DNA of 64,000 nucleotides from Methanomassiliicoccus sp. (lineage in GTDB: Archaea; Thermoplasmatota; Thermoplasmata; Methanomassiliicoccales; Methanomassiliicoccaceae). The position numbers and the translations under genes are program-made. A model generated the notes under the pieces. That model was given only the letters and a program-made list of their open reading frames with translations, did not search any database and was not told the DNA's origin. This document shows positions 1 through 64,000 of the stretch, piece by piece (the first letter of the stretch is position 1; each line of letters starts with the position of its first letter). The DNA is taken from positions 310,001 through 374,000 of the forward strand of contig JAWQJJ010000001.1 in the NCBI GenBank assembly GCA_033485155.1, read 5' to 3'.

Positions 1-921
1 CAGGTATCTGTCCTCCTCGCGGACGATCCGGGGCACCGGCAGGTACGGCTCCAGCTCTTTCCTGACGCCCACCGGCCCGGCCCCCGGGCCGCCGCCCCCA
101 TGTGGGGTGGCAAAGGTCTTGTGGAGGTTGAGGTGCACGATGTCGAAGTCCATGGCCCCCGGGCTCGTGTGACCCATCACCGCATTGAGGTTCGCACCGT
201 CGTAGTACATCAGCGCGCCGGCCCCGTGGACGATGCGCACGATGCGCACGATGTCCTCCTCGAAGATGCCCAAGGTGTTGGGGTTGGTGATCATGAAGGC
301 TGCGGTGCGGTCGGACACCACGCTCTTGAGCGCCTCCACGTCCACGCATCCGCTGGGCGAGGTGGGCACTACCACGACGTCGAAGCCCGCCATCGCCGCC
401 GAGGCCGGATTGGTCCCGTGGGCGCTGTCCGGGACGACGACCTCTCCGCGGTCCTCGCCGTTGGCGTCGTGGAGAGCGCGGGTGATCAGCATTCCGGTGA
501 ACTCACCCTGGGCTCCCGCTGCCGGCTGCAGGCTCATGGCATCCATCCCTGAAACGGCGCACAGCGCCCGCTCCAGCTCGTAGAGCAGGCGCAGCGATCC
601 CTGCACCCCTTCCTCGTCCTCGAGGGGGTGGACCTCCCCCACCGAGGGTAGCGCGGCCAGGAGGTCGGCGTACTTGGGGTTGTACTTCATGGTACAGCTG
701 CCCAGGGGATAGAGACCGTTGTCCACCCCGAAGTTCATCTGGGACAGATCGGTGTAGTGGCGGACGACCTCGTTCTCCGGCAGGTCAGGGATGTCCAGTT
801 CGGTCCTCAGCAGGTTGGGGGGAACCTCGATCTCCCGCTTGGGCGGCGGCAGGTCGAGACCACCGACGCCGCTCATCTCCTGGATGAGGCGCACGTCGAA
901 GGTTGCTTGGCGATAAGTCAT
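1..921 (-). CDS. gcvPB: Glycine dehydrogenase (decarboxylating) subunit 2, C-terminus beyond window
   Basis: This is the PLP-binding half of the P-protein of the glycine cleavage system, which decarboxylates glycine and passes the aminomethyl group to the H-protein lipoyl arm. About 307 codons are visible and the 3' end lies outside the window. The segment [11 protein letters not shown] at residues 72-82 and the PLP lysine in [14 protein letters not shown] (Lys268) are characteristic. The start ATG overlaps the stop of gcvPA by ATGA, so the two subunits are translationally coupled. A split P-protein (PA plus PB) is the usual archaeal form. The family call is firm; only the missing end limits it. 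Confidence 0.95.
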
Positions 922-2240
922 AGCACTCCCTCCAGGGCCGAGACCAATGTTACGATATCCTCGTCAGTGGTCATCTCGGTGGCGGCGAAGAGCATGCAAT
1001 CGCCCAAGCTTGGTACGTGCCGAGCCAGCGGTAGGCCGCCGATAATGCCCTTGCGCATGAGCACCCGGGCCAGTTTCTCCGGCTTGATCGGCGGGCGGAC
1101 CACGAACTCGTTGAAGTGGTAGGACTTTAGTGCCGGGCACTCGAACCCCTTGAGCTGGCAGAGAGCGTCCATGGTCGCCCGGGCCCTCTCCATGTTGATC
1201 ATGGCCAGCGCTCTCAGTCCAGACCGCCCGACGACGCCCAGGTACACCGCGGCGGCGACTGCCATCAGCGCCTCGTTGGTGCAGATGTTGGACGTGGCCC
1301 TCTCCCGCCGGATGTGCTGCTCCCGGGTCTGCAGGGTCATGGCGAACGCCCGGCGACCGGCGAGGTCGCGGGTCATTCCGATCACTCGGCCTGGCATCTT
1401 GCGTATGTGCTCCTGCCGGCACCCGAACAGGCCGAGCAGGGGACCGCCGAAGTTCATCGGGGAGCCCAGCGACTGCCCCTCGCCGATAACGATGTCCGCG
1501 CCGTAGTCCCCCGGCGCCTTCAGTATGCCCAGAGATATGGGGTCCGCCCCCACCACCAGCAGGACATTGGGAAAATCCTTTTTCACCTCGGTAGCCTGAC
1601 GGTCGATGACTCCCAGGAAGTTCGGGACCTCGACATAGATGCCAGATACCTCGCCGTCGACCTTGGAGCGCAGGTCCTCGAGGTCCATCTCCCCGGTGAG
1701 AGGGTCGAACCCGTACTCCACTATCTGCATGCCAGACCCTTTCATGTAGTTCTGAAGGACCCCCCGCTTCCCCGCGCTGAGCGCCTCGGGGACCAGGAAC
1801 TTGCTCCGTTCGTTGATACGTCCGCACATGACTGCCGCCTCGCCCAGGGCGGTGGAGGCATCGTAGTTCGAGGAGTTCACCGCTTCCATGCCGGTCAGCT
1901 CGGCGATGTAGCTCTGGTACTCGAACAAGGCCTGCAGCATGCCCTGGCTGATCTCCGCTTGATACGGAGTGTAAGCGGTCTGGAACTCCGAGCGGGAGAC
2001 CATGGCGGTGACCGCGGCGGGGATGAAGCGGCGGTAGATGCCACCTCCCAGGAAGCAGGGATGGTCCACGGCGGTGACGTTGCGTTCCAACATCGACCTT
2101 ACCGTCCTCACGACCTCCATCTCGGACATGCCATCGGGGAGGGGAACCCCCCCGGTGCGGACCGAGGGCGGGATGTCCGAGAAGAGTTCGTCCACGCTCT
2201 GAACGCCCAGCGCCTTAAGCATCCTCTCGTCGACGGCCAT
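918..2240 (-). CDS. gcvPA: Glycine dehydrogenase (decarboxylating) subunit 1
   Basis: This 440-residue protein is the first subunit of the split glycine decarboxylase; it forms a heterodimer with the gcvPB product just downstream. The length matches the family. It begins [12 protein letters not shown] and carries the family segments [12 protein letters not shown] and [11 protein letters not shown] near residues 63-95. A TATA-like element lies about 35 bases before the ATG, so the leader is very short. It is the first gene of the gcvPA-gcvPB unit. No H- or T-protein gene is visible here, so they must be elsewhere or in the flank beyond base 1. Confidence 0.95.
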
Positions 2241-2270
2241 GGTGCTCAGGTGATGAGATTGTTTGCTGGC

Positions 2271-2280
2271 TATATATGAT
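2271..2280 (-). promoter_or_regulatory. TATA box of gcvPA
   Basis: The AT-rich block TATATATGAT stands out from GC-rich surroundings and lies about 35 bases upstream of the gcvPA ATG when read on the minus strand. This fits an archaeal box A with a transcript leader of only a few bases. Identified by eye only. Confidence 0.5.
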
Positions 2281-2330
2281 TGAGGTCGTCCTTTGCGGAC
2301 AGATCACAGGCGGGCCCTCCGCCAACCATT

Positions 2331-2759
2331 TCACACGTCAATGTCCAGCCTGCCGCTGGCATCCACCGGCGTGAACGGGTTGAAGGCGACCTCCCACAAG
2401 TGGCCATCAGCATCCTGGAAGTACGATGAGTAGCCGCCCCAGAAGACCTTCTGTGGTCGCTTAACGATCCGACCGCCCAGCTCGTCGACCCGGTCGATGA
2501 ATTGATCGACCTCATCCTCGCTACACAGGTTGATGGCCATCGTCACCCCGCGGAAGCCCGACCCCTCCGGCGGAATGGCGGCATCGTCGGCCAGGGCCTT
2601 CCAGGGATAGAGTGCGAGGACCGTGCCCCCGGTGATGAACCATACAATATCGCTGTCACTCTTCGCCGATCTCTTGAACCCCAGCCCCTCATAGAAACCC
2701 GACGACCTCTTGAGGTCGGATACCCCCAGGGTCAACACGCTTACGATCCTTGGCCCCAT
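2331..2759 (-). CDS. VOC (glyoxalase/bleomycin resistance fold) protein
   Basis: A 142-residue vicinal-oxygen-chelate protein. It has the paired beta-alpha-beta-beta-beta pattern: VSVLTLGVSDLKRSSGFYEGLGF at the start (first half), then DGHLWEVAFNPF near the end, as in YaeR/PhnB-like glyoxalase-family members. I chose the ATG at 2759 because the fold begins three residues later; the frame stays open to 2957, but the upstream 66 residues are low in family character. The substrate is unknown. It stands alone between gcvPA and a divergently read secreted protein. Confidence 0.75.
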   Translation of the reverse strand: MGPRIVSVLTLGVSDLKRSSGFYEGLGFKRSAKSDSDIVWFITGGTVLALYPWKALADDAAIPPEGSGFRGVTMAINLCSEDEVDQFIDRVDELGGRIVKRPQKVFWGGYSSYFQDADGHLWEVAFNPFTPVDASGRLDIDV

Positions 2760-2982
2760 GGGAGCAGTCAAGGCCGTACCGGAAGATGTACCTTCACCTC
2801 GGCTGGGCAGCGGGTCGGCGCCACGATCTGGCCGCCCATCTTCCTGCCGTTGGTCGTTATTCTCGATAATCGGACGTCGAGACATAATGCTAAAGATATG
2901 CGACCGTTTCGCGCCGCCGGAGAGTGGAGATGTTGAGAGGTAGCGGTGCCTATACACTTATGCCGGTCGGGAGGCGGCGCGC

Positions 2983-4542
2983 ATGAGGGGGGCGTTGATA
3001 GGGGGGACTGTCGCCGCGGTGGCCATTGTCCTGGCGGTGTTCCTGGTGTTCCCGTCGCTCCTGCCCTCCGGCCTCATGGGCAGCAACACAGAGGGCGATA
3101 GTAAAACTTCAGACATACCTAAACTGAATGCCATCTCTCCCTCATCCAGCGTGGTTCTGTACACAAAGAACATCACCCTGGAATGGACCCCGGACGCCAA
3201 CGCCGACAGCTACGTCGTTCTCATCACCGTCCCCGGTGGCTCGATAGGCGGGGTGAACCTGACCTCCACCACCAACAACTACGACCTCGGCGGCTTGCTG
3301 GAGAGTGGCAGCTACCTATGGACGGTGCAGGCGGTGGAGGACGGAAGGTACGGTCCGCTCAGTGAAGCCTCGATGTTCACGATAAGGACGACGCTCGTCC
3401 AGCCCACCTTACTGTCGCCGTCGGATGGCAGCGTGCTTGTCAACAGCCTTCCCACGCTGCGTTGGAGCGGCGTGACCGAGGCCCTGGGCTATCGCGTGGA
3501 GATCGCCAAGGACACTGAGTTCTCCGATCTCGTGGTGGACGTCCGCCTGACCGGCACCTCGTACTCCCCGACCTTCACTATGGAAGATGAGGCGGTGTAC
3601 AGCTGGCGGGTGGCCGCCTACCACGACGAGGCCTTTAGTCACTGGAGCGCTGTTCGGCAGTTCAGTCACAACGACTTCCTAGCTGCTCCCCTGCCCCTCA
3701 CGCCTGTCTCCGGGGCCACCGTTGACGGGAGCCAGGTCAATCTCACCTGGTCCGCGGTGGAGAGCGCCAGCGGCTACCGGGTCCAGGTGAGCACCTCGGC
3801 CTCGTTCGCTAGCACGGTGTTCGACGTCTCGGTCAGCGGGAAATGGTATCTTGTTCCCATGGTGCTGCAGAACGGTACGACCTACTACTGGCGGGTGCAG
3901 GCGGTTAATGGGGCGATCGTCAGTAGCTGGAGCGCCTCCGTGAGTTTCCTCGTTCCGGCGGACAGCATCTCGTTCTCCTATTCCTGGAGCTATGGCGGAA
4001 AGACCTGGACCCTCAACGGTTCGGCCTCCGGGCATGATTACTACTACCTGAGGAGCCTGACCCGCACCTATGATTATGCATCGTACGTCATGGATGCCGA
4101 CCCCACAGTCATCGCCGTGGCCAATCAGCTGAAGAGCATGGCCGTGACCAAGGGGTATGGCGGAGACCTCGCCCAGTTCTTCCTGGCGTTCGTGCAGGGG
4201 GTCCCATACACCGAAGACCAAGCGACCACCGGGCGGGTGGAGTACCCCCGGTATCCGGTGGAAACGCTGGTGGACCACGGAGGGGACTGCGAGGACAAGT
4301 CCGCGCTGTACGCGTCTCTGATGCAGTGCACGGTCATCGGCGTCGACGCGGTCATGCTAGAGTACACCCGGCCCGGAGTCTCCGGCCACATGGCTGTGGG
4401 CATCGTCGGCAGCTTCTCCGGAACCTACTATGAGTACGGAGGAACGGACTACTTCTACTGCGAGACCACCGGTGTCGGCTGGAAGGTGGGGCAGTTCCCC
4501 TCTGATCTTGACGGATTCACCGCCGAGATCCTCCCCTGCTAG
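2983..4542 (+). CDS. Secreted/anchored protein with Fn3-like repeats and a transglutaminase-like domain
   Basis: A 519-residue protein with an N-terminal hydrophobic segment (residues 3-25) that can act as signal or anchor, so the rest is likely extracellular. Three beta-sandwich repeats of fibronectin-III type follow at about 45-130, 140-225 and 230-325, each with a SxPxxG start and a tract like YRVxV or YYWRVQA. The last 150 residues look like a transglutaminase/cysteine-protease fold, with candidate catalytic Cys436 in GDCEDKS, His469 in GHMAVG and Asp489. Activity could be peptidase or transglutaminase; the target is unknown. A TATA-like sequence (ACACTTATG) and GGGAGG precede the ATG. 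Confidence 0.75.
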   Translation: MRGALIGGTVAAVAIVLAVFLVFPSLLPSGLMGSNTEGDSKTSDIPKLNAISPSSSVVLYTKNITLEWTPDANADSYVVLITVPGGSIGGVNLTSTTNNYDLGGLLESGSYLWTVQAVEDGRYGPLSEASMFTIRTTLVQPTLLSPSDGSVLVNSLPTLRWSGVTEALGYRVEIAKDTEFSDLVVDVRLTGTSYSPTFTMEDEAVYSWRVAAYHDEAFSHWSAVRQFSHNDFLAAPLPLTPVSGATVDGSQVNLTWSAVESASGYRVQVSTSASFASTVFDVSVSGKWYLVPMVLQNGTTYYWRVQAVNGAIVSSWSASVSFLVPADSISFSYSWSYGGKTWTLNGSASGHDYYYLRSLTRTYDYASYVMDADPTVIAVANQLKSMAVTKGYGGDLAQFFLAFVQGVPYTEDQATTGRVEYPRYPVETLVDHGGDCEDKSALYASLMQCTVIGVDAVMLEYTRPGVSGHMAVGIVGSFSGTYYEYGGTDYFYCETTGVGWKVGQFPSDLDGFTAEILPC

Positions 4543-4547
4543 CGCCG

Positions 4548-4955
4548 TCACCGGGGTGCGCCGGAGGTTTGCACCAGGTACGCCATGAAGGAGGGCAGGG
4601 ACTCGATGTCCTTGATCTCCTTCTTGCACAGTAGGGACAGGCGGGCCCTTATGGAATCATCATAGCGCACCCCATTAGCCTTGAGGGCGTTGCGCAACAG
4701 CTCCGCCAGCTGCCCTCCCTTGCGGTCCCAGTCGGTGAGGACGATCGCCTCCCGCCCGTTCCAGGCTAGCTCCTCGGCCACCCCGAAGATGCCCCTGGCG
4801 TCCTGCACCTGGACGATCTCGCCCCCGATCCCCAGGCAGGCCAGGGCCTGCCGGTCCTTCCTTCCCTCGACCAGGATGACGGCCCCCTCGGGTCGCTCCT
4901 TGAGCTGGAGGAGGAGAGCTTCCAGCTCCTCTAACATCTCCTTGGGATCCCTCAT
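4548..4955 (-). CDS. Small TOPRIM-domain protein (UPF0292-like)
   Basis: A 135-residue archaeal TOPRIM protein. The conserved glutamate is in VEGRKDRQAL (about residues 29-38), and the DxD pair is in LTDWDRKG (about 72-79), the metal-binding signature shared with primases, RNase M5 and topoisomerases. The C-terminal region is short and without a recognisable partner domain. The ATG is preceded by GGAGGG and overlaps the stop of the upstream DUF167 gene by ATGA, so the two are co-translated. Function is unknown; a role in nucleic-acid processing is inferred from the fold. Confidence 0.8.
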   Translation of the reverse strand: MRDPKEMLEELEALLLQLKERPEGAVILVEGRKDRQALACLGIGGEIVQVQDARGIFGVAEELAWNGREAIVLTDWDRKGGQLAELLRNALKANGVRYDDSIRARLSLLCKKEIKDIESLPSFMAYLVQTSGAPR

Positions 4956-5245
4956 GCTCCCTCCAGCCGGGACCTGACCTCGTCGACGGGCAGAGGGATC
5001 AGAACGGTCTTGTGGCGGTCGGTGTGTCCTCTGATGATCTCCACCCTCGTGCCAAAGAGGGCCGACAGCAGGTCCACCACCGCCTCGTTGGCCCGGCCCT
5101 CGGTGGGCAGCGCCGTCACTTTTACCACCAGCCGCTTCCTCCAGATGTCGACCTCTCCTACCTGGGCCTTCTTGGCGTTGGGGGTTACCATGATGTCCAG
5201 CTCTACCCCTCCCTTCACCGACCGAAGGACCTTAGAGACATCCAC
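4952..5245 (-). CDS. DUF167 / UPF0235 (YggU) family protein
   Basis: A small protein of about 97 residues from the GTG at 5245. It has the family core: VTPNAKKAQVG, then LVVKVTALPTEGRANEAVVDLL, then VEIIRGHTDRHKTVLI. The frame is open up to 5350, which would add 35 residues of non-family sequence; the shorter GTG start matches the usual length near 100. The biochemical function of this widely conserved family is not established. It overlaps the TOPRIM gene by ATGA. Confidence 0.8.
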   Translation of the reverse strand: MDVSKVLRSVKGGVELDIMVTPNAKKAQVGEVDIWRKRLVVKVTALPTEGRANEAVVDLLSALFGTRVEIIRGHTDRHKTVLIPLPVDEVRSRLEGA

Positions 5246-5377
5246 GTGACGGGATGGCCGGTGGACGGTGAAAAGGTTTCGCCCGCGGTCCGCTCCGAGG
5301 ACTGTAGCGCTCCATGGAATGAGAAATTGGACCGAACCGCATACGCTCAAATACGGTCGACTGAATGAACCTAGCTG

Positions 5378-6154
5378 ATGTCCCCTCCCGCCGAAGTGTT
5401 TACATTCGAGGACCTTACCGAGGTCTACCGACGGGAGCAGCGCAACAAGACCATCTCCGAGGTGCGCAGGGACTTCTATCCTGCGATGCGGGAGTGCCTG
5501 GACAACCTCAAGCGGGAGAGCGAACGGGAGTTCGCTGTCGACCAGTTCTCCACCAAGGCCAAGCTGGCGAGCAACCAGCTGATGAAGTTCCAGGAGAAGT
5601 CGGCCCAGATCTTCGAGTTCCGCTTCGGGAAGCTCATGGACATGGCTCTGAGGGCGGCTCAGGGGGCCAAGCTGGAGACGACCAGGCTGACCATCGAGGA
5701 GCAGGAAGTGTACGATAAAGTGTACTCTCTGCTCAAAGACTGCCGTTCGGTCGTGCTTGATGGCAACCGACCGAGGATCGAGGAGGCCGATGAGCCCACC
5801 CTCGAGCCCATGGCCGCGCCGGAAATGGTCGTGGAGGCCCTGCGCGAGGAGGAGATGGCCGCCACCACGGTGATCATGCCTTCACCCCTCCCTGAGGTGG
5901 AGATCGCACCTCCCGTCGCCGCCCCCGTCCCGGAGGTACCGGTGTCTAGTGAGGTCGCGGCGCCGGCGGTGGAGTTGCCGGCCCCCATGCCCGACCAGAT
6001 GGTGCTGCGCATCGTCGAAGACATCCCCGCGTTCGCCGGGCCTGGCCGCACCTACCGCCTGCAGAAGGAGGATCTCGTCTCCCTGCCTCAGGCCATCGCC
6101 AAGGCGCTCATCATCCGCAAGAAGGCCGTTGGGATCCAGGTGCTGGGCCGCTGA
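5378..6154 (+). CDS. GINS complex subunit Gins51
   Basis: A 258-residue replication factor. Archaeal GINS binds MCM and GAN/Cdc45 to form the replicative CMG-like helicase. Residues 1-130 are the helical A domain. A Pro/Glu/Ala-rich linker covers about 130-205. The small beta-rich B domain is at the C-terminus with VEDIPAFAGPGRTYRL followed by KEDLVSLP, which is the Gins51 signature (A before B). The long low-complexity linker is compositionally different from the rest. It ends directly against the convergent WalJ-type gene with no spacer. PCNA lies elsewhere in the window. Confidence 0.85.
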   Translation: MSPPAEVFTFEDLTEVYRREQRNKTISEVRRDFYPAMRECLDNLKRESEREFAVDQFSTKAKLASNQLMKFQEKSAQIFEFRFGKLMDMALRAAQGAKLETTRLTIEEQEVYDKVYSLLKDCRSVVLDGNRPRIEEADEPTLEPMAAPEMVVEALREEEMAATTVIMPSPLPEVEIAPPVAAPVPEVPVSSEVAAPAVELPAPMPDQMVLRIVEDIPAFAGPGRTYRLQKEDLVSLPQAIAKALIIRKKAVGIQVLGR

Positions 6155-6940
6155 TCACACCGACAGCGAGCGGTGGTCATCAGGAGTCAGGAGGCAATCG
6201 ATCCTATCCTCCTCGCATCCCAGAGTCCGGGCTACCGTCCTCCGAGCGAGCAACGGAGTGTTGTTGTTCTTGCTGATGTGCGCCAGGAAGACCTTGCGTT
6301 CCTCGTTGTGGGTCGCCCACAGCGCCCGGGCGCAGTCGACGTTGGAGAGGTGGCCGCGGTCTGAACGGATCTCATTCTTCAGCTTGGGCGGGTAGGGACC
6401 GTTGATCAACATCTGCACGTCGTGGTTGGCCTCGATGATGGCCAGGTCCGCATCCTTGAGCGCCGCGAACACCTCCGGAGTAATCTTACCCAGATCGGTC
6501 GCAAGCAGCATCTCTCGATCCTCGAAGCGAAGGTGGAAGGCATTGGGCTCGGCAGCGTTGTGCAGGATCGGCAACGGATGCACCGACAGGCATCCCAGGT
6601 CGAACCACTCCATCGTCTTGATGGGCATGGTGGAGTGCACCGCCCCCAGGTTGGAGCAGACGAGGGTGTTGCTGTTGCAGCATATGGGCACGTCGAACCG
6701 GCGGGAGAGCACTCCCGCCCCGTGGGTGTGGTCCGAGTGCTCGTGCGTGAGCAGGATAGCGTCCAGCGAACGAGGGTCGAGGCCTACCGCCTCCATGAGC
6801 TTGGCTATCCGCCTTCCCGATATGCCGGCATCCAGCAGTATGAGGGTATCCTCGGCCGCCACCACCGTGCAGTTACCGTCACTGCCGCTGGCCAGAACAT
6901 GGACCTCTATCGTGCCCAGTACGCATCCCGGAAATGTCAA
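6155..6940 (-). CDS. Metallo-beta-lactamase-fold hydrolase, WalJ/YycJ type
   Basis: A 261-residue MBL-fold protein with SGSDGNC near residues 18-24 and the metal motif HEHSDH at 66-71, plus DLG in the LLATDLG strand and the HLS and HISKNNN segments typical of WalJ/YycJ, proposed 5'-3' DNA exonucleases or phosphodiesterases. The start is uncertain: 6940 is a TTG and the conserved fold begins only about 12 residues later. An AT-rich TATA-like block lies at 6948-6962. The gene converges on gins51 without a gap. Confidence 0.85.
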   Translation of the reverse strand: MTFPGCVLGTIEVHVLASGSDGNCTVVAAEDTLILLDAGISGRRIAKLMEAVGLDPRSLDAILLTHEHSDHTHGAGVLSRRFDVPICCNSNTLVCSNLGAVHSTMPIKTMEWFDLGCLSVHPLPILHNAAEPNAFHLRFEDREMLLATDLGKITPEVFAALKDADLAIIEANHDVQMLINGPYPPKLKNEIRSDRGHLSNVDCARALWATHNEERKVFLAHISKNNNTPLLARRTVARTLGCEEDRIDCLLTPDDHRSLSV

Positions 6941-6960
6941 TCATCGGGAGGTAAAAATAA

Positions 6961-7470
6961 CTAGCGTCCGGTGGGCGGGCAGGATGGCGAACGACGTCCC
7001 GAGACGTCCCGGCAAAGCGCCACTAGTATGTCCTGCCGGGCGATGATCCCGATGAGCTTCCCGTCCTCGTGCACCGGGAGGCGGTTAAATCCCATTCTTA
7101 CCATGATCTCCATGGCCTTCTCGATGTCCTCGTCTCCGGCGATGGTCACGACCTCGGTGTTCATGACGTCGCCGACCTTGGCCTCCCCCACGCTCTTGTA
7201 TCGACTGCACAGGATTTCGTCCCGCACCAAGCGGTCGTAGGGCAGGGAGGCAACTGACAGCTGCTCCACGTCCAACCCCACCCCCTCCTTGCTGGCGGCG
7301 AATTCCAGGACGTCCGATTCACTGAGCATGCCAACGAGCCGATCGTCCTTGTCCACCACCGGGGCTCCGGAAACCTTCCTCAGGGACATCAGGACGGTGG
7401 CGTCACAGAGCGTGGTGTCCCTGTCTAGCTTGACCACTGCAGGGGTCATGATCTCCTTCACTTGAGTCAT
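6961..7470 (-). CDS. Tandem CBS-domain protein
   Basis: A 169-residue protein made of two CBS domains (about 7-65 and 90-155), each with the pattern MTPxVV/MNTEVV, then GAPVVDKDDRLVGMLSESD or RLPVHEDGKLIGIIARQD. CBS pairs bind adenosyl ligands such as AMP, ATP or SAM and regulate a partner. None is fused here, so it is a stand-alone sensor module. The ATG follows GAGGGG at good spacing. The ligand cannot be predicted from sequence. Confidence 0.85.
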   Translation of the reverse strand: MTQVKEIMTPAVVKLDRDTTLCDATVLMSLRKVSGAPVVDKDDRLVGMLSESDVLEFAASKEGVGLDVEQLSVASLPYDRLVRDEILCSRYKSVGEAKVGDVMNTEVVTIAGDEDIEKAMEIMVRMGFNRLPVHEDGKLIGIIARQDILVALCRDVSGRRSPSCPPTGR

Positions 7471-7597
7471 GTCGGCGCCCCCTCAAAGGCTTCTAAGGCG
7501 GCAGAAAAATGGGCCGACGATGCTCCATCCGGAGAATAGGGGCCCATACCTTCAGAAAAGCTTATGTACGACGACCATATTTCACGCCACACACGGG

Positions 7598-7671
7598 GGG
7601 CCCGTAGCTCAGCTAGGTAGAGCAATCGGCTCTTAACCGATGGGCCGAGGGTTCGAATCCCTCCGGGCCCG
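7598..7671 (+). tRNA. tRNA-Lys (CTT)
   Basis: A 74-nt cloverleaf. The acceptor stem GGGCCCG pairs with CGGGCCC, the anticodon stem ATCGG pairs with CCGAT, the loop is CTCTTAA with anticodon CTT, and the T arm is GAGGG-TTCGAAT-CCCTC. Discriminator base is G and no CCA is encoded. There is no intron. A TATA-like GCTTATGTA lies about 34 bases upstream. Confidence 0.97.
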
Positions 7672-7711
7672 CCTCCCCTTTTCCTATCCACTTTTGTCAT
7701 GTCTATCTCCT

Positions 7712-8965
7712 TCATGGGTCCGGGTGCCATCTGGCCATGTGCTCGGCGTGCGTGCTCAGGTACGCGCCCGGCCGGAACTTGAGATCATAGAACTCGAGGT
7801 CGAGATGATGGGCCTGCAGGTACATCTGGGTCCACATCGTGGGCACTGTTCCCGGGAACTTGCCGAAGCAGTCCAGTACGTACTGGGCCATCGTCGCCAC
7901 GCACTCCTGGAACTCGGGGGAGTGCGCCTCGGCCGCACCTCTAACCTCCGGGGTGTCCAGCCACGGTCCTGGAGTGTCAGGATGGAACGGCCCTCCGCCC
8001 CCAAACTTTCTGTCCACCACCGCCCTCACCGCCCCCCTCATGTCCCGGTGGTAGGGAGGGCAGAAGCCCTCGAAGTGCCCAAGCAGCCCGGTGGGATTGG
8101 GGACCGCCCATCGGGGATCGGCGTCGTATCTGAATCCCAGGCCGCGGACCGCGGGGTCCCCGCTCGCCCCCAGGACGCTGAAAGGGTCGATCCCGTCGAA
8201 CATCCAGCCCCCCAGCCCCATGGCCTGAAGTTGCAGCATTCCGGCGTAGCATGCCGTCCCCATCTCCACCGAGGCTTCGGTCACCGTCTGCACCTCGAGG
8301 AAGGACAGGGGGTAGAGGTTCTCCAGGTCGACGAGGTCGGCGAAACCCTCCAGCCCGGGAACGGGCGAGTGGTGGATGTCGTCGTACACTCCAACGCCGT
8401 TCTGGACCAGGAAACAAAGGGCTAACAGTAGGTGTTGTGCTAGATCTGCGACCGGGATCACGAGCACGCTCCCGGGCCTATTGACGCACCAGTGGTTATG
8501 GGCCTCGATGTGTGGTTCCCGGGGAGGCAGATCGAGGCGCCCATCGCTCAGCTTGACCGCCATCCCGAGAGGCCACTCCGGATCTTCGGGATCACGTTCC
8601 CCCGGCCCGTCCCGGGATGGAAGATGGTAGGTGCCCCCGTCATCGGTGAAGAACACCTCGCTGGTGTGGAAACCGGCGGACGAGGGAAAGGTCCTCCCCC
8701 ATGCCGACCCTGAATAGTTGGGCAGGTGAGGGGATATCTTCGGATTGAAGGGGATCATGTAATTGTGGCCGGTGACGCCGGAGACCGCCTGGAGTACCAC
8801 GGCCTCCTCCACCCGGTCCAAGGGAACGGGCGGGGACGAGGACCGATGCCTCAAGGGACCGTCCGATATCTCCACGCCCGGGGCGAACCTCCGGGCCCGG
8901 CGGCCGCGGAGAGCGTCCTGCAGGGGGAACCGCCTGGCATCATCCCATCCGGGAGGGTACCTCAT
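7712..8965 (-). CDS. Unrecognised protein with a faint nitroreductase-like N-terminus
   Basis: About 417 residues from the ATG at 8965 (the frame is open to 9067). I do not firmly recognise it. Near the N-terminus, RRARRFAPG followed by LDRVEEAVVLQAVSGVTGHN resembles the FMN-binding start of nitroreductase-family enzymes. The middle and C-terminus are rich in Gly, Pro, His and aromatic residues, with no membrane segment. It is not obviously in an operon: a tRNA lies beyond its end and a GPN GTPase diverges from its start. The long open frame and codon pattern support a real gene; the function is open. Confidence 0.6.
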   Translation of the reverse strand: MRYPPGWDDARRFPLQDALRGRRARRFAPGVEISDGPLRHRSSSPPVPLDRVEEAVVLQAVSGVTGHNYMIPFNPKISPHLPNYSGSAWGRTFPSSAGFHTSEVFFTDDGGTYHLPSRDGPGERDPEDPEWPLGMAVKLSDGRLDLPPREPHIEAHNHWCVNRPGSVLVIPVADLAQHLLLALCFLVQNGVGVYDDIHHSPVPGLEGFADLVDLENLYPLSFLEVQTVTEASVEMGTACYAGMLQLQAMGLGGWMFDGIDPFSVLGASGDPAVRGLGFRYDADPRWAVPNPTGLLGHFEGFCPPYHRDMRGAVRAVVDRKFGGGGPFHPDTPGPWLDTPEVRGAAEAHSPEFQECVATMAQYVLDCFGKFPGTVPTMWTQMYLQAHHLDLEFYDLKFRPGAYLSTHAEHMARWHPDP

Positions 8966-9282
8966 GGTCACGTCTTCGGAGCACGTGCGAGTTAGTGTTT
9001 GCGGTCGCCCTGTGAACCCCTCGGAGGAGGCGGGGGAGATGAAAAAGCCAAGAATGGATAGAGGCAACGATCGCAGGACGAAGAAGATCCGAGCGTCTGA
9101 ACCGTCATCTCAAGGAATAGTCAGATCATATGATTGTCCGTATTCTTGTCGAGGGGCGAACCTGCGTACCCTCGGGGCCGCCCGGCTTGTCTTCTCAGGT
9201 CATGGTCTCCCCGGTCCGGGACGCGATTGCGCGGAACCTTTATGCCCACCATGCCCTCTCCATCGTTCAGACAGGGACGCCC

Positions 9283-10059
9283 ATGCATTACGTCTACTTC
9301 ATCGGCACCGCCGGCAGCGGCAAGAGCTCGCTGGTACAGGCCTTCCAGGATTGGCTGGATAGCAACGGCATCGACAGCATCGTGGTCAACCTCGACCCCG
9401 GTGCGGACTTCATCCCCTATCAGGCGGACGTCGACATCCGGGACTGGGTACACCTGGATGAGATCATGCGGGACTACTCTCTCGGCCCCAATGGGGCGCA
9501 GATCGTGGCCTCCGACCTCATGGCCATCAACGCCAAGGAGTGGGTGCCGGTGGTCAAGAAGATGGAGACCGATTACTGTCTCATCGACATTCCAGGACAG
9601 ATGGAGCTCTTCACCTTCCGGCAGTCCTCCGGCGCTCTCATCGACGAGCTGGGCCGAGAGGATAGCTTCCTCGTCTTCCTCTCCGACCCAACCCTCGCCA
9701 AGACGTCCAACGGCTTCGTGTCCGACCTCATGCTTGCAGGGATCACCCAGTTCCGTTTCTCCCTTCCTCTCCTCAACGTCCTCTCCAAGTCCGACCTGCT
9801 CAAGGAAGAGGAGCTGGAGGAAGTGCTCGGATGGTCGCGCGACGCCTACTCCCTGTACAACGCCCTGACCGGCCCGGACATGAGCTCTCAGGCGGTGATA
9901 AGCATAGAGTACCTGAAGGCTATGGAGAGCGTGGGCATGTACAAGGAGCTGACCCCGGTCTCGGCCATGGAAGGCACCGGCCTGGAGGATATATACAATG
10001 CCGTCCAGCAGTACTTCGAGGGGGGCGAGGACATCGGATCGAGGCCCTCTTCAGAGTAG
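9283..10059 (+). CDS. GPN-loop GTPase
   Basis: A 258-residue archaeal homologue of eukaryotic GPN1-3 (XAB1) GTPases, which in eukaryotes help assemble RNA polymerase II. The P-loop GTAGSGKSS is at residues 8-16, the defining GPN motif is in LGPNGAQ (about 74-76), the switch region is DIPGQME, and NVLSKSD is the guanine-specificity motif. I chose the ATG at 9283 because the P-loop strand starts there; the frame is open from 9130 but that extension is not conserved in character. A TATA-like CCTTTATG lies about 42 bases upstream. The 3' end overlaps the convergent winged-helix gene by 9 bases. Confidence 0.92.
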   Translation: MHYVYFIGTAGSGKSSLVQAFQDWLDSNGIDSIVVNLDPGADFIPYQADVDIRDWVHLDEIMRDYSLGPNGAQIVASDLMAINAKEWVPVVKKMETDYCLIDIPGQMELFTFRQSSGALIDELGREDSFLVFLSDPTLAKTSNGFVSDLMLAGITQFRFSLPLLNVLSKSDLLKEEELEEVLGWSRDAYSLYNALTGPDMSSQAVISIEYLKAMESVGMYKELTPVSAMEGTGLEDIYNAVQQYFEGGEDIGSRPSSE

Positions 10060-10386
10060 GGTCCCGGTGTCGACGGTGTAGTCCTTCTGCCCGCAGCTCT
10101 CCAACTTGAAGGTGATCTTGAGCTTGCCGCGCTCCGTGAACAGGAATGCGTCGTGGAGCATGGACTGGAAGAGGGGCATCTCCCGTCCATCGATGGCGTA
10201 GGTGACGGCCACCCGCTTGACGAGCCCCTTCCTCTCTAGGACCTTGAGGCGGGAGAACAGCTTAGCTACGGGGATACCGGTGATACGCCAGATCTCCAGG
10301 GCCGTCCGGGGACGGTAAAGGGCGGCCATCATGATCTTGGTCGAACGCTCGTCCACAAAGATCCTCTGGGCCGTTCGGTAGTTCAT
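10051..10386 (-). CDS. Winged helix-turn-helix regulator, ArsR-like
   Basis: A 111-residue DNA-binding protein. Residues about 15-70 form a wHTH (IMMAALYRPRTALEIWRITGIP, then SRLKVLERKGLVKR), followed by a short beta-rich tail. A TATATAA block sits 29 bases upstream of the ATG, so the transcript is predicted to be leaderless. No ligand-binding cysteine pair typical of metal-sensing ArsR is evident. Targets are unknown. Confidence 0.75.
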   Translation of the reverse strand: MNYRTAQRIFVDERSTKIMMAALYRPRTALEIWRITGIPVAKLFSRLKVLERKGLVKRVAVTYAIDGREMPLFQSMLHDAFLFTERGKLKITFKLESCGQKDYTVDTGTLL

Positions 10387-10410
10387 TTGATCTTTAGACC
10401 CTCGGATGAT

Positions 10411-10419
10411 TATATAACA
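10411..10419 (-). promoter_or_regulatory. TATA box of the wHTH gene
   Basis: TATATAACA, centred about 29 bases upstream of the ATG at 10386 on the minus strand, in an AT-rich 110-bp spacer between this gene and the end of the PAN gene. Spacing implies a leaderless mRNA. Confidence 0.5.
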
Positions 10420-10502
10420 GGTTAGTCATGAGTCTCAAGGATTGATTATTGCATTATAGAATTGAAAATAAAAATAGGATGGGAAGATAGTTCGAAGGGG
10501 TT

Positions 10503-11711
10503 TCAGGCGAACATGACGCCGGACTCAACGATCTTCGTGGTCTCGTTGTCCAGCACCTTGATGATCGCCCTCTCGAAGTCGGACATGCTGACATGATCCC
10601 GGTTATCGCGGATGGCGAACATGCCTGCTTCGGTGCAGATGGCCTTTATATCCGCCCCGGTGGCCCCCTCGGCCTTCAGAGCGAGTTCGGTGAGGGTGAT
10701 GCCCTCGTCGATGGCCATGCGCTTGGTGTGGATCTTGAAGATCTCCAGCCTGCCCTCGTAGCCGGGCACCGGCACCTCGATGATACGGTCGAAGCGTCCC
10801 GGCCGCAGCAGCGCCTCGTCCAGGATGTCCGGACGGTTGGTGGCTCCGATGATCTTGACCTCGCCGATGGGATTGAATCCATCCAGCTCCGAGAGGAGCT
10901 GCATGAGGGTCCTCTGGACCTCCCGGTCCCCCGAGGTGGCGACCTCTAGACGCTTGGCGCCTATGGAGTCCAGCTCATCGATGAACACAATGCTGGGGGC
11001 CTTTTCCTTGGCCAGCTCGAACAGCTCGCGGACCAGCCGGGCGCCCTCCCCGATATACTTCTGGACTAGTTCCGATCCGACGAAGCGTATGAATGTGGCA
11101 TTGGTCTGGTGGGCGACAGCCTTGGCCAGCAGGGTCTTGCCCGTACCTGGCGGACCGACCAGCAGCACGCCCTTGGGCGGTTCGATGCCCACCTTCTTGT
11201 AGAGCTCTGGCCTCAGCAGGGGATCCTCCACCGCCTCGCGGACCTCCAGGATCTGCTCCTCCAGGCCCCCGATCTGGTCGTAGGCGATCTCCGGCTTGTC
11301 GATTATCTCCGCCCCCACCACAATGGGGTCCAGGGATGGCGGCAGAACGCCCATCACAGCCAGGGTCTGCTTGTTCAGAGCCACCCTCGCCCCCACCAGG
11401 AGATCTTCCATCGGAACGTACTCGGAGGTGGACACGATGAAATCAGGGCCTGTGGAGCTCTTTACGATGACTCGGCCGTCGGCAAGGACGTCCTTGATGG
11501 ATCCGATGATCAGGGGCGGGGACTTCAACCGCTCCATCTCCGCCCGCATCCTCTTTAGTTCCTTTTGAAGGCGGAAGAGCTCGCTCTCAACGTACCGCTT
11601 TTCCCCTTCGACCCTGCGTATCTCTTCCAAGAGCTCGCCGTTGCGTCTCTCAAGGACCTCGATCTTGTCCCGCATCTCGGCAACTAGCTCTTCCAGCTGG
11701 GGTTCCTTCAT
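10503..11711 (-). CDS. pan: Proteasome-activating nucleotidase PAN
   Basis: A 402-residue AAA+ ATPase that unfolds substrates and opens the 20S proteasome gate. It has an N-terminal coiled coil (about 1-65), an OB domain (about 68-135), Walker A GPPGTGKT at 186-193, Walker B IVFIDELD, and the sensor/arginine-finger tract [21 protein letters not shown]. The start is the ATG at 11711, preceded by GGTGG; the upstream frame lacks PAN character. The C-terminus ends MFA, so the gate-opening HbYX motif has Phe in place of Tyr. A TATA-like CATATAG lies about 41 bases upstream. No proteasome subunit gene is in this window. Confidence 0.95.
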
Positions 11712-12051
11712 CTTTCCACCTCGGCTATCGCTTACATTAAGTGCTGAGCTATATGACTGTTTCGCCTGCCATACGCAACGGCCAGACAAGCTGGTCAAAC
11801 CGCCCAACCCAAGCAGGGATTCGTACCTCTGCCGCTCGAAGAATATATAGTGCGGCCTCTAATTAATATTGTTATTCCTTGCATTCCAAGAAAAAGAAGG
11901 CGTGAGCTTAAAGGGCGTTAACATTACCTCTGCTGATAATGCTGGTGATGGCCCGGAGAGTAGGCCGTCGCTACCTCCTATTTCCCGCCCCTGTTCGGTC
12001 ACCTCATCAAAAGTGGTAAATCGGTGGTCACTGATAGTGAGGCGAACTGCC
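11712..12051. other. Divergent intergenic region between PAN and MBF1
   Basis: 340 bases without a convincing gene. It holds a TATA-like CATATAG (about 11748-11756, minus) placed for PAN and an AT-rich block CTAATTAATATTG near 11858-11871 that could drive MBF1 and would give it a leader of about 160 bases. I see no clear hairpin or riboswitch. Confidence 0.5.
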
Positions 12052-12558
12052 ATGTTGTGCGAGATGTGTGGTAAGGAATCTGAGTTCACCAAGACGATAT
12101 CGGTGGAGGGCACCACTCTGAAGGTGTGCAAGGAGTGCTCTCGGTTCGGGGAGAGCAGCGAGGGTAAGGGAGGCGGAGCCAGGAAGCGTACCGCCGCCGC
12201 CCCGTCGCGCACTGTGGTGGCCGAAAGGCTGCAGGCCCGCGAGCGCCGGATGAAGACCCGCTCGATCTACGCCGACGAGGAGACCACCGACCTCATTCCT
12301 GAGTACCCCCAGCTCATACGTGAGGCGAGGATGGCCAGGGACTGGAAGCAGGAGGACCTCGCCGCTAAGCTTAACGAGCGGTCCAGCGTCATCGCCAAGC
12401 TGGAGAACGGTTCGATGAGGCCGAACGACGCGCTGCTCAAGAAGCTCGAGCACGAACTGGGTATCAAGCTGACGGAGAAGGTGGCGATGGTCAAGTCCGA
12501 GGGCGGCCGGTCCCAGGGTAAGGTGCTGACCCTGGGGGACATGATCAAGAAGAAGTGA
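12052..12558 (+). CDS. Multiprotein bridging factor 1 (MBF1)
   Basis: A 168-residue archaeal MBF1. The N-terminal zinc ribbon has CEMCGKE at residues 3-9 and CKEC about 20 residues on. A basic Gly/Lys/Arg linker follows, then a Cro/XRE helix-turn-helix at about 80-140 (IREARMARDWKQEDLAAKL, then SSVIAKLENG). MBF1 bridges TBP and activators in eukaryotes; in archaea it is linked to the translating ribosome and stress. The start is the ATG immediately before the zinc ribbon; the frame stays open upstream to 11869. Confidence 0.93.
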   Translation: MLCEMCGKESEFTKTISVEGTTLKVCKECSRFGESSEGKGGGARKRTAAAPSRTVVAERLQARERRMKTRSIYADEETTDLIPEYPQLIREARMARDWKQEDLAAKLNERSSVIAKLENGSMRPNDALLKKLEHELGIKLTEKVAMVKSEGGRSQGKVLTLGDMIKKK

Positions 12559-12561
12559 GCA

Positions 12562-13029
12562 TCAGCGGGCAAGGATCTCCTGGCGGACCGGCTCGAGGAA
12601 CGGCTCCACGTCGGCCCCCAGGTCCTTGGCCACCAACACTGCGGCGACCTCCACGTCGACTCCCAGACGCTCCTGGGTCCGGTTGACGCGGGCCACCGCA
12701 TCCCTCTTTTTTAATTTCCCCCGGTCGGAGATGACCTGGATGAGCTGGGCGAAAAGGGAAACCTCCTCCTTGTCCCCACTGAGGACGTCCTTGCTGGGCC
12801 GGAAGGATAGCGAGGCCTCGACGTCCTTGATGTCGAAGTTCGGCCGCAGGTACTCCTCGGTGCGGACCAGAAGCCCCCTCTTTACAGATATATCAAGAAG
12901 GGTCTGGGCCTCCTTGGGAGTGAACCACCGGTAGTCGAAGGAGACGGTCAGCATGAACTCCGTCTCGGTCATCACGTTCTTGCCCTTCCGTTTGAAGAGC
13001 ACTCCCAAGCAGGTCTCCAGCTCGCCCAT
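12562..13029 (-). CDS. DUF2240-family archaeal protein
   Basis: About 155 residues from the ATG at 13029. The N-terminus has the family-like segment LFKRKGKNVMTETEF followed by WFTPKEAQTLLD and a RGLL tract, a wHTH-like arrangement; the C-terminal half is mostly helical. The frame is open to 13113, and that longer form would approach the antiporter stop. DUF2240 has no known function. It converges on MBF1 with a 3-base gap and lies downstream of the antiporter gene on the same strand. Confidence 0.7.
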   Translation of the reverse strand: MGELETCLGVLFKRKGKNVMTETEFMLTVSFDYRWFTPKEAQTLLDISVKRGLLVRTEEYLRPNFDIKDVEASLSFRPSKDVLSGDKEEVSLFAQLIQVISDRGKLKKRDAVARVNRTQERLGVDVEVAAVLVAKDLGADVEPFLEPVRQEILAR

Positions 13030-13094
13030 CCTAATACCGTAATATGTCCGGGGTCCAAGAACCTCTCGGTCTATTTCCACTTTTTCCCCGGAAG

Positions 13095-14852
13095 CTATTG
13101 AAGCTCCCTCCACCGCTCCCGGTGGTTGAAGGCCGGTTTCTCGATCTCCAGGGGCACGGGGGGCTGGGAGTTCCTCGCCCTGATCTCATCATAGGCCACC
13201 GTGTCGCAGGTCCGACGGTAGGACTGGGTCATAAGGTGGAACATCCATAGCAGGTAGGCCACCGCCAGCACCATGACCGACGGCCAGTACAAGGCGAACA
13301 GCAGGGCGACGTGCACCACCATCAGCAGCGCGAGGACGACCACCGCAGCCACATACTGGCTTATCGCCCTCTCCTTGCCTGGCATAGTTCCCAGGTTGTG
13401 ATAGTCCACCTTTTCCACAACCCCACGGAGATCCCTGCCCAGCAGGACCCAAACCACGGCGCACGAGGCGATCGCCACGAGATAGGCGAAGATCAGAGGA
13501 GGCCCCCGCACCGAGATGATCATCAACACTGAACAGAGGAACACGATGAACGAGGCCAGCAGGGGGCGGGAGAGGACGAACAGCTTGCTGCCGGGCATGA
13601 CGACCTTATTGAGAGTACGGGACAGGACCGCTCCTCCGTAGACGAGGGAACGGGGGGCCCTCTTGGCGACCCCGTCCGCGAGGTCAAAGCTCTTGCGGAT
13701 GAACAGCGGGCACAGGACGCTCATGAGGAAGGTGACCGCTCCGGCGATGGGATACAGCTCCGCCCCTTTGGTCGCTCCTGCGGCGTGGCTCCCCACGCTG
13801 GCGTACATGATCGACTCGCCCCCTCTAGCGCTGAACGACGCCCCCACCGAAGTCGCCGCTCGGCGGCCGAACCCAACGATGTAGGCGACCGCGGACATGA
13901 TGAGGATCTCGTCGATGATGATGATGACGACCGAGATCACGATAATGGTGATAACCGAGCCGAACAGCGAAGGGTCGATGAGCATGCCGAAGGACACGAA
14001 GAACATGGCCACGAAAGCATCCCTCAGTGGGGTGATGATCTTCTCCGACCGCTTCATTACCTTGGTCTCGGCGAAGGACATGCCTATGAAGAAGGCCCCG
14101 ATCAGCGCGGGCACCCCGCACAGCTCGGCAAAGGCGGCCGACAGGCAGATCGCCCCCAGCATGAACAGCACGAAAAGCTCATCGCTTTTCATCATCTGGA
14201 GGCGGGCGATGGTCCGGGGGATGACGACAGCGATCATGACGGCGGAGAAGGTGAAGAACACCACCAGGCCGAAGACCATCCGTTCCAGGCTGAAGTTGGA
14301 GTCGGTATGTATAACCAGCCCTCCGACGATGGTCAGGAAGAGCATGGAGATGAACTCCTCCATGATGATCATGCCCAGCATGAACTCTGTCTCCGGCCGC
14401 TCCAGACGGCCCAGCTCCATTAGGGTCTTCATGGCCACCGCCGAACAGCTCATGGCCAGCACCGAGGCCAGGAAGATTGAGTCGATGAGCGGCCATCCCA
14501 TGGCGGTCGCTAACAGGATGCCGGTGAACAGGTTGACCCCCACGTCGATGAGGGACAGGACCACCGCCGGCCCCTTGACCCGGCGGATCTTCTCAGCGGA
14601 GAACTCCATGCCCACGAAGAAGATCAGTAGATACAACCCCAGCTGGGCCATGGTTTCGATGAGACCGATGTCCTGGACCAGGCCGGAGTAAGTGAAGCCA
14701 CCGATCTGGAAGGTCAGGTAGGGGCCGATGACGATGCCTGCGGCGATGTAGCCCAGGATGGCGCTCTGCTTGGCCTTGGAGGCTAGCAGGGCGCCTATGA
14801 AGGCTATGATCAGCATCGCCCCGATCTCGAACATCAACGTGCTCTCTTCCAT
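13095..14852 (-). CDS. Cation:proton antiporter, CPA2/KefB-like
   Basis: A 585-residue polytopic membrane protein. The first 390 residues carry about 12-13 hydrophobic segments of the Na+/H+ exchanger fold, with family tracts GYIAAGIVIGPYL, LYLLIFFVGMEF, and CGVPALIGAFFIGMSF. The last 180 residues add about four more hydrophobic segments followed by a charged tail; there is no TrkA-N or TrkA-C domain. It likely exchanges K+ or Na+ for H+. The start is the ATG at 14852 just before the first hydrophobic helix; the upstream frame is open to 14921 but Arg/Ala/Pro-rich and not membrane-like. Confidence 0.85.
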   Translation of the reverse strand: MEESTLMFEIGAMLIIAFIGALLASKAKQSAILGYIAAGIVIGPYLTFQIGGFTYSGLVQDIGLIETMAQLGLYLLIFFVGMEFSAEKIRRVKGPAVVLSLIDVGVNLFTGILLATAMGWPLIDSIFLASVLAMSCSAVAMKTLMELGRLERPETEFMLGMIIMEEFISMLFLTIVGGLVIHTDSNFSLERMVFGLVVFFTFSAVMIAVVIPRTIARLQMMKSDELFVLFMLGAICLSAAFAELCGVPALIGAFFIGMSFAETKVMKRSEKIITPLRDAFVAMFFVSFGMLIDPSLFGSVITIIVISVVIIIIDEILIMSAVAYIVGFGRRAATSVGASFSARGGESIMYASVGSHAAGATKGAELYPIAGAVTFLMSVLCPLFIRKSFDLADGVAKRAPRSLVYGGAVLSRTLNKVVMPGSKLFVLSRPLLASFIVFLCSVLMIISVRGPPLIFAYLVAIASCAVVWVLLGRDLRGVVEKVDYHNLGTMPGKERAISQYVAAVVVLALLMVVHVALLFALYWPSVMVLAVAYLLWMFHLMTQSYRRTCDTVAYDEIRARNSQPPVPLEIEKPAFNHRERWRELQ

Positions 14853-15143
14853 CGTCCATCGCCCGACGCGACCGAACGGGTCGGGAGCCAGCGCTCGACG
14901 CCACGCTCCGACCAGCGACACGCGGGGCTAGGTGCTCACTCCCAGTCCCGGTCCAGTGCATCCCGGACCTCTATAACATTGGTCAATTAAAAATAAGTTT
15001 CCGGGGCAGCCTCACCGCCTGGTAGCAGGGCCCGACGGGGACGGGGGAGGGCAAGATGTCTTCGAGGCGAAGCCCCCCCGGCATTATCCAGATGCCCTGT
15101 GATTTCGCCCTGTGGAATGCCGTTAGGATGCCCAGGACACGGT
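14853..15143. other. Intergenic region upstream of antiporter and thermosome
   Basis: No gene is supported here. An AT-rich segment near 14984-15000 (TCAATTAAAAATAAG) could be a promoter for the antiporter on the minus strand. The remainder up to the thermosome promoter is GC-rich and without a clear structure. Confidence 0.4.
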
Positions 15144-15155
15144 ATTTTTATATAG
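15144..15155 (+). promoter_or_regulatory. Strong TATA box of the thermosome gene
   Basis: ATTTTTATATAG, one of the best box A matches in the window, lies about 77 bases before the thermosome ATG. This implies a leader of about 50 bases that includes GGAGGT ahead of the start codon. Confidence 0.65.
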
Positions 15156-15226
15156 AAGAACAAACATTCAACGCAGGCTTAGCTAGAACATAGCTTCGTG
15201 AGTGAAAGATTATTGGAGGTAAAATC

Positions 15227-16861
15227 ATGGGAATGGGAAACACGCCTATACTCATCCTCAAAGAGGGTACCAAGAGAGACCGGGGCAAGGACGCTCAGTA
15301 CAACAACATCATGGCCGCTCGGGCCATCGCCGATGCCGTCCGGAGCACCCTTGGTCCCCGTGGGATGGACAAGATGCTCGTGGACAGCATGGGGGATGTC
15401 GTCATCACCAACGATGGTGTGACCATCCTTAAGGAGATCGATGTAGACCACCCCGCGGCCAAGATGCTCGTGGAGGTTGCCAAGACCCAGGACGATGAGG
15501 CCGGGGACGGGACCACCAGCGCCGTTATCTTGTCCGGCGAGTTGCTCAAGAAGGCCGTCGACCTGATCGACTCCAACATTCACCCGACCATCATCGCTGG
15601 CGGCTACAGGCTTGCCGCCACCAAGGCCCAGGAAATTCTTGACGAGCTGGCCATGGACGTCGATGTCAAGGACAAGAAGACCCTGAAGCTCATCGCCGAA
15701 ACCTCGATGATCTCCAAGTCGGTCAACGCTTCCCGCGAGTCCCTGGCCGACTTCTCGGTCAAGGCCGTCACCGCGGTCGCCGAGCAGACCGGCAAGAAGT
15801 GGTTCGTGGACATGGACAATATCCAGCTGGTAAAGAAGACCGGCGGGTCCATTGACGACACCCAGTTCATCCAGGGCATCATCGTCGACAAGGAGCCTGT
15901 GCACCCTGCCATGCCCAAGAAGATCGAGAAGGCCAAGATCGCCCTGCTCGATGCGGCGGTAGAGGTCCAGAAGACCGAGATCGACGCCAAGATCGAGATC
16001 ACCGACCCCACCCAGATGCAGGCCTTCCTCGACGAGGAAGAGAACATGCTGCGCAAGATGGTCGCCACCGTCAAGGCCTCCGGGGCCAACGTCGTGTTCT
16101 GTCAGAAGGGTATCGATGACCTCGCCCAGCACTTCCTGGCCAAGGAGAAGATCTTCGCTGTTAGGCGGGTCAAGAAGTCTGACATGGAGAAGCTGGCCAA
16201 GGCCACCGGCGCCACCGTGGTCACCAAGATCGAAGAGCTGTCCGCCGAGGAACTGGGCTCCGCCGCCCTTATCGAGGTCCGCCAGCTCGGAGAGGACGAG
16301 ATGACCTTCGTCACCGGCTGCAAGAACCCCAAGGCCGTGTCCCTGCTGCTGAGAGGCGGCACCGAGCACGTCATTGACGAGGTCGAGCGCTCCCTGGACG
16401 ACGCCATGAGCGTGGTCGCGGTCGCTATCGAGGACGGAAAGATCGTCACCGGCGGAGGAAGCACCGCCGTAGAGCTGGCCATGAGGCTGCGGGAGTATGC
16501 CGCGTCCGTGGGCGGCCGTGAGCAGATCGCCATCGACGCCTACGCCAGCGCCCTTGAGGTCGTCCCCACCGCGCTCGCCGAGAACGCCGGTCTGGACCCC
16601 ATCGACATCCTCATCAACATGAGGAAGGCCCACAAGGACGGCAAGACCCACGCCGGTCTGAACGTCTACACTGGCAAGATCGTCGACATGATGGACCAGA
16701 AGGTCATCGAACCCATCCGGGTCGACCGCCAGGCCATCAACTCCGCCACCGACGCCGCGGTCCTCATCCTGAGGATCGACGATGTCATCGCCGCCAGGGG
16801 CATGGGCCCCGGAATGGGCGGTCCCGGCGGAGCCCCCGACATGGGCGGGGACGAGGACTGA
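15227..16861 (+). CDS. thsA: Thermosome subunit (group II chaperonin)
   Basis: A 544-residue ATP-dependent chaperonin subunit. It has the family landmarks [28 protein letters not shown] and GDGTTSAV in the equatorial domain, and the C-terminal tail is Gly/Met-rich ([11 protein letters not shown]), projecting into the cavity. Length is normal. It has its own promoter and an SD (GGAGGT) 8 bases before the ATG. It is followed by a hairpin and then by grpE, dnaK and dnaJ, forming a chaperone block. Whether other thermosome paralogues exist cannot be judged from this window. Confidence 0.97.
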
Positions 16862-16868
16862 AACCTCC

Positions 16869-16885
16869 CGGGGCCTTAGGCCCCG
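16869..16885 (+). terminator. Hairpin after the thermosome gene
   Basis: CGGGGCC, loop TTA, GGCCCCG: a perfect 7-bp GC stem starting 8 bases after the stop codon. It is followed by CTTAATATTT rather than a long T run, so it may aid termination or protect the mRNA 3' end. The AT-rich block after it (about 16895-16905) is a candidate grpE promoter. Confidence 0.5.
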
Positions 16886-16945
16886 TTCTAAACCCCTTAA
16901 TATTTCTAATCACCACACACTCACGATCCGTAAGACGGTGCAGAA

Positions 16946-17488
16946 ATGGAGAAGGCAGAAGGGTCTGAGCAGAACGGCAGCGGGGCGGCAGGTCCCGAGG
17001 AGGAGCTCGCGTCCCTGCGCGAGCAGCTCCAGGCCGAGAGCAAGGAAAAGGACCGGCAGGCGGCCCTCGCCGCCGAGTATCTGGGCATCGCCAAGCGAGC
17101 CCAGGCCGACTTTGAGAACTATAAGCGCAGGACCCAGAGGGAGCGCGAGGAACTCGTGAAGATTGCCAACCATCGACTGTTGGGCGAGCTCCTGCTGGTG
17201 TTCGACGACTTCGAGCGCGCCCTGGCCGCGAAGTGCTCCGAGGAGGAGTTGCGGGCAGGAATCACCAAGATACGCGACAATATGGCCGCCCTCCTCAGGG
17301 ACTATGGGCTGAGGGAGATCCCCTCCGATGGCAGGTTCAATCCCACCGTCCACGAGGCGCTCGCCGTGGGCGAGGGAGAGGACGGCACGATCCTGGAAGT
17401 CTTCCAGAAAGGTTACTACCTCGGCGACAAGGTGCTGAGGTGCTCCAAGGTCAAGGTAGCTAAGAACACAGGTGAAAACAATGGCTAA
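16946..17488 (+). CDS. grpE: GrpE nucleotide exchange factor
   Basis: A 180-residue GrpE. An N-terminal acidic and coiled-coil region (about 18-75) leads to the [13 protein letters not shown] segment, then the four-helix bundle and the C-terminal beta domain with [14 protein letters not shown] and [10 protein letters not shown]. It releases ADP from DnaK. The 3' end overlaps the start of dnaK by 8 bases, which indicates coupled translation. Confidence 0.95.
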
Positions 17489-19355
17489 GATCATCGGTAT
17501 AGACCTAGGTACCAGCAACTCTGCGGCAGCGGTCATGGAGGGCGGCAGGCCCACCATCATTCCCAGTGCGGAAGGGACCAGCATCGGAGGGAAGGCCTTT
17601 CCTTCGTATGTTGCGTTCACGAAGGAAGGGGAGCTGCTGGTCGGTGAACCTGCCCGCCGGCAGGCGGTCACCAATCCCGAGGGGACCATCGCCGCGGCCA
17701 AGCGCAAGATGGGAACCGACTTCAAGTTCCACGTTCACGGGAAGGATTATACTCCCCAGCAGATCTCCGCGTTCATTCTCCAGAAGATAAAGCGGGACGC
17801 CGAGGCATTCCTCGGGGAAACGGTTAGCAAGGCCGTTATCACCGTTCCCGCCTACTTCAACGACAACCAGAGACAGGCGACCAAGGACGCCGGCGCGATC
17901 GCCGGGCTGGAGGTCGTGAGGATCATCAACGAGCCCACCGCGGCCGCGCTGGCCTATGGCTTGGACAACAGCAAGAGCGCCCAGAAGATCATGGTCTTCG
18001 ACCTCGGAGGCGGGACGCTGGATGTCACCATCATGGAATTCTCCGAGGGCGTGTTCGAGGTCATCTCCACCTCCGGGGACACCCAGCTGGGAGGCACGGA
18101 CATGGACCAGGCCCTCATCAACTATGTCGCTGCGCAGTTCAAGAACGAGAGCGGCATCGACCTGACCAAGGACAAGATGGCCATGTGGAGAGTCCGCGAG
18201 GCCAGCGAGAAGGCCAAGATCGAACTGTCCTCCACCATGTCCACCGAGATCAACCTGCCCTTCATTACCGCCGACCAGAGCGGGCCCAAGCATCTCACCA
18301 TGAACATAACCAGGGCGAAGCTGGAGGAATTGGTCAACCCCATCGTGGAGCGGTGCCGGGTACCGGTCAGCAACGCCCTCCGCGACGCCAAGCTCACCCC
18401 CGAGCAGGTTGACAACATCATCCTGGTCGGAGGTCCGACCCGCATGCCCATCGTCCAGAGGTTCGTTGAGGCGATGGTCGGCCGGAAGATCCAGCGCGGT
18501 ATCGATCCCATGGAATGTGTCTCCATGGGCGCGGCCATCCAGGGCGCGGTCCTCGCCGGAGAGGTCAAGGATATCCTCCTGCTCGACGTCACCCCACTGT
18601 CCCTCAGCGTGGAGACGCTGGGAGGCATCGCTACCAAGCTTATCGAGAGGAACACGACGATCCCGACGCGTAAGTCGCAGGTGTTCTCCACCGCCGCCGA
18701 CTACCAGTCCAGCGTGGAGATCCATATCGTGCAGGGGGAGCGGGAGATGGCCGCTGACAACGTCTCGCTGGGCAAGTTCCAGTTGTCCGGCATCCCCCCC
18801 GCACCGCGGGGCATCCCGCAGATCGAGGTCACCTACGACATCGATGCCAACGGCATTATCAGCGTATCCGCGAAGGATCTCGGCACCGGGAAGGAGCAGA
18901 AGATCACCATCACCGCCTCCAACAAGCTGTCCAAGGATGAGATCACCAAAATGGTCCATCAGGCCGAGGAGTTCTCCGAGGAGGACAAGAAGCGTAAGGA
19001 GAAGGTGGAGACCCTCAACCAGGCCGACACCCTGCTGTACACCACGGACAAATCCCTGGTGGAGCTGGGGGACAAGATCACCGCCGAGGAGCGGGAGAAG
19101 GTCAAGAAGGCCTCCGACGAGCTGCGGGAGGCGATGAAGGCCGACGACCCCGAGAATCTCAAGGCCAAGATGGACATCCTGATGAAGGAGATGTCCGCCG
19201 TCTCCACTCGCATCTACCAGGAGGCCGCCGCGGCCCAGCAGGCGGCCGGCGCACAGGGTGCGGAGCAACCCCAGCAGGCCCCTCCCTCCGACGACAAGAA
19301 GGACAAGGGCGAAAAGGGCGACTTCACCGACGCCGACTATCACATCGTGGACTAG
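17481..19355 (+). CDS. dnaK: Chaperone DnaK (Hsp70)
   Basis: A 624-residue Hsp70. The N-terminal nucleotide-binding domain shows [10 protein letters not shown] at residues 4-13, [12 protein letters not shown] and LVGGPTRMP; the substrate-binding domain has the [14 protein letters not shown] segment; the C-terminal lid ends in a Gln/Ala-rich stretch and an acidic tail. I use the ATG at 17481 ([10 protein letters not shown]), preceded by GGTGA, rather than the ATG three codons upstream. It follows grpE with overlap and precedes dnaJ by 12 bases. DnaK systems in archaea are generally regarded as acquired from bacteria. Confidence 0.97.
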
Positions 19356-19367
19356 GATCGCTAACCC

Positions 19368-20486
19368 ATGTCCGAGCGCGATTACTACGAGGTGCTGGGG
19401 GTCCCCAAGGGAGCCTCGGTGGAGGAGATCAAGAAGGCCTACCGAAAGCTGGCCATGCAATATCACCCGGACGTCACCAAGGAGGACCGCAAGGTCGCCG
19501 AGGAGAAGTTCAAGGAGGTCTCGGAGGCCTACGAGGTCCTCGCCGACGAGAAGAAGCGCAAGCTGTACGACCAGTATGGCCATGCTGGCGTCAACTCGCA
19601 GTTCCAGGACGGCTCCTTCAACTGGAACGACTTCTCACATGTGGGTGACCTGCGGGACATTTTCGGGGACTCGGGCGGCTTCGGCAACATATTCGACATC
19701 CTGTTCGGGAGGCAGCAGCGGTCGGGCGGCCGAGATGCGGCCATGGACCTCGAGATCACCCTGGACGAGGCCTTTCGGGGAGCAAAGAAGCGTATTACCG
19801 TCCCCAAGTTCGACTCCTGTCCGCGGTGCTCCGGGACCGGGTCCAAGGACGGCAAGGTCGTCCCCTGCCCGGAGTGCCACGGCACCGGACAGGTGCGCGT
19901 GGTCCAGAGGGGTGGCTTCGGTCAGTTCGTTCAGGTCGGCCCCTGCCGGCACTGCCGAGGAACCGGACGGTCCTCGGCCGATGCCTGCCCCGACTGCAAC
20001 GGAAGGGGCAAGGTCCAGCGGGCCTCGCATATCGATCTGGACATACCCAGGGGGGTTGAAACAGGGTCCCGTCTCCGCATCTCCGGGGCCGGGGAGATCG
20101 GCGGTCCGGGGGAGCCCAACGGCGACCTGTACGTCATAATCCACGTCAAGGAGCACCCCCAGTATCACCGGGAGGGACCGGACCTCATCGTGGAGTTCCC
20201 GGTCACCTTCGCCCAGGCGGCCCTGGGATCGGAGCTCGAGATCCCTACCCTGGACAAGAAGGCCAAGGTGACCCTTCCGGCGGGGACCCAATCGGAAACG
20301 GTGTTCCGGCTGCGGGGCTCGGGGATGCCCATCCTGCGCACCAATTCCTTCGGCGACCTCTATGTCCGGGTGAAGGTCAAGGTGCCGGAGAAGCTCAACC
20401 AGGAGCAGAAGGACATCCTCAAGCGCTTCGCCGAGATTGAGAGCGAGAACCGAGGCATGTTTGCCAAGTTCAAAAAGAAGAAATGA
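19368..20486 (+). CDS. dnaJ: Co-chaperone DnaJ (Hsp40)
   Basis: A 372-residue type I DnaJ. The J domain covers residues 4-70 with HPD in MQYHPDVT (about 31-33). A Gly/Phe-rich linker follows. Four CxxCxGxG zinc repeats are visible: [24 protein letters not shown] and CPDCNGRG. The C-terminal substrate-binding domains end the protein. It stimulates DnaK ATPase and completes the grpE-dnaK-dnaJ operon. Confidence 0.97.
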
Positions 20487-20533
20487 ACGTTCGGATAAGG
20501 ATGAAGTAGCTCCTTGCCGCTCCCCAGGCGAGG

Positions 20534-21775
20534 ATGATGAGGAGCCCTAGCTCTCTGAGGGGACTGGACCGGCGGATCTGGATCCTTGCCGTCGGCCGCA
20601 TCATCTCAGCGACCGGGTACTCAATAGTGATGCCTTTCCTGGCCATCCACCTCAACAGCGATCTGGGCATCCCCATGGGACAGGTCGGAGCGATCTACCT
20701 GTTCATGGCTGTCGCCGGGGCTTCCGGCCAGATCATCGGCGGCGAGGTGGCCGACCGTCTTGGGCGTCGATCGGTGATGTGGGCCTCCATGGTCCTCCGG
20801 GGCGTGGTCTTCATCTTCCTGTTCGCCGTCATGGCCATATCTAAGGACATCTGGCTCATTTCCGGACTGTTGTTGGTCTCGTCCCTATTGGGTGCCATGT
20901 TCGATCCCGCCAGCAACGCCATGGTCGCCGACCTGGTGGTGCCGGGCCAGAGGATGGAGGCCTATAACCTGCTCCGGATAGGGCAGAACATCGGCTGGAC
21001 CCTGGGGCCGCTCATCTCAGGGACCATGATAGTGCTCCTGCCGTTCTCCTACCTATTCGCGGTGGCGGCGGTCACCTGCCTCGGCGTGGGCGTGGTCATC
21101 TTCCTCAAGGTCGCTGACCCAGCGCGATCCGAGGGACCGCATGTGCGGTTCCACCCCCGGGACCTGGCGGCCATCATGCGCCACCGCCTGTTCTTCGTGT
21201 TCTGCATCGCCACGCTGCCGCTGGGCATCGTGATGGGGCAGATGTCGTCGACCTTCTCGGTATTCGCGGTGGAGGACGCCGGCATCACCGAGGTCCAGAT
21301 CGGGTACCTGTATGCCCTCAGCGGGATAATGGTCGTCGCTCTACAGTTCCCCATGGCCCGCCTGGTCTCGCGGTACAAGATGCCCAACGTCCTCGCCCTT
21401 GGCGCTCTTCTGTACGCCGCCGGATACGCGATCATCGGCCTCCCCGGCGGGATCTGGCTGCTGGTGGCCTCAATGATCATCACCACCCTGGGGGAAAACG
21501 TCATCTCGCCGTCGAGCAATGCCCTGGTGGCCACGCTGAGCCCGGAGAATGAGAGGGGGCGGTACATGGGTGCCTTTGGAATATTCTCGTCGTTCGGTTG
21601 GTCGGTAGGTCCGGCAGTGGGCGGGGTGCTGTACGACGCCCTGCACACCGCCCCCTTGGCGCTGTGGGGCGCAGTATCGCTGATCGCATTGCTCAGTGTG
21701 CTCGGCTATCTATACCTGGGAAGGCTCTCCACGTCCTCACATCGAGCATCCAGAGCAACAGGAGCAAAGGGTTAA
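20534..21775 (+). CDS. Major facilitator superfamily transporter
   Basis: A 413-residue membrane protein with about 12 hydrophobic segments. The MFS loop 2-3 motif appears as GGEVADRLGRRSV near residues 70-82, and FGIFSSFGWSVGPAVGG in the second half resembles drug-efflux MFS proteins. Substrate is unknown. It lies 47 bases after dnaJ on the same strand and 27 bases before the RuvC-like gene, so it may be transcribed through from the chaperone operon. Confidence 0.85.
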   Translation: MMRSPSSLRGLDRRIWILAVGRIISATGYSIVMPFLAIHLNSDLGIPMGQVGAIYLFMAVAGASGQIIGGEVADRLGRRSVMWASMVLRGVVFIFLFAVMAISKDIWLISGLLLVSSLLGAMFDPASNAMVADLVVPGQRMEAYNLLRIGQNIGWTLGPLISGTMIVLLPFSYLFAVAAVTCLGVGVVIFLKVADPARSEGPHVRFHPRDLAAIMRHRLFFVFCIATLPLGIVMGQMSSTFSVFAVEDAGITEVQIGYLYALSGIMVVALQFPMARLVSRYKMPNVLALGALLYAAGYAIIGLPGGIWLLVASMIITTLGENVISPSSNALVATLSPENERGRYMGAFGIFSSFGWSVGPAVGGVLYDALHTAPLALWGAVSLIALLSVLGYLYLGRLSTSSHRASRATGAKG

Positions 21776-21802
21776 GCCGTCCCCTCTCAATCTGTCCATC
21801 AG

Positions 21803-22549
21803 ATGAAGGTCATTGGTGTCATGACCAAGAACTTCCGGTTCTTTTATGAGCTGGTCCAGCTCATGAGAGAGCACCGGGAGGCGTTCGTCGCCCTGGACTT
21901 CGATGACGATATCCCCGACACTGTCGGTGTGGTCATCACCACCCATGAGGAGCGGCCTCTGGTGCGCTTTAAAAAAGTCATAGCCAGCGATCGCCCTGAC
22001 CTAGCCCTGGACATGGCGAGGTCACAGCTCAAGGGAAGGGAGAGCTTCCGCACCCTGGTGGCCGGGATCGACCCGGGCAGCCGGCCCGGGCTCGCTATCA
22101 TCGGTGACGGCCGGGTGCTGGTGGCGCAGACGGTGGGTTCGCCGGAGCGGGTCGCCGACGAGATCGACCGCTACCGCCGATGCTTCAGGCACGAGCGTCT
22201 CATCGCCCGCGTGGGCCATGGCGACCGCACCAACCGCAACCGTATCATCCGCTCGATATGGAACTCCGTGGACGACGTGGAGGTGGTGGACGAGACCAGC
22301 ACCACCCGGCGCACCGAGGAACCGGACGCCGATGCCGCCGTCTCCATTGCCCTGGGGAGCGGGTACCGTATGCCGTTCCCGCCCGAGGTCAAGCCGACCC
22401 CGGGCGAGGTGAGGGACATCCAGCGCCTGAGCCGCATCGAGAGCGGGGGGCGGGTTACGATATCTTCGGACCTGGCCGAATCGGTAGCTAAGGGCGAGCT
22501 CAGTCTGCCTGAGGCGTTGAGGGCCCAGGGCAGAAAGTCCTCTCTATGA
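21803..22549 (+). CDS. Uncharacterised protein with a RuvC/YqgF-like RNase H fold
   Basis: A 248-residue protein. After an 85-residue N-terminal part, residues 86-180 look like an RNase H/RuvC core: VAGIDPGSRPGLAII places an acidic residue (Asp90) at the end of the first strand, and EEPDADAAVSIAL (Asp175/Asp177) resembles the C-terminal DAxDAxxxAL helix of RuvC. The C-terminal 60 residues are helical and charged. A nuclease is inferred only from this pattern. Its 3' end overlaps the convergent AMP phosphorylase gene by 50 bases. Confidence 0.6.
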   Translation: MKVIGVMTKNFRFFYELVQLMREHREAFVALDFDDDIPDTVGVVITTHEERPLVRFKKVIASDRPDLALDMARSQLKGRESFRTLVAGIDPGSRPGLAIIGDGRVLVAQTVGSPERVADEIDRYRRCFRHERLIARVGHGDRTNRNRIIRSIWNSVDDVEVVDETSTTRRTEEPDADAAVSIALGSGYRMPFPPEVKPTPGEVRDIQRLSRIESGGRVTISSDLAESVAKGELSLPEALRAQGRKSSL

Positions 22550-24065
22550 CTGTCGTGCGTGAGATGTACGGCAGCTTCTGCAGGATCATACCCTCGATGG
22601 TCACCGGGTTGAACTTGCGGGACAGTTCGATGGCCTGGTCCAGCTTAGCTCGGCTGTCGGCGTAGATGGTCAGCACGGCCTCGCCTTCGTCCACCCGGTT
22701 GCCGCGCTTCTTGTGCAACAGCACCCCCGCCCCCTTATCCTTGGGCGCTCCCGCCGCTCGGGCCAGGGCAACAAGCTCCTTGTTCCTTATCCCATTGACA
22801 TAGCCGCACATCTTGGCGGTGATGTCGTAGGTATGCTCCCCGACCTTGATGTCGGTCGACTTGAGGTTGGGGTCCCCTCCCTGGGCAGCCACGATCTCCC
22901 GGAACTTCTCGAGCGCCTTTCCGGACATCAGGATCTCCCGTGCCCTGGCCTCGCCCCTCTTGATCCCGCCCATCTCCAGCAGCATCCCGGCCATTCCGCA
23001 GGCTTTCTCGATGACGCTGCTGGGGTGCAGTTCGCCCTCCAGGATGCGGATCGCCTCCCGGGCCTCCAGCGCCGGTCCGATGGCCCGGCCCACCGGCTGC
23101 TCGCCGTAGGTGATAGCGCACTCGACGTGGATGCCCAGCCGCTCGCCGAGGTCCACGAAGTCCTTGGCGTAGGCTTGCCCCATCTCCATGGTCGGCACCT
23201 TGGTGCCCGCGCCAACGGGGATATCGATGACCAGAAATTCCGCGCCCACTGCCTTCTTCTTGCTCATGACCGACGCGAGGAGCTGAGCGTGGGGATCGAT
23301 GCCCAAGGGGTACTCGACGCGGATGATGAGGTCATCGGCCGGGGCCAGGTTGACCGACCCGCCCCAGGCCAGCGCTCCGCCGGTGGTCTCGGCGATGCTG
23401 CGCAGCTTGTTGGCGTTGAAGTCCACTCCGGCGAACACCTCCACGATGTCCGAGGTTCCCGCCGCGGAGCTGATGGCCCGCGACGAGGTCTTGGGGATGA
23501 GCAGCCCAGCCGCGGCTACGATGGGCACGACGAGCAAGGTGATCTTGTTCCCGGGACAGCCGCCGATGGAGTGGAAGTCGAACACCGGGGAGCGGTCGAA
23601 CCTGATCGTCTCCCCGGTCTCCACCATCGCCTGGGTGAGATCCGCCGTCTCCCTCAGGTTCATCCCATTGATGTTCAGCGATGTGACGTAGGCGGTCAGC
23701 TCGATGTTGCTCAGGTTGTGGGCGGCAATGTCGTTGATGATCGTCCGGATCTCCTCGGTGGTGAGCTCCTTCCCGCTCATCTTCCTCTTGATGAACTCGA
23801 CCGATTCCGGCTTGGAGGTCGCCACCACCTCGATCAGCTCGTCCGGTTCTGGGCCCAGGTCGGTGTATCCCCTGCCCAGGATGCCGACCTCTCCCTTTTT
23901 CACAACGGTCACGGTGGTCTGCACCACGGCCACGATGGACATGCGTTCGTGCTTGACCCGCACCCTGTCCATCTCCCTAACGCCGATCTCCAGTGCGTCC
24001 TCGCGGTTCAGCACGGCGGTGTACTCCGCCGACTCCATGTCGATGTACTTGGCCTTCAGCTGCAT
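22500..24065 (-). CDS. deoA: AMP phosphorylase
   Basis: A 521-residue member of the nucleoside phosphorylase-II family, archaeal AMP phosphorylase branch, which converts AMP (or CMP, UMP) and phosphate to the base and ribose-1,5-bisphosphate. The N-terminal 80 residues (EYTAVLNREDALEIGVR) form the archaeal-specific domain. The core has VDLTQAMVETGETI-like helices, the FDFHSIGGCPGNKITL phosphate loop and the SSAAGTSDIVEVF tract. The ATG at 24065 follows the RuBisCO stop directly. It is the third gene of the AMP operon. Confidence 0.93.
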   Translation of the reverse strand: MQLKAKYIDMESAEYTAVLNREDALEIGVREMDRVRVKHERMSIVAVVQTTVTVVKKGEVGILGRGYTDLGPEPDELIEVVATSKPESVEFIKRKMSGKELTTEEIRTIINDIAAHNLSNIELTAYVTSLNINGMNLRETADLTQAMVETGETIRFDRSPVFDFHSIGGCPGNKITLLVVPIVAAAGLLIPKTSSRAISSAAGTSDIVEVFAGVDFNANKLRSIAETTGGALAWGGSVNLAPADDLIIRVEYPLGIDPHAQLLASVMSKKKAVGAEFLVIDIPVGAGTKVPTMEMGQAYAKDFVDLGERLGIHVECAITYGEQPVGRAIGPALEAREAIRILEGELHPSSVIEKACGMAGMLLEMGGIKRGEARAREILMSGKALEKFREIVAAQGGDPNLKSTDIKVGEHTYDITAKMCGYVNGIRNKELVALARAAGAPKDKGAGVLLHKKRGNRVDEGEAVLTIYADSRAKLDQAIELSRKFNPVTIEGMILQKLPYISRTTVIERTFCPGPSTPQAD

Positions 24066-24067
24066 GT

Positions 24068-25312
24068 CTATCCCCACTTGGTCATCGCTTCCCGAAGCTC
24101 GGAGTGCGTCTTGGCGTACTCCACGAAGGGAACGCCCTCGTAGGCAGCGTCCACGGCCTGGACCATGGCCCGGGCGCCCCCCCGCACTCCGCCGGGGTGG
24201 CCGGCGACCCCACCGCCAGCCTGGATCTGTACATTGGTCCCTGTGATCTTGACCAGCGGCTCAATGAGCGCCGGGTGCATGCCGCCGGAGGCCACGGGCA
24301 TCACCGGTTTGTACGGAAGCTCGTCGCCAACGCACGCCCGCTGATTCTTGAGGTCTTCCTCCGGGCTCCCCTTCATTTTGCCCACTCCGAAGGTGCCGAC
24401 ATGGAGCGCATCGCCGCCGCACATGCGAACCAGCTTGGAGAACACCTGCATCGACACCCCAAGGTCCTTGTTCCTGGTGATCGCGCCGTGCATGGTGCGG
24501 TGGACATGAATGGGCAGCTTGATCGACGGGTCCTCCGCCAGGGCCTGCACCGCGGCGAACCCGCAGGTGATGACGTCGACCATGAGCTCCGAGGCCCCCA
24601 GCTCCTGGGCTCGCTCCCCGACCTCGACGATCCTTTCGCCGTTGGTCGAGATGTTGATGGCGTGCATCATGATGTGCCCCGTCTCCTGCTTCACCCGATC
24701 AATGGCCTCGGCGATGGCCACGACCCGGTCCTCGAGGGGGCAGAACCTCTGGTTGGAGAGGGTCTCATCGTCCTTCCCGTTGGTCAGGCCGCCCATCCCC
24801 GCCTCGTAGATGTAGTCGGCCATGCCCTTGGGCGGGAGGCCGATCTTGGGCTTGACGATGGTGCCGACCAAGGGCTTGTCGGGCCTCCTGAGGCGCTCCC
24901 GCATCCCGGGGATGCCGTACTTGGGCCCCTTGAACTCGCGCAGCATGCTCTTGGGGAACTGCACGTCCTCCAGGCGGACGCCCTTCAGCGCCTCCAGGCC
25001 GAACAGGTTCCCGGCGATGACGCTCAGGATCTGTGGCACCCCGCCGATGTCGAGGCTGAAATCGTCCTCGGGATAGGCGATGGTGGCTACGTTTCCGGTG
25101 ATGTCCGTCACCCGTCCATGATATCGCTCGAAGATCTCATCGTTGAGGGTCGAGACTCCCGTCCACGTGCCGGTAGACTGCTCGGTGGCGATCGCCGCGG
25201 CCGCCAGCTTGATGTCCAGGTCGGTGACGATCTTGTATTTGCAGATGACATAGGCGTCGGGGTCGACGGACTCCCCGAGATGCAGGTACTTCTCAGAATA
25301 CTCCATGCTCAT
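24068..25312 (-). CDS. rbcL: Ribulose-bisphosphate carboxylase, form III
   Basis: A 414-residue archaeal form III RuBisCO. It fixes CO2 on ribulose-1,5-bisphosphate from nucleotide degradation. Catalytic residues are present: Lys154 in TIVKPK, the carbamylated Lys180 with Asp182 and Glu183 in NGKDDE, His275 in HRTMHGA, and loop 6 Lys312 in GVGKMKG. ASGGMHP and AGGGVAGHPGG complete the phosphate sites. Its ATG overlaps the stop of the isomerase gene by ATGA. It is slightly shorter than most form III enzymes but nothing essential seems to be missing. Confidence 0.97.
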   Translation of the reverse strand: MSMEYSEKYLHLGESVDPDAYVICKYKIVTDLDIKLAAAAIATEQSTGTWTGVSTLNDEIFERYHGRVTDITGNVATIAYPEDDFSLDIGGVPQILSVIAGNLFGLEALKGVRLEDVQFPKSMLREFKGPKYGIPGMRERLRRPDKPLVGTIVKPKIGLPPKGMADYIYEAGMGGLTNGKDDETLSNQRFCPLEDRVVAIAEAIDRVKQETGHIMMHAINISTNGERIVEVGERAQELGASELMVDVITCGFAAVQALAEDPSIKLPIHVHRTMHGAITRNKDLGVSMQVFSKLVRMCGGDALHVGTFGVGKMKGSPEEDLKNQRACVGDELPYKPVMPVASGGMHPALIEPLVKITGTNVQIQAGGGVAGHPGGVRGGARAMVQAVDAAYEGVPFVEYAKTHSELREAMTKWG

Positions 25313-26241
25313 TCCTCGTTGGCCTCGAAGATCGATTCCTGTCCCAGCTCCTTAACTATTACCTCGTAAGCGGCATACGGTGAGATCAAGCCCACCTCGG
25401 TGACGATGGAGTCTATGTACTCTGCGGGGGTGGCGTCGAACACCGGATTGCGGACCCTGACCCCGGAAGGTATCAGGCGGGGGTCGACGACCTCGCTGGC
25501 GTCCCTCTCCTCGATCTCCACCAGCTCGCCGTGGACGGTCTTGGGGGAGAACTTGTAGGTCTCGGCGCACACGATGAACGGTACCCTCGCCTCGCTGGCC
25601 GCCAGGGCCACCTGGGAGGTGCCGATCTTGTTGATCAGCGCGCCGTTAGAGCAGATGGTATCTGCCCCGACGAGCACGACGTCTACCTCCTTCATGATCC
25701 AGCGGACCGCACTGTCGATGATAAGGGTGGTAGGCACCCCGGCCTCGGAGAGGTCCTTGACCGTCAGCAGCCCCTGCCGCCACGGCCGGGACTCAGTTGC
25801 ATAGGCTTGGATATCCTTTCCCTCGGCGTGCGCGGCCTTGATAACTCCCAGCGCGGCCTTGCTGTTGCAGTGGGTAAGCACAGTCATTCCGCTCCTCAGC
25901 CGCTTGGAGCCGATCCTGCCGATCACGTCCACTGCCTTGCTGGATCTTGCCACGAAGGCGTCGGCGTTGGCCACCACGAGGGACCGCAGCTCCGGCGCGC
26001 TCGTTGCCCTGGCGGTACCTCGTAGGGTCGCCTGCACCGCGTTCCACAGGGATATGGCGGTGGGTCGGGAGGCGACGAGGGCCCCTCGTCCCTCGTCCAG
26101 CCGTCGGCGCAGCTCTTCCAGGTCGTCCCCTTGGTAGTCCAGGGCTTGCTGCCTCAGCGCTTCCGCGGCGCTCCTGGCGATCAGCCCGGCGCCCCTGATC
26201 TCCATGCTCTTTATGGAATCGGCGACCTCGATGAGATCCAT
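25309..26241 (-). CDS. Ribose-1,5-bisphosphate isomerase
   Basis: A 310-residue protein of the eIF2B-alpha-like fold. It isomerises ribose-1,5-bisphosphate to ribulose-1,5-bisphosphate, the RuBisCO substrate. Cys125 in VLTHCNSKA and Asp194 in VGADTICSNG are 69 residues apart, as are the catalytic Cys133 and Asp202 reported for the Thermococcus enzyme. The GALINKIGT tract is also typical. The paralogous eIF2B-like proteins and MtnA are alternatives, but fusion to the RuBisCO/AMP phosphorylase operon makes this call strong. Confidence 0.95.
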   Translation of the reverse strand: MDLIEVADSIKSMEIRGAGLIARSAAEALRQQALDYQGDDLEELRRRLDEGRGALVASRPTAISLWNAVQATLRGTARATSAPELRSLVVANADAFVARSSKAVDVIGRIGSKRLRSGMTVLTHCNSKAALGVIKAAHAEGKDIQAYATESRPWRQGLLTVKDLSEAGVPTTLIIDSAVRWIMKEVDVVLVGADTICSNGALINKIGTSQVALAASEARVPFIVCAETYKFSPKTVHGELVEIEERDASEVVDPRLIPSGVRVRNPVFDATPAEYIDSIVTEVGLISPYAAYEVIVKELGQESIFEANEE

Positions 26242-26283
26242 GCGATCACTTGGACCAGCTAAACAGGTCGCATGAGATATATT

Positions 26284-28002
26284 TTAGGTGCTCCGTCCGT
26301 CGAAGATGGCTCTCACCTTCTCCAGGGGCAGGGCGTTGAGTACCATCTCCTTTCCCAGCCAGCCCCGGCGGGCGGTGTGCACGGCATAGCGCATGCTATC
26401 GAGCTGGCCCAGTGAGTGGGAGTCGGTGTTCAGCGCGACCATCGCCCCCAGCTCCCTGGCCTTGCGGCAGTTGAGGTCGTTGAGGTCCAGGCGCTCGATG
26501 GACCCGTTGACCTCCAGCATGACTCCCCTGCGGGCCGCTTCCTCTATAACCTGGTCCATGTCCACCTGGTACCCGTCCCGTTTCCCGATGAGCCTGCCGG
26601 AGGGGTGTCCGAGGATGTTCAGCTCACGGCAGGATAGCGCGGTCAGGATGCGCTCGGTCATTCGTTCCCGGGTCATCTTGAATCCGGAGTGCACCGAGCC
26701 GATCACGTAGTCCAGCTGGGCCAGCACGTCCTCTGGGTAGTCGTAGGTCCCGTCGTCCAGGATGTCCACCTCCGCCCCCCGCAGGACCTCTATGCCCAGC
26801 TCCTCGGTTAGCTGGTGGGCCTCGTCCACTGAGGCCAGGAGGTCATCGATGGGCACTCCATGAGCGATGTACAGCGACCGCGAGTGGTCGGTGACCCCAA
26901 TGTACTCATAGCCCTTCTCCCGGGCCGCCATGGCGACCTCCCGCATGGTCGCCCTCCCGTCGCTCATGACAGTGTGAACGTGAAAGTCGCCCAAGATATC
27001 CTCTTCCCGAACCAGCGGCGGCAGGCGGTGGGCGGCCGCCTCCTCGATCTCCCCCCGGTCCTCGCGGAGCTCTGGCGGCACCCACTCCAGGTCCAGCGCG
27101 CCATAGATTGAAGCTTCGTCCCGGCCGGCCACCATCTCCTCGCCTTCCCGGCTGAACAGCCCGTACTCGTTGAGTCGGAGGCCACGCTGGATGGCCAGGC
27201 GCCGCATCACCACGTTGTGCTCCTTGGACCCTGTAAAGTATTGCAGTGCCGCCCCGTAACTCGATCGGGGCACCACCCGAAGGTCGACCTGGGTGCCGTC
27301 GGCCAGCCGGACGGTGGAACGCGTCGGCCCCTTGGACACGACCGCGGCTACCGAGGGGTAAGCGGTGAAGGCGTCCATGGCCCGCAGGGGCTCGTCGCTT
27401 CCCACCAGCAGGTCGATGTCGCCGATCGTCTCCCTCCACCGGCGCAGGGACCCGGCCACGCTCACCTCCTCGAACCCTTTCGCCTGGAGGTGTCGGGCGA
27501 AGGATTCGGCGATGGGTAGGGCCCTTCCCAGTAGCATCCTCCCTCCCTGCCCCTGCACCAGCGCAAGGCCCTTGAGGATATTCTCTTCCGTTCTCTCCCC
27601 GAACCCCTTCAGCGAGCGAATGCGGTGCCGCTCGGCCGCCTCCCGGAGGCCGTCCAGGTCCCTGATTCCCAACTCCCGGTACAGTGTGACCGCGGTCCGC
27701 GGGCCGATATCGGGCACCTTCATCAGCTCCACGACGCCCGGAGGGTACTCCGCCCGGAGTTCGTCCAACTTTCTCAGGCCGCCGGTCTCCACCATCTCCC
27801 TTATCTTCTGGGCGATAGCCTTCCCCACTCCGGGAATGCTCTCCAGCTCCTCTCGGGCGAGATATCTGCTCACATCCTCATCAAGGGCCTCGACGCTCTG
27901 GGCCGCCCGGCGGTAGGCGTTGCGCTTGAACACGTCCCCCTTCAGGTCCATGAGCTCGGCTAGCTGGTAGAGCATGGCGGCGATCTCGGCGTTATTCACC
28001 AT
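26284..28002 (-). CDS. polX: PolX-family DNA polymerase/3'-5' exonuclease
   Basis: A 572-residue PolX. Residues 1-150 carry helix-hairpin-helix DNA-binding motifs (SIPGVGKAIAQKI, VPDIGPRTAVTLY). The nucleotidyltransferase domain has GDIDLLV (about residues 190-196). The C-terminal PHP domain has DFHVHTVMSDG and EVNGSIERLDLND-type metal motifs and is the nuclease in bacterial PolX. It probably acts in base excision or gap repair. I use the ATG at 28002; a TATA box sits 29 bases upstream, so the mRNA looks leaderless. It lies downstream of a divergent promoter shared with gdhA. Confidence 0.92.
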   Translation of the reverse strand: MVNNAEIAAMLYQLAELMDLKGDVFKRNAYRRAAQSVEALDEDVSRYLAREELESIPGVGKAIAQKIREMVETGGLRKLDELRAEYPPGVVELMKVPDIGPRTAVTLYRELGIRDLDGLREAAERHRIRSLKGFGERTEENILKGLALVQGQGGRMLLGRALPIAESFARHLQAKGFEEVSVAGSLRRWRETIGDIDLLVGSDEPLRAMDAFTAYPSVAAVVSKGPTRSTVRLADGTQVDLRVVPRSSYGAALQYFTGSKEHNVVMRRLAIQRGLRLNEYGLFSREGEEMVAGRDEASIYGALDLEWVPPELREDRGEIEEAAAHRLPPLVREEDILGDFHVHTVMSDGRATMREVAMAAREKGYEYIGVTDHSRSLYIAHGVPIDDLLASVDEAHQLTEELGIEVLRGAEVDILDDGTYDYPEDVLAQLDYVIGSVHSGFKMTRERMTERILTALSCRELNILGHPSGRLIGKRDGYQVDMDQVIEEAARRGVMLEVNGSIERLDLNDLNCRKARELGAMVALNTDSHSLGQLDSMRYAVHTARRGWLGKEMVLNALPLEKVRAIFDGRST

Positions 28003-28026
28003 GTAAATCACTTGTGCTCGGGTCGA

Positions 28027-28037
28027 AATATATATGA
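28027..28037. promoter_or_regulatory. Shared TATA block between polX and gdhA
   Basis: AATATATATGA, near-palindromic, lies 29 bases from the polX start on the minus strand and about 67 from the gdhA start on the plus strand. It could serve either or both genes; a second weak TATA (GTTATCTATAC) at about 28053 is a better-placed alternative for gdhA. Confidence 0.45.
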
Positions 28038-28098
28038 ACGGATGTTAATCGAAGTTATCTATACTCGACCGTAGCGCAGATCGCCGGAGGCATCGGAC

Positions 28099-29349
28099 AT
28101 GGAAACCAGGAATCCGTACGAGGTGGCAGTGAGCCAGGTGAGGAATGTGGGCGAGAGCTTGGGGCTCAACAGAGGAATCATCGATTTCCTGACCAAGCCC
28201 AAGCGGGAGCTGTCGGTGAACTTCCCGGTGAGGATGGACGACGGCTCGTTCCGTATGTTCACCGGCTACCGAGTCCAGCACTCCAACGCCCGGGGGCCAT
28301 GCAAGGGAGGCATCCGATACCATCCCAACGTGTCGATGGACGAGGTGCGCGCTCTGTCCATGTGGATGACCTGGAAGTGCGCGACAGTGGGCATTCCCTT
28401 CGGCGGGGCCAAGGGAGGTGTAGTATGCAACCCCAAGGAGATGAGCAAGGGTGAGCTGGAGAGGCTGACGCGGCGGTTCGCCACCGAGATTGAACCAATC
28501 ATCGGCCCATACGTGGACATCCCCGCCCCCGACGTGTACACCGACGCCCAGACCATGGCCTGGATCATGGACACCTACTCCGCAAAAGTCGGCCGGGTAT
28601 CACCGGCCAGCGTCACCGGCAAGCCCATCCCCTTGGGCGGTTCGCAAGGGCGGGACGAGGCCACCTCCCGGGGACTCATGTACTGTGTCCGGGAAGCCAT
28701 GCACGCCCGCAAGCTGGAACCGTCCCAGACTACGGTGGTGGTGCAAGGCTTCGGCAACGTGGGAAGCAATGCCGCCCGGCTGCTGCGGGATGAGCTCGGA
28801 TTAAAGGTCACGGCGGTCTCCGACTCCTCCGGAGGCATCCACGACCCTGCCGGGCTGGACATACGCAAGGTGGAGGCGCACAAGAAGGCCACCGGATCGG
28901 TCAAGGGGTTCCCCGGGGCCGCCGACATCTCCAACCGTGAACTCCTGGAGCTGGACTGTACGGTGCTGGTGCCGGCCGCCTTGGAGGGCGCGATCGACAA
29001 GGACAACGCCGACCGCATCAAGGCCTCCATAGTGGCCGAGGGGGCCAACGGCCCGACCCTGCCCGCCGCCGACCAGATCCTGTTCGAGAGGGGCACCATG
29101 CTCATCCCTGACGTCCTGGCCAACGCCGGCGGGGTGACGGCGTCCTACTTCGAGTGGGTGCAGGACCTCCAGTTCCTATTCTGGTCGGTGACGGAGGTCA
29201 ACGAGCGGCTCAACCGCATCATGACCTCGGCGTTCAATCGGGTGCACTCCCACTCTGCGGAGAGAAAGGTGGACATGCGGACCGGGGCCTACCTATTGGC
29301 GGTTCGCGAGGTGGTGAACGCTATCGAGATGCGGGGGATTTATCCTTAG
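28099..29349 (+). CDS. gdhA: Glutamate dehydrogenase
   Basis: A 416-residue Glu/Leu/Phe/Val dehydrogenase interconverting glutamate and 2-oxoglutarate plus ammonium. The substrate domain has GPCKGGIRYHPNV with the catalytic-lysine tract IPFGGAKGGV near residues 98-107, and the PAPDVYTDAQTMAWIMD segment. The Rossmann domain has VVQGFGNVGSNAARLL. Length is standard for the hexameric archaeal enzyme. Cofactor preference cannot be told by eye. Confidence 0.96.
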   Translation: METRNPYEVAVSQVRNVGESLGLNRGIIDFLTKPKRELSVNFPVRMDDGSFRMFTGYRVQHSNARGPCKGGIRYHPNVSMDEVRALSMWMTWKCATVGIPFGGAKGGVVCNPKEMSKGELERLTRRFATEIEPIIGPYVDIPAPDVYTDAQTMAWIMDTYSAKVGRVSPASVTGKPIPLGGSQGRDEATSRGLMYCVREAMHARKLEPSQTTVVVQGFGNVGSNAARLLRDELGLKVTAVSDSSGGIHDPAGLDIRKVEAHKKATGSVKGFPGAADISNRELLELDCTVLVPAALEGAIDKDNADRIKASIVAEGANGPTLPAADQILFERGTMLIPDVLANAGGVTASYFEWVQDLQFLFWSVTEVNERLNRIMTSAFNRVHSHSAERKVDMRTGAYLLAVREVVNAIEMRGIYP

Positions 29350-29373
29350 AACGCATAATGGTCCGCGATAGCA

Positions 29374-30012
29374 ATGATGGAAGCGGTCGTGTCACTGGCA
29401 ATGCCAGACAACTGGATCACCGACGTGGTCGAGATGTACCCCTCGGTTATTCGGGTCATCGATACGAAGGACATGAAGGAAGGGGTCAGGGACCTTGTCC
29501 AGATCGATGTGGAGAACGAGGAGGACCTTCCCAAGGTCATCGAACAGGTCAGGAACAACCCCAACATCTTCAATGTGGATATCAGCGCTATCGATAAAGG
29601 CCGGGCGCTGGCTGCCTTCTCCACCAATCAATGCGTGGCCTGCCGGCTGTTGGCGGGCTCGGAATGCTTCCTCACCGGTTCGACCACGACCAAGGAGGGC
29701 CGCCTGAAGTGGACGATGCTGGTGACTCAGAAGAAGGTGCTGCAGGAACTGATCGACAACCTCACCAAGATCCATGCCCAGCCCAAGTTGGTCAAGATCA
29801 CCGAGCTCACTGACTCCGACGAGCTGACCAAGAGGCAGGAGCAGGTCACCCGCATGGCCTTCGAGCGCGGTTACTTCGACTTCCCCCGACGCATCGGGCT
29901 GAAGGAGCTCGCCACTATGTTCGACGTCTCGACCTCCACACTATCGGAGATCCTGCGCAAGGGGCAGAGGCGCATAATGATGCGCTACTTCAGCGAGCAC
30001 CGTCAGTACTGA
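29374..30012 (+). CDS. HTH_10 (bacterio-opsin activator type) regulator
   Basis: A 212-residue transcription regulator. The C-terminal HTH_10 domain (about 155-210) shows LTKRQEQVTRMAFERGYFDFPR, then LKELATMFDVSTSTLSEILRK, the arrangement of Bat-like regulators. The N-terminal 150 residues form a sensor-like region with a cysteine cluster CVACRLLAGSEC at about 88-99, which might bind metal or sense redox state. It is 24 bases after gdhA and 25 before alba, so co-transcription is possible. Ligand and targets unknown. Confidence 0.85.
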   Translation: MMEAVVSLAMPDNWITDVVEMYPSVIRVIDTKDMKEGVRDLVQIDVENEEDLPKVIEQVRNNPNIFNVDISAIDKGRALAAFSTNQCVACRLLAGSECFLTGSTTTKEGRLKWTMLVTQKKVLQELIDNLTKIHAQPKLVKITELTDSDELTKRQEQVTRMAFERGYFDFPRRIGLKELATMFDVSTSTLSEILRKGQRRIMMRYFSEHRQY

Positions 30013-30036
30013 TCCCGTTGCACCAAGGTCGATGGC

Positions 30037-30306
30037 ATGCCCGAGGACAACATAATCTACATCGGCAAAAAGGGAGCGATGGACTACGTAACGGCCGTGG
30101 TGACCCAGTTCCGCAGCGGATCCGACGAGGTTATCATTAAGGCTCGGGGCAAGGCCATCAGCCGGGCGGTGGATGTCGCGGAGATCGTACGTCACCGCTT
30201 CGTCCGGGAGGCGGCGGTTAAGGAGGTCAGGATCGGCACGGAACGGGTGGAGAGCGAGGACGGCGCTACCAACGTGTCGTCCATCGAGATTATTCTGACC
30301 CTCTGA
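30037..30306 (+). CDS. albA: Alba DNA/RNA-binding protein
   Basis: An 89-residue Alba. It shows [17 protein letters not shown] and the [27 protein letters not shown] tract, the RNA/DNA-binding groove and dimer helix. In eukaryotes and archaea Alba-family proteins coat DNA and bind RNA, including RNase P or MRP RNA. The usual lysine acetylation site near residue 10-11 is present as Lys10/Lys11 in GKKGAM. Convergent with the DUF835 gene, 6 bases away. Confidence 0.95.
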
Positions 30307-30312
30307 CCAGTA

Positions 30313-31116
30313 TCACAGTGTCCCGCTGGCCAGGCACTTCAGGTTGTTAATGACCTTCTCGTCCAGGGCCGGCGGGTAGACCGATAAGAGAAGCACACCC
30401 CTCAGGGTGATAGCCAGATCGGACATCAGGGAGATGAACTTGAGCACGCTGACCTCTCGGTCGGCGCTCTGCATGATGAGGTACTCGACGCCTTCGACCA
30501 GGACCACCCTGCCCTCCTCCGCCCTCATGAAGTTCCGGGTCTCGGAGATCAGGCGAGGCATATCGGTGGGAGATATGACGGTGTACGGGCCGTACTGGGA
30601 GCTCTCGTGTTTCGTCAGCCAGTAGGCGGTCACGGTATCGTTGAGGCCTCCCTGGTAATTGCCCGGGAAGCTCCTCAGGATGCACAGCGCCTGGGTCCCA
30701 TCGGCGGTCAGCTCGTTGACCACGGTCAGGGCCTTGGTGGCGTACATGCTCTCGATGAGGTAAGTGTTGCCCCTCTCCACCTCGACCCGAGGGCCCCTCG
30801 CGGGGGCCTTCGACAGCAGGTCGATCCCCGTCTCCGCCCGGATCTCGGTCTTGACGTCCCGGACCGACTCATTGATGGACTGGCGCTTGCTCTTGGCCAT
30901 GACCTGGATCTCGCGGGGGCTGAAGCCTTTGGTGGTCAAGCCTATAAGCTCGTCCCAGGCTTTATTGAGGCCTTCCTCGAAGCCCTTGACGTAACCTCGG
31001 TAAAATTCCTCCCGCGTCGACAATGCATCCCGTCCGACGATAGCGGCTTCGCGGATAAATATCTTATTCCGACGATATCCTTCGGTGAAGAGGTCGCCGG
31101 CCAGGGAGCGAGCCAT
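30313..31116 (-). CDS. DUF835 protein
   Basis: About 267 residues from the ATG at 31116. The C-terminal domain (about 110-260) matches DUF835: TYLIESMYATKALTV at its start, VLVEGVEYLIMQSADREV, then VLKFISLMSDLAITLRGVLLLSVYPPALDE. The N-terminal part is helical and Arg/Lys-rich. DUF835 proteins are common in Thermoplasmatota and Thermococci, often as sensor or accessory modules, with no defined function. The frame is open to 31464, but that part overlaps the divergently read gene and has no domain character. Confidence 0.75.
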   Translation of the reverse strand: MARSLAGDLFTEGYRRNKIFIREAAIVGRDALSTREEFYRGYVKGFEEGLNKAWDELIGLTTKGFSPREIQVMAKSKRQSINESVRDVKTEIRAETGIDLLSKAPARGPRVEVERGNTYLIESMYATKALTVVNELTADGTQALCILRSFPGNYQGGLNDTVTAYWLTKHESSQYGPYTVISPTDMPRLISETRNFMRAEEGRVVLVEGVEYLIMQSADREVSVLKFISLMSDLAITLRGVLLLSVYPPALDEKVINNLKCLASGTL

Positions 31117-31186
31117 CTTGAGGACCGGAACGCGCACGCGGCGACGTCCCCAAGCCTTAAGAACGCCGGCGGCGTAGGGGAGGACC

Positions 31187-32713
31187 ATGGGACGCCGCGC
31201 TAGGTTCCGGGGGGCCAAGGCCACCCCGAAGACGCTGGAGAAAGACCTCCTGGAGAAGTCCCGGCTGCTCGCCGGGAAGCCCCAGCTGCTCATGCCCCAA
31301 TGCACCAAGGAGTGCCGGCGGTGCGATCTCCGGAAAGCGGTGGCCAAGATGGAGAAGGTGTCCCAGAATCGGTCCGATCCCCGGAAGCTGGACCACGCCA
31401 TGAACTGGGGCGACCAGCTGGTACGGGCATACGCCGCGACCATCTCATTGCACGAGGCCGGCAAGGTGCCCTACCTCGCTGCCACCAAGACCCCCCTGGG
31501 CGAGGTGTCGTACGCCGTGCGGGGAAAGGTGGAGCGGGACAAGCTCATCGGAGTGCAGCACTACGACCACCCAGAACTGCGCCTCCTGGCGCTGTGGGAC
31601 ACCGCCCGCAAGCGAGGGCTGCACATTTACTCGACGGAGAGGTGTGCCATCTGCTCCCCCGACGGACCGAGTCCCCCGGAGGAGTATGTGGACGAGGCCA
31701 TCTCCCTCCTGCCCTACGACCTGGACGACAACGGCGACTGCCCGCACGTGAAGGAGGGGCGGGGGATCAGGGTCCGGTGGAAGGGCGCCGGGACGGAGAT
31801 CCACGTGTGCCCCTCCTGCTCCGGCGATGCCAACACCGTGCACCTTCTCGCCGGCCGCATCGCCGCGGAGGATCCCACCGACGACTTCGAGGTGGAGATC
31901 ATCAGCGACCTCCGCTGCGACAGCGAGTGCCCGGGATGCCGGGTGAAGGAGGCATACCGTCTCCCCAAGGACCTGGTGGGCCGATACCTGAAGGCTGAGC
32001 TGAACGATGCTGGACTCCTCGACGAGCACTTCCGTTCCCGGGCCGCCGCGGTACGGGAGCGGCAGGACGAGGTGTACATGATCGGCGGGACGTGCTACGG
32101 GCGGGACAAGGAGCGGTTCCTCGCAGCCCTGAGGGGATCGGAGGTGGAGAAGAAAGCGATATCCACGCTCCTCTCCTCGGGGAAGATGTGCGTGCTGTCG
32201 CGGACCGACCAGGCCGCCAATCTAATCTCCGATCTGTGGCCGGAGCACCGCGACGCCCTGCTCGCCGCGGTAGCCTCGCCGGACATCGTGAAGCGGGTGG
32301 TGGCGGAGCGCTCGGAACTGACCCCGTCCCAGATGGTGATCGAGGCGGGACGCATGGAGGCCTATCGAGGGATCGAGAGCGCCCTGCCCGCCTTCAGGAA
32401 GCTGGGGCCGGTGGGCAGCTATGCCGACGGCATCGCGAGGACGGCCAAGACCGAAGGGAAGGAGGCGGCGATGAGGCAGATTGAGAAGGGCAAGGGCGGC
32501 GACCACCGGCTGCGTTCGGTATCGTTTGCCTTCATCACCGCCCTGGGAGAGGGCCAGGCCAAGGCATGGCAGTTCACCCGGGAGGAGATGGACTTCGGCA
32601 CCTACCTCGCCCCCTTCGCCCAGCGCCTGCTGGAGAGCCAGGGGGACGGCTACGCCGAAGGCCTGAAACTCCTGCTGGAGGCGTCGGGTTCCATCGAGAA
32701 TATCGAGATCTAG
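31187..32713 (+). CDS. Cysteine-rich protein of unknown function
   Basis: A 508-residue protein I do not recognise. Cysteine clusters lie at 39/43/46 (CTKECRRC), 153/156 (CAIC), 185, 208/211 (CPSC) and 244/248/251 (CDSECPGC), followed by a C-terminal half of about 240 helical residues without cysteine clusters. CxxxCxxC occurs twice, the spacing of radical SAM enzymes, but no other radical SAM signature is evident, and metal ribbons are an alternative. It is head-to-head with the DUF835 gene with only 70 bases between start codons, so they may share control. The 3' end overlaps the Taw2-like gene by 4 bases. Confidence 0.6.
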   Translation: MGRRARFRGAKATPKTLEKDLLEKSRLLAGKPQLLMPQCTKECRRCDLRKAVAKMEKVSQNRSDPRKLDHAMNWGDQLVRAYAATISLHEAGKVPYLAATKTPLGEVSYAVRGKVERDKLIGVQHYDHPELRLLALWDTARKRGLHIYSTERCAICSPDGPSPPEEYVDEAISLLPYDLDDNGDCPHVKEGRGIRVRWKGAGTEIHVCPSCSGDANTVHLLAGRIAAEDPTDDFEVEIISDLRCDSECPGCRVKEAYRLPKDLVGRYLKAELNDAGLLDEHFRSRAAAVRERQDEVYMIGGTCYGRDKERFLAALRGSEVEKKAISTLLSSGKMCVLSRTDQAANLISDLWPEHRDALLAAVASPDIVKRVVAERSELTPSQMVIEAGRMEAYRGIESALPAFRKLGPVGSYADGIARTAKTEGKEAAMRQIEKGKGGDHRLRSVSFAFITALGEGQAKAWQFTREEMDFGTYLAPFAQRLLESQGDGYAEGLKLLLEASGSIENIEI

Positions 32714-33732
32714 TCGAGCACCCTCACGTCGAGGACCATGTGAGAGACCCCCGGGGAGTAGGATTTCACCTCGCGGGTCAGGATGACCTCGAACCCCCGG
32801 TCCCCGGCCGCCGCGCCCAGGTTGTCCAGCGCCCTTGACGGGAAGATCTCCAGGGGAAAGGTATCCTGGTAATGGATGATACCGCCCTTCCTGACCAGAC
32901 GGAAGGCGGTCCCGAGGTGCTCGGCGGTGGTGCGCACATAACCCATCACCACCCGTTCCGCGATTCCCTCGCCGGGAAGTTCGCGGTTGTCGCCCAGCAC
33001 CGGCTCGACCCGGCCTTCCAGTCCGTTCAGCGTGATGTTCTGCCGCAAGTAGCCGAAGGCCAGGGGATTGATCTCGCAAGCGATGACCTTGGTAGCCTGT
33101 GCGTGCAGGGCCAGCGGCAGCGTGAAATAGCCGATCCCGGCGAACATATCCACCACTGTTTCCCCGCGGCAGTCCAGCGAGGCCATGCGCATCTTCTCAT
33201 CGATGTTGCCGGAGGAGAACATCAGGCGGGAGGCGTCGAGCTTGTACTGAATACCGTTCTCCAGGTGTACGGTCTCGGGGTCATCGCCCAAAAGAAGCTG
33301 CATGTCCGGGGTGCGGAAGACGCCGTCGATATGGCTTCGCTCCCTCAGCACGGTCCTCGCCCCCAAGATCGCGGCGTAGGCCCTGGCCACCTCCCCGTAG
33401 TGGGCGGCGATGTCGTCCGGCAAACGGAGGATCAGAACATCGCCGAGCATCTCCCAGCGGTGGGGAAGCGATCTCTTGACGGCCTCGGGGACCTCCGCCT
33501 CCTCCAGCACCAGGTCGAACGGGGGGCGGTAGCATGACTTCACCATGGTCTCGCCCTCCGTCAGCTCGATCCCCAACTCCTCCGCCAGGCTCGGCGGGGG
33601 TGAAGCCCGCAGGGGTATGAGGATATGATCATCGAGCCTGAGGATGCGTCGGTCCTTGGCCCCCAGCTTCCGCTTGAATAGCTGCTTGCGGACCTGCTCG
33701 GCTCGTTCCCGGGGGACCTTGGCGAGGAGCAC
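32710..33732 (-). CDS. Trm5/Tyw2-family tRNA methyltransferase, Taw2-like
   Basis: A 340-residue class I SAM enzyme. The first 150 residues form the tRNA-binding region; the Rossmann part has VVDMFAGIGYFTLPLA (SAM site) and ACEINPLAFGYLRQNI. Where Trm5 enzymes carry an N(L)P motif, this protein reads VVMGYV, as in Taw2/Tyw2, which transfer aminocarboxypropyl from SAM in wyosine-base synthesis on tRNA-Phe. The Taw2 call over Trm5 rests on that motif alone. Confidence 0.75.
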   Translation of the reverse strand: MLLAKVPRERAEQVRKQLFKRKLGAKDRRILRLDDHILIPLRASPPPSLAEELGIELTEGETMVKSCYRPPFDLVLEEAEVPEAVKRSLPHRWEMLGDVLILRLPDDIAAHYGEVARAYAAILGARTVLRERSHIDGVFRTPDMQLLLGDDPETVHLENGIQYKLDASRLMFSSGNIDEKMRMASLDCRGETVVDMFAGIGYFTLPLALHAQATKVIACEINPLAFGYLRQNITLNGLEGRVEPVLGDNRELPGEGIAERVVMGYVRTTAEHLGTAFRLVRKGGIIHYQDTFPLEIFPSRALDNLGAAAGDRGFEVILTREVKSYSPGVSHMVLDVRVLD

Positions 33733-33758
33733 GATCCTCGGAGCCGGCCCCCGCTATT

Positions 33759-34934
33759 TCACCTTTGCTCCCGCCGAATCAAGGAACCGATGAGCTGCGG
33801 GGAGAACTTGACCAGCGAGGGGACGGCCTTCAGGAGCGGAGAGGCGATCTTGGATGGGTAGTCGATGTCCCCGCCCGCCAGCACTTCCTTCGCGTCCGGG
33901 CGGTCCAGCATCCGGCACACGTCGTCCATCTTGCGGTCGGTGAGGTTGACGAACACCTTGCGGATGAGCAACCCGCGATCCACCTCCTTACCAATGTCCG
34001 CCCGCCACTTGGTGTCATACTCCGAGAGGCGCTTCGCCCCCAGGTCTCCGTCCCGCAGGGCGTCCACCGCGGTCATGGCCCCCCACTTAGCCGACCTCAA
34101 GCCGGTGTATATGCCTCCGCCCGACAGTGGCTTGGTCTGAGCCGCGGCGTCGCCCACGATAAGGATATTGTCGGCACAGGTCTTTTTCGGCGGGCCGATG
34201 GGGATGACCCCGGACATGGTGCGGAGGCGCTTCTTCTCCTCTAGTCCCAGCTTCTTGAGCAGGGAGGTGAGATAGGCGCTGGGAGTATCGTTGCCCTCCG
34301 AGACTCCCAAGCCGATGCGGGTAAAGTCCCCGCAAGGCAGGACCCAAGCGAAGAAGCCAGGGGCGACCTTCTGACCGATGTGCACATCGACCATCGTCTG
34401 GTCCTCCAGGTGCATCTCCAGGTCGACCTGTATGCCCCTTACGTGTTCCTTGGCCGGGCCGATCCCGGCCAGCTTGCTGACCCGGGACTTGTAGCCGTCG
34501 GCCCCCACCAGTAGGTCGGCGTTGATGGTCTGCGGGCCTCCGGGGCCCTGCACCTTCACCGCCAACTTCTTGCCCTCCCGCTCGAAGCCGACGAACTCTT
34601 GGCCAGTGAGGATGTCCGCACCCTCCAACACCGCCTTTTCGCTGCATCGACGATCGAACAGGCCACGATCGATGACCACCGCCTTGGTCTCCCTGGTCCG
34701 AACCTCAAGGGTCTTGCCCCCCGGAGGCACCAGGCGGAAACCGGTGATCTCGTTGATGATCGTGTCCTGGGCTTCCGCCATCTCCACGACCCGGGGGTGC
34801 ACCAGTCCGGTGCACTGCACCGGCGAGCCTATCTCGGCGTGTTCTTCCACCACCACCGTGGTGAAGGTGGCGGTCTGTGCGGCGAAGGAGCTACCCACAG
34901 GGCCCCCTCCGATGATCACGACCTCGGCGTCCAC
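33759..34934 (-). CDS. Geranylgeranyl reductase-family flavoprotein
   Basis: A 391-residue FAD-dependent reductase. Residues 4-12 have VVIIGGGPVGS for FAD binding; SPVQCTGLVHP, then IVGDAAAQTKPLSGGGIYTG, are the family's substrate and FAD motifs. It most likely saturates the geranylgeranyl chains of archaeal membrane lipids (digeranylgeranylglycerophospholipid reductase). The start is GTG (VDAEVVIIGG), with a TATA box 25 bases upstream on the minus strand, so the mRNA is likely leaderless. Confidence 0.9.
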   Translation of the reverse strand: MDAEVVIIGGGPVGSSFAAQTATFTTVVVEEHAEIGSPVQCTGLVHPRVVEMAEAQDTIINEITGFRLVPPGGKTLEVRTRETKAVVIDRGLFDRRCSEKAVLEGADILTGQEFVGFEREGKKLAVKVQGPGGPQTINADLLVGADGYKSRVSKLAGIGPAKEHVRGIQVDLEMHLEDQTMVDVHIGQKVAPGFFAWVLPCGDFTRIGLGVSEGNDTPSAYLTSLLKKLGLEEKKRLRTMSGVIPIGPPKKTCADNILIVGDAAAQTKPLSGGGIYTGLRSAKWGAMTAVDALRDGDLGAKRLSEYDTKWRADIGKEVDRGLLIRKVFVNLTDRKMDDVCRMLDRPDAKEVLAGGDIDYPSKIASPLLKAVPSLVKFSPQLIGSLIRREQR

Positions 34935-34953
34935 GTCACTCCCAACGCTGGTA

Positions 34954-34963
34954 ACTTATAAAA
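34954..34963 (-). promoter_or_regulatory. TATA box of the geranylgeranyl reductase gene
   Basis: On the minus strand this reads TTTTATAAGT and is centred about 25 bases upstream of the GTG at 34934. It sits within 66 bases of the transaldolase stop. Confidence 0.5.
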
Positions 34964-34981
34964 ATCCTCTTTGAGAGAAAC

Positions 34982-34987
34982 AAAAAA
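34982..34987 (-). terminator. T-run after the transaldolase gene
   Basis: Six T residues on the minus strand, 14 bases after the transaldolase stop, in a pyrimidine-rich context. Short T-runs terminate archaeal transcription; assignment is by position only. Confidence 0.4.
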
Positions 34988-35000
34988 GGGGGTTTGGTTC

Positions 35001-35648
35001 CTACTTCTTGGGAACCTTTGCCCAGTCATCCTGGAATCTCTTGATTCCGATGTCAGTGAGAGGGTGGTTGAACATCTTCTTCAGGACATCGTAGGGGATG
35101 GTGGCGACATGCGCTCCCAGTCGAGCCGCCTCCACCACATGTATGGGGTCGCGGATCGAGGCGACGATGACCTCGGTGTCGAAGTCGTAGTTGTCGAGGA
35201 TATTCATGATCTCGGCGATGAGCTTCATGCCGTCCTGCCCCACGTCGTCCAGGCGGCCGACGAACGGCGAGACGTATCGCGCTCCGGCCTTGGCCGCCAG
35301 GAGGGCCTGGGCTGCGGAGAAGACAAGGGTCATGTTGACCTTTATGTCCTCGGAGGCCAGGGCCTTGGTGGCCTTCAGCCCCTCTTCGGTCATAGGTACC
35401 TTGATGATGACGTTGGGATGGATCTTGGCCAGTTTACGGGCCTCCTCGACCATGTCTCCCGCCTTCACGCCCATGACCTCGGCACTTATGGGCCCGTCCA
35501 CAATCTGGCATATCTCATGGACCAGGGCCTCAAAGTTGGTGTTCTCTTTGGCTACCAGGCTGGGGTTGGTGGTTACTCCGTCCAGTATCCCCCAGCTGTT
35601 GACCTCTCGTATCTTTTCCAGGTTCGCGGTATCGATGAAGATCTTCAT
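35001..35648 (-). CDS. tal: Transaldolase, short (TalC/Fsa-like) form
   Basis: A 215-residue small transaldolase. [16 protein letters not shown] at the start, [11 protein letters not shown] near residue 28, and [14 protein letters not shown] with the Schiff-base lysine near residue 86 are diagnostic. It exchanges three-carbon units between sugar phosphates. Its ATG overlaps the stop of the transketolase C-terminal gene by ATGA. Confidence 0.93.
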
Positions 35649-36592
35649 TTTCTCTTCCTCTTGATTACCTCTTCGGCCGAGGCGATGATATGTTCAGCGG
35701 TGAGCCCGTAGCGGCTCATCAATACGTTGCTCTCCCCCGACTCACCGAAGCAGTCAGGGGTCCCCACCCTTTTCAGGGGCACGGGGTAGTTCTCCGAGAG
35801 CGCGGACGCGACCGCGGATCCCAGCCCAGACTTGATGGAGTGCTCCTCGGCGGTGACGACGCATCCTGTCTTGCGCACCGAGCGCAGCAGGGTCGCCTCG
35901 TCCAGAGGCTTGACCGTGGACATGTTGACCACCTCGGCCGCGATGCCCCTCTTCTTCAGCTCCTCCGCCGCGTCCATGCAAACCGCGACCATCTGCCCGC
36001 AGCCCACCAGGGAGACGTCGGTGCCCTCCAATAGGACGGTGGCCTTACCGATGGTGAAGGGGGAGTCCATGGTCGTGACCATGGGCACATCCGCCCGGCC
36101 CAGCCGTACATAGCAGGGGCCAGCATGCTCTGCCGCGGCCTTGACCGCCTTGTATGCTTCGATTCCGTCGGCCGGCACCAGGACGCACATGTTGGGCAGG
36201 ATGCTCATCAGGCCGATGTCTTCCAAGGCCTGGTGCGACGCCCCGTCCCCACCGACGGTGATGCCGGCATGGGTGGCGACGATCTTGACGTTGATGTTGG
36301 GGTAGGCGATCGATTGCCGGATCTGATCCCAGCACCTCCCGGTGGCGAACACCGCGAAGGTGGAGGCGAAGACCGTTTTTCCGGACACGGCGAGACCGGC
36401 CGCGGTGCCCATCAGGTTCTGCTCTGCGATCCCCACGTTGAAGAACCGCTCGGGGAACTTCTTGGCGAACTCCACGGTGCGGGTGGAGGAGGACAGGTCG
36501 GCGTCCAGGACGACCACGTCGGTGCGGGCCATCCCGATCTCCACCAAGGCGTTGGCGTACTCCTTGCGCTGGCTGGTGTATACCCACTTCAT
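35645..36592 (-). CDS. Transketolase, C-terminal subunit
   Basis: A 315-residue half-transketolase comprising the pyrimidine-binding and C-terminal domains. Landmarks are [29 protein letters not shown] (the conserved catalytic Glu), and [16 protein letters not shown]. It pairs with the product of the upstream overlapping gene to form one active enzyme; split transketolases are common in archaea. Overlaps on both sides are ATGA. Confidence 0.95.
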
Positions 36593-37467
36593 ATGCTCTC
36601 CCCCAGCTCCTTGAGAGCGATGCGATACTCGTCGGCGTTGGGGGCCTTGCCGTGGAAGGCAATGGCACCCTCCATGAACGATACTCCCTTGCCCTTGATG
36701 GTGTGAGCGATGATCATCGTCGGCTTGCCGGTGACATGGGCGGCCGCCTCGCAGGCGTCAAGGATCTGCCTCATGTCGTGCCCGTTGATCTCGACGACGT
36801 TCCAACCAAAGGCTCTCCACTTGTCTCCCAGCGGCTCCAGGGACATGATCTGCTCGGTGGGGCCGTCGATCTGCATCTTGTTGCGGTCCACGAAAGCGGT
36901 GATGTTGTCGAGCTTATAGTGGGACGCAAGCATGGCCGCCTCCCAATTCTGTCCCTCCTGCAGCTCCCCGTCACCCATGAGGCAGAAGATGCGCGTCAGG
37001 CGACGGTCGAGCTTGGCGGCTAAGGCCATCCCGTTGGCCACGCTCAACCCCTGCCCCAGAGATCCCGTGGAGATCTCTACTCCGGGGGTCTTTTTCCGGC
37101 AGGGGTGTCCCTGCAGGTGCGAGCCCAGCTTGCGCAAGGTGAGCAAGTCGTCCACCGGGAAGTACCCGGACTCGGCCAGCGCCGCGTAGTATACCGGGGC
37201 GGCGTGTCCCTTGGACAGAACGAACTTGTCGCGGTCCTCCCAGTTGGGATCGGAGGGCCGGTGACGCATCACCTTGAAGAACAGGGCGGAAACGATATCG
37301 GCATAGGAAAGCGAGCCGCCAGGATGACCGGACTGTGCGGCAAAGGTCATCTTGATGATATGTCGCCGGAGCAAGTTGGCCTTGGATTCCAGCATCTGTA
37401 TGGTTTGGTCATCGTACAAAGTCAATTTAGGCACCTCGGGGGAGGAGATGGTCAATAATGGGGCCAT
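36589..37467 (-). CDS. Transketolase, N-terminal subunit
   Basis: A 292-residue thiamine-diphosphate domain of a split transketolase. SGHPGGSLS near residue 45, STGSLGQGLSVANGMA and the TPP motif GDGELQEGQNWEAA identify it. It is the first gene of the operon N-half, C-half, transaldolase. The start is uncertain: the ATG at 37467 lies almost on an AT-rich promoter block (37471-37491), and a TTG at 37425 preceded by GAGGTG is an alternative that keeps the whole domain. Confidence 0.93.
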   Translation of the reverse strand: MAPLLTISSPEVPKLTLYDDQTIQMLESKANLLRRHIIKMTFAAQSGHPGGSLSYADIVSALFFKVMRHRPSDPNWEDRDKFVLSKGHAAPVYYAALAESGYFPVDDLLTLRKLGSHLQGHPCRKKTPGVEISTGSLGQGLSVANGMALAAKLDRRLTRIFCLMGDGELQEGQNWEAAMLASHYKLDNITAFVDRNKMQIDGPTEQIMSLEPLGDKWRAFGWNVVEINGHDMRQILDACEAAAHVTGKPTMIIAHTIKGKGVSFMEGAIAFHGKAPNADEYRIALKELGESI

Positions 37468-37581
37468 GCTAAATAAGTTTTTATTATTTTTGAGGCTGAT
37501 GCCAGACTTATCATCGACCTTGATTCCAAGGTTAATTAGAATAGGAGAAAAGGAATATTCATAAGGGGTTTACGAGGGCGT

Positions 37582-38319
37582 TCAGTCGCTCTCGATCCTC
37601 GGAGCTAGGAGGTAATCGACGCTGCCCTGCTTGTCTGCGATCTCGAACTCCAGCTTGACTGGGAAGTCGCTCCCCAAGTTGATGGTGACGACGGAACCGG
37701 CTGGTATGGAGCGGACCATGTTGGAGAAATAGTCCAGTGGGAACAGGCTCTTGACCTTCTCTGAAACGTCCAGAGAGATCAGGAGATCCTTGGGCAGCTT
37801 GAGGCTCACCGAATCGGTGTCGCCCTCGGAGTACATCTCAAAGCCATCGGGCGAAGCGTTAAGCGCGATGTGGTCGGAGACCGATTCAGCGGCCCGGATG
37901 CCCTTCTGCAACTCGTCGGAGGTGACCGTGATCTTGGCCGGGAGATTGAGGTTCGGTACCTTGGGATCGTTCATGCCCGCGGTATCAACGAGGTTCATTC
38001 GTCTGGTGATGTTGCCGACGTTGAGCACTAATCGGTTCTTGCTCTCGTCCTGCTCCATCTCGATGATGTCACCTGCCCGGGACAGGCGAAGGACCTCCTT
38101 TATCTTGTCCAGGTCGATGCCTAGCTCGGTCTCGTCAGCCGAGAACTCCTCGAACGCCGATTTCTGGACCTTCAGGTCGACCATGGCCACGTGGGCCGGG
38201 TCGACCGCTTTCAGTTCCATCCCGTCGGCATCTATGTTGAACTTAGCCTCATCCACGAGGGTCGAGACCACGTCAACGACGCCCTTGAGGGTCTCGGACT
38301 TGATCTTGGCGTGAAACAT
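37582..38319 (-). CDS. pcn: PCNA sliding clamp
   Basis: A 245-residue DNA sliding clamp. MELKAVDPAHVAMVDLKV and the inter-domain region NLNLPAKITVTSDELQKGIR are family landmarks, and the C-terminus ends in VDYLLAPRIES as in most clamps. It rings DNA and tethers polymerases, ligase and nucleases. A strong SD (GGAGGAAA) precedes the ATG. The TFS gene lies directly upstream in the same orientation. Confidence 0.97.
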   Translation of the reverse strand: MFHAKIKSETLKGVVDVVSTLVDEAKFNIDADGMELKAVDPAHVAMVDLKVQKSAFEEFSADETELGIDLDKIKEVLRLSRAGDIIEMEQDESKNRLVLNVGNITRRMNLVDTAGMNDPKVPNLNLPAKITVTSDELQKGIRAAESVSDHIALNASPDGFEMYSEGDTDSVSLKLPKDLLISLDVSEKVKSLFPLDYFSNMVRSIPAGSVVTINLGSDFPVKLEFEIADKQGSVDYLLAPRIESD

Positions 38320-38400
38320 GAATTTCCTCCAAATGAGCTCCTAATAGTTTTGAAGGTAAACATGTGGACCATGATAAACCTTGCTTAGGAGCGAGCTGGG

Positions 38401-38739
38401 TCAATACTTGCGCCACTTGTGACCGCACTTGCAACAGGTGAGGAAGGTGGTCTCCGGTTCGTCCGACTTCCTGGTCTGCCTCAGGTACCAATAGGCCTCA
38501 TTGTGCCCGCACTTGGGGCAAGGCACCGCGGTCCTGGGCATGACGCCTTCGATAGAATCGACGACCGGGCAGTCCTCGACCTCGCTCTTGTTCCTCTCGA
38601 TCTTGACCCGGGTGGCCGCTCCTTCCTTGGAGAGGTCCTTGGCTTTCTGTTCGAACCCGCACTTTGGGCTGGGGCAAACGAACTCGGTCCTGCTACCTTC
38701 CTTGGCTCTTAGCAGGCCGCCACACTTAGGACAGAACAT
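38401..38739 (-). CDS. tfs: Transcription factor S (TFS/RPB9-TFIIS-like)
   Basis: A 112-residue protein with two zinc ribbons: CPKCGG...CPSPKCG at the N-terminus and CPKCGHN...CCKCGHKW at the C-terminus. The acidic hairpin SDEPETTF carries the DE pair that stimulates RNA cleavage by backtracked RNA polymerase, so it is an active TFS and not a paralogue lacking the motif. The pcn-tfs pairing is common in archaea. A TATAAAA lies about 38 bases upstream. Confidence 0.96.
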   Translation of the reverse strand: MFCPKCGGLLRAKEGSRTEFVCPSPKCGFEQKAKDLSKEGAATRVKIERNKSEVEDCPVVDSIEGVMPRTAVPCPKCGHNEAYWYLRQTRKSDEPETTFLTCCKCGHKWRKY

Positions 38740-38817
38740 AATGACTCGCCTTCATGTCGAAAAATTATGCTCGTATAAAAGGGTTCTGGGCCGGATCCGG
38801 GGACGATCGAAAGGTTC

Positions 38818-39741
38818 TCAGATGAACTCCCAGTCCTTCTTCTCTGCGGTGGGGCGACGCATAGGCCGCTCCTCCTCGACCGCTATCCTGGCGATCTTCC
38901 GCTCCACTCCCCTCTGCTCCTTGGCCATGCTTTGCGCCCTTTCCCGCAGGGCCTTGCGCTCCTTGGGAGGAAGGGTCAATGGGTCCTCCTCTTCGAGGAT
39001 GGCCTTCCGAGCCGAGCGCATGGTCCTGGGCGCGTCGTCGATGTTGCCGTGCTCGGCGTCGAGCACCTCTAGGTCCTCGAAGCTTCGCCCCTTCCGGCGG
39101 GCGAAAGGATCGTTCTGCGCGGCAGTGAAGGTGTTGCCCTCGAGGACCACCGTGGTCTGGTTCCCCCTGCTCATCTTGGCCAGCAGCATCATCTCACGGT
39201 GGGTCTGCTGGGAGAGCACCCCGCCGATGTAGGCGAATGCCACTGTGGTCACATAGCTGTCGAGCCCCAGGCTGGCGGTCGAGTGCAGGGAGGTGAAGAA
39301 TGAGGTCAGGTACATGTTGACGAACGCCACATAGGGCTCGATGACCGGGACATGGGCGGTGATCACCGCGACCACCGCCTCGGGGGTGAGGTCGACCCCG
39401 AAGATGACCGTGGGGATGATGCCCATGCGCACCAGGGTGGTGACGGTGAAGATGAACACGACCGGCACCAGGGCCGCCATCATGCCTTTCAGCGGCGCTC
39501 CCGCCCGGCGACCGCCGACATACCCGGCGATCATCTGCCCGAAGATAGGCAGCCACCATAGAATGAGGGAGAGGGTGAAGGTATACTTGACCGCGCTCCA
39601 GAAGCTATATGCGATGGGGCCCTCGAACTGCTTGGCCTCCTCGTCGTCATAGGTGTCGGCAAGATGATAGACGCCACTATGAACGAGCGAGCTGGTAGTC
39701 TCGTCCCTGATCTTGGACCCTTTTCTTAAGAGCACTCCCAT
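38818..39741 (-). CDS. Multi-pass membrane protein of unknown function
   Basis: A 307-residue protein. About four hydrophobic segments lie between residues 45 and 190, with GYVGGRRAGAPLKGMMAAL between the first two, a glycine-rich turn seen in several small archaeal membrane families. The last 110 residues are charged and helical, probably cytoplasmic. I cannot assign a family. The gene stands alone, between tfs and a small HTH-like gene. Confidence 0.6.
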   Translation of the reverse strand: MGVLLRKGSKIRDETTSSLVHSGVYHLADTYDDEEAKQFEGPIAYSFWSAVKYTFTLSLILWWLPIFGQMIAGYVGGRRAGAPLKGMMAALVPVVFIFTVTTLVRMGIIPTVIFGVDLTPEAVVAVITAHVPVIEPYVAFVNMYLTSFFTSLHSTASLGLDSYVTTVAFAYIGGVLSQQTHREMMLLAKMSRGNQTTVVLEGNTFTAAQNDPFARRKGRSFEDLEVLDAEHGNIDDAPRTMRSARKAILEEEDPLTLPPKERKALRERAQSMAKEQRGVERKIARIAVEEERPMRRPTAEKKDWEFI

Positions 39742-39833
39742 CCCTGAAGTCGGACGGTTGTCCGACGAAGGTGGTCATCTCCGTGAGACTATAAATCACT
39801 ACCGCGATATATTAGAAAAAATTGAAATCTCCC

Positions 39834-40175
39834 TCACCGAGGGATGAAATATGGCATGCCGCAGGCATCGAGCGCCCGCTTGGTGTTGTCAAAGGTCACC
39901 GCTCCGTGCTGGGTGCGGTGGCGCATGATGTCCTCCAAGGGGTATTCGAGGAACTCGGCGAACGCCTTCAGGCGCTCGAGGGGGAACGGTTGCTTTCCTA
40001 TCAGGATCTGGCGGATGCTCCACCCGGGGTGGACCCGGGAACGATAGCCCAGCTCTCTTCCCAGCTGGTTGATGCTTCCGGCCTTCTCTATGCCCTCCTT
40101 GATGAGCTTGACCCGGAAGGCCGAGGACAGCCATACTCTGTCGTCCTCATGCAACTTATGGGCGATCGGGTTCAT
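39834..40175 (-). CDS. Small helix-turn-helix-like protein
   Basis: About 113 residues from the ATG at 40175. The central region has KAGSINQLGRELGY, then WSIRQILIGKQPFPLERLKAFAEFLEYPLEDIMRHR, which looks like a Cro/XRE-like helix-turn-helix with an inserted loop. An in-frame GTG at 40205 is possible, but a TATA-like TATTTTAATAA at 40214-40224 would place the transcript start past it, favouring the ATG. Target unknown. Confidence 0.6.
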   Translation of the reverse strand: MNPIAHKLHEDDRVWLSSAFRVKLIKEGIEKAGSINQLGRELGYRSRVHPGWSIRQILIGKQPFPLERLKAFAEFLEYPLEDIMRHRTQHGAVTFDNTKRALDACGMPYFIPR

Positions 40176-40383
40176 GTCGATTGTCTCAGGCACGAAAAAA
40201 CTCACAATTCTCGGTTATTAAAATACCTTTCCTTGTTTCGTTGCATATCACCCGAACTCCCCTACCTGACAGAGATGGCCAGCGTGGTGTCTGGGTCCGT
40301 TCCGGGGACCCCCGGGGCAGGGATTATTCACAAGCATCAAATTAATATACTCTCCCATGGCTAGCCCTGATAAAGAGAGAGCC

Positions 40384-40803
40384 ATGGGTAGCTTTAGGAA
40401 GGTCCTCGGTGTGAGGACCTCAGCGGAAGGTGACATCATCGACCTCACCGAGGACCTCAGGTCCGCGGTGCGGGCATGCGGGTTCATGGACGGTCTGGCC
40501 TGTGTGTTCATCAGCCACTCCACCGCCGCCCTGTTCACCATAGAGAACGAGGACGGCCTTCGGGCCGACATGAGAGACGGGCTACAGCGCCTGTTCCCCA
40601 AGGAGATCGACTATGAGCATCACCGACGATGGGGCGATGGCAACGGTCACTCTCACATCCGTTCCGCCTTCCTGGGCACTTCACTGACCGTCCCTTTCCA
40701 CGACGGCGCTCCCGAGCTGGGGACCTGGCAGCAGGTCGTGCTCATGGAGCTGGACAATCGGGGCAGGGAGAGAAGAGTCATCATACAGATCATCGGAGAA
40801 TGA
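40384..40803 (+). CDS. YjbQ/UPF0047 family protein
   Basis: A 139-residue protein of the YjbQ family. It shows ACVFISHSTAALFTIENEDG, HHRRWGDGNGHSHIRSAFLGTSLTVP and WQQVVLMELDNRGRERRV, which include the conserved His and Asp/Glu residues. The family is sometimes annotated as secondary thiamine-phosphate synthase; true function is uncertain. I use the ATG at 40384: a TATA (ATTAATATAC, 40341-40350) lies 38 bases upstream. It precedes the aCPSF2 gene by 15 bases. Confidence 0.9.
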   Translation: MGSFRKVLGVRTSAEGDIIDLTEDLRSAVRACGFMDGLACVFISHSTAALFTIENEDGLRADMRDGLQRLFPKEIDYEHHRRWGDGNGHSHIRSAFLGTSLTVPFHDGAPELGTWQQVVLMELDNRGRERRVIIQIIGE

Positions 40804-40818
40804 CAAGGAGGTAAGAAA

Positions 40819-42069
40819 ATGAAGATAAAGTTCCTGGGAGGGGCAGACGTCGTTGGCCGCATGGGTATGCTCGTGCAGAATAAGGGCGCCACCCTCCTCT
40901 TCGAGTACGGCATGACCGCATCCAAGCCACCAACCTACCCGTTGGCCGCGCCCCCCGTGGACATGGCGTTCCTGACCCACAGCCACCTGGACCATTGCGG
41001 GATGATGCCCTGGCTGTGCGGCAAGTACGACACCGAGGTCGTGGCCACACCCACCACCGTGGACGTTGCCGAGCTTCTGGTGCGCGACTCCCTGAAGATC
41101 GCCGGCATTGAAGGGTACCCCAAACCATATGACGAGTCGGACATAAAGGCAATGATGCGCAACTTCACCCCGATGACCTATGGAGAGGTCATGGACGTCG
41201 GCGGGTTCGAGGTCTCGCTGCACCCCGCTGGCCATCTGCCGGGGGCCGCCATGTATGAGCTGAAGGGGGAGCAGACCACCGTATTCACCGGGGACATGCA
41301 CACCCTGAACATGCGTCTGGTGTGGGGGGCCCATCCGGTGAAGTGCGACAACCTCATCATCGAGGGCACATACTCCGGTCGACTGCACCCCGATCGGCTG
41401 AAGACCGAGCACGATCTAATAGAGAAGGTCAAGGAGGTCGTGGAGCGGGGCGGGAAGGCCATCCTTCCGTGCTTCGCCGTCGGCCGGACGCAGGAGGTCA
41501 TGCTCATACTCAAGGACCTGAAATACAACATGTGGGTCGACGGTATGGGAAAGACCATCAGCAGGCTGTACCTTGACCGTCCGGAGTACATCCGCAACGA
41601 GAAGGCGCTCAAGGCCGCCAAGCGCAAGTTCAACGAGGTCCGGACGCCCCTTGACCGCCAGAAGGCGCGGAGGGAGGCGCAGGTTATCGTCACCACCGGC
41701 GGCATGCTTGACGGTGGGCCGGTCCTCAACTACTTGGACGACGTAAAGAACGACCCCAAGAGCGCAGTGCTGCTCAGCGGCTTCCAGGTGGAGGGTTCGA
41801 ACGGCCGTCTGCTGATGGACTCGGGCGTGATCAATGTCCAGGCCACCAAAGAGGAGATCCCCCACCCCGTCAAGATCAAGTGCGAGGTCAAGAAGTACGA
41901 CCTCAGCGCCCACGCTGACCAGTCGGAGCTGCTTAACTTCATCCGCGCGTGCAAGCCGGAGAAGGTAATCATCATGCACTCCGACGACCGCGAGCCCCTG
42001 GCTGAAGAGGTCAGGCGCGACGGCATCAAGGTCCTCCTGCCCAAGGCAGACGAAGAGGTCGAGCTCTGA
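40819..42069 (+). CDS. Beta-CASP ribonuclease, aCPSF2-like
   Basis: A 416-residue MBL/beta-CASP protein without KH domains, as in aCPSF2. Motif 2 is THSHLDHCG near residues 53-61, motif 3 is HPAGHLPGA, motif 4 is FTGDMH, and the beta-CASP motifs follow as ILPCFAVGRTQE, GFQVEGSNGR and DLSAHADQ. Such enzymes cut or trim RNA 5'-3' or process 3' ends. The ATG has a textbook SD (AGGAGGT). It is co-oriented with YjbQ and NadC. Confidence 0.9.
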   Translation: MKIKFLGGADVVGRMGMLVQNKGATLLFEYGMTASKPPTYPLAAPPVDMAFLTHSHLDHCGMMPWLCGKYDTEVVATPTTVDVAELLVRDSLKIAGIEGYPKPYDESDIKAMMRNFTPMTYGEVMDVGGFEVSLHPAGHLPGAAMYELKGEQTTVFTGDMHTLNMRLVWGAHPVKCDNLIIEGTYSGRLHPDRLKTEHDLIEKVKEVVERGGKAILPCFAVGRTQEVMLILKDLKYNMWVDGMGKTISRLYLDRPEYIRNEKALKAAKRKFNEVRTPLDRQKARREAQVIVTTGGMLDGGPVLNYLDDVKNDPKSAVLLSGFQVEGSNGRLLMDSGVINVQATKEEIPHPVKIKCEVKKYDLSAHADQSELLNFIRACKPEKVIIMHSDDREPLAEEVRRDGIKVLLPKADEEVEL

Positions 42070-42108
42070 GCGTAAAGGTTCATTAGGCCGGGCCGGGATT
42101 CCGGGGCC

Positions 42109-42933
42109 ATGAGCGGCATCGAGGACTTCCTCCGCGAGGACATCGGCCAGGGCGACATAACCTCTCAGGCGCTGATCGGCGACCGTAGGGGCTCGGCCAG
42201 GATCGTCACCCGGCAGGAATGCGTGATCGCCGGGCTGGAGGAGGCGGGGGAAGCATTCACCCTACTGGGGCTGCTCGTCACCCCCCTGGTGCGGGACGGC
42301 GAGCGGGTGTCGGCAGGTACCGCGGTTCTGGCGGTGGAAGGTGGACTGTGCTCGATCCTCGCCGGTGAGCGGGTAGCTCTCAACCTGCTGATGAGGATGT
42401 CGGGCATCGCCACCACCACCAATGACGTCCTCACCGCCTGCCGGGCTAGGAATCCCGGAATAATCATCGCCGCGACAAGGAAGACGACCCCCGGCTTCCG
42501 TCGGTACGAGAAGAGGGCGGTCGTGCTGGGGGGCGGGGACCCCCACCGATTCGGCCTGGACGACGCAGTCCTCATCAAGGACAACCACCTGGTGGTGGTC
42601 GGCGGCATCACCGCCGCGGTCACCGCCGGCAGGAAGGTCTCCTTCACCCGCAAGGTGGAGGTCGAGGTTACCTCACTGGACGGGGCAGAGGAGGCCGCCC
42701 GGGCCGGTGCGGACATAATTCTTCTGGACAACATGTCGCCGGGGGACGCCCTGATCTGCAGCCAGGCGATCAAGAGGATCGATCGGCGCATTGTGGTGGA
42801 AGCATCTGGAGGGATCACCCCGCAGACCGCTCCCGACTACGCCGCGGCGGTGGACGTCATATCGCTTGGTTGGCTGACCCATTCCGTCCGCGCGGCGGAC
42901 CTGTCGCTGGACGTCACCGCCGTCAGAGACTGA
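42109..42933 (+). CDS. nadC: Nicotinate-nucleotide pyrophosphorylase (quinolinate phosphoribosyltransferase)
   Basis: A 274-residue enzyme that makes nicotinate mononucleotide from quinolinate and PRPP. EDIGQGDITSQALI near residue 10, ERVALNLLMRMSGIAT, ATRKTTPGFRRYEKRAV and GGGDPHRFGLDDAVLIKDNHL are strong signatures. It is 39 bases after aCPSF2; its 3' end overlaps the convergent HdrB-like gene by 11 bases. NadA and NadB are not in this window. Confidence 0.95.
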   Translation: MSGIEDFLREDIGQGDITSQALIGDRRGSARIVTRQECVIAGLEEAGEAFTLLGLLVTPLVRDGERVSAGTAVLAVEGGLCSILAGERVALNLLMRMSGIATTTNDVLTACRARNPGIIIAATRKTTPGFRRYEKRAVVLGGGDPHRFGLDDAVLIKDNHLVVVGGITAAVTAGRKVSFTRKVEVEVTSLDGAEEAARAGADIILLDNMSPGDALICSQAIKRIDRRIVVEASGGITPQTAPDYAAAVDVISLGWLTHSVRAADLSLDVTAVRD

Positions 42934-43747
42934 GCTTGTTGCGGTGGTGCTGCAGGCCGATCCGCTCGGGAGCGGCCCCCATGGCCAGGGCCATGAGCTC
43001 GGCCAGGTAGAGCACCGGAAGCCCGCCCTTCTGCTTGATGTCGAACTGCACGAAGCAGAACGGGCATGGGGTCAGGATCGCCCTCCCCCCCGATGTCAGG
43101 TGCGACCGCGCTGGTCCGTCCAGCAGCTTGGCGGATAGCTCCTCATGGATGCCTGACAACCCGCCTCCGCAGCAGCTCGGCCACTCCTCCGCCCTCACCG
43201 TAGTGGCCCCTGCCCACGAGGCTATGCGATCCACGACCTCCGGGCGGAACGAGGCATCGAGGCCCAAGACTCCGCTGGGGCGGAGCATGTGGCAACCGGG
43301 GTGGGAAACCAGGGGCAGGGCGATGGGCCTTACCACCGCCGCCCGGACCGCCTCCTCCCGCTCGCTGAGCAGCCCGGGCAGATGGTGCACCGCGGTCTTG
43401 CCGCGGTACTCCCTTCCGATGGCGCCGAGGATCGCGTTCACCCGTCTCCTCACGATCCGGTCCTCTAATGAGTGGGCCGCCTCCCGCAGCGACATGTAGC
43501 AGCCGTTGCACAGAGTGATGATGTCTCGGTCCCCCTCCTCAGCGATCGCCAGCATACGTGCAGCGGAGACCAGCCAGGTATCTCTGGCCATTGTCCGCAG
43601 GCCGATGGGTTCGACGCAGCAGGCGGCGTCGGGAAGGTCCTCGTATGCTACGCCCAGCCGATCTAGGACGAAGCGAGAGGATGCCTCCAGGAATGGGAGG
43701 CGGGTGGGAATGAGGCAACCGGAGAAAAGGTAGAACGCGTCACTCAC
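42923..43747 (-). CDS. HdrB-like protein (CCG-domain heterodisulfide reductase subunit)
   Basis: A 274-residue protein with two CCG motifs that in HdrB bind non-cubane [4Fe-4S] clusters. First set: FSGCLIP, AACCVE and LCNGC. Second: HPGCHM, PSCCGG and CPFC. In canonical HdrABC this subunit reduces the CoM-S-S-CoB heterodisulfide. It is translationally coupled to the HdrC-like gene upstream by an 8-base overlap. No HdrA is nearby, so it may act with another partner. Confidence 0.85.
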   Translation of the reverse strand: MSDAFYLFSGCLIPTRLPFLEASSRFVLDRLGVAYEDLPDAACCVEPIGLRTMARDTWLVSAARMLAIAEEGDRDIITLCNGCYMSLREAAHSLEDRIVRRRVNAILGAIGREYRGKTAVHHLPGLLSEREEAVRAAVVRPIALPLVSHPGCHMLRPSGVLGLDASFRPEVVDRIASWAGATTVRAEEWPSCCGGGLSGIHEELSAKLLDGPARSHLTSGGRAILTPCPFCFVQFDIKQKGGLPVLYLAELMALAMGAAPERIGLQHHRNKLSL

Positions 43748-44243
43748 GGACGAACCTCCCCAGGCCGGTTCGGCGCACGATCTCCGAGCATTCGGTCAGC
43801 GCTTTCTCGCTGATCTCTCCCACGGGCAGACCAAGCTCCTTCCTCAGCTTTCTGGTCATGCCCGTTCGGGGAAAGGACAGCCCAGTCTTGAAGAACCGCT
43901 GAGCCTCCTCCCGCAGGTAGGCGGGCAGCTGTCCTCTACCAGCTGCTCTCTCGCGGAGGAGGGCGATGACCTCGCCAGGATCGGCCCCTGACGGGCATCG
44001 CTCCGAGCAACTCATGCACCGAGCGCACAACCATAAGCTGTCTTCGTTCGGCCATCCTGCTCCGGCGGCCACCCTGGCCATCAGCTCTGCGGGGCGGATG
44101 CCTCCATGCCGCTGGCTCGGGCACACTGCGGCGCACTCGCCGCACTGCTGGCATTGCAGCGCCAGGGGCGCGGTGCGCTCCAGCCAGTCCCCTATCTCCG
44201 GATCGGCAGCGGTCCTCCTCACGCCGGATGCTATCGCTCCCAC
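43740..44243 (-). CDS. HdrC-like ferredoxin-type protein
   Basis: A 167-residue electron-transfer subunit with two [4Fe-4S] motifs: CQQCGECAAVCP near residue 30-41 and CARCMSCSERCP near 73-84. The C-terminal half is helical. It forms a two-gene unit with the HdrB-like gene. The C-terminal region is somewhat longer than the minimal HdrC core. Confidence 0.85.
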   Translation of the reverse strand: MGAIASGVRRTAADPEIGDWLERTAPLALQCQQCGECAAVCPSQRHGGIRPAELMARVAAGAGWPNEDSLWLCARCMSCSERCPSGADPGEVIALLRERAAGRGQLPAYLREEAQRFFKTGLSFPRTGMTRKLRKELGLPVGEISEKALTECSEIVRRTGLGRFVRE

Positions 44244-44323
44244 GGATATACTGTTTTCTTTCTCCCGTTAGCGGACCCCCGAACTTCGCTGGTCTTAATA
44301 CCCGGCAGCGCGGTCCGCCATTC

Positions 44324-44500
44324 ATGGACATCGAGAAGGAGAAATGTCAGATCTGCGGCCGTCCAGCCAAGAACTACCAGTTCGCCACCTTCATATGCGA
44401 CCGGGAGGAGTGTGTGGAGCAGGCCATGCAGGAAAGGGGAGGCCCGGCCGGGCACATCAAGGCCAAGCGCGAGGCTGAGGCCCGCAAGCAGAGCAAGTGA
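44324..44500 (+). CDS. Small zinc-finger-like protein, 58 residues
   Basis: A short protein with CQICGRPA near residues 8-15 and CDREEC 17 residues later, a C2-C2 metal-ribbon pattern, followed by a charged tail. The ATG at 44324 is 27 bases after TCTTAATACC, giving a leaderless mRNA prediction; the longer frame starting at 44228 lies in non-conserved sequence. It converges with the DUF488 gene with no spacer. Function unknown. Confidence 0.6.
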   Translation: MDIEKEKCQICGRPAKNYQFATFICDREECVEQAMQERGGPAGHIKAKREAEARKQSK

Positions 44501-44929
44501 TCATAGGTTCTTGATCGGTGTGCCCTCGCGCTGCAGGAGCTGGATGATGACGGACCCCTCGCACGCTTGCTCTCCCGGCAGGAAGCACAGGATGGCGGTC
44601 GGCCTCTCTTCCGCCAGCTGGCGAAGCCGGTCCATCTCGTACGATCGCCGGCTCAGGTAGTCATTGAAGGCCGCGGTCAGCTCCTCCCTGCCCCGATCGG
44701 CGGCGATACCCCTAAATTCCGGAGGCTCGCCCACGCCTTCGACATGCTGGAAATCGATTCCCGCCGCCCTCAGCTCCTCGGACAACCTTCCCTCGAGCGA
44801 ACTACCTTCAAGGTCCCGGGCGACCGTCCCGATATGGACGACCCTCTCGATCCCGTTGTCCCGCAGCTTCCCAACGATCTCCCCGGCCGACCGCCCGTCG
44901 TAGCTGACGGTCCACAGCTTCAGCGTCAT
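44501..44929 (-). CDS. DUF488-family protein
   Basis: A 142-residue protein. LWTVSYDGRSAGEIVGKLRDNGIERVVHIG at the start and the later ILCFLPGEQACEGSVI with a Cys near residue 124 follow the DUF488 arrangement (TxGxS...; CxExxxxCH), though the usual final CH is replaced. Function is unknown. It stands on the minus strand downstream of the HdrD-like gene by 30 bases. Confidence 0.7.
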   Translation of the reverse strand: MTLKLWTVSYDGRSAGEIVGKLRDNGIERVVHIGTVARDLEGSSLEGRLSEELRAAGIDFQHVEGVGEPPEFRGIAADRGREELTAAFNDYLSRRSYEMDRLRQLAEERPTAILCFLPGEQACEGSVIIQLLQREGTPIKNL

Positions 44930-44959
44930 CGATGACCGTTTGGAGCGCCTGGTTTATAA

Positions 44960-46078
44960 TCAACGTACCAGAGCGTTGGCCGCCCGTACGTGCAGATCCT
45001 CGATCCTTACCCGGCGGGGCAGCTCCGCCCCGTGGTGTCGGTCGGCGCACGACAGGTGGACCAGACACTTTGGGCAGGCGGTCAGCAACATGTCGGCCCC
45101 GGTAGACCCTGCCTCCTCCAGTCGCTCCACCTGCACCCTCTTGGCAGTGTGGTCGCAGTTCAACCACCCGGCCGTGCCACAGCACGCGCTCATCGCTCCC
45201 GACCGCGGCATGTCCACCAGCCCACCGACTGCCCTGATAATCTCCCGGGGCTCCTCCACGAGCCCGGCCCCTTTGCTCATGCGGCAGGGGTCCTGGTAGG
45301 TCAGGACCTCGCCCCCCGGGCGTAGCCTTATCTCACCGTTCCGTACCGCCTCGGCGACCAGCTCGATGACGCTGCGAGCCTCGATCCCTGTTTCTCCCAG
45401 TGCCCGGGGGTACAGGTATCTCCATGCCGAGAGGCACTCCGGGCAGAACGCCACGATCCTCCTGATGCCCATGGCTTTCATCTCCTCCAGATTGGCCCTG
45501 GCCAACTTCTCGAACAGCTCGTCGTCTCCGGCCCAGTAGGCATCGTGGCCGCAGCACCGTTCCGAGGTCAACACCCGCGGCCGGATGCCCATGGCGTTGA
45601 GCAGGCGGACCGCTGACCGGGGGATCTCCAGGAGGTCATCGCGGATGTATCTCAGGGTCGCGTCGATGTAAGGGGTGCAACCGACGAAGAGCAGAACGTC
45701 GGAGCGGGGATCGATCTCCAGGTCCGGGGTCACCCACCCCGCCGACCGGGGTCGAAGGCCGGACGCGGTGAGCCTGGCCGCCCGGTTGAGGATGCCGTGG
45801 TGGGCTGCGGTAGGCACGGATGCAATCCTCGACCGCTTCCGGAGGTCCCGGACCAGCGAGGGGAATTCCACCCCGGCGTTGCAGACCATCGTGCACCCCC
45901 CGCAGGCGGTGCAGGCCCACAGCCCTCCGGCCCCTGCCGTTTCCTTTCCGGCCAGCGCATCCTCCACCACCCGGCGGGGGGAGAAGGTCTCGTGCCGCTG
46001 GGCGGCCACGCAGGCGTAGGTGCACCGGCCGCACCCCACGCACTCCTCGGCGTGATGCTGTCGCAGGAGGTCGTTCAT
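44960..46078 (-). CDS. HdrD/GlpC-like iron-sulfur protein
   Basis: A 372-residue fusion of an HdrC-like and an HdrB-like part. The N-terminus has two [4Fe-4S] motifs, CVGCGRCTYAC (13-23) and CTACGGCTMVC. The C-terminal half has two CCG motifs: VGCTPYI with RCCGHD and CPEC, then DPCRMSK with ACCGTAG and CPKC. This organisation resembles HdrD, GlpC and LldE-type subunits. The start ATG overlaps the stop of mvhD by ATGA, a strong sign that the two work together. The electron acceptor is unknown. Confidence 0.85.
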   Translation of the reverse strand: MNDLLRQHHAEECVGCGRCTYACVAAQRHETFSPRRVVEDALAGKETAGAGGLWACTACGGCTMVCNAGVEFPSLVRDLRKRSRIASVPTAAHHGILNRAARLTASGLRPRSAGWVTPDLEIDPRSDVLLFVGCTPYIDATLRYIRDDLLEIPRSAVRLLNAMGIRPRVLTSERCCGHDAYWAGDDELFEKLARANLEEMKAMGIRRIVAFCPECLSAWRYLYPRALGETGIEARSVIELVAEAVRNGEIRLRPGGEVLTYQDPCRMSKGAGLVEEPREIIRAVGGLVDMPRSGAMSACCGTAGWLNCDHTAKRVQVERLEEAGSTGADMLLTACPKCLVHLSCADRHHGAELPRRVRIEDLHVRAANALVR

Positions 46079-46494
46079 CGCCTTCCCTCCAGCGGCCCCA
46101 GGTCCCTGAGGAGGGCGCAGAAATCGTCGATGGTGCGGCCGAACAGTTCTCCCTCGGCCGCCGAGATCCACCGGAGGATAAGGCGCTCCCGCCCGATACC
46201 CAACAGGTCGAGCAGTTCCCAGGCGTCCTGGACCCTCAGCTCCTCTCGGACGTTACCGGAGATATAATGACAGTCCCCCGGGTGGCATCCCAGCACCATC
46301 ACGCCGTCGGCTCCCCGGTCGAAACACTCCAGGATGAGGCCCGCGTCCACCCGGCTGGAGCACATCACCCGAACGATGCGGACATCGGGAGAGTATTGCC
46401 TCCTGGTGACGCCGGCCAGGTCTGCCCCGGCGTAGGCACACCAGTTGCAACAGAACGCCACCACCTTCGGCCGCCAGTCGGTTCCGGTTCGCAC
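46075..46494 (-). CDS. mvhD: MvhD-like [2Fe-2S] electron-transfer subunit
   Basis: A 139-residue protein from the GTG at 46494. VAFCCNWCAYAGADLAGV and VRVMCSSRVD, then VMVLGCHPGDCHYISGN are the MvhD signature, and the conserved cysteines are present. MvhD passes electrons between hydrogenase or formate dehydrogenase and HdrA in methanogens. The frame is open to 46947, but AGGA sits just before this GTG and a TATA-like CTTAAAAT is centred 26 bases upstream. Length matches the family. Confidence 0.9.
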   Translation of the reverse strand: MRTGTDWRPKVVAFCCNWCAYAGADLAGVTRRQYSPDVRIVRVMCSSRVDAGLILECFDRGADGVMVLGCHPGDCHYISGNVREELRVQDAWELLDLLGIGRERLILRWISAAEGELFGRTIDDFCALLRDLGPLEGRR

Positions 46495-46611
46495 GGTCCT
46501 CCGAACGGCTCTAGGGCTTAAAATCCTCTCCTGGGAAGAGAGAAGTGCTACGGGGGTTTTCAAGGTGTCCGGGGTAAAGGTTAAGATGCTCCAGGGCGTC
46601 AGTGCGATGCG

Positions 46612-47313
46612 ATGAGGATCATCGGTTTCATCAAGACCTCCCTTCTCGACTGGGACGGCCATGTGGTGGCCGTCGTCTACCTGCCGGGCTGCAACTTCCG
46701 CTGTCCGTTCTGCCATAACCAGGAAGTCGTCCTCTCCCCCGACTCCATGGAGGAGGTGCCGTTCAGCGAGGTAGAGGAGTACGTGCGCGCCAACTCCGAG
46801 TTCCTGGACGGGATCGTGGTCACCGGGGGAGAACCGACCATCCATGCCGACCTGCCGAACCTCCTGGCGAGGCTGAGATCGCTGGGCACCAAGATCAAGC
46901 TGGACACCAACGGCACGAACCCCGACATGCTGGAGGATATCCTTCATGCCGGTCTGGTGGACTACGTGGCTATGGACCTCAAGGCCCCACTGGACGAGAA
47001 GTACAAGGACCTCGCCGGAGTATCAATTCCAGTGGATCGGATCAAGCGCTCGATCGAAGTAATCCGCACCTCGGGGGTCGATCATGAGTTCCGTACCACC
47101 GTGGTGCCCATCCTGCTCTCACCCGAAGACGTGGAGAGGATCGCGGCGTACATCGGAGGAGCTAACAAGTATGCTATCCAGCAGTTCCGTCCGGGGAACA
47201 CCTTGGACCCCAACCTGACGGCGGTCAAACCCTACCCCCGGGGCGCCATGCTGAGCATGGCGGAGTGCGCCAGGCAGTACGTGCGCAAGGTGGTCCTCCG
47301 GGGAGATGTCTAA
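46612..47313 (+). CDS. Radical SAM activating protein (NrdG/PflA-like)
   Basis: A 233-residue radical SAM protein. The cluster motif CNFRCPFC is near residues 24-31, with GGEPT about 40 residues on and an LDTNGT tract. These fit anaerobic ribonucleotide reductase activating protein (archaeal type) or a pyruvate formate-lyase activase. No glycyl-radical enzyme gene is in the window, so the partner is unknown. It diverges from mvhD across 118 bases. Confidence 0.85.
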   Translation: MRIIGFIKTSLLDWDGHVVAVVYLPGCNFRCPFCHNQEVVLSPDSMEEVPFSEVEEYVRANSEFLDGIVVTGGEPTIHADLPNLLARLRSLGTKIKLDTNGTNPDMLEDILHAGLVDYVAMDLKAPLDEKYKDLAGVSIPVDRIKRSIEVIRTSGVDHEFRTTVVPILLSPEDVERIAAYIGGANKYAIQQFRPGNTLDPNLTAVKPYPRGAMLSMAECARQYVRKVVLRGDV

Positions 47314-47423
47314 AGAGGACCCCGATCAGGACCGTTATCAAGAACAGTACCGGGCCGAGAAGCTTTATCCACCCGGCTTTTATGTTTTTAGCCTGATAGT
47401 ACCACTGTTCGGAGGATAGCATC

Positions 47424-48137
47424 TTGGACCAAACCCCGCGACTGAGAACCTACGTGGATGGCTTCGACCGAGCACTGGAGGGAGGGATCCCCCAGGGACA
47501 CATTATTCTGATGGCCGGCACCCCGGGCACCATGAAGTCCTCGTTGACCTACTATACTCTTTTCAATCAAGCGAAGGAGAACAACACCACCTGCGTGTAC
47601 GTCACTCTGGAGCAGTCCCGCACCTCCCTGCTGAAGCAGATGGAGAAGATGGGGATGCGCACTGAAGACGTGAAACAGAACATGCACATTCTGGACCTGG
47701 GGATCATACGCAAGAACCTCAAGAACACCACCGGTGCGGAGTCCTGGATGCAGGTGTTCAAGGGCTATCTGACATCGCTCAAGACTGATTTGAACTTCAG
47801 CGTGCTAGCGATAGATTCACTGGGAGTATTGGAGACCATATCTTCTATGACCAACCGGCGCACCGACCTCTTCTACCTGTTCGAGTGGCTGCGCGATCTC
47901 AACGCCACGACCATTCTCATTTCCGAGGCTTCCCCCGACCGGCTGTTCGACGGCTCCTATGATGAGGGATACCTCGCCGACGGGATAATCACGCTCAAGA
48001 TGCAGGTCATTCGAGAGGTCGAGACCCAGAGGAGGATCCGCTGCGTCAAGATGAGGGAGACCAACCACGACCCGTCGTACTTCTCCCTGATCTTCTCCGG
48101 CGGGAAGTTCCAGGTGACCAAGGCCATCAGCGAATGA
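47424..48137 (+). CDS. KaiC/RadA-superfamily ATPase 1
   Basis: A 237-residue single-domain KaiC-like ATPase. It begins LRTYVDGFDRALEGGIPQG, has a variant Walker A GTPGTMKS (residues 32-39) in which the Gly before the lysine is Met, a LEQS tract where KaiC has an EE pair, and Walker B VLAIDS. The start is TTG, preceded by GGAGGA. It is followed within 10 bases by a longer paralogue. KaiC-like proteins in archaea often act in signalling or archaellum control; the role here is not known. Confidence 0.9.
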   Translation: MDQTPRLRTYVDGFDRALEGGIPQGHIILMAGTPGTMKSSLTYYTLFNQAKENNTTCVYVTLEQSRTSLLKQMEKMGMRTEDVKQNMHILDLGIIRKNLKNTTGAESWMQVFKGYLTSLKTDLNFSVLAIDSLGVLETISSMTNRRTDLFYLFEWLRDLNATTILISEASPDRLFDGSYDEGYLADGIITLKMQVIREVETQRRIRCVKMRETNHDPSYFSLIFSGGKFQVTKAISE

Positions 48138-48147
48138 GGAGATGGTA

Positions 48148-49602
48148 ATGCCACGGATATTGGAATGTGCGAGGTGCGGCGCGGGCATCGGTCATAACGA
48201 CACCCAGTGCTGGCGCTGCGGCGAGCCCGTGAAGGGGGAGAGCAGCGGAGGCGCCAGGCTTAACGCCCTCTCCATGGGCAAGACGCCGGGCCCCGGTATA
48301 CGGGACCTTCGCACGTCCAAGAATAAGGAGATCCCCAAGGTCGGGCCGGCGGTCCGCCCCATCCTCGAGACCTACAATGGACGGGAGAAGGAGCTGAAGG
48401 ACAGGGAGAAGGAGGTCAAGGAGACCATGGCGGCCCTGGAGGCAGAATCCAGGGAGCTGGAATCTACCGCCCGGGAGATGGAGAAGGAGCGGATGGCCCT
48501 CAAGGAGGCCAGGGAGCGGATCGCCCAGAGGGAGCAGGAGCTCGACGCCAAGGCTATCCTCCTGGAGGACATACTGACCGTCACCCAGGACATCAAGAAC
48601 GACTCTCCCGCGATCATATCTTCCGACGACAAGGAGGTGCTGCAGACAGCCCAGACTGAGCTCTGCACGGTGCTGGGGGAGGAGCGGGAGCGCATCCGCC
48701 GGGAGGTCGAGCGGGAGATGGCCGACCAGCTCACCCGCATCCAGCAGCTGGAGGCCGAGCTCAAGGTGGCAAGATCGCATCTCAACCGGGAAATGGATCC
48801 CGTGGTCCCCGTCGATATATCCCAGGTGCTATCTGATATCCGGTCAGAGATGAGCTCCCAGATAGGGGCGGGGATGCCAGAGGGGATCGAGGACACCCTG
48901 GTCCGCACCTACGTGGAGAAGCTCGACCAGATCCTGGCAGGCGGTGTGCCCCAGGGCAGCGTGGTGCTGATCAACGGGCCCCCCGGCAGCATGAAGACTT
49001 CGCTGGCCTTCAATATCCTGCACAACGCCGCGACCAATGGGCCGATGAAGGGCATGTTCCTCTCCCTAGAGCAGGACAGTGCCTCCCTCCTAAGGCAGAT
49101 GGCCCGCCTGGACATGAAGCGGGAGGAGTCGCTGGAAAACCTGATGGTGGTGGACCTCGTCGACCTCCGGCGCAGCATGGAGGGGCAGATCGGCGACTGG
49201 CGCAATCTCATCGACCAGTACATTGAGGACGCGGTGACCGCCCATGGGATAAGGTTGCTGGTCCTCGATTCCCTAGAGTCGTTCGCCGCCCTATCGGAGA
49301 ACGAGCTGGCCCGGTCGGACATCCAGGACCTCTTCGACCACTTCCGCGCGCTCGGATTGACCACCTTCGTTATCTCGGAGACTCCCATGAGCAAGCTGGA
49401 GCGTGATGGCCGCATGGAGCTTTATGTCGCCGACGGCGCTCTGGAACTGTCCCTCAAGGAGACCCCCGACAGCCATGTTCAGAGGTGGTTGCGGTGCGTG
49501 AAGATGAGAGGCACCAACATGGATCCCCGGTACTACAACATGATGCACGCTGGAGGGGCGTTCATCCTCAGTGTTCCGATGAACAGGTACTGCTCAGAGT
49601 GA
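48148..49602 (+). CDS. Zinc-ribbon, coiled-coil KaiC-like ATPase 2
   Basis: A 484-residue protein in three parts: a zinc ribbon CARCGAG...CWRCGEP (about 6-25), a long coiled coil of Glu/Lys/Arg-rich heptads (about 70-220), and a C-terminal KaiC domain with GPPGSMKTS Walker A (same Met substitution), LEQD and VLDSLESF. The KaiC part starts LVRTYVEKLDQILAGGVPQG like its neighbours. I use the ATG at 48148, with GAGGAG 9 bases upstream, in preference to the ATG two codons before it. It sits between two short paralogues. Confidence 0.88.
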   Translation: MPRILECARCGAGIGHNDTQCWRCGEPVKGESSGGARLNALSMGKTPGPGIRDLRTSKNKEIPKVGPAVRPILETYNGREKELKDREKEVKETMAALEAESRELESTAREMEKERMALKEARERIAQREQELDAKAILLEDILTVTQDIKNDSPAIISSDDKEVLQTAQTELCTVLGEERERIRREVEREMADQLTRIQQLEAELKVARSHLNREMDPVVPVDISQVLSDIRSEMSSQIGAGMPEGIEDTLVRTYVEKLDQILAGGVPQGSVVLINGPPGSMKTSLAFNILHNAATNGPMKGMFLSLEQDSASLLRQMARLDMKREESLENLMVVDLVDLRRSMEGQIGDWRNLIDQYIEDAVTAHGIRLLVLDSLESFAALSENELARSDIQDLFDHFRALGLTTFVISETPMSKLERDGRMELYVADGALELSLKETPDSHVQRWLRCVKMRGTNMDPRYYNMMHAGGAFILSVPMNRYCSE

Positions 49603-49671
49603 GGGCAACGAGCATTTACCAACGAGACATTAAATATATTAACCATAATTTAGCCAGCGGAGGCTAAAACC

Positions 49672-50385
49672 TTGCAGATCGAGCGCTTGAGGACTTATAT
49701 CCAGAATTTCGACGAGAATCTTCAGGGAGGGATCCCCAAGAATCAGGTGGTCCTCCTCACTGGCACCCCGGGTACCATGAAGTCCTCGGTCGCCTACAGC
49801 ATCCTCTACTACAACGCTCTGGAGAAGGGCATCAAGTCGGTGTACATGACCCTGGAGCAATCCCGGGAGAACCTGTTGCAGCAGATGATATCCCTGGGCA
49901 TGGATGACCCGCGCGCCGATGAGTACATCCAGATCCTCGATCTCGGCCTCATACGTAAGAACCTCACCCAGCTCAGCGCCAAGGGCACCTGGCTGCAGGT
50001 GTTCAAGATGTATGCGGACAACCTCAAGCAGAGCTTCAATTACGACATCCTTGTCGTCGACTCCCTGGATGTCCTGGAGATGGCCGCCCAGATGGAGGAT
50101 AGCCGCCGGTCCGAGCTGTTCTACCTGTTCGAGTGGCTGAGGAACCTCAACGTGACATCCTTCCTCATATCCGAGACCACCCCGGACAACATGTTCGAGA
50201 ACCGGTTCGATGAGGGGTACCTCGCCGACGGCGTAATATCCCTGAAGCTGCAGGAGATCGGCGAGACCGACATCCAGAGGCGTATCCGATGCATCAAGCT
50301 GAGGAGCACCAACCATAAAACCGGCTACTTCTCGCTCCTCTTTGCTGAGGGCAAGTTCCGGGCCACCCAGGTCATCACTGAGTGA
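49672..50385 (+). CDS. KaiC/RadA-superfamily ATPase 3
   Basis: A 237-residue close paralogue of the gene at 47424, with LRTYIQNFDENLQGGIPK, Walker A GTPGTMKS (31-38), LEQS, and VVDSLDV. It too starts with TTG after GGAGG. A TATA-like TAAATATATTAACC (49631-49644) gives it its own promoter. Length equality and shared motifs point to duplication of the first gene rather than separate origin. Confidence 0.9.
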   Translation: MQIERLRTYIQNFDENLQGGIPKNQVVLLTGTPGTMKSSVAYSILYYNALEKGIKSVYMTLEQSRENLLQQMISLGMDDPRADEYIQILDLGLIRKNLTQLSAKGTWLQVFKMYADNLKQSFNYDILVVDSLDVLEMAAQMEDSRRSELFYLFEWLRNLNVTSFLISETTPDNMFENRFDEGYLADGVISLKLQEIGETDIQRRIRCIKLRSTNHKTGYFSLLFAEGKFRATQVITE

Positions 50386-50479
50386 TGGACGCCGCTCTGA
50401 CTGACAGTGAGCGGTACCGCGCACGGTGGCGGCACAGTGAGAAAAAAGAACGAGGCCGGCGCCGCTAGGCGCACATTCC

Positions 50480-50947
50480 TCACTCTATGTCCAGCCTTCT
50501 CTTGACCTCTGCCACCTTCTCCCTCTTGGGCATGGTGATGGTCAGGAGGCCGTTCTCCAACTTGGCGACGGCCTTGGAGCCGTCCCCATCCTCGGGAATG
50601 GGCAGTTCACGGTAGAAGGTCATGCGTTCCCTCTCTTTGCACACATAGCCTTCCTTCTTCTCCTCCAGCACGGCCTCCCGCTTGGCCTCGATGGCTATGC
50701 TGTCCTCTCCGACATCGACGCGCACTTCCTCCTTCTTCACCCCGGGGAGCTCGGCCTCGATGACGTACCGGTCGCCCTCGTCGAGGATATCCACCGTCGC
50801 GACGCGATCACTGGACCCCCCGTTCGGCATGATCTCGCTGAACCCTGCCCGGAGGTCGTCGGCCATCCGTTCCATCTCCCTCATCATGCTGTTGGCGCCC
50901 CAATATCCCATGGGGACCAGGTACCCAACTCTCTTCCGTATCGACAT
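50480..50947 (-). CDS. hsp20: Small heat shock protein, Hsp20/alpha-crystallin
   Basis: A 155-residue Hsp20. The alpha-crystallin domain (about 50-145) has VDILDEGDRYVIEAELPGVKKEEVRVDV and LENGLLTITMPK, the usual domain ends. A Met-rich N-terminal region precedes it, and it lacks an IxI tail, ending RRLDIE. A strong TATA (TTATTATATAG, about 51014-51024) lies 72 bases upstream with GGGAGG before the ATG. Confidence 0.93.
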   Translation of the reverse strand: MSIRKRVGYLVPMGYWGANSMMREMERMADDLRAGFSEIMPNGGSSDRVATVDILDEGDRYVIEAELPGVKKEEVRVDVGEDSIAIEAKREAVLEEKKEGYVCKERERMTFYRELPIPEDGDGSKAVAKLENGLLTITMPKREKVAEVKRRLDIE

Positions 50948-51048
50948 CTTGAGCCTCCCTATCATCTATACAACCAGAGGTTTACAATTAGCAAATGTGT
51001 TCTTGTCTCTATATAATAATTGTGGGAAGGGGTTTGAGGTCGGCAGAC

Positions 51049-52917
51049 CTAGAAGTAGTACCAGATGCTGGCATAGTTCATGGGGTCCTCCGATCTCTCC
51101 CGCAGCCGCTCCAGGTACCTTAGGATGGGCACGTCCCGGTACACATAGGTAGGTGCGGCCACGATGTTCTTCTCCCAGGGGTGGAACTCATACACCCGTT
51201 CCCCTCGGGGCGAGATCATGATGAGATCGTGGTTCTGCCAGTTGGTCAGGTTGTTCTTCCCCAAGGCGGGAATGTTGAACACCGGTACATCGGTCCTAGC
51301 AAGCCCGGGGATCATCCTGGACTCCTCCTTCCGCTCCTGCAGGATACGGGCGATGGGCACCCGGTACCACTCCGTCTCCTCCTTGCCCTTGGTGTTGAAA
51401 GTGTAGTAGGGATCTACGCCGATCTGCTTGAGGAGGAGGCGCAGCGCCACCGTCTCGAACCGTCGGCTGTTCTCCATGGTGAAAACCTGCTGGTTGTAGA
51501 CCGAGAGTCCATCCCGACGTACCCGGCGTATGCACTCCATCGTCTCCGGGGTGACCTCGTATGGATGCTCGAAGTGGGTTACCAGGCACAGCTCCCGCTT
51601 GGCCGGGTCGTTGAACTCCCCCAACATCTTGATGATCTCGTCGGTGAAGCGCATGGGCAGCACCACAGGTAGGCGGGTCCCGAACCTCACCCTCTTGATA
51701 TGCTCGATCCCTGCCACATTCGTCAGCAGGCGGCGGAGGTTGTTGTCGGAGATGAGTAGGGGATCCCCCCCGGTGATTAGGATCTCGGTGACCATGGGGT
51801 GGTCCTCAAACCACTGCAGAGCCTCCCTGATCTTCTGCTCGGGGGCCAGAGCGCCGGGGCTCATCACATCGTCGATTTCCCAGTTACGTTGGCAGTACAC
51901 GCAGATCTGGGCGCAACTGTTGTACGGTTTCAGGATGGCGATCATGGGATAGCGGCGGGTCACCAGGTCGACGGGCGAGGTGTCGCCCTCCCGCATGAAG
52001 TCCAGGGAGCCCCTGGTCCTCGTGTCGAGGATACCCTTTACGTAGCTCAGGGGCGGTATGACCTGCGCCCGGATGGCATGGTCGTTCTTGCGGTGGGCCT
52101 CGAAGTCCATCAGCGAGAGATAGTATGGAGTAATGCCGAAGGGCACGCGGTTCCCCGTCGCCTGTTCGATGGCCTCGTGCTCGTCATCGGTCAGCTCGAT
52201 CAGGCCGTCCAGGTCCTCCGCCTTTCTGCGCACATGTCGAAGCTGCCAGTGATGGTCGTTCCAATCCTCTTCGCTGGCACCCAGGGCGTCCATGATGCGC
52301 TCCCGGTTCACCTTGCGGCGGGCCACAACCTCGGGGTCCAGCCCGGTGGGGTACTTGGAGATCCATTCATTGCAGCGCTCGGACATGACGTCCAGGAAGT
52401 CGGAGCGCTTCCTGGCCGCTTCTCGTCCGAAGGTATTGGAAAGATCGGGCCCTTCCCTGCTGGTGAGACCCGACATGCCCATCGCCCCCTTGACGATATG
52501 GTAGAAATCGACGAACAGCGCCCGGTCCTCGTCCCCGATCTCACCGCTGCGCGCGATGCGGACCATATCTGTCAGAGTGCTGCATCCGCTTAACTTCTCG
52601 TTCCGTGGGGAGATAAGGTTCCGCAGCACCTGAATGCAATACAGTGCGTTGACCCTCTCCAGAGCGTCGATCTGCCAATAGAGGGAGTGATATGAGAACT
52701 CCAGGCGTGAAGTTAGGTTGAAGATATTGATCCTTACATCCTCGATATCGTCGTCCGAGGCCAACAGCTCGAACAGCTCCGGGTTTAGCTTTCTCAGGTG
52801 GTCGGCATGGATGGACTCGAAGACTGAAACGCCCCTTCGGTCCCTACGCATGTCCTCGTCCCTCTCCTGGTTCTGGTTATCTATCGCTAAATGTTCTTCG
52901 TTCATTTGATCCCTCAT
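51049..52917 (-). CDS. KamA-family radical SAM aminomutase with long N-terminal extension
   Basis: A 622-residue protein. The radical SAM motif CAQICVYC is near residue 336 and is followed by VTEILITGGDPLLISDNN (SAM/PLP region), as in lysine 2,3-aminomutase. The portion after the motif is about 290 residues, as in the 416-residue clostridial enzyme, so the extra length, about 210 residues, is N-terminal. That part is helical and of unknown role. Substrate could be lysine, glutamate or other. GGAGGG precedes the ATG. Confidence 0.85.
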   Translation of the reverse strand: MRDQMNEEHLAIDNQNQERDEDMRRDRRGVSVFESIHADHLRKLNPELFELLASDDDIEDVRINIFNLTSRLEFSYHSLYWQIDALERVNALYCIQVLRNLISPRNEKLSGCSTLTDMVRIARSGEIGDEDRALFVDFYHIVKGAMGMSGLTSREGPDLSNTFGREAARKRSDFLDVMSERCNEWISKYPTGLDPEVVARRKVNRERIMDALGASEEDWNDHHWQLRHVRRKAEDLDGLIELTDDEHEAIEQATGNRVPFGITPYYLSLMDFEAHRKNDHAIRAQVIPPLSYVKGILDTRTRGSLDFMREGDTSPVDLVTRRYPMIAILKPYNSCAQICVYCQRNWEIDDVMSPGALAPEQKIREALQWFEDHPMVTEILITGGDPLLISDNNLRRLLTNVAGIEHIKRVRFGTRLPVVLPMRFTDEIIKMLGEFNDPAKRELCLVTHFEHPYEVTPETMECIRRVRRDGLSVYNQQVFTMENSRRFETVALRLLLKQIGVDPYYTFNTKGKEETEWYRVPIARILQERKEESRMIPGLARTDVPVFNIPALGKNNLTNWQNHDLIMISPRGERVYEFHPWEKNIVAAPTYVYRDVPILRYLERLRERSEDPMNYASIWYYF

Positions 52918-53204
52918 TGACCCTCCGGGCGATGCATAAAAGAATGGCCTCTCGGGTCAACTAGAAGATGCCATTCATACTATTACCAACTTCACTCTAC
53001 ATTATCAAAGTGTGTTATGATACAAATAAGGATATCGTTCGAAGGGGACATCCGCGGACGTGACGGCACCACCACGGAAGCGATGCCGTACCTTGGTTTT
53101 AGTACCGACGCATGTGATCCTGGCCTTCACCGGTCTGCTCACGGCGCTGAAGGGCCTCAGGGCTGACGGGAAAAGACTATTCACTTTGATTTTTTTTAAG
53201 TTGG
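52918..53204. other. Intergenic region after the KamA gene start
   Basis: No convincing gene. A minus-strand open frame at 53005-53292 overlaps the promoter of the next gene and lacks family character. The last 30 bases hold a T-rich run before the TATA box of the small gene at 53236. Confidence 0.4.
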
Positions 53205-53212
53205 ATATATAT
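53205..53212 (+). promoter_or_regulatory. TATA box of the gene at 53236
   Basis: ATATATAT preceded by a T8 run; it is centred 28 bases before the ATG at 53236, implying a leaderless transcript. Confidence 0.5.
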
Positions 53213-53235
53213 TGCGGTATACCCGTACTGGTCCG

Positions 53236-53568
53236 ATGAAGATCATCGACAGTTATGCTTACAGTCGGCCGGGTATCAAGATTGCAGAGCATGACCTTTC
53301 AGGGATGATCGGTGATGTTCAACTTGCGATTGCCTCGGACAAGGATATCAGGTCGTGGCGTGTTCTGCTGAGCAGGATCGACATGGCGGCGCTAAGCGCC
53401 CTGTCCAAGCTGTTCGATAAAGCTTCCAGCGTTAACCATTTGGTCGTCGAACAGAGGGATCGGGCCAAGTCCAGGGATCCCTCTTTCTCGGGGCAGGTCA
53501 CATTGAGCAGGATGAGCTCGACCCGCGTCAGACTCAGCGGGATCGGCCCGGTCAGGATACTTCCTTAG
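53236..53568 (+). CDS. Small hypothetical protein, 110 residues
   Basis: No family recognised. MKIIDSYAYSRPGIK at the N-terminus and a helical middle with SRIDMAALSALSKLFDKA; slightly basic; no cysteine or membrane segment. Main support is the strong TATA box 28 bases upstream with a start codon at the leaderless distance, and a frame that stays open through 110 codons. A shorter or spurious frame is possible. Confidence 0.5.
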   Translation: MKIIDSYAYSRPGIKIAEHDLSGMIGDVQLAIASDKDIRSWRVLLSRIDMAALSALSKLFDKASSVNHLVVEQRDRAKSRDPSFSGQVTLSRMSSTRVRLSGIGPVRILP

Positions 53569-53745
53569 CGTTAAAAAGTCCCCCAGCAATTACGTAAGAA
53601 ATTGCTACTTCCGATCGGGTCGATCGAACACAGGCCAACAACGATCCAGGCGGCCTATCGAAAATGACTATGGCATCGCCACTAAGGCCCCACCAGCGGC
53701 CGACCTCCCCAAAAATTCATATATGGTCAGCGGGTTCAGCGCTAC

Positions 53746-53818
53746 GGGCTCATGGTCTAGCGGTTATGACGTCTCCCTCACACGGAGGAGACCGCCGGTT
53801 CGAATCCGGCTGAGCCCA
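53746..53818 (+). tRNA. tRNA-Val (CAC)
   Basis: A 73-nt cloverleaf. Acceptor GGGCTCA pairs with TGAGCCC, anticodon loop CTCACAC with anticodon CAC, T arm GCCGG-TTCGAAT-CCGGC, discriminator A, no encoded CCA and no intron. A TATA-like AATTCATATATGG is centred about 28 bases upstream. Its 3' end matches a repeat 1.4 kb downstream. Confidence 0.96.
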
Positions 53819-53828
53819 CTCTTCTTCT
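53806..53828. repeat. tRNA-Val 3'-end repeat, copy 1
   Basis: CCGGCTGAGCCCACTCTTCTTCT: the last part of tRNA-Val plus 10 bases beyond it. It matches copy 2 at 55198 in 21 of 23 positions. Candidate left attachment site. Confidence 0.6.
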
Positions 53829-54029
53829 TCATCCATTTATTGAAAAGAGGACAATCATTGAATATCATGTCGATCGTCTGGCTACGTTTATACTATTTTG
53901 TTTGCCTTCCATAGAAAAATAACTGGGTCCATGATTGTTCGGTCCCAACCATCGATGCACAGAGATCTTAGAAAAAAGAAAAGTGGCCGCCCACCGATAG
54001 GTTGCTAGCGGCGGCATATGACATGCAAC

Positions 54030-54869
54030 TTACTCTTTTTGAGCAACCACGAACGTGACCATCTCGCTCGTTCCCTTCGCATCATCGGGCAATATGCCGC
54101 CATAGTATTTCACCGTGGGGAAGCCTTCTGCATTCAATATTGGAGTGAGAGTTGCCGGGCCATAGTAATGATTCCAGAACCGATAAATGGCAGGCGGCCG
54201 GGATTCCGACAATATGATGTGTTGTTGTAGAATCACGCTCATCCCACCGTAATGATGTGTTTCTGTCAGAGCAAGATACGGTTCGTTCCTCCAGAACCCA
54301 CCTTGGGCAACCTCCCAGCTCCTTCCTTGACCGTTCATTAAGGAAGGCGTTCTCATGTTCAGGGTATCAAATATGAACTGGCCTCCCGGTTTGAGAGCAC
54401 GGTGAACATTGTTCAAGAGCAACGATCGCTCTTCAGGAGTCACCACGTCAAAGTCGCAATATATCATCATTACGACGTCGAACACTTCCTCAAGATCAAG
54501 GTCGAGATAGTTCTGATGAACATACTTGATGTCCAAACCTTTCCGAGCGGCCTCTTGTCGTGCATGCTCAATGGACCGCTTCGAATAGTCCATTCCGGTC
54601 ACCTGGTGACCTGCCGCCGCTAAAAGTTCACAATATAGCCCGGGGCCGCATCCCAGGTCAAGTATTCGTTTATTTTTCCAATCAAGGCGGGCTTCGATCC
54701 ACCGTACAGTTCCCTCGATCGTCGTCTTTTTTCTGCTGGCAACATCGATATCGGGATTTAGGTGCATCTCGAGGAGACGCTCTGATATATATTCATCCTC
54801 CCACATGCTGGCGGTGCCCTTTTCGTATAGATCCGGCATTATTGTTGCTTCTATGATTTCTTTGATGCG
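54030..54869 (-). CDS. SAM-dependent methyltransferase, class I
   Basis: A 279-residue Rossmann methyltransferase. RILDLGCGPGLYCELLAAAGHQVTG (SAM motif I) is near residues 67-91, followed by EVFDVVMMIYCDFDVV and a LKPGGQFIFDTLN tract. C-terminal sequence suggests small-molecule or lipid targets rather than nucleic acid, but this is not certain. The ATG at 54869 follows GAGGGTGAG; a TTG at 54902 is in frame too. The gene is more AT-rich than its neighbours and lies inside the putative tRNA-Val insertion. Confidence 0.8.
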   Translation of the reverse strand, partial: RIKEIIEATIMPDLYEKGTASMWEDEYISERLLEMHLNPDIDVASRKKTTIEGTVRWIEARLDWKNKRILDLGCGPGLYCELLAAAGHQVTGMDYSKRSIEHARQEAARKGLDIKYVHQNYLDLDLEEVFDVVMMIYCDFDVVTPEERSLLLNNVHRALKPGGQFIFDTLNMRTPSLMNGQGRSWEVAQGGFWRNEPYLALTETHHYGGMSVILQQHIILSESRPPAIYRFWNHYYGPATLTPILNAEGFPTVKYYGGILPDDAKGTSEMVTFVVAQKE

Positions 54870-55601
54870 CATAGTAATTCTCACCCTCAGGTTATTGGCC
54901 AAAACAAAGCAGTTTGAGGTCCCTTAATATTCACGGCTCCGTCGTACTGATCGACGATTGCTGGCACTAAAGGGTCCAGTCCAATCTTAGACGATGTATC
55001 GAACAAACTATGCGCTCAACATTCCTAGAATATCATTCTGGCCCATAAAGCCTTAGTGTCCATGAGCCTGAATGAAAATGCAAATGGAATCATGCGAGTT
55101 AGAAAAAGGAACGATCAGGTTTAGTTAGCTAGCTCGGCGTTTAATGGAGTGCATTGAAATTTCTTATTAATTTTTCTGGTTCAAGTCATGAGTGGTCCCG
55201 GCTGAGCTCACTCTTATTCTGATCTAGACAAATATTATTGAAATCCAATTCAATCGTTTTTCGCTTTTATAGCTGACTCGTCAAGAAACATGCGTTTGTA
55301 TGCATGATCGACATGGCGAATTCAGGGGTAGTTCGTGAGCGACAATGGTGCCGTCCGATGATCATCTGGAAACATGGCTCCTCGATTGTGGAACCTGCCC
55401 TATTAAAACGCCATCGTCCAAGACGAGATGTCTGTTGATTGGCTGGAGTTACACCTGGAGATCACCTTACTTCCTGCCGAATGTGTAGCTGTTCACGCCA
55501 TGACTGGTAAAGTTCGAGACCAGCCTCGTGATCCCGCCGTCGTGAATACGGTCTTGCGTCTGAACCGGCGGCGCCTGAGGCCGTCCCTGAGTGACAGGCG
55601 A
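54870..55601. other. AT-rich region with no supported gene
   Basis: 732 bases. Open frames here are short, or overlap the Ldh2-family gene on the other strand and lack protein character. It contains tRNA-end repeat copy 2 (55198-55220). The half after the repeat returns gradually toward the usual base composition. Confidence 0.5.
55198..55220. repeat. tRNA-Val 3'-end repeat, copy 2
   Basis: CCGGCTGAGCTCACTCTTATTCT, 21 of 23 identical to copy 1. It is preceded by TGGTTCAAGTC, which itself resembles a decayed T-loop (TTCGAATC) of the same tRNA. Candidate right attachment site. Confidence 0.55.
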
Positions 55602-56594
55602 TTATGCCCTCTCGGCAACCTTGCGCAGTTCCGCGAGCAGGTTGTCCTCAATTTCGATCTCCCCTCTCTCCAGGCATTCCCGAGCGGTGCGGGAACCGCG
55701 CTCCCCGGGCACCATGATCTCGTCCACTCCCGGCAGACGCCTGGTCGATCTGACCCTGCCCATGACCTGCTTTACATTGGCCAGAAATTCATCGCGATCG
55801 CCGAGGAGGTCCGGATCGATGGCGTAGATCAGATGTCCCCAGTTACCCTTGCTGTCCCCCAGGCCGCAGAACGCCGCCCCCACCAGCGGACCGGCCAGGA
55901 TCTCGCCGATCATGGCCAAGCCCGAGCCTTTGTACCCCCGGTCGAAGGAACGGATCGCTCCCTTGATCGCTTCTGCCGGGCTTGTGGTCGGCTGGCCGCT
56001 GGCGTCGTAGGCTATGTCTCCGGGGATGTCCCTCCCCGCAGTGACCGCCTCTACTAGTCCGAAGTAGGAGGTCGCCGCCGTGGACATGTCCAGCACGATT
56101 GGGTCATTCCCGGTCGGGATGCCGATTGCCAGCGGATTGGTGCCGAAGACCGGTTCATAGGAGCCGTGCATGGCCACCCGTTCCGGCGACCTGCTGAACA
56201 CGAAACTTACAAACCCTCTCCGAGCCAGTTCAGAGGCGACATAGCCAATGGCGCCGGAGGAGGTGTTGGTATTGAAGGTCCCCGCGATCCCGAATCCGCT
56301 GGTCTCGGCCTTCGCCGCGACGATCTCCATGGCCTTGCGCACCACGACCATGGCATGGTTGCGGTTGCCGTTGATGCGCGCCGAGAGGGGTGTTTCCTTT
56401 TCGATGACGATCTCTCTGGCAGCAGGATCCCTGGGAATCCCCTTGCCGATCAGTTTCACCACTCCCTGATTGTTGCCGCGCAGTTGAGCATACAGGAGTA
56501 TTTCGCGGATCGCCACGGTCTCCTCTTCATCGTAGCCGAAGCTGGCAATGGCTTTCGTGGTCAGGTCCTTGAGCTCATTGATGGATATTTTCAT
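55602..56594 (-). CDS. Ldh2-family (malate/L-lactate/sulfolactate dehydrogenase-like) oxidoreductase
   Basis: A 330-residue member of the Ldh_2 fold. FGTNPLAIGIPTGNDPIVLDMSTAATSYFGLVEA and KGSGLAMIGEILAGPLVGA are family landmarks. Residues that are usually a catalytic HG...R (in SHGxxR) read NQGVVK here, and the usual NSxHFG reads NTSSGA, so two conserved histidines are absent. It may have altered substrate or activity. It stands alone. Confidence 0.8.
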   Translation of the reverse strand: MKISINELKDLTTKAIASFGYDEEETVAIREILLYAQLRGNNQGVVKLIGKGIPRDPAAREIVIEKETPLSARINGNRNHAMVVVRKAMEIVAAKAETSGFGIAGTFNTNTSSGAIGYVASELARRGFVSFVFSRSPERVAMHGSYEPVFGTNPLAIGIPTGNDPIVLDMSTAATSYFGLVEAVTAGRDIPGDIAYDASGQPTTSPAEAIKGAIRSFDRGYKGSGLAMIGEILAGPLVGAAFCGLGDSKGNWGHLIYAIDPDLLGDRDEFLANVKQVMGRVRSTRRLPGVDEIMVPGERGSRTARECLERGEIEIEDNLLAELRKVAERA

Positions 56595-56941
56595 GGGTCT
56601 TCCTCTGGATTCGATCGGCGTAAAAGCCTAGTGCCAGTCGGCAGGTTCAGTACCATGGTTATTGCATCATTGCGTTACATATTTTGCGGGCAGCGACCTA
56701 CCGCTGAAAGGATAAAACACCGCATGGCAGCGGAAGTTGCAGTCGTAGCTTCACGAAGGAGGAGCGCTGCAAGCACCAGCGATCATGGCGGCCCGACCTT
56801 TCATTCTAACCGCCATTCATGGCGGCGCGGACGATCTTTATTCAAACCAGTAAAATACTGAGAGCTCCAAACACTATTGCGTCGGCAAGGACGGCAGGTA
56901 AGGGCCGGATGGTGGACAAGTGAGGCCGGCCATGGTGCGGT
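56595..56941. other. Intergenic region upstream of the membrane-protein gene
   Basis: 347 bases. I see no gene or strong structure. Short AT-rich pieces near 56665-56690 and 56838-56852 might hold promoter elements for either flanking gene. Confidence 0.4.
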
Positions 56942-58078
56942 ATGGAGGAGCCAACCGAGAGGGACCACGTCTCCTTTGATGAGATAGAAGCCCTGAGGCA
57001 GGAGGTCCAGAACGAGATAGGGAGGGAAGAGAGGAACCTATCGTTAATCGGAAGACACTCCCAACGGGCCCATCGTCTTATACCGTTGCTCATAGCCGTG
57101 CTCATCCTCAATCTCATCTTCTTGTTCACCATTCCCAACTATGGCCTCTACTGGATAGTGGCCAGCTTCTTCGTCTACATGTACTACTTCATTGTGCTTC
57201 TCTTCCCCACGACAAGAAGGATCAGGTCCCCGGGAGAGAAGAGGATGAGCTGGATATCGGGAACGCGGACGAATCGGAGGAGGGAGTTCAAGGGCGTGAT
57301 CGTGCGAGGGAAGAAGGCCGTGGCCATCGCCTTCTGGAACTCCTTCTTTATCGGCACTCAGACCCTGGCCAGGGGAATCGATTTGATACTGGCGGTCAGC
57401 CTCATCTTCGTCATCCTGGGCCTGGTCCGGGGGACGTTGGACCTCTTCTCTGCAACGGTGGTGATACTTCAGATAATCGCCATAATGGGTTATTATCAGG
57501 TCATCATCCATTATCGGCCGTACTCCAAGGACTTCCTGAGGACCGTGGGCAGGGTGAGAAGGAGCAGGAACGCCCAGTTGCGCTGGGTGTCCTACTTCAA
57601 GGGGGTGTTCATCGTCCTTGTCCTGGCGGCCATATTCGCGGTCTTCCTTGTCAGCGCCATCTTCCTTCCCAAGAAGTCCCTCGACACCGTGGTCAATTCC
57701 TTGGACGCCAGCATCGTCCTGACCGTCCTCGGACTGGTCGTCATCTTCGCCTCCCATTTCATCATCATACGTTATCTTCAGGGCTTCGACAGCGCAAGGA
57801 TCACCAGCCTATTCATCCACACTAAGCTGAGCTTCCTCCGATCTGAAATATGGAGCGGCCTCGACCGCCTCGAAGGAAGACCCATGGACGAGGAAGGGAG
57901 GGCCTCGTTCCGCGCTCTCCGTAGAAGGTTCGAGGTATCGCGGATATACAGGATCGCTTACAAGGACATCTTTGGCATACTTCCCACCTACCCCATTATC
58001 GTGGACTTCTCCGCCATACTGGAGAAGGATGTCGCCGATGCCTTGGACGAGGAGATCCCCCTCGACCTGATTACGTGA
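56942..58078 (+). CDS. Polytopic membrane protein of unknown function
   Basis: A 378-residue protein. About six hydrophobic segments lie at roughly 48-66, 68-90, 150-170, 172-190, 220-245 and 257-280, flanked by an acidic N-terminus and a charged C-terminal tail of about 90 residues. No family recognised. The following gene at 58242 on the opposite strand is a small single-pass membrane protein, so a functional link is possible. Confidence 0.65.
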   Translation: MEEPTERDHVSFDEIEALRQEVQNEIGREERNLSLIGRHSQRAHRLIPLLIAVLILNLIFLFTIPNYGLYWIVASFFVYMYYFIVLLFPTTRRIRSPGEKRMSWISGTRTNRRREFKGVIVRGKKAVAIAFWNSFFIGTQTLARGIDLILAVSLIFVILGLVRGTLDLFSATVVILQIIAIMGYYQVIIHYRPYSKDFLRTVGRVRRSRNAQLRWVSYFKGVFIVLVLAAIFAVFLVSAIFLPKKSLDTVVNSLDASIVLTVLGLVVIFASHFIIIRYLQGFDSARITSLFIHTKLSFLRSEIWSGLDRLEGRPMDEEGRASFRALRRRFEVSRIYRIAYKDIFGILPTYPIIVDFSAILEKDVADALDEEIPLDLIT

Positions 58079-58241
58079 TCGCGGCATGGTCTTGGCCAGA
58101 TCCGGTCTTGGCCGAGCTTATGGGTCGAAGGTCAACTCCAGCCTTCAGGAAGAGATTGTCACGTTCCTGCGAGCCATCGCGCCTTCGAGCCCTCATATCG
58201 GCGGGATGCCCTCTGGCCCCTTTCGGCAGGACAAGAATGGA

Positions 58242-58457
58242 TTAGAATGCCCCGTGGCCTAGGACCTGGAAGTACCGCCACACGCCCAGCAAGATCCATA
58301 TCAGCAATATCGCGAGAACGGTCAGCCCAACAAGCAGCCATAGGCTCGTCCTCTCCTCCTCATCCTCGCTCTCCGTCCCCTCCGAGGCGTCTACGATCTC
58401 CTCAATGGGCACAGGCCTGCCGTCGACTTCGTTGGAAACCTCGGCGTAATCGGACAA
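58242..58457 (-). CDS. Small single-pass membrane protein, 71 residues
   Basis: An acidic N-terminal half (EEIVDASEGTESEDEEE) followed by one hydrophobic helix (about 40-62) ending in a short tail. The start is TTG with GGGAGTGAG just upstream. The regular charge pattern followed by a membrane helix makes it a plausible real gene. Function unknown. Confidence 0.55.
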   Translation of the reverse strand: MSDYAEVSNEVDGRPVPIEEIVDASEGTESEDEEERTSLWLLVGLTVLAILLIWILLGVWRYFQVLGHGAF

Positions 58458-58598
58458 CTTCTCACTCCCAAGACCATGAATCGGCGATTGAGATATTTAC
58501 ATTTACGGAGAATCGACAGATCGCATACTGATCAAATGACAGATCGGGCGACGGATCGCGCCCATACCTGAATTGTACGGCAAGGAACGTGCTTATCC

Positions 58599-59162
58599 GT
58601 GCATGATGCCCCATCGGTTCTGATGGCCATGCATGCGGGGAACGGCCCGGCGGCCCTATTGACGAATTGGGTGCGCCTTCGACCCCTGGAGGCACGGGAC
58701 GCCGACGCCGTGTTCACCTTCAAGTCGGACCCCCAGGTAACCAGCTGCTACGTGCATGGGCCCTACCCACCGTGGAGCGCACCAGGGAGTGGGTGAGCCG
58801 GAACATCGAAGATCAGCGGAGAGCCCGGTCATCTTCTGGGCAAGAGGCTCAGGGAGGCCGGCGGACCGATCTGCATCCCGCCTATGTAACTTCAATGGCG
58901 GTCACACCTGCGCTGAGCCGGGCTACGAGTTCCACTCCGTTCAGTGGCGCAGAGGACTCATGACCGAGACCCTGTTGGCCATCCTGGACTTCGAGGGGGA
59001 ACTCGGACTGCACCAGATCGAGGCCGATTCCCTGGCCACGAACCAGGCATCCATAGGTTTCCTGCTCAAGATCGGCTTCCAGCATGAGGGGACGCTGCGC
59101 CAGCTCAGATGTTCGAGCGGCGCTACATCGACCTATGGTGTTTCGGGCTACCGCGGGACTAA
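58599..59162 (+). pseudogene. GNAT acetyltransferase, disrupted by frameshifts
   Basis: A RimJ/RimL-type N-acetyltransferase whose parts are spread across frames. LRPLEARDADAVFTFK is in one frame; TVERTREWVSRNIEDQ in a second; GYEFHSVQWRRGLMTETL and HQIEADSLATNQASIGFLLKIGF in a third; and FERRYIDLWCFG, ending at TAA (59160-59162), back in the first. At least three shifts are needed. The first lies in a C run (CTACCCACC) that would read through if it had one more C. It is either a decayed gene or has sequence errors. Confidence 0.7.
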
Positions 59163-59231
59163 TGGTTGTGCAAATAGTCTCGCAGTCGCTCGGCGAAATC
59201 AATCCGGCACGGCCGCCGGCCGGCGCGGGGC

Positions 59232-59789
59232 CTACAGTGCCAAGAGCTCAGCCTGCCGCAGCTCCTCGGCGAGCTTCTCCACGGCGACCCCCACATCCTC
59301 CGGTCTTCTCGCCCCGGTGCACACCAGCCTGCCGGAGCCGAACAGCAGGATGACCACCTTGGGATCGTCCATGCGGTACACGAGGCCGGGGAACACCTCC
59401 GGCTCGTACTCCACCCGTTCCAGGCCGAGGGTGATGACCACCGAGGCGAGATTGATGGGACTCTCCAGGTTGGACGAGGCCACGATGTTCTGTACCTCCA
59501 CGGTCGGCGATTTCTCGACCTTGACGCCTGCACCCCTCACGCTCTCGGTGACCTTGTCCACAGCGATCTGGACATGCTTGAGCGTCTTTGCCCCGGTGCA
59601 CACCAGCTTGCCGCTGCGGAACAGCAGGGTAGCGGTCTTGGGCTGCTTCAAACGGAAGACTAATCCGGGGAACGACTCGGGGTTGTACTCGGATCCTGGC
59701 ATGGACTGGACAAGCTTGCTGAGGTCGAGTTCACAGCCTAGGCTCGCCGACGCCACAATGTTCTGTATCTCGTAGTTCGTTATATCTAT
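59232..59789 (-). CDS. tbp: TATA-box-binding protein (TBP), non-standard start
   Basis: A two-repeat TBP of about 185 residues. Each repeat has an EIQNIVAS or VEVQNIVAS strand, then FPGLVFRL or FPGLVYRM, and KLVCTGAK or RLVCTGAR. The first repeat needs the residues before the GTG at 59756 (IDITNYEIQNI), but from the TAA at the TATA box to that GTG there is no ATG, GTG or TTG; the best position for the start is an ATA at 59789. The TATA box lies 28 bases upstream of it, so the mRNA would be leaderless. The GTG would drop about 11 conserved residues. Function as general promoter-binding factor is firm. Confidence 0.9.
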   Translation of the reverse strand: MDITNYEIQNIVASASLGCELDLSKLVQSMPGSEYNPESFPGLVFRLKQPKTATLLFRSGKLVCTGAKTLKHVQIAVDKVTESVRGAGVKVEKSPTVEVQNIVASSNLESPINLASVVITLGLERVEYEPEVFPGLVYRMDDPKVVILLFGSGRLVCTGARRPEDVGVAVEKLAEELRQAELLAL

Positions 59790-59811
59790 GCCCCGTGGCG
59801 GGTAGGTATTT

Positions 59812-59821
59812 CCTTATATAA
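59812..59821 (-). promoter_or_regulatory. TATA box of the TBP gene
   Basis: Minus strand TTATATAAGG, close to the ideal archaeal box A. It lies 28 bases upstream of the ATA codon (59789), where transcription would begin, and the TAA that closes the upstream frame lies inside it. Confidence 0.65.
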
Positions 59822-60020
59822 GTCGGGAATGCCTCGCTGTTACGTACTTTTAGTCCCAGAGAGCACTTTTCTCCATGGAGGGATAGCTTCAATTCCGAGG
59901 CAATAGTTATTCTGCGGGAGCGAGGCCGCCGCCGTCCCTGAAATCCCAGCAGCCAATGTCTTCAGCACTTCCATTCGTTCATGGAGTAAGCTTATTACGA
60001 AGCATGCTGAATGGGAGTAG

Positions 60021-61439
60021 ATGACCTCGAAGATCCAGATCCTCAGCGAGGAGCTCAACCGCAATTTCAAGGAGCGCGACGATGAGATCGCCGGTTCCCT
60101 CCTGGCCATGATCTCCGGGGAGCACGTGTTGTTCATCGGGCCCCCAGGCACGGCGAAGAGCATGCTTGCCAGGGAGATGTGCGGGTGCATCAGGGGGGGT
60201 AACTTCTTCTACTATCTGCTAACCAGGTTCACCACTCCGGACGAGATATTCGGTCCCTTGTCCCTGGCCTCCCTCCAGGCAGACATCTTCAGCCGCAAGA
60301 TCGGTGGTTATCTGCCGTCGGCCAACGTGTCGTTCCTGGATGAGATATTCAAGGCTAACTCTTCGATCCTTAACTCACTGCTCACCATCCTCAACGAGCG
60401 CCGGTACCATAACGGCTCGGAGATCCTCGAAGTTCCCCTGATCTCGGTGTTCGGGGCGTCCAACGAGCTGCCGGAGGAGAACGAGTCCTTGGAAGCGCTC
60501 TACGACCGCTTCCTGTTCCGCTACTACATCGGGTACGTGCAGGACGAGACCAACTTTGTCGAATTGATCATGGGCCACGCCGAGGACTTCGCTCCCTCGG
60601 TGCGGCTGGCGCTCGACGAGATCTGGGAGATCCAGAGGGAAGCGGGCAGCGTGCCCATCGACAACGACGTCCTCGATTCACTGGTGACCCTGAGGAAAGA
60701 GTTCCGTTCCACCGGGGTCAGCGTGTCTGATCGGCGGTGGAAGAAGATGGTATGGGTCATGAAGGTGGCCGCCCACGCCATCGGGCGGGAGCATGTGGAC
60801 AAGACCTTCCTGCCCATCCTGCAGCACATGCTGTGGAACCGCCCTGAGGAGCGCGTTACCCTGAGGAAGCGGCTGCTGGAGATGGCGGTGGCCGGGGGCA
60901 TCAACATCGAGCGGGAGCAGAAGGACCTCCGGGACCTTCATGCCTCGGCGGTGCTGGCCAAGGATTTCGTTCTCCCGCTGGAGGCGACCTGCACATCATG
61001 CGAGAAGGTGTTCACTGCCTGGAAGGAACTGGTCGACCATGTGTCCATACATCCAGACCATGCTTACACCCTGCCGGGCGTGGATGGTCTTTATCAGGTG
61101 CGGAAGCACCGCGTCTCGCCGCGCCTCCTGCCCAACCTAGTGGAGCTGTTCGACTCCCGGGGGGAGACGGTCAAGCTCAGTCTAACCGTCAAGGACCGGG
61201 AGCTGTACCTCGGCGAGGTGGAAGACTTCGAGGAGGAGCTCGGGAACCTGGAGGGTGATCTCGGGAGGGAGCGGGCCGCGCTTTTGGAGCGTTTGGGCAG
61301 CAACATCTGGCTCACCCCGAAGGACCGTGAGGACATCCTCGCCCAGTATGACACAAAAACGATGGCAATGAGCGAGATGAAGAGGCTGCTCGTCGACACC
61401 CGGAGGATCGTCCTCTCAGAGGACGTGGTGGAACCCTGA
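60021..61439 (+). CDS. MoxR/RavA-like AAA+ ATPase with an embedded C2H2 zinc finger
   Basis: A 472-residue AAA+ ATPase of the MoxR group, similar to RavA. Walker A is GPPGTAKSM near residues 40-48, Walker B is VSFLDEIFKAN, and ASNELPEENESL is the sensor tract. C-terminal of the core, residues 324-344 form a textbook C2H2 zinc finger: Cys324, Cys327, Phe331, Leu337, His340, His344. Such fingers are rare in MoxR proteins. The next gene, 8 bases on, encodes a VWA protein. MoxR-VWA pairs act as chaperones in complex maturation. SD GGGAG precedes the ATG. Confidence 0.9.
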   Translation: MTSKIQILSEELNRNFKERDDEIAGSLLAMISGEHVLFIGPPGTAKSMLAREMCGCIRGGNFFYYLLTRFTTPDEIFGPLSLASLQADIFSRKIGGYLPSANVSFLDEIFKANSSILNSLLTILNERRYHNGSEILEVPLISVFGASNELPEENESLEALYDRFLFRYYIGYVQDETNFVELIMGHAEDFAPSVRLALDEIWEIQREAGSVPIDNDVLDSLVTLRKEFRSTGVSVSDRRWKKMVWVMKVAAHAIGREHVDKTFLPILQHMLWNRPEERVTLRKRLLEMAVAGGINIEREQKDLRDLHASAVLAKDFVLPLEATCTSCEKVFTAWKELVDHVSIHPDHAYTLPGVDGLYQVRKHRVSPRLLPNLVELFDSRGETVKLSLTVKDRELYLGEVEDFEEELGNLEGDLGRERAALLERLGSNIWLTPKDREDILAQYDTKTMAMSEMKRLLVDTRRIVLSEDVVEP

Positions 61440-61447
61440 GGGATCGC

Positions 61448-62905
61448 ATGACCGAAGCAGGCGGGGTGCGCTGGCGCAAGGCGGTCAACGATGATTCGGT
61501 CAGGCTGGTGACCGGAAGGCCCAGACGCCTCCCCCGGAAGAAGCGGGAGGAGATCGCGGCCATTCTGGCCCAGGAGCTACTAGGCACCCGCGAGGTAGTC
61601 GACGTCCGCCGGCACGCCGGTCGTTACGGTTCCTTCCACGTCATCCTCAGGGCGCTGAGGCCCACCGAGGAATGGGGTCGGCTCAGGGACATGGCCGCGA
61701 GGAGCGACATAATCGCCGCCCTCTCCCTGCGCCACGCCATCGGCGCCGTGCTGGACATCCTGGATCGCACCACCCCCCTGCCGGCGGGGACTCCGGCGGA
61801 ACAGAGCCTCAACGGTCTCATCGCCCTCACTCAGGTCGCCTGGCAGAGAGGGGCATCGGTAAGCGTCGATAACTTGGCCAGGGCGGTGGAGGAGTTCGAT
61901 GCCGCCGATGAGCGGGGAGAGGCTCGCGACGTCCTGGTCCAGGCCCTCCACGCCCGCCTGGCCGGAGTGGTGGAGGAAATGCAGCATTACATGGAGATGC
62001 TGGCCATGATGAAGCAGATGCTCCCCTCCGGCGACGACGAGACCTTCATCGAGGAGGTATTCCTCGAGTACATGCGCAACATCGATCGGATGAACGCGCT
62101 ACTAAAGCGGAGCAGGGACATCCAGCAGGTGATCGACCTCATGGGGAAGTTGGACGTGGAGTATGGGGCACACCAGGACCGCGCCAAGAGCTTCGCCCCT
62201 TCGGAGGCGTACGATCTCGGGCTATCCAGCGACCTCCGTCACGTTCTCCCGGTCGAGCTCCTCAAGCTCAAGGTCCCCATCCTCAGAGTCCTATTCTTCT
62301 CCCAGCTGCTGGAAGGGAACCTGCTGACCTACGAACTCCGGGGGCTCAACTGGAACGACGCGCCGGAGAAGCGGAAGAAGGGGCCGATCATCGCCCTCAT
62401 CGACGCCTCAGGCTCCATGGGCGGGCAGCCGGAGCTGATCGCCAAAGCTTTCATCCTCATGCTGGCAAAGCGCATGGAGCGGGAGGGAAGAGACATCAAG
62501 GTCATCCTCTTCGCCGCCTCCGACTGGAAGCTGGAGATCAACCTGGCGGACAAGATGAAGGTGGCCAAGAGCCTCCTGGACACCATGTGCCTCAGTTTCG
62601 AAGGTTACACCGACTTCAATTCCGCGCTGCGCCTCGGGCTGGAAGCGGTCAAGGGGGATAAGTGGAACGGCGCGGACGTGCTGTTCTTCACCGACGGCGA
62701 GTCCAAAGTATCCGACGAAGGGCTGGTCCGGGAGTGGAACGACTTCAAGAAGCGGACCAGCTCCAGGATCTTCACCCTCATAGTGAACAACGTGAACGCG
62801 GGGGGCCTGGAGAAAGTATCCGATAAGATATGGACGCTCCCCACTGGTACCTGGGACGTCGAGGGCAGCCCGTCCAGCATCATAAAATTGGTGGCCCGGG
62901 GCTGA
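61448..62905 (+). CDS. VWA (ViaA/CoxE-like) protein
   Basis: A 485-residue protein. Residues 1-300 are mostly helical; a von Willebrand A domain follows with the MIDAS motif DASGSM (Asp319, Ser321, Ser323), then FEGYTDFNSAL and LFFTDGES. It is the usual partner of MoxR/RavA ATPases (ViaA). The ATG follows the MoxR stop by 8 bases with GAGGGA upstream. Confidence 0.9.
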   Translation: MTEAGGVRWRKAVNDDSVRLVTGRPRRLPRKKREEIAAILAQELLGTREVVDVRRHAGRYGSFHVILRALRPTEEWGRLRDMAARSDIIAALSLRHAIGAVLDILDRTTPLPAGTPAEQSLNGLIALTQVAWQRGASVSVDNLARAVEEFDAADERGEARDVLVQALHARLAGVVEEMQHYMEMLAMMKQMLPSGDDETFIEEVFLEYMRNIDRMNALLKRSRDIQQVIDLMGKLDVEYGAHQDRAKSFAPSEAYDLGLSSDLRHVLPVELLKLKVPILRVLFFSQLLEGNLLTYELRGLNWNDAPEKRKKGPIIALIDASGSMGGQPELIAKAFILMLAKRMEREGRDIKVILFAASDWKLEINLADKMKVAKSLLDTMCLSFEGYTDFNSALRLGLEAVKGDKWNGADVLFFTDGESKVSDEGLVREWNDFKKRTSSRIFTLIVNNVNAGGLEKVSDKIWTLPTGTWDVEGSPSSIIKLVARG

Positions 62906-62954
62906 CGCTCCTGGAAGGAGACTATCAATAATCCGGCGTCAGGTCGGATTTGCT

Positions 62955-63728
62955 ATGATCGTGCTGCTTTCGTATCCCATCACCGGACGGACCCCGCTGT
63001 TCCCCGGAACAGCGCCGGTGGAACTAGGCACAGATGATGGTCCTGAGCGTCCCACGCCGGTGTCCACCGTGGTCCGCTTCAACGCCCATTCGGGCACCCA
63101 CATCGATGCTCCCAGACATTTCTGTCCGCTAGGGTTGACAGTCCAAGAGGCGATCGGGCCGATCAACGAATACGCCACAGTCCTGTGCCTCGATGTGCCG
63201 GCCGAAGGCACTATGGCGCTGACTGAGGGGCATCTCCCTCACATGCCCGCCTCTCATCAGGTGGACGGCGTCCTCATCCGGACCGGCACTCATCGGCGCC
63301 GTGCAGATGCTCAGGCATACAGTGCGGACCACCCGTTTCTCACATCCCCTCTGACCCGCCATCTGGTAGAGTGGTTCCCCCGCCTGAGGATACTGGGCAT
63401 CGACTGCGTATCTCTCGCTCACCCCGATCATGTCGATGAAGGAGCCGAGGTGCACAGGGCTCTTCTCTGCAGGGATCGGCCGATTCTCATCCTGGAGGAT
63501 ATGGACCTTTCATACAACGGCCTCGCTCGAACGTCGTTCAGGCTCATCGTCGTCCCCGTGCTGCACGACCGGCTCGATGGCACTCCGGCGGTCGTGCTTG
63601 CCATCCTTCCTGATCCTTGGTCAGAAGAGCAGGTCGTACAGTTAGAAGGAGGCAAAAAAGACAAAGAACGAGATGGCGACGACCATGGCGGCAATAGTCG
63701 CCCTGGACGGCCTGACCCAGGGCGGTAG
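62955..63728 (+). CDS. Cyclase/kynurenine formamidase-family enzyme
   Basis: A 257-residue protein. The metal motif HSGTHIDAPRHF is near residues 45-56, with LGIDCVSLAHPDH and LLCRDRPILILEDMDL, as in kynurenine formamidase-like cyclases. Substrate is unknown. The last 30 residues, Lys/Asp/Gly-rich, lie where the opposite-strand NRAMP-like gene ends; the tail may be a read-through past the true end, since most relatives finish near the VVLAILP strand. Confidence 0.75.
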   Translation: MIVLLSYPITGRTPLFPGTAPVELGTDDGPERPTPVSTVVRFNAHSGTHIDAPRHFCPLGLTVQEAIGPINEYATVLCLDVPAEGTMALTEGHLPHMPASHQVDGVLIRTGTHRRRADAQAYSADHPFLTSPLTRHLVEWFPRLRILGIDCVSLAHPDHVDEGAEVHRALLCRDRPILILEDMDLSYNGLARTSFRLIVVPVLHDRLDGTPAVVLAILPDPWSEEQVVQLEGGKKDKERDGDDHGGNSRPGRPDPGR

Positions 63729-64000
63729 TCTGGGGACGTTCAGGTACAGGGCGGTAATCGATACGAAGGGAATCTGGATCGCCTCAATGGAGCCGGCCAG
63801 GATCAGGAACTCAACCGGTTCTGGCCTGATGATGATGGCTACTGCAGGCACGATCCCCATGAGCCCGAAAAGGAGGATGAACCGCACGTCCTGGGCCGGA
63901 CCGGGGTCGATCGTGGGGCGAGCTGTTTTAACAGGAGGCCGAGGCTCTCGGTGAACATTCGGCTCCATCCGTCCAAGTTGGTGATGACCGGGCTCCAGAA
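63642..64000 (-). pseudogene. NRAMP-like divalent metal transporter, C-terminal part, frameshifted
   Basis: Two frames encode pieces of one C-terminal half. From 64000, FWSPVITNLDGWSRMFTESL is in one frame; from about 63915, PGPAQDVRFILLFGLMGIVPAVAI and SIEAIQIPFVSITALYLNVPRLPPWVRPS are in another. The change lies in GCCCCACG, which reads through if one more C is present. NRAMP carriers import Mn2+ or Fe2+ with H+. The upstream part is beyond the window. It may be a broken gene or a base missing from the sequence. Confidence 0.65.

What the first reader, a model, noticed from the sequence alone, without database searches (positions are those of the whole stretch)
47424..50385. Three tandem KaiC-like ATPases all share a Gly-to-Met change in Walker A
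All three P-loops read GxPGxMK[ST] (GTPGTMKS, GPPGSMKT, GTPGTMKS) instead of GxxxxGK[ST], and all have LEQ where KaiC has an EE pair. The middle protein adds a zinc ribbon and a coiled coil of about 150 residues. The two outer ones are equal in length and both start at TTG. A shared, conserved deviation suggests a distinct functional class with altered nucleotide handling, built as a module by duplication. Met in the loop is seen directly; the effect on ATP use is inference.
Basis: partly seen in the sequence, partly recalled or inferred. Interest (0 to 1): 0.75.

Follow-up and report, generated by a model that had tools for sequence, protein, structure and literature searches.

The report
Met-loop KaiC ATPase trio in archaea
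Three neighbouring KaiC-like energy-using proteins in a methane-producing archaeon share a bulky methionine where almost every related ATPase has a glycine in its ATP-gripping loop; they belong to one large, apparently unnamed branch spread across a whole archaeal phylum, in which the rest of the ATP site is kept intact, so the oddity looks functional rather than a defect.

Summary
Proteins A (47424-48137), B (48142-49602) and C (49672-50385) are single-domain KaiC-family ATPases with Walker A loops GTPGTMKS, GPPGSMKT and GTPGTMKS and LEQ at the catalytic Glu. B adds a four-Cys zinc ribbon and a long coiled coil. The A-B-C order is conserved in several families of the order Methanomassiliicoccales. 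The Met is not sporadic. In a tree made without that column, all bulky-residue proteins (57 Met, 13 Leu, 1 Ile, 1 Tyr) split from all Gly proteins (44) on one branch (SH-aLRT 98). In 113 diverse members the Walker A Lys and Ser/Thr, the distal Lys/Arg pair and, essentially, the Walker B Asp never vary, so simple pseudo-ATPases are unlikely. LEQ is a subclade trait: a sister branch, with a copy in this genome, keeps EE. TTG starts and equal lengths are incidental. Relatives sit beside coiled-coil, zinc-ribbon or TPR proteins, Ras-like GTPases and membrane DUF835 proteins, which points to signalling. Best reading: a clade of ATP-binding signalling ATPases with a modified P-loop; A, B and C probably co-assemble. 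ATP kinetics and the complex are inferred. New variant of a known kind; occurrence outside the phylum was not systematically tested.

The parts
47424..48137 (+). Protein A: single-domain KaiC-like ATPase, 237 aa, TTG start with GGAGG upstream
   Evidence: PF06745 1.2e-40
47517..47540 (+). Walker A of A, GTPGTMKS (Met codon 47532-47534)
47610..47615 (+). Catalytic Glu and following Gln of A (LEQ)
   Evidence: aligned to the KaiC Glu pair
48142..49602 (+). Protein B: zinc ribbon - coiled coil - KaiC-like ATPase, 486 aa, starting 4 nt after the A stop codon
48160..48231 (+). Zinc ribbon of B; Cys 9, 12, 23, 26 invariant in 20 orthologues
48355..48783 (+). Long helical, coiled-coil linker of B (residues 72-214)
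   Evidence: helices 72-154 and 161-214
48901..49575 (+). KaiC-like ATPase domain of B
   Evidence: PF06745 3e-36, residues 254-467
48976..48999 (+). Walker A of B, GPPGSMKT (Met codon 48991-48993)
49630..49641 (+). AT-rich TATA-like stretch between B and C; possible promoter of C
   Evidence: AT-rich stretches also precede C in several orthologous loci; function inferred
49672..50385 (+). Protein C: single-domain KaiC-like ATPase, 237 aa, TTG start
   Evidence: model pLDDT 92 with KaiC fold
49762..49785 (+). Walker A of C, GTPGTMKS (Met codon 49777-49779)

Best explanation
A, B and C belong to one Thermoplasmatota clade of KaiC-like (RecA-fold) ATPases in which the Walker A glycine just before the catalytic lysine was replaced once by a bulky residue (Met, sometimes Leu, rarely Ile or Tyr) and kept under purifying selection. 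They still bind ATP at a subunit interface and probably hydrolyse it, but the crowded P-loop makes binding, exchange or turnover slow or dependent on assembly and partners, so they act as nucleotide-gated switches rather than fast motors. In this genome A and B are translated as a unit, C lies just downstream, and the three probably form mixed rings; B's coiled coil and zinc ribbon project from the ring and couple its nucleotide state to a partner in a signalling pathway. Shown: sequences, clade, single origin, conservation of the rest of the active site, synteny, partner genes in relatives. Inferred: ATP kinetics, mixed rings, signalling role.
For: Single-branch Gly versus bulky split, SH-aLRT 98, with the trait columns blanked (113 bulky vs 18 Gly; 72 vs 44). 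In 113 members under about 72% identity: Walker A Lys 113/113, Ser/Thr 113/113, Walker B Asp 112 plus one unread residue, catalytic Glu 107 plus 4 Asp, Lys208 and Arg210 113/113; the last two align with the KaiC K-x-R pair that acts across the subunit interface (established KaiC knowledge). Only L, I and one Y replace M; V, T, K and R, also one base from ATG, were not seen. KaiC fold. A-B spacing from -8 to +16 nt in 14 loci. Partners: ZnR-coiled-coil next to the sister type in 16 of 16 loci, Ras-like GTPases within 45 nt (or overlapping) in 9 genomes of families f16, f26 and f21, TM-DUF835 proteins inside arrays of four Met-KaiCs. The B linker is coiled coil, TPR or acidic in different lineages.
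Against: No biochemistry exists for any member I could find. The same position mutated even to Ala makes Rho-family GTPases essentially nucleotide-free (RhoG G15A, RhoA G17A; PMC4357237). No direct evidence that A, B and C meet. Around the window itself the conserved neighbours are a radical-SAM gene and Hdr-like genes, not signalling genes. A few B-type proteins have lost the catalytic Glu (TMGQ in L038, LND in L263).
Confidence: 0.55

Rival explanations
1. Pseudo-ATPases: the bulky residue abolishes nucleotide binding and the proteins are structural scaffolds or adaptors.
For: Gly-to-Ala at this position empties Rho GTPases (PMC4357237). Some B-type proteins have lost the catalytic Glu, and one genome (G009, L074) keeps C with a B that has lost its ATPase domain.
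Against: Lys, Ser/Thr, Walker B Asp and the distal Lys/Arg are essentially invariant across the phylum, which neutral decay would not allow. C was not seen degenerate in the loci read.
Confidence: 0.2
2. Ordinary KaiC-like ATPases: Met at this position is tolerated without consequence and the proteins have normal turnover.
For: All other catalytic residues are kept and the fold is normal. Small residues (Ala, Ser) at the same position occur in eukaryotic MCM helicases, which are active (recalled, not tested here).
Against: The position is Gly in all 44 relatives outside the clade and never returns to Gly inside it; neutral tolerance would predict small residues and reversions.
Confidence: 0.2
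3. A, B and C are not one machine but neighbouring paralogues with separate jobs, kept together by tandem duplication and conserved gene order. (This rival concerns the complex only and can be true together with the others.)
For: C is 49-284 nt from B, often after an AT-rich stretch, and survives without A in G009. Gene order around the module is generally conserved in the order.
Against: The same pattern, short KaiC - ZnR-linker-KaiC - short KaiC, recurs in distant families with other linkers and other genes around it.
Confidence: 0.3

Closest known systems
KaiC (cyanobacterial clock ATPase), CI domain
   Same: Same Pfam family (PF06745), same fold (Foldseek 4tl7, E about 1e-19, TM 0.82), same Lys, Asp, Glu and distal Lys/Arg positions
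   Different: Single domain instead of CI-CII; bulky residue in Walker A; Gln for the second Glu; no KaiA or KaiB genes seen in the neighbourhoods read; far below the circ_KaiC cutoff (54.5 of 546 bits)
Archaeal KaiC-like proteins PH0186, PH0284, SSO2452 (solved, function unclear)
   Same: Single RecA/KaiC domain of about 240 aa; closest solved archaeal folds and sequences
   Different: 25-27% identity in the structural alignments for PH0186 and PH0284; none of the solved relatives whose alignments were read (three KaiC sequences) has Met in the loop
ArlH/FlaH, archaellum switch ATPase
   Same: KaiC-like single domain; proposed as a molecular switch of the archaellum motor (PMC12448462)
   Different: 49.2 bits against a cutoff of 215; no archaellum genes next to the module in the neighbourhoods read
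KaiC-like 'signal transduction hubs' of archaea (Makarova, Galperin, Koonin 2017; paper not held, recalled; cited in PMC5847659)
   Same: Expanded archaeal KaiC-like families linked to signalling domains
   Different: I could not check whether that work noticed the Met/Leu P-loop clade

Membership tests
KaiC ATPase family (PF06745) | Match over the Pfam cutoff of 26.6 bits | tested here: met
   139.7, 125.4 and 124.7 bits
KaiC ATPase family (PF06745) | Canonical Walker A GxxxxGK[ST] | tested here: not met
   GxPGxMK[ST] in all three; 44 of 44 relatives outside the clade have Gly
KaiC ATPase family (PF06745) | Walker B Asp, catalytic Glu, interface Lys-x-Arg | tested here: met
Circadian clock KaiC (TIGR02655) | Two ATPase domains, score over 546 bits | tested here: not met
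   single domain; 54.5, 31.1 and 48.3 bits
ArlH/FlaH (NF052589) | Score over 215 bits | tested here: not met
   49.2, 45 and 52.8 bits
NCBIfam archaeal KaiC subfamilies (TIGR03877, 03880, 03881) | Score over the curated cutoff (about 248-307 bits) | tested here: not met
   best 103.8 bits, TIGR03880: no named subfamily
GvpD | PF07088 over 24 bits | tested here: not met
   13.2 bits for C, none listed for A and B
Inactivated KaiC-like domain (iKaiC) | Loss of the ATP-site residues | tested here: not met
   Lys and Ser/Thr 113/113, Asp 112 plus one unread
ATP-hydrolysing hexameric ring | Hexamer formation and ATPase activity | not testable with these tools
   monomer prediction only

The most novel reading that the evidence does not exclude
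A phylum-wide clade of working ATPases uses a second kind of Walker A loop, GxxGx[M/L]K[S/T], in which a bulky side chain replaces the glycine before the catalytic lysine. This would turn a RecA-type ATPase into a slow, partner-gated switch at the core of an archaeal signalling system with Ras-like GTPases, zinc-ribbon/coiled-coil adaptors and membrane DUF835 proteins.
Probability: 0.4. Interest if true: 0.75.

Novelty: new variant of a known kind. Interest (0 to 1): 0.58.

Why it matters
The glycine before the Walker A lysine is among the most conserved residues of P-loop NTPases, and even Gly-to-Ala there empties small GTPases. A large natural clade that replaced it once with Met or Leu while keeping the rest of the ATP site makes it directly testable how much of the motif is really needed. 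It also provides a sequence tag (GxxGx[ML]K[ST]) for picking out an expanded, uncharacterised, probably signalling family in Thermoplasmatota, including methanogens.

Tried and rejected
DUF835 as a degenerate relative of the Met-KaiC domain: profile comparison gave nothing. Viral origin: only two distant viral hits, both with GK loops. Plasmid relatives: bacterial and haloarchaeal KaiC at 22-28% identity; the four fetched have GK loops. Literature: no relevant paper in the held library contains the loop sequences searched; the main paper on archaeal KaiC hubs is not held. TTG starts as a shared trait: rejected. LEQ as part of the defining change: rejected. Haloarchaeal MCM as a precedent for a non-Gly residue: rejected, they read GDPGTGKS. 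A profile of 70 diverse members was too variable for a viral scan. Searching other phyla by genome handle was not possible.

Full report
Observation. The three open reading frames are real and as described. A (47424-48137) and C (49672-50385) are 237 aa each; B (48142-49602) is 486 aa. All three match the KaiC family PF06745 far above the cutoff and no named NCBI subfamily. The loops read GTPGTMKS, GPPGSMKT and GTPGTMKS, with Met codons at 47532, 48991 and 49777, and each has LEQ at the position where KaiC has a Glu pair. A starts after GGAGG; B begins 4 nt after the A stop codon; C follows 69 nt after B, behind an AT-rich stretch.

Host. The genome has 17 PF06745 matches; besides A, B and C one more has the Met loop (C1:113800-114525, GPPGSMKT, with LEET) and several have ordinary GK loops.

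Conservation of the module. A-B-C in the same order and orientation occurs in families f1, f3, f4, f5 and f6 of the order, with A-B spacing from -8 to +16 nt in the 14 loci measured. All 20 listed f2 genomes lack a match. In G009, A was not found, B keeps only its zinc ribbon and coiled coil, and C remains. TTG starts are not conserved.

Distribution and tree. A profile of the family matched 185 of 250 genomes of the class at 1e-10; by my count of that table about 136 reach 1e-60, a level that the ordinary GK relatives seen here do not reach. A GTDB-wide scan for conserved peptides that avoid the P-loop kept 79 loci (the best of 109 candidates), all with titles that fit Thermoplasmatota or are uninformative. 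The residue before the Walker A Lys is Met or Leu, once Ile and once Tyr, in every clade member examined. With that column and the second-Glu column blanked, all Gly rows fall on one side of a single branch, SH-aLRT 98, both in the first tree (113 bulky, 18 Gly) and after further closest Gly relatives were added (72 bulky, 44 Gly). Bacterial KaiC lies on the Gly side, so the bulky state is derived. Met and Leu interchange several times inside the clade. One of the two main branches of the clade mostly keeps LEE; since Gly relatives have EE, the bulky residue most simply came first and LEQ later.

Is the ATP site alive? Across 113 members thinned to about 72% identity, the Walker A Lys and Ser/Thr are invariant, the Walker B Asp is invariant except for one unread residue, the catalytic Glu is Glu or Asp in 111, and Lys208 and Arg210, aligned with the pair that in KaiC reaches across the subunit interface, are invariant. 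This argues for an active oligomeric ATPase. Against it, Gly-to-Ala at this very position makes Rho GTPases nearly nucleotide-free (PMC4357237). A few B-type proteins have lost the catalytic Glu, so B may be drifting towards a regulatory role in some lineages.

Structure. C is predicted with high confidence (pLDDT 92) and matches the KaiC CI domain and the archaeal KaiC-like proteins PH0186 and PH0284. B is predicted as zinc ribbon, two long helices (72-154, 161-214) and a KaiC domain; the four Cys are invariant in 20 orthologues. Model coordinates could not be inspected, so the direction of the Met side chain is unknown.

Surroundings in relatives. Outside the order the clade sits in several recurrent operons: (1) short KaiC, ZnR-linker-KaiC, short KaiC, membrane protein with DUF835, short KaiC, in some loci with a Ras-like GTPase nearby (L186, L181, L184, L258, L264); the linker is a TPR in L192, L184 and L264 and acidic in L186 and L181; (2) KaiC followed by one or two Ras-like GTPases within 45 nt in nine genomes; (3) KaiC with a divergent conserved protein and a giant subtilase surface protein ending in a zinc ribbon. 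In Methanomassiliicoccales the LEE sister ATPase is followed in 16 of 16 loci by a coiled-coil protein, ending in a zinc ribbon in the two read in full, like a B protein without its ATPase. The repeated combination suggests that zinc-ribbon/coiled-coil (or TPR) parts are the adaptors of these ATPases. Around the window itself the steady neighbours are a radical-SAM gene and Hdr-like genes, which give no direct clue.

Conclusion. It defines a distinct class, as suggested, but LEQ and the TTG starts are not part of it. Altered nucleotide handling remains an inference. Most likely these are ATP-binding, slowly cycling switch ATPases in signalling complexes. This is a new variant of a known kind.

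Noticed in passing
G000:C1:113800-114525 and the following ORF (L087:8795-9526 and 9555-10625): Sister Met-loop ATPase with an EE pair next to gyrA, followed by a 357-aa coiled-coil protein with a C-terminal zinc ribbon and a basic tail (PVSIRKIIRKK) shared with the L204 homologue.
   Followed up: partly
L279:509-1998 (G000:C10, about 43.4-44.9 kb): The single Ras-like GTPase gene of this genome lies 14 nt upstream of a DUF835 protein; a DUF835 match lies within about 1 kb of the single Ras-like GTPase in all eight genomes checked.
   Followed up: partly
window 30316-31470 (-): One of 9 DUF835 proteins of this genome; in other genomes DUF835 is fused to response-regulator receiver domains (L281-L286).
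   Followed up: no
L206, L208, L211, L212 (family f41) and others: Search matches in several genomes report one TGA inside the matched stretch of the sister-type ATPase; possibly only upstream of the true start.
   Followed up: no
L172:2529-7643 and homologues: Giant subtilase surface proteins of about 1700 aa with a C-terminal zinc ribbon lie directly beside a Met-loop KaiC in many Thermoplasmatota genomes.
   Followed up: partly
L287 (G185:C7:75094-75774): A clade member with Tyr at the P-loop position (GPPGSYKS), the largest residue seen there.
   Followed up: no
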